From: a virus
Virus record (IMG/VR): IMGVR_UViG_3300032236_001192
Location: 1 to 21,782 of that record
DNA length: 21,782 nt
Direction: 5' to 3' (one strand)
Shown: one piece after another, positions 1 through 21,782 of the stretch
Position numbering within the stretch: position 1 is the stretch's first letter
Layout of the letters: every line of letters starts with the position of its first letter
Program-made: the position numbers and the translations under genes
The notes under the pieces: model-generated
The model's database searches: none
What the model saw: the letters and a program-made list of their open reading frames with translations, nothing else
Told to the model about the DNA's origin: nothing

Positions 1-36
1 AGGAATTCTACGGCTAATCTTATTGGAGGAATTTAA
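1..36 (+). CDS. C-terminal end of an upstream gene (partial)
   Basis: Reading from base 1, the frame is open and ends at TAA (34-36), giving a tail of RNSTANLIGGI. The stop directly abuts the TTG start of the next gene, the same packing seen between the next two genes, and the ribosome binding site of the next gene lies inside this tail. From its position it should belong to the capsid or connector region, but eleven residues are too few to identify it. A second frame is also open here, so the assignment rests on the abutting stop/start. Confidence 0.45.
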   Translation, partial: RNSTANLIGGI

Positions 37-978
37 TTGCAACAGATCCACAATGGAACTCAACAAACAGTTTCATTAGAAATTTATAAGCAAGGTCAAT
101 TAACTAATGCGGATGGAGCTGTTTTAGTAAGCATAAAAGATGCAGATGACGGCACAGTATTGCTATCATCTGCATCAGCTACTAATGACCCACCTACAGG
201 TAAATATTCTTATGAAATTACCCCAGACCTAACCGCAACTAATAGAGTACTTCAGACCACCTGGTCTTATACTCTAAGCGGAAAAAATACATCACAAACA
301 CAATTTTTCGAAGTTGTCACCCCATATGCTCTAGTCAGCGATATTGTTTCTTATTATAGAATTGGCACAAAGCCATCAGAAATTAATTATTCTTCACAAG
401 AAGATATTTTAATAGCAGAACAAATTGCAAGAACTATGATTAATAACTACACAAGTTTAGATTTTGGCAAAAGATATGGATCTCAAGAAATATTTGGTTC
501 TGGCGGGGATGCATTAGAATTAGTAGAAAAAATGCTTACTCTAGATAAAATTTATGAAAACGGCAGACTTGTATTAGATTATACAGCAAGTCCCGCCTAT
601 AATGCCTTTGGTTATGACGTAGAGTTAAGTCCTACTGGAAAAGTAGTAAGAATTGTAAATAATTTTAACGATGTCGTTTATGACAACCAAGTAGACCCAA
701 CTGTCTTATATTATGGCAAATTCAGGTCAAATGGGCGTTATGAAATTGTTGGAGAAATAGGGTACAATTATGTACCACAAGATATTAAACTTTGCTCTCT
801 GTTGCTTGTGGGGGATTTATTAAGCAATGACGCAGCATGGAGAACAAAATATTTAAATAAAGTGACCCTTGCTGAAGTCAGCTTTGAATTAAGTGGCGGG
901 GCTTTTAACGGTACTGGTAATGTCATTGTTGATGGAATTCTAGATCAATACCGTAATTATAATATTGTGGTGATTTAA
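37..978 (+). CDS. head-tail adaptor (connector) protein with N-terminal Ig-like domain
   Basis: The protein has 313 residues. The TTG start is supported by GGAGGA at 25-30, six bases upstream, and by the upstream stop that abuts it. Residues 1 to about 95 are rich in beta strands (SLEIYKQGQL ... GKYSYEITPD) and look like an Ig-like or fibre-type domain. Residues from about 98 on are helical (VSDIVSYYRIG, ILIAEQIARTMINNY) and resemble the gp6/gp15-type adaptors that bind the portal and extend it toward the tail. It is the first of four consecutive small genes placed where siphoviruses keep adaptor, stopper, neck and terminator genes, and that order is the main support. The family is inferred from position and secondary-structure pattern, not from a diagnostic motif. 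A simple adaptor is usually 100-200 residues, so the extra length is explained by the N-terminal domain. Confidence 0.6.
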   Translation: MQQIHNGTQQTVSLEIYKQGQLTNADGAVLVSIKDADDGTVLLSSASATNDPPTGKYSYEITPDLTATNRVLQTTWSYTLSGKNTSQTQFFEVVTPYALVSDIVSYYRIGTKPSEINYSSQEDILIAEQIARTMINNYTSLDFGKRYGSQEIFGSGGDALELVEKMLTLDKIYENGRLVLDYTASPAYNAFGYDVELSPTGKVVRIVNNFNDVVYDNQVDPTVLYYGKFRSNGRYEIVGEIGYNYVPQDIKLCSLLLVGDLLSNDAAWRTKYLNKVTLAEVSFELSGGAFNGTGNVIVDGILDQYRNYNIVVI

Positions 979-1434
979 ATGCCTTTATTCCAACTTAATT
1001 CATACATTAATACCTTTATGAACATGCAATGTGATATCTATGTACAAAAAAATGTTCAATCTAATTCTGGTGCAATGACAAGAACATGGATATATGATAA
1101 AAGTATTGCCTGTAAAGCACTTCCAGTTCAAAATAAATCTGGTAGATCAATTAGTGATGATAAATCTTATGGCTCTGGAACAGAAGGATATCACGAAGAT
1201 GTTCATGTTAAATTACAATCACCAATAAGATTAAGTAAACGCTGGAGAATTACAAACATTATAGCATCAGATGGGGAAAGGGTATTTGTTGAACCAGATA
1301 AAATTGATTTACAAGATACAATATTTGATATTATGTCAAATCACCCTGTTTTAGACCCATTTGGTAAAATTGCCTATTATGAAATTAACTTACGAAGGGC
1401 ACAGGTACAAAATAATGATATCATTGCAGTTTAA
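979..1434 (+). CDS. head closure (stopper) protein
   Basis: The protein has 151 residues. ATG follows directly on the TAA of the adaptor gene, with GGTGAT just upstream as a modest ribosome binding site, so translation is probably coupled. The size and beta-rich pattern fit the SPP1 gp16 / HK97 gp7-type head-completion family, which plugs the portal channel after DNA packaging and forms the docking surface for the tail. Supporting features are an N-terminal segment containing MNMQCDIYVQKNV, a central loop rich in Ser, Gly and Lys, and a C-terminal strand ending in YYEINLRRAQVQ. No catalytic motif is expected. Its place between an adaptor and a neck protein is the strongest argument. The last 20 bases overlap the next gene. 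Confidence 0.55.
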   Translation: MPLFQLNSYINTFMNMQCDIYVQKNVQSNSGAMTRTWIYDKSIACKALPVQNKSGRSISDDKSYGSGTEGYHEDVHVKLQSPIRLSKRWRITNIIASDGERVFVEPDKIDLQDTIFDIMSNHPVLDPFGKIAYYEINLRRAQVQNNDIIAV

Positions 1435-2140
1435 AAATTTAAATGAAATAGGATATGAAATTGATAGAAAGTATGCTGGTATAGCAGAAATTATTGGTTC
1501 TAATTCAAGGACTCAAATTGCAAAAGCTGTTTTTACAATTACCACCAAAAAATTTATCAAGGATTTTGCTATAGCAGCTGGTGCAGATAAAAAGAAATAC
1601 TTTCATATGTATGAATGGAATAATGTTGGAAATCCCGCAAAAAAACTTTATACAATAAGAAGAACTGGTGTTGCTGGAGGAAATCTAAGAATTAACATAG
1701 CTTATCTTAAATCAAAAACTCCTGTACCTATTGATCCAAGACTACTTGAACCTGGAAAAAAAGGAAAATCTGTTACAAAAAAATCTGTATTTAAAGATAT
1801 GGCGGAAGTAATGGAAGAAGGTAAACCAGTATCTTTTACAACAAAACAGTATATAGCATTTGTTTTAAAGGGTGATGATAAAATTCATTTTGTTGGTCCA
1901 GGAAAAACAATAATAAATAAAAATCCAGGTGGCAGAGCAACAACTATGGCATTTGATAAATTTGTTGTTAAATGGTATGCAACAAAAGTTGATCCAGTTA
2001 TTTTAAGTTCTGGAATGTATGATCAAATTGGTAAAGGTGTCACAATAGTTTTGAATAACAAAAAAGGCGGTGCAGTACAAGCAAGAGAAGCTATTCGTAT
2101 TGTTACAGAAAAGTATGCACAAGGAGTTGTTGAACTATAA
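1415..2140 (+). CDS. HK97 gp10-like neck protein
   Basis: The protein has 241 residues from the ATG at 1415. An in-frame ATG at 1361 would add 18 residues, but it lies deep in the head closure gene and would lengthen the overlap to 74 bases. ATG 1415 has ACAGG nine bases upstream and gives a natural N-terminus (MISLQFKNLNEIG). The protein is basic and Lys-rich, beginning with a helix and a segment ITTKKFIKDFAIAAG. This fits the HK97-gp10-like family found between the head closure and tail terminator genes, which is thought to help join head and tail. It is longer than the usual 110-160 residues of that family, with a Lys- and Gly-rich middle (about residues 95-140). The role is inferred mainly from position. 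Confidence 0.5.
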   Translation: MISLQFKNLNEIGYEIDRKYAGIAEIIGSNSRTQIAKAVFTITTKKFIKDFAIAAGADKKKYFHMYEWNNVGNPAKKLYTIRRTGVAGGNLRINIAYLKSKTPVPIDPRLLEPGKKGKSVTKKSVFKDMAEVMEEGKPVSFTTKQYIAFVLKGDDKIHFVGPGKTIINKNPGGRATTMAFDKFVVKWYATKVDPVILSSGMYDQIGKGVTIVLNNKKGGAVQAREAIRIVTEKYAQGVVEL

Positions 2141-2649
2141 TGGCGGATTACACTAATTTACCAGTATTTGATATTAATAATTATATTTGGGGAAATATTA
2201 AAAAAGACGGAATTCTTAATGAAAGCGATTATTATGTAGATGAATTATTAGATGTATTAACTCCTATTGTACCCGCCCAACAGATACCAGAATTTAACAA
2301 TTTATTGCCTGGACAAACTTATTTAATTTATGATTATGAAGAAAAACCAAATATGGAAAATTGGTGGATATCAGAAGTTATTGCTACCTACTATATTGTT
2401 TCCCCAAATTATGATAAAATTAATCAAATTATGGATTACTTTAAAGATAATTTTCGTAGATATGATGATTCTGCAAAAGATTTAAACACTTGGTCTGGTA
2501 AATCTGGAGCATACAATTTTCATTATATTTATGTAGATAAAATTGTATCCCCACAACACTTTGCCTCAGAGGGCGGGTTTATGATGGGTGAAATACAAAT
2601 ATGCATTTCATATGCAAGAAATTTAGATCAAAACGGTAGATTCTTATAA
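2140..2649 (+). CDS. tail terminator / tail completion protein
   Basis: The protein has 169 residues and starts in a TAATG overlap with the neck gene, with AAGGAG 13 bases upstream. It is acidic, with alternating strands and helices: PGQTYLIYDYE, a central WWISEVIATYYIV strand, then a helix YDKINQIMDYFKDNFRRYDD and C-terminal strands. This alternation fits the lambda gpU / SPP1 gp17-type terminators that form a hexameric ring on top of the finished tail tube and bind the head connector. Such genes usually lie directly before the major tail protein, as here. Length is within the family range (130-190). The fold has not been checked by modelling. Confidence 0.6.
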   Translation: MADYTNLPVFDINNYIWGNIKKDGILNESDYYVDELLDVLTPIVPAQQIPEFNNLLPGQTYLIYDYEEKPNMENWWISEVIATYYIVSPNYDKINQIMDYFKDNFRRYDDSAKDLNTWSGKSGAYNFHYIYVDKIVSPQHFASEGGFMMGEIQICISYARNLDQNGRFL

Positions 2650-2739
2650 GTTCGCTTTGAGGGTCTATTGTGATAAAATTAAAACGAGGAAGTGAAAATT
2701 GCCAATATTCTAAAAATGAATAGAGGTGAAAAATAAATT
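2650..2739 (+). promoter_or_regulatory. leader region of the major tail protein gene
   Basis: This 90-base gap is unusual in a region where genes otherwise overlap or abut. It contains TTGTGATAAAAT (2669-2679), a possible weak extended -10 (TGT followed by GATAAA), but no convincing -35, and GAGGTG (2723-2728), eleven bases before the ATG, as the likely ribosome binding site. A 14-codon GTG frame (2692-2736) is present but has its SD-like GAGGA only one base upstream. The region may carry a promoter or a 5' untranslated leader that raises expression of the most abundant tail protein. That is inference from position. Confidence 0.3.
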
Positions 2740-3468
2740 ATGGCAGACGTAAAAAATATTTTAGTTGGTGCTGCACAAATCTTTGTATCAATTGGTACAG
2801 GAAATAGCCGCCCAACAACAACCGCATCAGGTCTTGGTTTTGCAGCATCAGTTAGTGCAAAGTCAACGCTTCTTGCTGCATCGGCAAGCTGGAGAGATGT
2901 TGGTTACACTAATCAAGGTCTTGAAGTTTCATACGAACCAGGTTACAATGATGTAATGGTTGATCAATTACTTGATGCAGCCAGACTGTTCAAGGCAACA
3001 ATTAAAGTTCTTTTGAAGACAGAACTTACTGAAGGTACTCTTCAGAATATTAACCTTGTATTTGGTCAAGCTGAAACGCAGACAACTTACAGTGTTACAG
3101 GTTCAGCAGCAACTACAGCATCTGTACTTACTGGCTCATACGCTGGTGGTTCAGCAACAGGTTCAGCACAGCTTGCAATTGCAGCAGGTGCACTTGGTGA
3201 TGCTCCAGTAGAGCGTTCAATTGTTGCAATAGGTAATGCACCTGGTAACATTTCTGTTTCTACAGCATCAAATGTTTCAGCATCAGGAGCAAGCAAAACA
3301 GAGCGTGTATATGTAGCTCGCCGTGTCGTTCAAATTGAATCATCTTCTCATGGTCTAAAGCGTGATTCTGCAACTGTATTCCCAGTTCAGTTCCGTTGCT
3401 TACCAGATGATAATGATATTTATGATGGCGCAGAATATGGTGTGATCATTGATCGTGTTTTCGGTTAA
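2740..3468 (+). CDS. major tail (tube) protein
   Basis: The protein has 242 residues. It polymerises as stacked rings around the tape measure to form the tail tube. Evidence is its place between the tail terminator and the tail assembly chaperones, its size, and a pattern of N- and C-terminal beta strands (QGLEVSYEPGYNDVMVDQ, ERVYVARRVVQIESS, AEYGVIIDRVFG). Residues about 116-190 are very rich in Ser, Ala, Thr and Gly and may be a surface-exposed insertion or loop. Codon use differs from its neighbours: 8 of 10 arginines use CGT or CGC, whereas the tape measure gene mostly uses AGA. That is what one expects of the most strongly translated tail gene. It has its own leader and is closed by a strong terminator. 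Confidence 0.8.
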   Translation: MADVKNILVGAAQIFVSIGTGNSRPTTTASGLGFAASVSAKSTLLAASASWRDVGYTNQGLEVSYEPGYNDVMVDQLLDAARLFKATIKVLLKTELTEGTLQNINLVFGQAETQTTYSVTGSAATTASVLTGSYAGGSATGSAQLAIAAGALGDAPVERSIVAIGNAPGNISVSTASNVSASGASKTERVYVARRVVQIESSSHGLKRDSATVFPVQFRCLPDDNDIYDGAEYGVIIDRVFG

Positions 3469-3486
3469 TAATTAAATAATGCTTAA

Positions 3487-3520
3487 ATAAATACCCTCCC
3501 AGAAATGGGGGGGTATTTAT
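3487..3520 (+). terminator. intrinsic terminator after the major tail protein gene
   Basis: Bases 3487-3500 pair with 3507-3520 over 14 bp, broken only by one G-T wobble (T3497), around the six-base loop AGAAAT. The stem has a C-rich/G-rich core (seven G in a row) with A/T-rich outer pairs. The T-rich end is partly inside the stem (TATTTAT), and only a weak T-rich tail (GTATTG) follows, so termination may be partial. It lies 18 bases after the stop codon and just before a promoter. Confidence 0.8.
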
Positions 3521-3537
3521 GTATTGAAGTATTTGTT

Positions 3538-3546
3538 TGGTATAAT
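3538..3546 (+). promoter_or_regulatory. extended -10 promoter for the chaperone and tape measure genes
   Basis: The sequence TGGTATAAT is a perfect extended -10 element (TG, one base, TATAAT) in the short gap between the terminator and the next gene. There is no good -35 at normal spacing (TATGTA at 17 bases), which is typical of extended -10 promoters. Transcription would start near 3553, leaving a leader of about 20 bases with a strong AAGGAGG (3561-3567). Confidence 0.6.
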
Positions 3547-3572
3547 TCTAGTATAGAAACAAGGAGGTTGCT

Positions 3573-3908
3573 TTGGCGACAACAGTATACGATGTTGAGG
3601 AAATTCAACTATCAAATGGTGAGACACTGGTTATTAAACCACTCACAATTAAACACCTTAAGAAATTTTTAAAGGTAATGAAAAAGATGGAAGACCCATC
3701 AATTGAATCAGAAGAGCAAGTAATGGAAATCTTCGTTGAAGGTGCAATGGTTTGTTTGGAACAACTAAAGCCAGAACTTTCAGAAGACCTAGAGAAATTT
3801 GAAGAGGTTATCGAAGTTCCGACACTTATGAAAATTTTGGAAGTTGCTGGAGGCTTGAAACTGAATGACCCAAACCTAAGCGCAGCGAATCTAGTTGGGA
3901 TCAATTAG
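3573..3908 (+). CDS. tail assembly chaperone, short form (gpG-like)
   Basis: The protein has 111 residues. The TTG start lies five bases after AAGGAGG (3561-3567). It is acidic and mostly helical, beginning with a small beta unit (EIQLSNGETLVIKPLTIKHLKKFLKVMKKM). This N-terminal pattern is common in the chaperones of tail assembly that coat the tape measure protein before tube growth. It lies directly before the tape measure gene and overlaps a second open frame that is joined to it by a -1 frameshift, as in the lambda G/GT pair. The normal stop is TAG at 3906-3908. The last ten codons lie downstream of the slippery site and are unique to this short form. Confidence 0.85.
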   Translation: MATTVYDVEEIQLSNGETLVIKPLTIKHLKKFLKVMKKMEDPSIESEEQVMEIFVEGAMVCLEQLKPELSEDLEKFEEVIEVPTLMKILEVAGGLKLNDPNLSAANLVGIN

Positions 3909-4189
3909 ATCTCGCTGAGTTAGAGTCAGAAGTTTTTCTTCTGGGTCATTGGAAAAATTATGATGATTTGGAAGAAAGTTTATCTGTTGAAGAACTTATT
4001 GCTACTATTAAAGCAATATATGCAAAAGAAGACAGATTTAATAAATTCCAAGCAGCTTTACAAGGTGTGGATCTTGATGAGCAATCACAAGAAGAAACCA
4101 CATCTGATATTACAACCCTTACGGGATACAGTGCTACCAAAGCAGGATTTGGTATCGGTCTCGGTTTGGGATATGTGGAGGAAAAATAA
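3573..4189 (+). CDS. tail assembly chaperone, long frameshifted form (gpGT-like)
   Basis: A -1 shift at 3869-3875 joins residues 1-101 of the short form to the downstream frame (3875-4189), giving a product of about 205 residues. The junction reads LNDPN then PKRSESSWDQLDL. The -1 frame is closed by TGA at 3866-3868, directly before the slippery heptamer, and open from there to TAA 4187-4189, so the shift must occur in a 40-base span. The extension is acidic and helical (LAELESEVFLLGHWKNYDDL, EELIATIKAIYAKEDRFNKF) and ends in a Gly-rich tail. In lambda the T part binds the tail tube protein while G binds the tape measure. The downstream frame has no convincing start of its own, and the tape measure GTG follows its stop immediately. 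Confidence 0.85.
3869..3917 (+). promoter_or_regulatory. programmed -1 frameshift signal: slippery heptamer plus hairpin
   Basis: C CCA AAC at 3869-3875 is a canonical XXXYYYZ heptamer in the correct phase for the chaperone frame (codons CCA, AAC). After a 7-base spacer, bases 3883-3897 pair with 3902-3917: 15 bp, one bulged C (3911), one G-T wobble (3894-3905) and a GGAT loop. Spacer and stem length match known stimulators of -1 frameshifting. The 0-frame stop (3906-3908) lies inside the 3' arm. Confidence 0.85.
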
Positions 4190-7100
4190 GTGGTAAACCG
4201 TATTGACATTGAAGTTAGTGCTAGGGGTAATTTTTCCCAACTTAATGCTCAAATAGCGGAGTTAAAGGCTGCAGTTGCGGAACTGCAGTCTAAACCACTT
4301 TTAGGGGACACTGGAAAAGCAACTGCAGCACAAATTGCTCAAGTACAAACACAGTTTGATAAAATGCTTCTTTCGTCAAGAGCATTCAATGTTGAAACTG
4401 TTAAAATGTCTAACTCTATAGATAAATTTGGGGAAAGACTTCAAGCGGGACAACTGCATTTTTCTGATTATGCCCGACTTTATCGTCAAAATATGAAGGG
4501 TATGCGAACGGAACTCGATTCCTTAGCAGAGTCACAAGCAAGGTTAGCAAAATCTGTAGTTATTCCAGATGCATTAAGAACTGGATATGCAAGAGTTATA
4601 ACTAATCTCACATCTGATATTAAATCATTAAATGCTGAAACAGAAATGACAGCAATTAAAACAAGAGAATTAAATACTGTTATTAATGGCATGGGTACAT
4701 CTCTTGTTAATATGGGTAAAAATACACAGTGGGCTGGTCGTCAGCTTACTGTTGGTCTTACCGTTCCAATGGCAGCATTTGGTGCTATGGCTGCTAAAAC
4801 ATTTAAAGATGTAAATACAGAAATTACTAAATTACAAAGACTTTATGGTAAAGGTGTTATTGCTCCAACTGACGAAGCAGTTCAAAAGATATCAGATCAA
4901 ACTATAGCTCTTAGTCAAAATATTGCTCAAAATATGGGTATTGCCCAAAAGGAAACTGTAAAGGTTGCTGCAAATTTTGCTGCTATTGGTTTGCAGGGAA
5001 ATAAATTGCTTGGTGCAACAGAACAGGCTATGAAACTTTCAAAGTTAGGTGCTCTTACATCAGAAGATGCTCAAAGAACTGTAGTTGCAATACAAAATGT
5101 TTTCAAAGTAACATCATCAGATCTTCCAAATGCTGTAAATTTTTTAGCAAGTATTCAGAAACAAACATCGCTAAGTCTCCAAGATATTTCTGATGCAATT
5201 CCAAGAGTTGGTCCAATTATTCAACAACTTGGTGGTACATACAAAGATGCAGCAGTTATGATGGTTGCCATGAAAGAAGCTGGTGTCCCAGCAGCACAGT
5301 CTGCAAACGCAATTAAATCTGCTGTTGCATCAATGATTGCACCAACAACATCAGCATCTAAAATGTTTCAAGAATTTGGAATTAGTTTATCATCAATTAA
5401 AGATAAAACTGGTGGCAACCCTATTCAAATGATTGAAGCTTTACAACAATCAATGGCAAAATTGTCACCACTTGTAAAAGAACAATTAATTGAAAAACTT
5501 TTTGGTAAGTTTCAGTTTGCTCGTGTAACCGCACTTATAGAAAATTTAGGTAGAGCTGGAAGTCAAACTAAAACAGCATTTGAAGTTGCTGGAGCAACTG
5601 CTGGTCAACTATCAGCACTGACAAGTCAAGAAATGAAAAAAGCTACAGAATCTACTACTGGAAAGTGGCAAAGAGCTTTAGAAAGTTTTAAAGCAACATT
5701 ATTACCACTAGGTGAAAAATTTATGAAATTTGGAACAACTGTTCTCAATGTATTTTCTAAAATTATGCACTTTTTGGATAAATTTAAACCATTAGAAAAT
5801 TTATTAATTAATATTCTTGGTGGTGCTGCTATTATTGGTCCAATATTGATGCTTGTTGGTTTGTTTGGAAACCTTGCTGGTAATATTATTAAAGGCTTTA
5901 ATTATTTCAGAATGTTTGGTCAAGGATTAAAAGATGGCGGAATTGTTGGTGGCGTTAAAAATATAGCAAACTTCTTTGAAATGATTAATGTTGAAACATT
6001 GGCATCTTCAAAAAACATGGATCAGTTTACAACATCTACAGAAAAAACAGTAGAAGCATTCCAATTACTTAATAATCAAATTGGCGTTATGACAAGAAGT
6101 CTTACAGAAATTTATTCTCGTAATAATAGGATGCCAATTATTATATCCCCGCTCAGGGAACAGACACTTGAACAATTACAATATGCAAACCCAATTTATG
6201 ATAAAAATGCTGGAGCAACAATTGGTACAGAAAGACCACACATGTTTCCAGCAGCAAGAACATGGGGTGGATGGCTTTCAAATGAAGATAATATACAAGG
6301 ATCCAATCCACAACTTAATGCATTTTTAGCAAATAAAGCTATGTTTCCAACAGTTAAAGATCAAGAAAATTGGATGAGAAAAGGTACATCAGAACAATGG
6401 GGTATGCCAGTTCCATCTTCTGGTCTTGCTGCACAACTTCAAAAAGAATATGGAAAAGAAGATGTGGTTTATGGATCAAAATTTGGCGTAACAAAAGAAG
6501 ATGTGTATGCACGAGGATTTGAAAAAATTCAAGTAATTAGAAATAAAATACTTACTGGAGATATTGAAGCAGACTCTAAAGTTGCAATAGAGTTAGAAAA
6601 AATTGCTGCACTTCCACCAGAAGAACAAACAAAACAATTAGAATCTGTAATTAGCAAAGTTACATTTACTGAAGAACAATACTTCAAAAATTTAATTGAA
6701 AGTTTGGTTCAGCAAGAAGCTTTATTAAAAGCACCAGATGAAATGTTGAAATCTTTAGATTTGCAAGTTAAAGCAATCATGTCTGACCCCAATATTGAAA
6801 ATAGACCAGCAGAAGTTGCAAAAGTTTTACAACAATTTAATTCAGACTTTTTATTACTTGGAGATACTGTTGTTTCAGATATCAATCAATATCGCACAGT
6901 AATTACAGAAGCAATAATGAATGCAAATTCCGCATTTGAGGCAGCAATTAGTGCAGTTGGATTTAAAGCTGGCATTGTTTCTCAAGCAGAACTTGCGGGA
7001 GGTATAAAAGCTGAGGCATTAGGTAAATTTGCTAGTATGGACAAGCATCCGCTAGAACAAGCTCTTATTTATACAAGAGAGGTGCCTAAAGGTTTTCAAA

Positions 7101-10100
7101 CTGGTGGAACCATACATGCACAAGATGGAGTTTGGGTTCCAGGAAGCGGATCTGGTGACAGGGTTCCTGCGATGCTTGAACCAGGAGAATTTGTTGTTAA
7201 TCGTAATGCTGCAAAACAGTATGGCGGATTACTAGAACATCTTAACTGGAATGTTGCTCCAAGATTTGGAACTGGTGGGGAAACTGGATTAGAATCACTT
7301 GGTGTAAAAGGATACATGAATGCTGGAAAAGTAGAAAATGGTCCAACTTATATTGCCAGAAATCTAGATAAAGCTTTAGGAAAAGAATTTATGAGGCTTT
7401 CAGGGGTGAAAAGTGTAGTAAGTTGGTGGGCACAAAACGAAGGTGTATCAGCTGAAACAAGTCATTCTGTTCTTGGAAATGCTGAAATGTTAAAAATGTT
7501 AGGTTTGGGAAATAGGGTTTATAGCATTTTTCAGCCAGGCGGATCATATTTAGGTCCAAAAGATTTAAATCAATTTTTTGGATTTTTTACTGGAGAATTA
7601 AAAGATACAGCAGATTCAACAAAAGAAGAAAAAATTGGAATAAAAAATAAAATTTTAGATAGTTTTCGTAAATCTGCAGACCCTACCGACTATGATACAA
7701 TTCAACAAATTATTGATCGTGGAGCACAATCATTAACTTACGAAGAAGCAATAAGTAGTTTAAAGTTTTTGAAACATGCAGATCAAATGGGTTTGCCAAT
7801 AAATAGATTTGGACCAATAAATCCAAAAATTGGAGCAAGCTTTTTAGAAATGTTAATTAAAGATGGAGAAAAATCATATAATAATAAAATTGCTACTTTA
7901 ACAGCTGGCGCAGACCTTGCAAAATCATTTAGTGAAAGAAACGCAAAAGAATTAATAGAAAGTGGAAAAAGTTTAACAGACTTTCTTGAACCTGGAATAA
8001 CATCAAAAGATGCGGTTAAACATTATCAAACATTGCAGGATGAAATTTCTCGTGTAATACCTAATGCATCCAAAGAAAATCTTTTTAATTTACTTGCACA
8101 TAGTGAAAATATTATTGGTAATATTTCTAAATCTGGAAAAATTTCTCCAAAAACAAATTTCTTAGAAAAATTACTTAAAAAACCAAATTCAGAAACGGGT
8201 ATAATTGAAGATTTGCGACCAACATCATTTACAAATTCTTTTATGCAAAATATTAGTCAAAGATCAAGAGCTGCTCAAATACTTGAACAAAATCAATTTG
8301 AAAGAATGATTGCGTCAGCGATGTTTGAGCATGGTTTTCAAAAAGGTGGCGGGATTCCAGGATATGATACTGGTGTAACTCCAGTACCAGGAATTAATAG
8401 AAATTTAAAAACAGAAGAACAAACCCAACTGCTTGCAGATTATATTAAACAAACTTTTAAAACATCAGATACATTTAAAGGTTTAAGGTCAGATTTTCTT
8501 TCAGCTGCCACTCCAGAAGACTTAAGACTTATAATGAGTGGGAATGGAGCCTATTCTTTATTAAGAAATCCAAAACTTGCAGATATGTTGCAGAAATATA
8601 CGTTAACAAGCAAAGAGTCTTTCCTTTACCCAGGCATGATGCCTAGTACAAAATATTTTGATATTTTAAATACTCTTGGACCACAAGAAAGATTTTTATT
8701 AAGAATGGCGCAAAGCAGTATGGGGAGTTTTCAGCCAGAAGTAATGGTATCAACTAGCGAAAAATCTCCTTTATTACCATTATCTTTAGCTCAAGCAATT
8801 AAAGCACAAGGAAAGGAGATTGGTTCAATTGGTATTGTGCCAGAAGATTTAAGTTTAAGTCCTTATAGTGAAAAAATACTTATAAATATGATGAGAAGGG
8901 GTCTAGTAACTGAAGCATCGGCTGGGGTTATAGAAGGATATAAAGAACCATATGAAACTAATGACTGGAATTACTCAGATTCAAAATTTATTACAGAAAA
9001 TTCATTATCATCTTTCTTAAAACAATTAGCAGCTAACAACTCTACAGTACCATCCTATTCTTCCTGGGGAACAAGTGCAAGGTTAAGCCATTCTGATGTA
9101 ATACCTCGGATGGCAGAAAGTGAAGCAAGACTTACTCTCACAGATTGGTTAAGAAGTAATATTTTAGCTAAACAAAAAGGTGGCGGGATTCCAGGATTTA
9201 CTGAAGGTTATACAGATTATTTAGGTCAAAAACTTACGGGTCCGTTAGGATATGCTGTTCAAAGTGGAATTACTGGAACATATAATTTAGAAACTAGCGA
9301 AGGTCCGCAAACAGCATATTTAAAACAAATGTTTGAGCCTGGGGTTTTTGACTATGGAGAAGCTCCAGTTAATAAAAAAGAAATGGTTATGGAAGCATTT
9401 CTTAATCAATTACAAAGAGGTTTAGGAGGATCTGAAGCTGCCGTAGATCAAGTATTTTCAAGACTTGTCGATCCATCTGGAGAGGGAGCACTAAAAGAAA
9501 CTTCTGTTTTAAGATCAAAATTTTTAGAAGGTTTTAAAACTTTTAGAGAATCTGGACTATCAACATCAGTTTTTACAGGAGAGTTTAAAGGAAAAATTGA
9601 TCCAAAACAAACACTTGAAAGATATATGGAATCATTACTTATTGGTAATGAAGATTTACACGATGAAAATTTTGGTTATTCTGGTAAGACACCAACTATA
9701 ATTGATAGTGGAATAACTGCCATACACGATCTGATAAGAAATCATAAAGATAATCTTATACCAGAATCTGTACGCATAGGAAGCATGCACGATCTGAGCA
9801 AAGTTGCAAAAGTGTCAAAAGATTTACTTAAAGAACAAGGAATTAATATTGAAGATTTTAGTAAAGGTTATACAGAAACTTTAAGATCAAAAATTTCGGA
9901 AGAATTAATTCACAACGCACTATTAAGGGCAACTGGCGGAGTCCCCGAATTAATGACAATTTTTGACGATATCACACACAGAATTTATGGATCAAAATTT
10001 GTTCCAGCAATTACTAAGGTTTTGCATGCAAGATTAGACAACATGTCAATGTATACAGATCCTACAGATGCTTTTACAAGAAAACTTTCTAGCTATGAAA

Positions 10101-13100
10101 GCAAACCAGCACTTGCATCCGAACCAATGCTTGAACTTTGGGGAGGACCAAAAATACAAAATGGTGGAGTTTTAAGAGCACAAAGAGGTATTAATACTGC
10201 TTGGGTTCCAGGAAGCGGGGATGGAGATAAAGTTCCAGCCCTTCTTGAGCCTGGAGAATTTGTAATTAATAAAAAAGCAGCATCACAATATGGCGGATTA
10301 CTTCAAGATATTAATTTTAATAAAGCCCCAAGATTTGCAGCTGGAGGTGGGTCTGGATTAAGTAGGGCAGAGATGTACCCATACTTTAGAGAAGCAAGAA
10401 TTCAGGGTATGAATCCGCAAACTGCTATAGCAGCAGCCAGATCAGCTTCTGATATTAACGTACAAGCACAAAGAGAAATTTCTGCAATGCAAAAAGAATC
10501 TTTAACTGCAACTACTTCAAGGCAAATTGAGATTCAAGATATGATTTCGGCAAAGCAAAAAGTTTCTGCAGAAGCACAGGCAGAAATTTTACAAACATCT
10601 GCATTTAGAGTTTCCGCAATTGAAGAAGAAGCTGCAAGAGCACATGCTCAAATGTTAATGGATGCTCAAGCTACTGTTAGTACAGGTGGTTCTAGTGGTG
10701 GAAGATTTTTTAACAAAATGTTTAATTCAAAAGGATTTAAAGGTGGAATGACCACTATGATGGGTGGTCAGATGCTTGGAATGGTTGGAATGCAACTTGC
10801 TGGTAAAATGCAAGAAGGGGGAGCAAAAGATGCTGTAAATTACGCTTCTATGGGAGCTATGATGGGTGGCATGTTTGGACCAGCAGGAATTGCTATTGGT
10901 GCAGGTGCAGGTGCAGCTCTTGGATTTGTTACAAATGCAATCCAAAAAGAATCTGAAAAAATTAAAAATGAAGCAAGTGCATATAATGAATCTTTAACTT
11001 TAGGTTCCACAAGTCTCAATAATTTGGGATTAAAGATTAAAGATTTTTCAAATATTAGCTTTTTAGCAGCAACAAAAATGGGAACATCTGTTTCAGAAAT
11101 TGATCGTTTTGCACAAGCATATGCAAATGCTCAAGATGAACAAACTAAAAATACCCTTGCTTATATTAAATCTTTGGTTGATGCAAATAATTCTGCAAAA
11201 TTAGCCTCTTTTGCTCAACAAAAGTATAATACTGCAATTGCTGCAGGAGCAAGTCCAGCAAAAGCAATGGCAGATATTGCTGGAGAATTTAAGCAAGGTG
11301 GGGTAGGTGGCTATCTTTCTCAACAAATATTATCTACAATTGTAAAAACTAAAAATCCTATCCAAGCATTTTCAAAAAATCTTACAGCCCAGATAACAGG
11401 AGTAGATTTTGGAAAAAATGTGATTGACCCTACAGGTTATGTAAAAACAAAAGGAATGGCTGATTATTTTAAAAATATAGGTTCATCTTGGGGGGATGCA
11501 CTTAAGAATGAATTTGATGTTAACAAACTATTTACAGATCCACTTAAATATGCAAACAATTTTATTCCATCAATCAGACAATTTGGTGCATCTTTTGCAG
11601 GAAGAAAAAATATTAAATATTCAGACCAAGCTCTTGAAAGAATAGCAAAGCAAGAGTCTACACTATTTCAAATAAATCCAGATAAAATGATAGCAGCTCA
11701 AAATGTTCTTTCAAAATCAAAAAAAGCTTCCGATCAATTTACATATAGTTTAATTAATTCTAGAAAAGGGTTTAACGCATTTAATGCAGAATTTACAAAA
11801 TTAAATCCAAAAATTGGACAATACAATACTGAATTATCTAAAACTGGAGCAAATACTCAAAGACTTTATAATCTTACCGCAATGGTTTCAAATGGCTTAC
11901 AATTAGACAAAAAAGGATATAATGAAGCAGCAAATAGTTTAAATGCATATAATATAGCTTTAGCAAGATATCATGCAATGCAAGCATTAGCAATAGGTGA
12001 TAATAAAATGAATGCTATTGCAGTAAAAAGACAGTCAGAATATGACAATTCTGCATTATCTGGTGGAAGTTCTGGTGGAAGTTCTGGAAAATCAAATAAA
12101 ATTCAAAAAGAAATAAATTCTTTAGAATCATTAAATAAATCAAGACAAAGACAAATAGATGCAATTAATAAAGAAATGTCGGATAGGCAAAAAGAATATG
12201 ATCAGCAACAAAAAATTATTGATCAACAAAAAACACTTGCCGATTTAAAAAATAGTGCAGCTAGAGCTGGTGCATCTGGAGATTTAATTGCAATGGCAGA
12301 AGCACAAAGTAATTACAATATTGAATTGGCAAAACAACAAAGATTAAATGAAAAAGACAGGGCAGATGCAGCAGATCAAAAGAGAATTGATGCAATCAAT
12401 GCAGCAATGCAAGCAACTCAAGATCAAATTGATAAATTACAAAATAAATTAAATTCATTTGGTTCTGCAGTTGCAAATGCTTTTAAACCACAACCATTAA
12501 AAGATTTTACTGGTGCAATGTCAACAATGGAAGAAGAAATAAAAAATCTTGCACAATCTGGTTTATACAAAGACATACCATCTTTAATGAAAGCTTCATT
12601 AGCAGATCCAACGCTTAGAGAATTAATAAAAAAAGGACTTTTAAAAACATCAGATATAGCTAAATATTTGGGCATAGACAAAGATAAACTTCAAAAATCA
12701 TTAACTGAAGCATTTAATGCCATGACACAAAAAGGTATTCCAATAAGTGGATTTAAATTAAAACTTATATCCGATAAAACTAAAGGTATGGCAAGTGGAG
12801 GCATTGCAAGATATGCAATTGGAAGCGTTGGTGCAATTACTGGTCCAGGTGGACCAAAATCAGATTTAATTCCCGCCATGCTTTCAAATGGCGAGTATGT
12901 AATTCAAGCATCATCTGTAGGTAAGTATGGAATACCAATGATGGATTCAATTAATGCTGGTACATATATGCCTAAATATGCAACTGGTGGTATAATGAAA
13001 TCATACAATATTGGTTCTAGCAGTAAAGAACATTCAGTTGTAAATTCCCCACAATATAATGTTAATGTTGTGGTAAATGGCGCAAATGCAAACGCTGATG

Positions 13101-13177
13101 AATTAGCAAATAAGATTGCGATGATGACAAGAAGAGAAATGGAAAGTATGGGTTCTGGCAGGGGGTTTAATGTATAA
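4190..13177 (+). CDS. tail tape measure protein with embedded cargo modules
   Basis: The protein has 2,995 residues. The GTG start abuts the chaperone stop and has GGAGG (4177-4181) eight bases upstream. It spans the tail lumen, sets tail length and is ejected ahead of DNA. Residues 1-160 are coiled-coil-like. Residues about 165-430 match the phage tail tape measure core (VNMGKNTQWAGRQLTVGLT, AANFAAIGLQGNKLLGATEQ). Residues about 535-567 form a hydrophobic membrane-type segment. Residues 600-967 are an unassigned helical region. Residues 968-2057 hold three unusual modules between Gly-Gly linkers. Residues about 2185-2250 are Gly/Met/Ala-rich and hydrophobic, a candidate membrane-inserting part. 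Residues about 2622-2634 are a Ser-Gly linker, followed by a long coiled coil to about 2757. A third PGEFV-like linker (2868-2934) precedes the C-terminus. No lysozyme or peptidase motif was recognised. Most tape measure proteins are 600-2,000 residues, and the excess here is largely the inserted modules. Confidence 0.9.
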   Translation: MVNRIDIEVSARGNFSQLNAQIAELKAAVAELQSKPLLGDTGKATAAQIAQVQTQFDKMLLSSRAFNVETVKMSNSIDKFGERLQAGQLHFSDYARLYRQNMKGMRTELDSLAESQARLAKSVVIPDALRTGYARVITNLTSDIKSLNAETEMTAIKTRELNTVINGMGTSLVNMGKNTQWAGRQLTVGLTVPMAAFGAMAAKTFKDVNTEITKLQRLYGKGVIAPTDEAVQKISDQTIALSQNIAQNMGIAQKETVKVAANFAAIGLQGNKLLGATEQAMKLSKLGALTSEDAQRTVVAIQNVFKVTSSDLPNAVNFLASIQKQTSLSLQDISDAIPRVGPIIQQLGGTYKDAAVMMVAMKEAGVPAAQSANAIKSAVASMIAPTTSASKMFQEFGISLSSIKDKTGGNPIQMIEALQQSMAKLSPLVKEQLIEKLFGKFQFARVTALIENLGRAGSQTKTAFEVAGATAGQLSALTSQEMKKATESTTGKWQRALESFKATLLPLGEKFMKFGTTVLNVFSKIMHFLDKFKPLENLLINILGGAAIIGPILMLVGLFGNLAGNIIKGFNYFRMFGQGLKDGGIVGGVKNIANFFEMINVETLASSKNMDQFTTSTEKTVEAFQLLNNQIGVMTRSLTEIYSRNNRMPIIISPLREQTLEQLQYANPIYDKNAGATIGTERPHMFPAARTWGGWLSNEDNIQGSNPQLNAFLANKAMFPTVKDQENWMRKGTSEQWGMPVPSSGLAAQLQKEYGKEDVVYGSKFGVTKEDVYARGFEKIQVIRNKILTGDIEADSKVAIELEKIAALPPEEQTKQLESVISKVTFTEEQYFKNLIESLVQQEALLKAPDEMLKSLDLQVKAIMSDPNIENRPAEVAKVLQQFNSDFLLLGDTVVSDINQYRTVITEAIMNANSAFEAAISAVGFKAGIVSQAELAGGIKAEALGKFASMDKHPLEQALIYTREVPKGFQTGGTIHAQDGVWVPGSGSGDRVPAMLEPGEFVVNRNAAKQYGGLLEHLNWNVAPRFGTGGETGLESLGVKGYMNAGKVENGPTYIARNLDKALGKEFMRLSGVKSVVSWWAQNEGVSAETSHSVLGNAEMLKMLGLGNRVYSIFQPGGSYLGPKDLNQFFGFFTGELKDTADSTKEEKIGIKNKILDSFRKSADPTDYDTIQQIIDRGAQSLTYEEAISSLKFLKHADQMGLPINRFGPINPKIGASFLEMLIKDGEKSYNNKIATLTAGADLAKSFSERNAKELIESGKSLTDFLEPGITSKDAVKHYQTLQDEISRVIPNASKENLFNLLAHSENIIGNISKSGKISPKTNFLEKLLKKPNSETGIIEDLRPTSFTNSFMQNISQRSRAAQILEQNQFERMIASAMFEHGFQKGGGIPGYDTGVTPVPGINRNLKTEEQTQLLADYIKQTFKTSDTFKGLRSDFLSAATPEDLRLIMSGNGAYSLLRNPKLADMLQKYTLTSKESFLYPGMMPSTKYFDILNTLGPQERFLLRMAQSSMGSFQPEVMVSTSEKSPLLPLSLAQAIKAQGKEIGSIGIVPEDLSLSPYSEKILINMMRRGLVTEASAGVIEGYKEPYETNDWNYSDSKFITENSLSSFLKQLAANNSTVPSYSSWGTSARLSHSDVIPRMAESEARLTLTDWLRSNILAKQKGGGIPGFTEGYTDYLGQKLTGPLGYAVQSGITGTYNLETSEGPQTAYLKQMFEPGVFDYGEAPVNKKEMVMEAFLNQLQRGLGGSEAAVDQVFSRLVDPSGEGALKETSVLRSKFLEGFKTFRESGLSTSVFTGEFKGKIDPKQTLERYMESLLIGNEDLHDENFGYSGKTPTIIDSGITAIHDLIRNHKDNLIPESVRIGSMHDLSKVAKVSKDLLKEQGINIEDFSKGYTETLRSKISEELIHNALLRATGGVPELMTIFDDITHRIYGSKFVPAITKVLHARLDNMSMYTDPTDAFTRKLSSYESKPALASEPMLELWGGPKIQNGGVLRAQRGINTAWVPGSGDGDKVPALLEPGEFVINKKAASQYGGLLQDINFNKAPRFAAGGGSGLSRAEMYPYFREARIQGMNPQTAIAAARSASDINVQAQREISAMQKESLTATTSRQIEIQDMISAKQKVSAEAQAEILQTSAFRVSAIEEEAARAHAQMLMDAQATVSTGGSSGGRFFNKMFNSKGFKGGMTTMMGGQMLGMVGMQLAGKMQEGGAKDAVNYASMGAMMGGMFGPAGIAIGAGAGAALGFVTNAIQKESEKIKNEASAYNESLTLGSTSLNNLGLKIKDFSNISFLAATKMGTSVSEIDRFAQAYANAQDEQTKNTLAYIKSLVDANNSAKLASFAQQKYNTAIAAGASPAKAMADIAGEFKQGGVGGYLSQQILSTIVKTKNPIQAFSKNLTAQITGVDFGKNVIDPTGYVKTKGMADYFKNIGSSWGDALKNEFDVNKLFTDPLKYANNFIPSIRQFGASFAGRKNIKYSDQALERIAKQESTLFQINPDKMIAAQNVLSKSKKASDQFTYSLINSRKGFNAFNAEFTKLNPKIGQYNTELSKTGANTQRLYNLTAMVSNGLQLDKKGYNEAANSLNAYNIALARYHAMQALAIGDNKMNAIAVKRQSEYDNSALSGGSSGGSSGKSNKIQKEINSLESLNKSRQRQIDAINKEMSDRQKEYDQQQKIIDQQKTLADLKNSAARAGASGDLIAMAEAQSNYNIELAKQQRLNEKDRADAADQKRIDAINAAMQATQDQIDKLQNKLNSFGSAVANAFKPQPLKDFTGAMSTMEEEIKNLAQSGLYKDIPSLMKASLADPTLRELIKKGLLKTSDIAKYLGIDKDKLQKSLTEAFNAMTQKGIPISGFKLKLISDKTKGMASGGIARYAIGSVGAITGPGGPKSDLIPAMLSNGEYVIQASSVGKYGIPMMDSINAGTYMPKYATGGIMKSYNIGSSSKEHSVVNSPQYNVNVVVNGANANADELANKIAMMTRREMESMGSGRGFNV
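7091..7289 (+). repeat. tape measure linker repeat, copy A (PGEFV type)
   Basis: Residues 968-1033 read GFQTGG..., then VPGSGSGDRVPAMLEPGEFV, AAKQYGGLL and APRFGTGG. Copy B (10163-10360) has the same order of motifs, including an exact 18-base DNA match around the VPGSG codons and a 14-base match at the YGGL codons. Copy C (12791-12991) is a diverged relative. The motif is Gly-rich, probably exposed, and bounds the start of the cargo region. Confidence 0.85.
8339..8363 (+). repeat. 25-base direct repeat, left copy, inside tape measure gene
   Basis: This stretch is identical over 25 bases to 9173-9197. It encodes QKGGGIPG (residues 1384-1391). The copies are 834 bases apart, exactly 278 codons, so recombination between them would remove or duplicate the module between them without breaking the frame. 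Confidence 0.95.
9173..9197 (+). repeat. 25-base direct repeat, right copy, inside tape measure gene
   Basis: This is the second exact copy of the 25-base repeat at 8339-8363, encoding QKGGGIPG (residues 1662-1669). It separates module II (residues 1392-1661, no recognised family) from the kinase-like module III. Confidence 0.95.
9239..10060 (+). other. kinase-like module inside the tape measure protein
   Basis: Residues about 1684-1957 show the order of elements expected in the protein kinase / APH / HipA / PI-kinase superfamily. A Gly-rich stretch GPLGYAVQSGITGTYNL (1684-1700) resembles a nucleotide-binding loop. TAYLKQM (Lys1712) could be the ATP-binding lysine. A helix with Glu follows (about 1730-1745). 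IGNEDLHDENF (1818-1828) resembles the catalytic loop, with Asp1822 as the base and Asn1827 as metal ligand, and IIDSG (1837-1841) is in the position of DFG. The spacing from Lys to catalytic Asp is 110 residues, slightly long but acceptable. The nearest pattern is HxDLHxxN ... IDxG of APH-type enzymes, with Asn replacing the first His, or GNxDxHxxN of HipA. Activity and substrate are unknown. It might be a degenerate fold. Confidence 0.5.
10163..10360 (+). repeat. tape measure linker repeat, copy B (PGEFV type)
   Basis: Residues 1992-2057 read GGVLRAQRG, then VPGSGDGDKVPALLEPGEFV, AASQYGGLL and APRFAAGGG. The motifs appear in the same order and spacing as copy A (7091-7289), 3,069 bases (1,023 codons) upstream. 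Copies A and B bracket all three inserted modules, so the bracketed segment could be gained or lost in frame. Confidence 0.85.
12791..12991 (+). repeat. tape measure linker repeat, copy C (diverged)
   Basis: Residues 2868-2934 read ASGGIARYAIG, then GGPKSDLIPAMLSNGEYVI, VGKYGIP and PKYATGG. The core (D-x-[VI]-P-A-[ML]-L ... GE-[FY]-V) is that of copies A and B, but DNA identity is low. It marks the junction to the short C-terminal tail of the protein. Motifs of this kind near the C-terminus are common in phage tape measure proteins, so copy C may be the ancestral one. Confidence 0.75.
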
Positions 13178-13686
13178 TGCCTTATTATAATTCAAATGCT
13201 GGTATATCATTAGCACTTCAAAGTGCATCATCAACATTTTATGCTCTAACAGATCACAATAGGCAGCCGATGGCATTTGACTATGACGTTGTTGAAAAAG
13301 CATCTAGAATGGCAGATGGAACTATGAGAAAATTTGTTATTGCTAGAAAAAGAAAAGTTGGAGTATCTTGGAATGATCTACCTTCAGGAACATTCCAGCC
13401 AAATAATGGAACTAGCCAAGGATATACAATGACTGTAGATGGTAATTTTGGCGGGGCTTGGATAAAAAATTTCTATGAAACAAATATGTTTAAACCAATA
13501 TATGTAAAAATAACACATTCACAAGACAGTGCCAGTGCTACTTCTTCAACCACTTTCTATTCATCCCCATCAGCATCGGGCTCTGAGTATATGTGGGCTT
13601 TTATATCCAATTTTTCCTATGAAGTAACTAAGCGTTTTGAATTTACAGATTTAGTAAATGTAAAAATAGATTTTACGGAGATATAA
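13177..13686 (+). CDS. distal-tail-like minor tail protein
   Basis: The protein has 169 residues, starting in a TAATG overlap with the tape measure gene. It is beta-rich throughout (RKFVIARKRKVGVSWNDLP, GYTMTVDGNFGGAWIKNFYE, MWAFISNFSYEVTKRFEFTD, VNVKIDFTEI), with a Ser/Ala/Thr-rich loop at about 115-133. Strand order and the closing LVNVKIDFTEI resemble the tube-like fold shared by tail tube and distal tail proteins. The gene right after the tape measure normally encodes the distal tail protein that joins tube and hub. It is shorter than the two-domain Dit of many Gram-positive phages (about 250 residues), so it would be a single-domain form. The assignment rests mainly on position. Confidence 0.6.
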   Translation: MPYYNSNAGISLALQSASSTFYALTDHNRQPMAFDYDVVEKASRMADGTMRKFVIARKRKVGVSWNDLPSGTFQPNNGTSQGYTMTVDGNFGGAWIKNFYETNMFKPIYVKITHSQDSASATSSTTFYSSPSASGSEYMWAFISNFSYEVTKRFEFTDLVNVKIDFTEI

Positions 13687-16600
13687 TGCTTGGAAGTTCA
13701 ATTACACAACAATTATTTGCATCTGCCAATTCTATAGCAGTTATTCCTAAACTATGGACAGAATGGAATTATAATGCTTTTATCCAGCCATATGTAACAA
13801 CATCATCTAGTGCTTCAAAGATTTCTATTAATTATAACTCATCAGCAGCATGGACTCCACAATCAATAGACAGTATTGTTAATGGTTCCATCACATATGG
13901 AACGGCGGGAACTGGAATTGATAAATCTATAAATGCTTCATCTACTCCCATTGCTTTTATAATAAATAAAAAACTTGCCAATTCTTCTTCAGTTACTTCT
14001 GGCAAAATTATGACAAGTTTTAGTTCTTCTGCAGTAACATTTTCATCTTCTGCAGCGGGAAATTTTAATAAATTTATATTTTATGTAAAAGTTGGATATA
14101 TGAATCATAATTATGGTCCTCCAGCTCAACAAAAATTTACATCAATATCTTCATCACCAGTAGGAACAACATCTGTTACCTACAGAATTGCAGGAGTTAA
14201 TTCAAGTAATCAACATGTTCAAAACCCACTAGCATTACCCGCTAGTACTGTTTTGGTAACATCTACATCATCGGTAACAATGTCTTGGACAAATACAACA
14301 ACACCAAACCATTCTAGTTCTTATAAAATTTATAAAACAATTTTGGGTGTTGGCAATGCAAGTGCAACACACTATGTAACAACAGTCAATTCACCATCCT
14401 ATGTTGATTTAAATCCAAATAGTTATCCAGATGCATATACTCCAGGAACATATTCAAATGACATTTTTATATCCCCAGAAATAGTTGCCCTTGACCCCAG
14501 TGGAAATACTGTTCCGCTAGATGTATTTATTAAATCTACAGATTTTTCAACTGGTAAATTATCAAATATTCAATCATCTGTAGAAGCAACTGTAGATGTT
14601 TGGAAGAGGGTTGAAGTTTGGTTTGGAACTCCAAAAGATAGTGATGATGGTTATTCTCAAATTTATATGAATTTGAATGCGGTTGCAGAATATGAAGGAG
14701 CCGTATTTTTGGTATCTAATATTGAATTATATCCAATAACCGAACAAGATTTTTATTTAACTAATTATTATCCTACAGATTCATCATTTTTACCATTTAG
14801 ACCTGGAGAATCATTATTAAACCCATTACTTCCAAGTTCAGATAAGGTAATTAAGTCAGATTCTTATACAGCAAGTGTTACAAGACCCATAACTTTTGCT
14901 ATTAAAAATACACAAACGTATTTTGCCAAAGATTTATTAACCCCACAAATGCAAATGTTGCCAGCAATGGATGATAAGTTTACATATTATATTTCTTCTT
15001 CTAAAGAAAATTCAATTAGAGCACAATATAATCAATATTTGTCTATTAACAAAATTGTATTAAAATATGTCAATACAATTTCTCAAATTAATTCTGGAAG
15101 CATGCTAATATACACAGGTTCAAATAATGATGTAACCAAAATAGCACTTCCATCTGCATCTTTAAACAGCAACGGCTTGACTGTTTTATATTATAATGGA
15201 TCAAATTGGTCAACAAGTTCTTGGACTTCCCCACCACAATTAACTTCAAGCGGAACATTTCAAAATGTTTTAAATAATGTTAGGGGTATTGGTTTTGTAG
15301 CAACATCATTATCGCAAAATTCTAATTTTACCAATACAAATGTATCTGGAGATGATTTATTAAAAATGCATGTTGTAGAACTATCTCCAAGATTAGAGCT
15401 AGATCTTACTCCAATTTTAGAAAGTTTTAGTGTTAAGTTAGATTTAACTTCTCCAAATAACAATGGTTTTCCTTTGTCATATATAAATTCAAATTCTGGA
15501 ACTGTAGAATTAAGTAATATTCCAGTTTATCAAAACAATACAATTGGATCCACCATTTTTGAAAATATGTCTGCTAGTTCAGCATTTAGTAATTTGTTGC
15601 GACAGGGAGTAAAATTTAATTTATTTTTAGAATCTCCATCTTTTCAGCCAGATCTAACAGAAAGAGTTCCACAACTTTTAATGTATTCTCATTCTTGGGG
15701 AATCAATGACATTGATAAAGTATCAGTTGAATTGTACGATGTTACAAAAATTTATCATGGAATGGAGTCTCCAAATTTTGCTTGTGAAAGAAGTGATCTT
15801 TTTAGTATTGTAACTACACTCTTAAATACCGCTGGGTTTAGCGACTACGACTATGACGGATTATATTATGTATGTAAATCTTCTACAACAACACCTAGTT
15901 TTTGGTACGATGAATCAAAAGCTGTTATGGAAAATCTTCAAGATTTATTTATTTCTCATCAAATAGGTGCTTGGATAGATGAATACGGAATGATGAGATT
16001 TAAGAGTCTTGGAAATATTATTCAGCAAATAAATTCATCAGAATTTATTCCAAATTTTGTAATAACCGATGTTACTAGAAGCAATGTTGGCTCATCAAGT
16101 TTAACGTATATTGCTAATATTATTCCAGACACATTCTCTGAATCGGTAGGGGAAAAAGTTGGTAAAATACAATTAAAATATAGAACACCAAAAGACTTTG
16201 ATAGTGCAGATATAGATTCTAAAAATAGTTCTAATTCTGCTGGAGAAACTTGGTTTTTAAATTCAGAATCTTATCCACAGGTGTGGAAAGAAGAATCAAA
16301 TGCTAGCTTGGCAAATTTTCCACTTAATAAAACACTAAGTATTTCAGACAACTTTTTATCATTTAATCCAAATATTACATTTGTTAATCCAAGAAAAAGT
16401 ATTGGTTCATATACTGGAGAATTAATGATTGGTTCAGAAATAGTTGGATATTCTGGTATGGAGTATGTTTTTTATCCAATAGGATTAACATCTACATATT
16501 TAACAAAAATAATTACTGATGAGTCAGATATTGCTAGAGCAATTGAAGAAATTAAAGATATTTATACTAAACTTGGAAGTCCAATTACACAAGTAGAATA

Positions 16601-18248
16601 TCATCCAACTGGAAGGCTGGTCGGACTTAAAAGAGGTAAATATGGAACAACTCCAGCAATACATAAAGTTGCAAAAGACACAGCTGACTTTAATTATAAA
16701 TCATATTCCATTCATAATACAAGCTTATCAAGTGGCAAAGGTACATGTGGTTTAGATAAATTAGGTTTATTTTTACAAGCTTCCGCAAAAGATGAATATG
16801 TAATGTTATATCCTAAAACAACAAAAGGTTCTGGACATAATTTATTTGCAATAGATTTTACCGTATCAATGCTTTCAACAAAAAGATCAGCTCATACCGA
16901 CACAGTAAGATATAAAAAAATACATAATAAATTAGTTAAAGATAAAAATGGGAAAATTGTTAAAAAGGTAAAAACAAGTGCCTATACAGATTATCATAAT
17001 GTAGCGGTAGGAATATTCTTCAATATGAATGGAACCACAGTTAATGGAACTGCAACAAATGCTAAAGTATTTAGTGGAAGAGACGCAACTCATTTTGTTG
17101 AAATTAAATCCGTACAAAATAATTCAGGAAAAAGGCAAGTTTCATATCTATTATCATTTTATTTTATAGCTGGAAAAACTTTAAACTATATTATTAAAGA
17201 TTATCCAGTATCTAATGTATTTGACGGCATTCAACATCGTTTAGCAATTTATATGCAAGGAGATTCAGTTTCAATAGCAGTGGATGGAGAAAGAATTTCA
17301 AGAGCATCAAAATATTATGTTACAAATAGATTAGGAAAATCTGTATCAAATAAACCATTTTATAATCAAAAAGGTACTAATTTTGGAGCATTTATTAAAT
17401 CTTTAGAAAATCAATCGGTAAAAGTATATATTGATGAAGTTTATGCAGATTACGTTGGAACAGAATCAACTGGTAGAACTTTATCAGCAGATGAGTACCC
17501 TATTGAATCAAGATATTATTTTACATCTAAAGTATTTTTAGATAATATTGTCAAAGGATTTGCACAAAGAAAAAATTATTATCTTTATCAGTCATTTCCT
17601 CTTGCTTTAGGGTTTAAATTATATGATGTAAAACATTCTCTTTCGCCAATTAGACCTTTCTCCGCAAAAATTGTTCCAGTTAGATATGGTTCTCAAGCAG
17701 TACCAAGTAAAACAAATGAAAAAATTAAAGGACTTGGACCAGTATATGAGAGAGATATTTCTTATTCTAGCTTAGATTCTACTCCATTTAGATCTAGATT
17801 TGCTGTTGTTAATAACTCTGATGAATTAGTTATTCTTGCATCTACCACTGATTCTCAAAGCCACGAACCAATTCAAATTTGGTCAAACTATCAACTTTTA
17901 ACAGATGTCAAATTGTTAGAAAGAGTTGTAGACCCAAATTATTCTTTAACTATTGATTTAGAAACAGATTGGGTTGCTTCACAAGCAGAGGCTCAAAATA
18001 TTTTAGCACTGTTAGCAAAATCAACAAATACATTTTATTCGGATATTTCGGTTTCAGTTTTTGGAAATCCATTAGTTCAAGTTGGAGATTTTGCACAAAT
18101 TACATACGGTTTAAAACGAATTGGATATAACCCAACAAGTCCATCTTTTTCTAATCCATTAAATTGTATCATTACTTCTGTAGATAAGGGATTTTCTGGC
18201 GGGGTATCAGAGACAAAATTGACTCTAAAACCCCTAATAATATCATAA
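13686..18248 (+). CDS. tail hub / tail-associated protein with lectin-like insertion
   Basis: The protein has 1,520 residues. ATG is in a TAATG overlap with GGAG five bases upstream. Residues 1-350 are beta-rich, with an FN3-like stretch at about 150-250 and a jelly-roll-like end (VWKRVEVWFGTPKDSDDGYS). Residues about 630-800 have the look of the gp27-type hub: LLNTAGFSDYDYDGLYYV, then MENLQDLFISHQIGAWIDEY. Residues about 1010-1262 form a concanavalin/LamG-like domain (GIQHRLAIYMQGDSVSIAVD). Residues about 1400-1520 return to hub features (FGNPLVQVGDFAQITYG, FSGGVSETKLTLKPL). Such a protein closes the tail tip, opens on host contact and carries the fibres. The lectin-like part probably touches cell-surface sugars. 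No peptidoglycan hydrolase motif was recognised. Confidence 0.75.
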   Translation: MLGSSITQQLFASANSIAVIPKLWTEWNYNAFIQPYVTTSSSASKISINYNSSAAWTPQSIDSIVNGSITYGTAGTGIDKSINASSTPIAFIINKKLANSSSVTSGKIMTSFSSSAVTFSSSAAGNFNKFIFYVKVGYMNHNYGPPAQQKFTSISSSPVGTTSVTYRIAGVNSSNQHVQNPLALPASTVLVTSTSSVTMSWTNTTTPNHSSSYKIYKTILGVGNASATHYVTTVNSPSYVDLNPNSYPDAYTPGTYSNDIFISPEIVALDPSGNTVPLDVFIKSTDFSTGKLSNIQSSVEATVDVWKRVEVWFGTPKDSDDGYSQIYMNLNAVAEYEGAVFLVSNIELYPITEQDFYLTNYYPTDSSFLPFRPGESLLNPLLPSSDKVIKSDSYTASVTRPITFAIKNTQTYFAKDLLTPQMQMLPAMDDKFTYYISSSKENSIRAQYNQYLSINKIVLKYVNTISQINSGSMLIYTGSNNDVTKIALPSASLNSNGLTVLYYNGSNWSTSSWTSPPQLTSSGTFQNVLNNVRGIGFVATSLSQNSNFTNTNVSGDDLLKMHVVELSPRLELDLTPILESFSVKLDLTSPNNNGFPLSYINSNSGTVELSNIPVYQNNTIGSTIFENMSASSAFSNLLRQGVKFNLFLESPSFQPDLTERVPQLLMYSHSWGINDIDKVSVELYDVTKIYHGMESPNFACERSDLFSIVTTLLNTAGFSDYDYDGLYYVCKSSTTTPSFWYDESKAVMENLQDLFISHQIGAWIDEYGMMRFKSLGNIIQQINSSEFIPNFVITDVTRSNVGSSSLTYIANIIPDTFSESVGEKVGKIQLKYRTPKDFDSADIDSKNSSNSAGETWFLNSESYPQVWKEESNASLANFPLNKTLSISDNFLSFNPNITFVNPRKSIGSYTGELMIGSEIVGYSGMEYVFYPIGLTSTYLTKIITDESDIARAIEEIKDIYTKLGSPITQVEYHPTGRLVGLKRGKYGTTPAIHKVAKDTADFNYKSYSIHNTSLSSGKGTCGLDKLGLFLQASAKDEYVMLYPKTTKGSGHNLFAIDFTVSMLSTKRSAHTDTVRYKKIHNKLVKDKNGKIVKKVKTSAYTDYHNVAVGIFFNMNGTTVNGTATNAKVFSGRDATHFVEIKSVQNNSGKRQVSYLLSFYFIAGKTLNYIIKDYPVSNVFDGIQHRLAIYMQGDSVSIAVDGERISRASKYYVTNRLGKSVSNKPFYNQKGTNFGAFIKSLENQSVKVYIDEVYADYVGTESTGRTLSADEYPIESRYYFTSKVFLDNIVKGFAQRKNYYLYQSFPLALGFKLYDVKHSLSPIRPFSAKIVPVRYGSQAVPSKTNEKIKGLGPVYERDISYSSLDSTPFRSRFAVVNNSDELVILASTTDSQSHEPIQIWSNYQLLTDVKLLERVVDPNYSLTIDLETDWVASQAEAQNILALLAKSTNTFYSDISVSVFGNPLVQVGDFAQITYGLKRIGYNPTSPSFSNPLNCIITSVDKGFSGGVSETKLTLKPLIIS
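16713..17471 (+). other. concanavalin/LamG-like domain inserted in the tail hub
   Basis: Residues about 1010-1262 of the hub begin at GTCGLDKLGLFLQA and end near VYIDEVYADYVG. The pattern of a buried strand HRLAIYMQGDSVSIAVDGER followed by a closing strand VKVYIDEVYADY is typical of the LamG/laminin-G jelly roll. A Lys-rich loop (HNKLVKDKNGKIVKKVK) lies in the middle. It sits between the two parts of the hub core and is a likely carbohydrate-binding addition. Confidence 0.55.
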
Positions 18249-18258
18249 ATGGTATAAT
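18219..18258 (+). promoter_or_regulatory. promoter for the tail-tip/fibre genes
   Basis: TGGTATAAT at 18250-18258 is a perfect extended -10, identical to the one at 3538-3546. A second possibility overlaps it: TTGACT (18219-18224), 16 bases, TATCAT (18241-18246). Both would start transcription just before TTGGAGG (18266-18272), giving a leader of only about 10-25 bases. The elements lie at the end of the hub gene and in the 28-base gap after it. Confidence 0.55.
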
Positions 18259-18276
18259 ATAATAATTGGAGGATAA

Positions 18277-18753
18277 ATGACAGTTCAGAAACATCATAAT
18301 AAAAAGAAGACAAAAAAGACTCAAAAGTATACTAATCCTAGTTCTATACCTAAAAAGAAAAAAACAAAGATCACCAAAGATGATCCAAGAAATACAGATT
18401 TAAATAAAGAACAATCTAATGAAATTTATGATATTGTGGATGATGACTATACATCCAGTCTTGATGAAATAGATATTTCTACTGATTTTTGGGATGAAAA
18501 TAATGATCCAGATTCTTATTATGATATTGATGATGATCCAGTAATTGCTACCCCAATAGAAACTATGAGTGATAATTCTCTAGATGCAACACTCTCAGCC
18601 CCCACAAATTTGTATATTGATCCAAACAGTTATCAGCTAGAAAATAATTCAGCAAATTCAGATGGGTCTGTCAGATGGGTAGCCTATCTGTATTTTGATG
18701 ATGTTGAGGGTGCTGAGTCCTATGAATATGTTTTGAATGCGAGTGCAAAGTGA
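18277..18753 (+). CDS. charged tail protein ending in half an FN3 domain
   Basis: The protein has 158 residues. ATG lies four bases after TTGGAGG. It has three parts. Residues 1-38 are strongly basic (HHNKKKTKKTQKYTN, PKKKKTKITK). Residues 39-100 are strongly acidic (IYDIVDDDYTSSLDEIDIS, DENNDPDSYYDIDDDP) and likely disordered. Residues 107-158 (SAPTNLYIDPNSYQ ... WVAYLYFDDVEGAESYEYVL) are the first strands of a fibronectin type III domain and stop at NASAK, about half way through. The missing half is found at the start of the gene at 19687. It is likely a tail-tip linker or fibre anchor, but I know no family for the charged part. Its stop overlaps the GTG of the next gene by four bases (GTGA). 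Confidence 0.65.
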   Translation: MTVQKHHNKKKTKKTQKYTNPSSIPKKKKTKITKDDPRNTDLNKEQSNEIYDIVDDDYTSSLDEIDISTDFWDENNDPDSYYDIDDDPVIATPIETMSDNSLDATLSAPTNLYIDPNSYQLENNSANSDGSVRWVAYLYFDDVEGAESYEYVLNASAK

Positions 18754-19685
18754 TAAAAGGTAAATACGTTTTTAAATCTAATGGAGAAATAATTGCAGAA
18801 AAAGAAAATATTCTTACTGCAAACGGAATTGATATGATTAATAGATTCCTATCTCAAGGTGTCCAAGATTGGGCGGGAACTGTTGTAGTTGGTTCACTTT
18901 ATACAACAACAGCATCTACAGATACAAAATTAGCCTATGAAGTAAGTAGGTCTCCAGTTACATTAAAATTATATTCTCCATCTGGAACATATATCAATGG
19001 TGCTGTAAGTGGCTCAAATCAGATTATTTTAAAAGCAAGCCTTGACCCATTACTAAGTGCATCCATTTATGAAATTGGAATTATTCCACAAAATTATTTT
19101 CAAGCAAGCATTAAAGACAACTTTTATATTTCTGACTTTTCAGAAGTATACGGAACATCTGGCTCAAGTAGTTGGCAAATTGGTTCATCTAGCCTTAATA
19201 TGAATTTATCGGCAAGTTCAAGAGTAGGTTCATATAATGTTGGAGTAACCACATCTGGTACAATTTTTAAGTCGGGATTTGGAATAGATTTAAGCAATTT
19301 CAACACCAGCGATTATCTGCAAATGTTGTATTATTTACCAAACGCAACATCTAGTGCCCTAGTCAATTTTATTTTTACAGATTCATCGGGTAATACTTGG
19401 ACAACACCAACAATAACATTAAACCCATCAGCAAGTGGATATTATTCTGCATCAACTATTCTAACAAATAGTCCAGCAACATCATTTAATTATTATGTAG
19501 ATACGGTTACTGCAAGCTTTGCCAATGTAAGTGGATCTGTTTATTTAGATTCCCTCAAATTAATGGGTGGGGATACAAAAACCCCAGAAGAACAATTAGT
19601 TAGTAGAACATCATCATCGGCAGCTTTAGTTATAACTAAATATGGACAGCCAACAGAAATTGAATACTACTTGACGGTGACATAA
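18750..19685 (+). CDS. tail fibre / tail-tip protein with jelly-roll domain
   Basis: The protein has 311 residues from GTG in a GTGA overlap with the previous gene. There is no strong SD, so translation is probably coupled. The N-terminus (MIKGKYVFKSNGEIIAEKEN, ILTANGIDMINRFL) and the strand pairs to about residue 115 (YEVSRSPVTLKLYSPSG, ASIYEIGIIP) look like the attachment domain found at the start of many phage tail proteins. Residues about 125-275 form a carbohydrate-binding jelly-roll type module (FGIDLSNFNTSDYLQMLYYL, VNFIFTDSSGNTWTTPTITL, SGSVYLDSLKLMGG). The last 35 residues are a short strand pair (EIEYYLTVT). It probably contributes to host recognition. It sits exactly between the two halves of a split FN3 domain and may have been inserted there. 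Confidence 0.65.
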   Translation: MIKGKYVFKSNGEIIAEKENILTANGIDMINRFLSQGVQDWAGTVVVGSLYTTTASTDTKLAYEVSRSPVTLKLYSPSGTYINGAVSGSNQIILKASLDPLLSASIYEIGIIPQNYFQASIKDNFYISDFSEVYGTSGSSSWQIGSSSLNMNLSASSRVGSYNVGVTTSGTIFKSGFGIDLSNFNTSDYLQMLYYLPNATSSALVNFIFTDSSGNTWTTPTITLNPSASGYYSASTILTNSPATSFNYYVDTVTASFANVSGSVYLDSLKLMGGDTKTPEEQLVSRTSSSAALVITKYGQPTEIEYYLTVT

Positions 19686-19686
19686 T

Positions 19687-21723
19687 ATGGGTTCATTATT
19701 ATTAAATAAGCTTCAACCAGGAAAAACATACACAGTGCTTGTCAGAGCTTTAGACTCTGATGGAAATAAATCTGCTAATTCAGTCACATATACTTTTACT
19801 ACTCCAACCGCAAAACTTGATGGCACACAGCTAACATCTACCAACACAACAGTTGTTACAGCATTGGCAAATGATTCTGCCTGTGTTGTTGGTGGAGCAC
19901 TTACTGCAGGTGGTTTAGATGCAAATGGATTACTTTATGCTGGTAGAACTAATCTTGCTAGTATTTGGAATTCAACTTCGGCGGGACCAGTAATAAGCGC
20001 ATCTCTGACAGGAACAGCAAGTGCTGGAGCAGTAATTATAAATAGCACAGGTATTCTTGGATATCAATTTAGTTCTGCATCACAGAATGCGGGACAAGCA
20101 CAATTCTTACTTAACACTGCTGATGGAAATGCTTATTTTAGAGGAACAGTTTATGCTAAAGCGGGTCAAATTGGAACCAGTTCTGCAAACTCTTGGTACA
20201 TTGGTAACTATGATGCAAGCAATGAAAATTCTCATGGAATTATTTCTACTTTTGGTCATGTTGGTAGATCAGAATTGCCACCATTTAATGCCTACGGAGC
20301 AGAGTTAGACTCTGAGGGATATTTAGAGTTATATAGTCCAAGTAAATATATTTGGATCGTTACTGGTGCAAGTTCTTCTATAGCTTCAGGAAATACAACT
20401 ATTACATATAGCGCATCTACATTTGTAAAAACTGCAAGTGGAGCTGTAGGACAAAATTATATTAGAGTTACTCCAGAAATGTACATGTATCTTGGCAGTA
20501 AAATGAGAGTTTATGGAACAGGAATCCCTGCAAATACCTATATAACTAACGGTTACGGTGGACAAACTGCATCAGGATATATTATCTATATAAACAATAA
20601 TCTAACAGCAAGTTTTTCAGGAGCTTCAATAACATTTGGTCATCCATTTTTTCTGGGAGATAATGTTATCATAAATGGTTTTTCAAATAGTGATTTTAAC
20701 AAAAATGATTTTGAAACTGATGTTACTGCTACAACAAGTGTTAGTTTTACGGTAGGTGGTTATTTTTCTTTTACTGCATCGTCAAGTGAATCTGCAACAG
20801 CATCCGCATCCTATCCATCAATGAATTATGGACTAGGTGCTTATATTGAAGATTACGGTCAAACTTCTCAAAATTTAAGTAATCCTGGAAATTTAGCTCC
20901 ACCATCAAATGGTATTTATTTTAGAAATGGGCAGGGATATACTGGTACTGCAATTCCATCATCAGGAACAATTTACCTTAGAGGATTCAATAGCCTTGAG
21001 AATGTTTCTTCTGCAGCAGTTACAGTGGAATCAGATAATACATCAATTGCATCCCTAACTGATACTGGAACTCTTAATATATATAGTGGAGTAGCAGAAA
21101 CAAATACATCATTTTTTGATACTACAAATGCAGCAAGATTATCATTTGATAATAACACAATTCAATCAACAAGCGGATCAAATGCAGCAACCCTATATAT
21201 AAATCAATTTGGTGGTAATATTGTCTTGGGGTATGGAACATCCTCCGCAAACAATTCTACTGTTTATTCTCCAGCCATTAGATATAATGAAACTGTTACA
21301 ACCGCATCAAAGTACCCGCTTTACATCCTGCAATCTGGAACACCCTATATATATACCTACACATCGCATTTTAGAAGTAAAAATAATATTAATTCAATAT
21401 CTAACTATACAGAACTTTCTAAAGAAATTCCTCTGGAAAAAGTTTCTGAAATAAGATCTTATAATCCGTTTAAAATTTTAAATGTTTCTCCAGTTTCCTT
21501 TAATTCTGTATTAGATACAGATGATAAAGATAAGTTAAATATTGGATTTATTGTTGAAGATATTGCTGAAAAGGTTCCAGAACTATCTAGTATAAATGAA
21601 GATGGTGAGGCTGGTATGTACAATTTAGATGGAATTGTAGCATCAATGCTGGCGGTAATACAAGATCAACAAAAAACAATAGAAAATTTAGAACAAAGAC
21701 TTGCACTATTAGAAAATAAATAG
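19687..21723 (+). CDS. tail fibre with C-terminal S74-type chaperone domain
   Basis: The protein has 678 residues. ATG is one base after the previous stop. An in-frame TGA at 19678 excludes an earlier start, and the SD is weak (GGTGA). Residues 1-43 are the second half of an FN3 domain (NKLQPGKTYTVLVRALDSDG, SVTYTFTT) whose first half ends the gene at 18277. Residues 44-180 resemble fibre shaft repeats, including DGNAYFRGTVYAKAGQIG. Residues 180-555 are beta-rich, Ser/Gly/Thr/Asn-rich and probably the trimeric receptor-binding shaft and tip. Residues 560-678 are an intramolecular chaperone of the S74 type (LNIGFIVEDIAEKVPEL, then a final coiled coil IQDQQKTIENLEQRLALLEN). It likely trimerises, folds and then sheds this domain. 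Confidence 0.85.
   Translation: MGSLLLNKLQPGKTYTVLVRALDSDGNKSANSVTYTFTTPTAKLDGTQLTSTNTTVVTALANDSACVVGGALTAGGLDANGLLYAGRTNLASIWNSTSAGPVISASLTGTASAGAVIINSTGILGYQFSSASQNAGQAQFLLNTADGNAYFRGTVYAKAGQIGTSSANSWYIGNYDASNENSHGIISTFGHVGRSELPPFNAYGAELDSEGYLELYSPSKYIWIVTGASSSIASGNTTITYSASTFVKTASGAVGQNYIRVTPEMYMYLGSKMRVYGTGIPANTYITNGYGGQTASGYIIYINNNLTASFSGASITFGHPFFLGDNVIINGFSNSDFNKNDFETDVTATTSVSFTVGGYFSFTASSSESATASASYPSMNYGLGAYIEDYGQTSQNLSNPGNLAPPSNGIYFRNGQGYTGTAIPSSGTIYLRGFNSLENVSSAAVTVESDNTSIASLTDTGTLNIYSGVAETNTSFFDTTNAARLSFDNNTIQSTSGSNAATLYINQFGGNIVLGYGTSSANNSTVYSPAIRYNETVTTASKYPLYILQSGTPYIYTYTSHFRSKNNINSISNYTELSKEIPLEKVSEIRSYNPFKILNVSPVSFNSVLDTDDKDKLNIGFIVEDIAEKVPELSSINEDGEAGMYNLDGIVASMLAVIQDQQKTIENLEQRLALLENK
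21361..21723 (+). other. S74-type autocleaving chaperone domain of the fibre
   Basis: Residues 560-678 begin SHFRSK. Ser560 and Lys565 have the S-x-x-R-x-K spacing of the Ser/Lys dyad of S74 tailspike chaperones, so cleavage is expected between Thr559 and Ser560. The IGFIVEDIAEKVPEL motif and the terminal coiled coil follow as in the family. The length of 119 residues is normal. Confidence 0.8.
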
Positions 21724-21729
21724 TATACT
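21701..21729 (+). promoter_or_regulatory. possible promoter before the last, partial gene
   Basis: TTGCAC (21701-21706), 17 bases, TATACT (21724-21729). The -35 is weak (3 of 6), the -10 is good (5 of 6) and the spacing is ideal. Transcription would start near 21736, before AAAGGAG at 21742-21748. No terminator is visible after the fibre gene. Confidence 0.4.
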
Positions 21730-21753
21730 TACATAGACAATAAAGGAGATATA

Positions 21754-21782
21754 ATGTCAGAACAAAATGAATTTGTACCAGA
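21754..21782 (+). CDS. start of a downstream gene (partial)
   Basis: ATG lies five bases after AAAGGAG (21742-21748), and the frame stays open to the window end (MSEQNEFVP...). Only nine residues are seen, so no function can be given. From its position it could be another tail-tip protein or the first gene of a lysis module. Confidence 0.65.

Follow-up and report, generated by a model that had tools for sequence, protein, structure and literature searches.

Can a single fibronectin type III (FN3) domain be assembled from the products of two genes that are separated by a complete third gene? The tail region of an uncultured virus record of 21,782 bases, analysed over its full length and referred to here as the window, raises this question. 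Its tail genes run from a tape-measure-like protein of 2995 amino acids through a small protein and a hub-type protein to a trio of genes, numbered 1 to 3 (Table 1). We propose, with a probability of roughly 0.78, that a two-gene split FN3 couples an exchangeable fibre to a charged adaptor at the tail tip, the two halves pairing non-covalently.

Table 1. Positions of the tail genes and FN3-related features in the window.
Feature	Positions	Strand	Description
Minor tail / tail-hub-type protein, 1520 aa (phrog_10359)	13686..18248	+	directly precedes gene 1 in relatives read
Gene 1, 158 aa	18277..18753	+	basic N-terminus, acidic linker, N-terminal FN3 half
FN3 half 1, strands A, B, C (half 1 by prediction)	18595..18750	+	gene 1 residues 107-158; stops right after strand C
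GTGA start/stop overlap, gene 1/gene 2	18750..18753	+	4 nt shared by the two genes in most relatives
Gene 2, 311 aa tail protein (phrog_9983)	18750..19685	+	carrier domain and CBM-like beta-sandwich
Gene 3, 678 aa tail fibre	19687..21723	+	N-terminal half FN3, C-terminal S74-like chaperone region
FN3 half 2, strands E, F, G	19687..19806	+	gene 3 residues 1-40; LxPGxxY motif
Mosaic fibre-exchange boundary	19777..19840	+	at and just past strand G; identity to L004 up to 0.93-1.00, identity to L003 down to 0.35
S74 (intramolecular chaperone)-like region, gene 3	21379..21582	+	sub-threshold Pfam match

FN3 signature at the facing ends of genes 1 and 3

In the translated window, gene 1 terminates at 18753 with ...WVAYLYFDDVEGAESYEYVLNASAK*, and gene 3 opens at 19687 with MGSLLLNKLQPGKTYTVLVRALDSDG. 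A first-pass annotation of this DNA had read these two ends as the halves of one FN3, and its coordinates, stops and frames, together with the spacing of 23 residues from SYE to LQPG once the halves are joined and the interval of 936 bases between them (18751-19686), are all accurate. The domain is not contained in one polypeptide; stops and starts separate the halves in the relatives read. At the opposite end of gene 3, the Peptidase_S74 Pfam family scored 12.6 bits against a cut-off of 22, with a motif pattern that fits by eye.

Sequence comparison assigns half 2 to FN3 strands E-F-G. On its own, the profile of the gene 3 N-terminus aligned with the later half of FN3 domains of known structure (those of Tenascin-R and fibronectin), with an E-value of 1.4e-9 over these strands. 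The LxPGxxY motif, which covers the E-F turn and strand F, reads LQPGKTY in gene 3; its L, P and G are invariant in ten aligned relatives, and the P varies in L018, L020 and L030. The gene 1 half alone was undetectable as FN3 by sequence methods and had no meaningful match in the PDB, so its FN3 identity rests mainly on structure prediction.

Once joined, the halves were compared with known FN3 domains as a unit. The joined window sequence scored 18.4 bits against PF00041 (cut-off 25), and the fn3 Pfam family was matched by 14 of 16 joined sequences, with a best E-value of 4.3e-6. The match to the FN3 of Tie2 rose from 19.8 to 34.9 bits after half 1 was added, over positions 4-77, between profiles that differ in their row sets. 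Matches of the joined halves cross the junction in the correct order. Using hhalign against an intact phage FN3 profile, the aligned part of the template grew from 64-101 to 27-101 on joining, with a small gain in score (41.5 to 43.4), and halves placed in swapped order did not extend the match. A Moorella phage protein has an intact FN3 as its third such domain, and the joined halves of L003, a close uncultured relative, aligned with 94 of its 97 residues (E 1e-3), only 3-4 residues being absent at the junction. An upstream extension of the gene 3 match in Jada was rejected as a chance alignment that lies outside the gene 2 frame and contains a stop.

Predicted fold of the two halves

The co-folding proposed in the first-pass annotation was run as a single-chain proxy. 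AlphaFold2 received window positions 18586-19815 as one chain, read straight through with stops as glycine, consisting of half 1, 312 out-of-frame residues and half 2, and was supplied with aligned natural halves of the relatives. Mean pLDDT in blocks of ten residues was 94, 94, 83, 97 and 96 in half 1 and 95, 97, 97 and 91 in half 2, and blocks within the nonsense linker ranged from 29 to 73. Both halves are predicted to lie in one seven-stranded FN3 sandwich, in a single chain whose linker is artificial and with a program that is familiar with FN3 and could force the fit. On this model, the assignment of the two gene ends to one FN3 is supported.

Structural alignment of the model with VIA-align superposed about fifty solved entries, nearly all of them FN3, across model residues 1-410. 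These superpositions comprised 84-100 residues at approximately 1.7-3 Å (about 94 of 98 residues at 2.1 Å), with Z-scores of 10.2-11.5. A superposition of about 94 FN3 residues requires both halves, as neither alone supplies so many. Foldseek alone, which aligns in sequence order, returned only partial FN3 matches.

Conservation of the split and exchange of the fibre

Both halves and the cut point between them are conserved. L003 and a second close uncultured relative, L004, carry the same gene trio with an identical cut point. Starting from gene 2, tblastn reached Stanwilliamsviridae phages of Streptomyces with about 25% identity. In these the hub protein is followed by a small 'hypothetical protein', then by a tail protein and finally by a large protein whose N-terminus reads MTRILVKDLEPGRTHYIQARV or similar; the small proteins terminate in EYDIRVTKN, EYDVRITKS or EYDVRMTKA. 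Trio and cut are present in both Stanwilliamsviridae subfamilies and in Rhodococcus phages Dorin and Trina, and the gene order of NiceHouse matches the trio. In the phage collection, the gene 2 family comprises 127 Streptomyces and 5 Rhodococcus records, and a tblastn search with the joined halves hit 135 records at 256 places, Streptomyces records mostly being hit at two separate places each. Scanning the viral contigs with a profile yielded 27 loci. Gene 1 ends after strand C in all of these except L031, and strand E opens gene 3 in 26, the sequence of L039 ending before that point. The arrangement is beyond chance, because both halves flank gene 2 in every trio inspected (the window, L003, L004, L006, L007, L009-L012, L017-L020, L023, L025, L026, L028, L030, L034 and L041, with L031 as a variant). 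Its recurrence across uncultured, Streptomyces and Rhodococcus phages makes the split ancient relative to the group and older than the divergence of all relatives found.

The Stanwilliamsviridae trio corresponds to phrog_11696, phrog_9983 and phrog_11445, the same genes with the same split as in the window. The annotations read for these phages list a hypothetical protein and minor tail proteins, and the split FN3 is absent from them. Gene 1 counterparts of the Streptomyces phages match phrog_11696 (E 1.7e-67 and 2.6e-45); the window's gene 1 is without a match to this profile and is tied to them by position, architecture and alignment. Single-sequence searches of the viral contigs and the phage collection with gene 1 gave no match, the gene 2 profile identified no confirmed relative in genome contigs, and the Rhodococcus gene 2 protein had no match in viral contigs.

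Purifying selection acts on both halves. In valid pairs, half 1 had a dN/dS ratio of about 0.07-0.26 and half 2 one of no more than about 0.29, as rough values with many dS near saturation; pairs involving L023, which is one codon out of register, were left out. Ratios well below 1 and conservation in distant phages support the earlier view that both halves have stayed in use.

The variant locus L031 (1185-2971) contains two tandem gene 1 paralogues, ahead of one gene 2 and one gene 3 half; in each paralogue the FN3 A-C half precedes an additional C-terminal domain, which differs between the two. Partner and stoichiometry of the gene 1 half are less simple in this locus. Two gene 1 copies facing a single gene 3 half, and a half 1 that is unrecognisable as FN3 by itself, would suit an alternative in which the halves are not partners, each being a degenerate or domain-swapped remnant or pairing with another tail protein or with a copy of itself. 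We regard this as improbable, if the best of the alternatives: the halves are kept together in the lineages examined, cut in the same loop and under purifying selection, and both fit one FN3 that uses almost every residue.

The fibre itself follows a different pattern from the halves. At 19777-19837 the nucleotide identity of the window to L004 increases from about 0.72 to 0.93-0.98, and at 19837 its identity to L003 drops from about 0.7 to 0.35. As the change point sits at strand G, where half 2 ends, the sequences place the joint in the constant backbone and the exchanged part of the fibre past strand G. Gene 3 is thus mosaic (window 19837-21723): stretches that follow the FN3 half, and others at the S74-like end, are nearly identical in the window and L004, and the part between them diverges. 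L003 (5939-8260) carries an unrelated fibre beyond its FN3 half.

Gene 2, reading phase and the origin of the split

Gene 2 had been described as a whole fibre gene lodged between the halves. It is indeed a complete gene, encoding a small tail protein and not a fibre. Its product matches phrog_9983 (E 2e-14) over profile positions 2-271 of 273, and its model, with a mean pLDDT of 82.6, displays a carrier domain into which, at residues ~120-278, a CBM-like beta-sandwich is inserted; the sandwich resembles CBM6/11/30 structures (Z ~12). This insert also strongly resembles the Haloferax tailed virus 1 (HFTV1) turret protein, with a Z-score of 15. An N-terminal beta hairpin (KGxYxFxxNGE..., window 18750-18810) is present in the window, L003 and Loccivirinae and absent in L004 (5010), Boydwoodruffvirinae and the Rhodococcus phages.

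In aligned relatives gene 2 ends in a conserved strand (E/D-I-E-Y), immediately before gene 3, and this strand (TEIEYYLTVT in the window) might complete the gene 3 half, with gene 1 pairing elsewhere. Such a role is decidedly unlikely. In the gene 2 model the C-terminal strand at 302-310 (pLDDT ~90) is already part of the protein's own fold, formed without gene 3, which does not make gene 2 a likely donor of the missing strands; moreover, a single strand cannot replace A, B and C, and the co-fold proxy draws the missing strands from gene 1.

The first-pass annotation had also attached weight to the interval between the halves being exactly 312 codons, in phase. Gene 1 and gene 3 share a reading phase in only 3 of 20 trios, so the equal phase in the window is a coincidence and loses its value as evidence. 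The similarity of the two gene boundaries, which had been pointed out as well, is real and has no special meaning, as both are ordinary start/stop overlaps: in most relatives the overlap of genes 1 and 2 reads ATGA or GTGA, and that of genes 2 and 3 reads ATGA or TAATG. These overlaps suggest that translation of the trio is coupled. Covalent joining of the gene 1 and gene 3 products is unlikely because the phase is not kept and no RNA family, introns included, reached threshold in the window and three relatives (Rfam matches within 18600-19800 are weak and far below it). Although the frames are in phase in the window and introns are known in phage tail genes (PMC3706429), intron splicing, ribosome bypassing, recoding or an assembly error in the window can together be given very little credence, since gene 3 retains its own start codon, a complete conserved gene 2 sits inside and the arrangement recurs in many independent genomes.

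How the split arose was addressed by searching the phage collection with the joined halves for an uninterrupted homologue. No unsplit orthologue appeared; matches crossing the junction were FN3 domains of other proteins or weak. Among them, the Moorella phage 'central tail fiber J' (E 1e-3) is an FN3 of another protein, and Bacillus phages matched only weakly (E ~5). An ancestral fibre gene that gene 2 interrupted is thus a plausible but unproven origin. The idea in its original form, a fibre gene inserted into one ancestral gene, is unproven as well, given the missing unsplit orthologue, a split older than the divergence of all relatives found, the unconserved phase and the nature of gene 2.

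A candidate joint at the tail tip

In the arrangement that we propose, gene 1 would encode a small charged adaptor in which a basic N-terminus is followed by an acidic linker, probably flexible, and by strands A-B-C at the C-terminus, while gene 3 would contribute strands E-F-G at the root of the fibre. Translated separately from a coupled cluster, the halves would assemble non-covalently into one FN3 sandwich, forming a peg-and-socket joint that clips the fibre to the adaptor beside the hub, at the tail tip. Gene 2, encoded between the halves, would supply a separate tail protein with a carbohydrate-binding-like module. A non-covalent split FN3 that ties a charged adaptor to the fibre, as the first-pass annotation suggested, is the best reading, with the halves predicted to pair in one FN3. 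We infer that this pairing occurs between separate chains in the virion, and anchoring of gene 1 at the tail tip is suggested by gene order only. The main evidence for a coupling role is that the exchange boundary falls where half 2 ends. With a conserved joint and a fibre that is swapped past it, the split FN3 would most likely serve as a constant coupling for changeable receptor-binding fibres. The wider proposition, that a natural two-gene FN3 acts as the standard non-covalent plug and socket for exchangeable fibres across the large-actinophage lineage, we hold to be slightly favoured over its negation.

Few modules are more common in phage tails than FN3 domains, which are treated as single units. 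If our reading is correct, the trio would represent a natural split-protein joint, kept as two gene products across deep divergence. It would provide a function for the protein family phrog_11696 and explain how fibres change without rebuilding of the tail tip. The gene 1/gene 3 pair could also serve as a naturally evolved protein-fragment tool. The split FN3 is directly testable in cultured Streptomyces phages, for example Jay2Jay and Coruscant.

Searches of open-access literature (open-licence papers only) turned up no report of a phage tail with a split FN3. Several known systems offer comparisons. In engineered split FN3 and fibronectin-domain fragment complementation, fragments reassemble non-covalently; those splits are artificial, whereas the phage split is natural and conserved. 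In the donor-strand complementation of chaperone-usher pili, an incomplete Ig-like sandwich is completed by a neighbouring subunit, creating a joint; there one strand is donated, whereas each phage protein would give about half a domain. The nearest natural case, working alike by analogy only, is FnIII-2 of the insulin receptor, in which FnIII-2a lies on the alpha chain and FnIII-2b on the beta chain, with the cleavage site inside the insert domain (PMC10618199, PMC2577065). Like the putative phage pair, it is a natural FN3 that is broken by an insert and takes two chains to complete. The receptor chains derive from the cleaved precursor of one gene and are disulphide-linked, whereas the window holds two separate genes with a complete gene between them, and no cleavage is needed. 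Insulin-receptor chains are themselves among the structural matches of the co-fold model, with matched ranges, such as 593..809, that span the insert.
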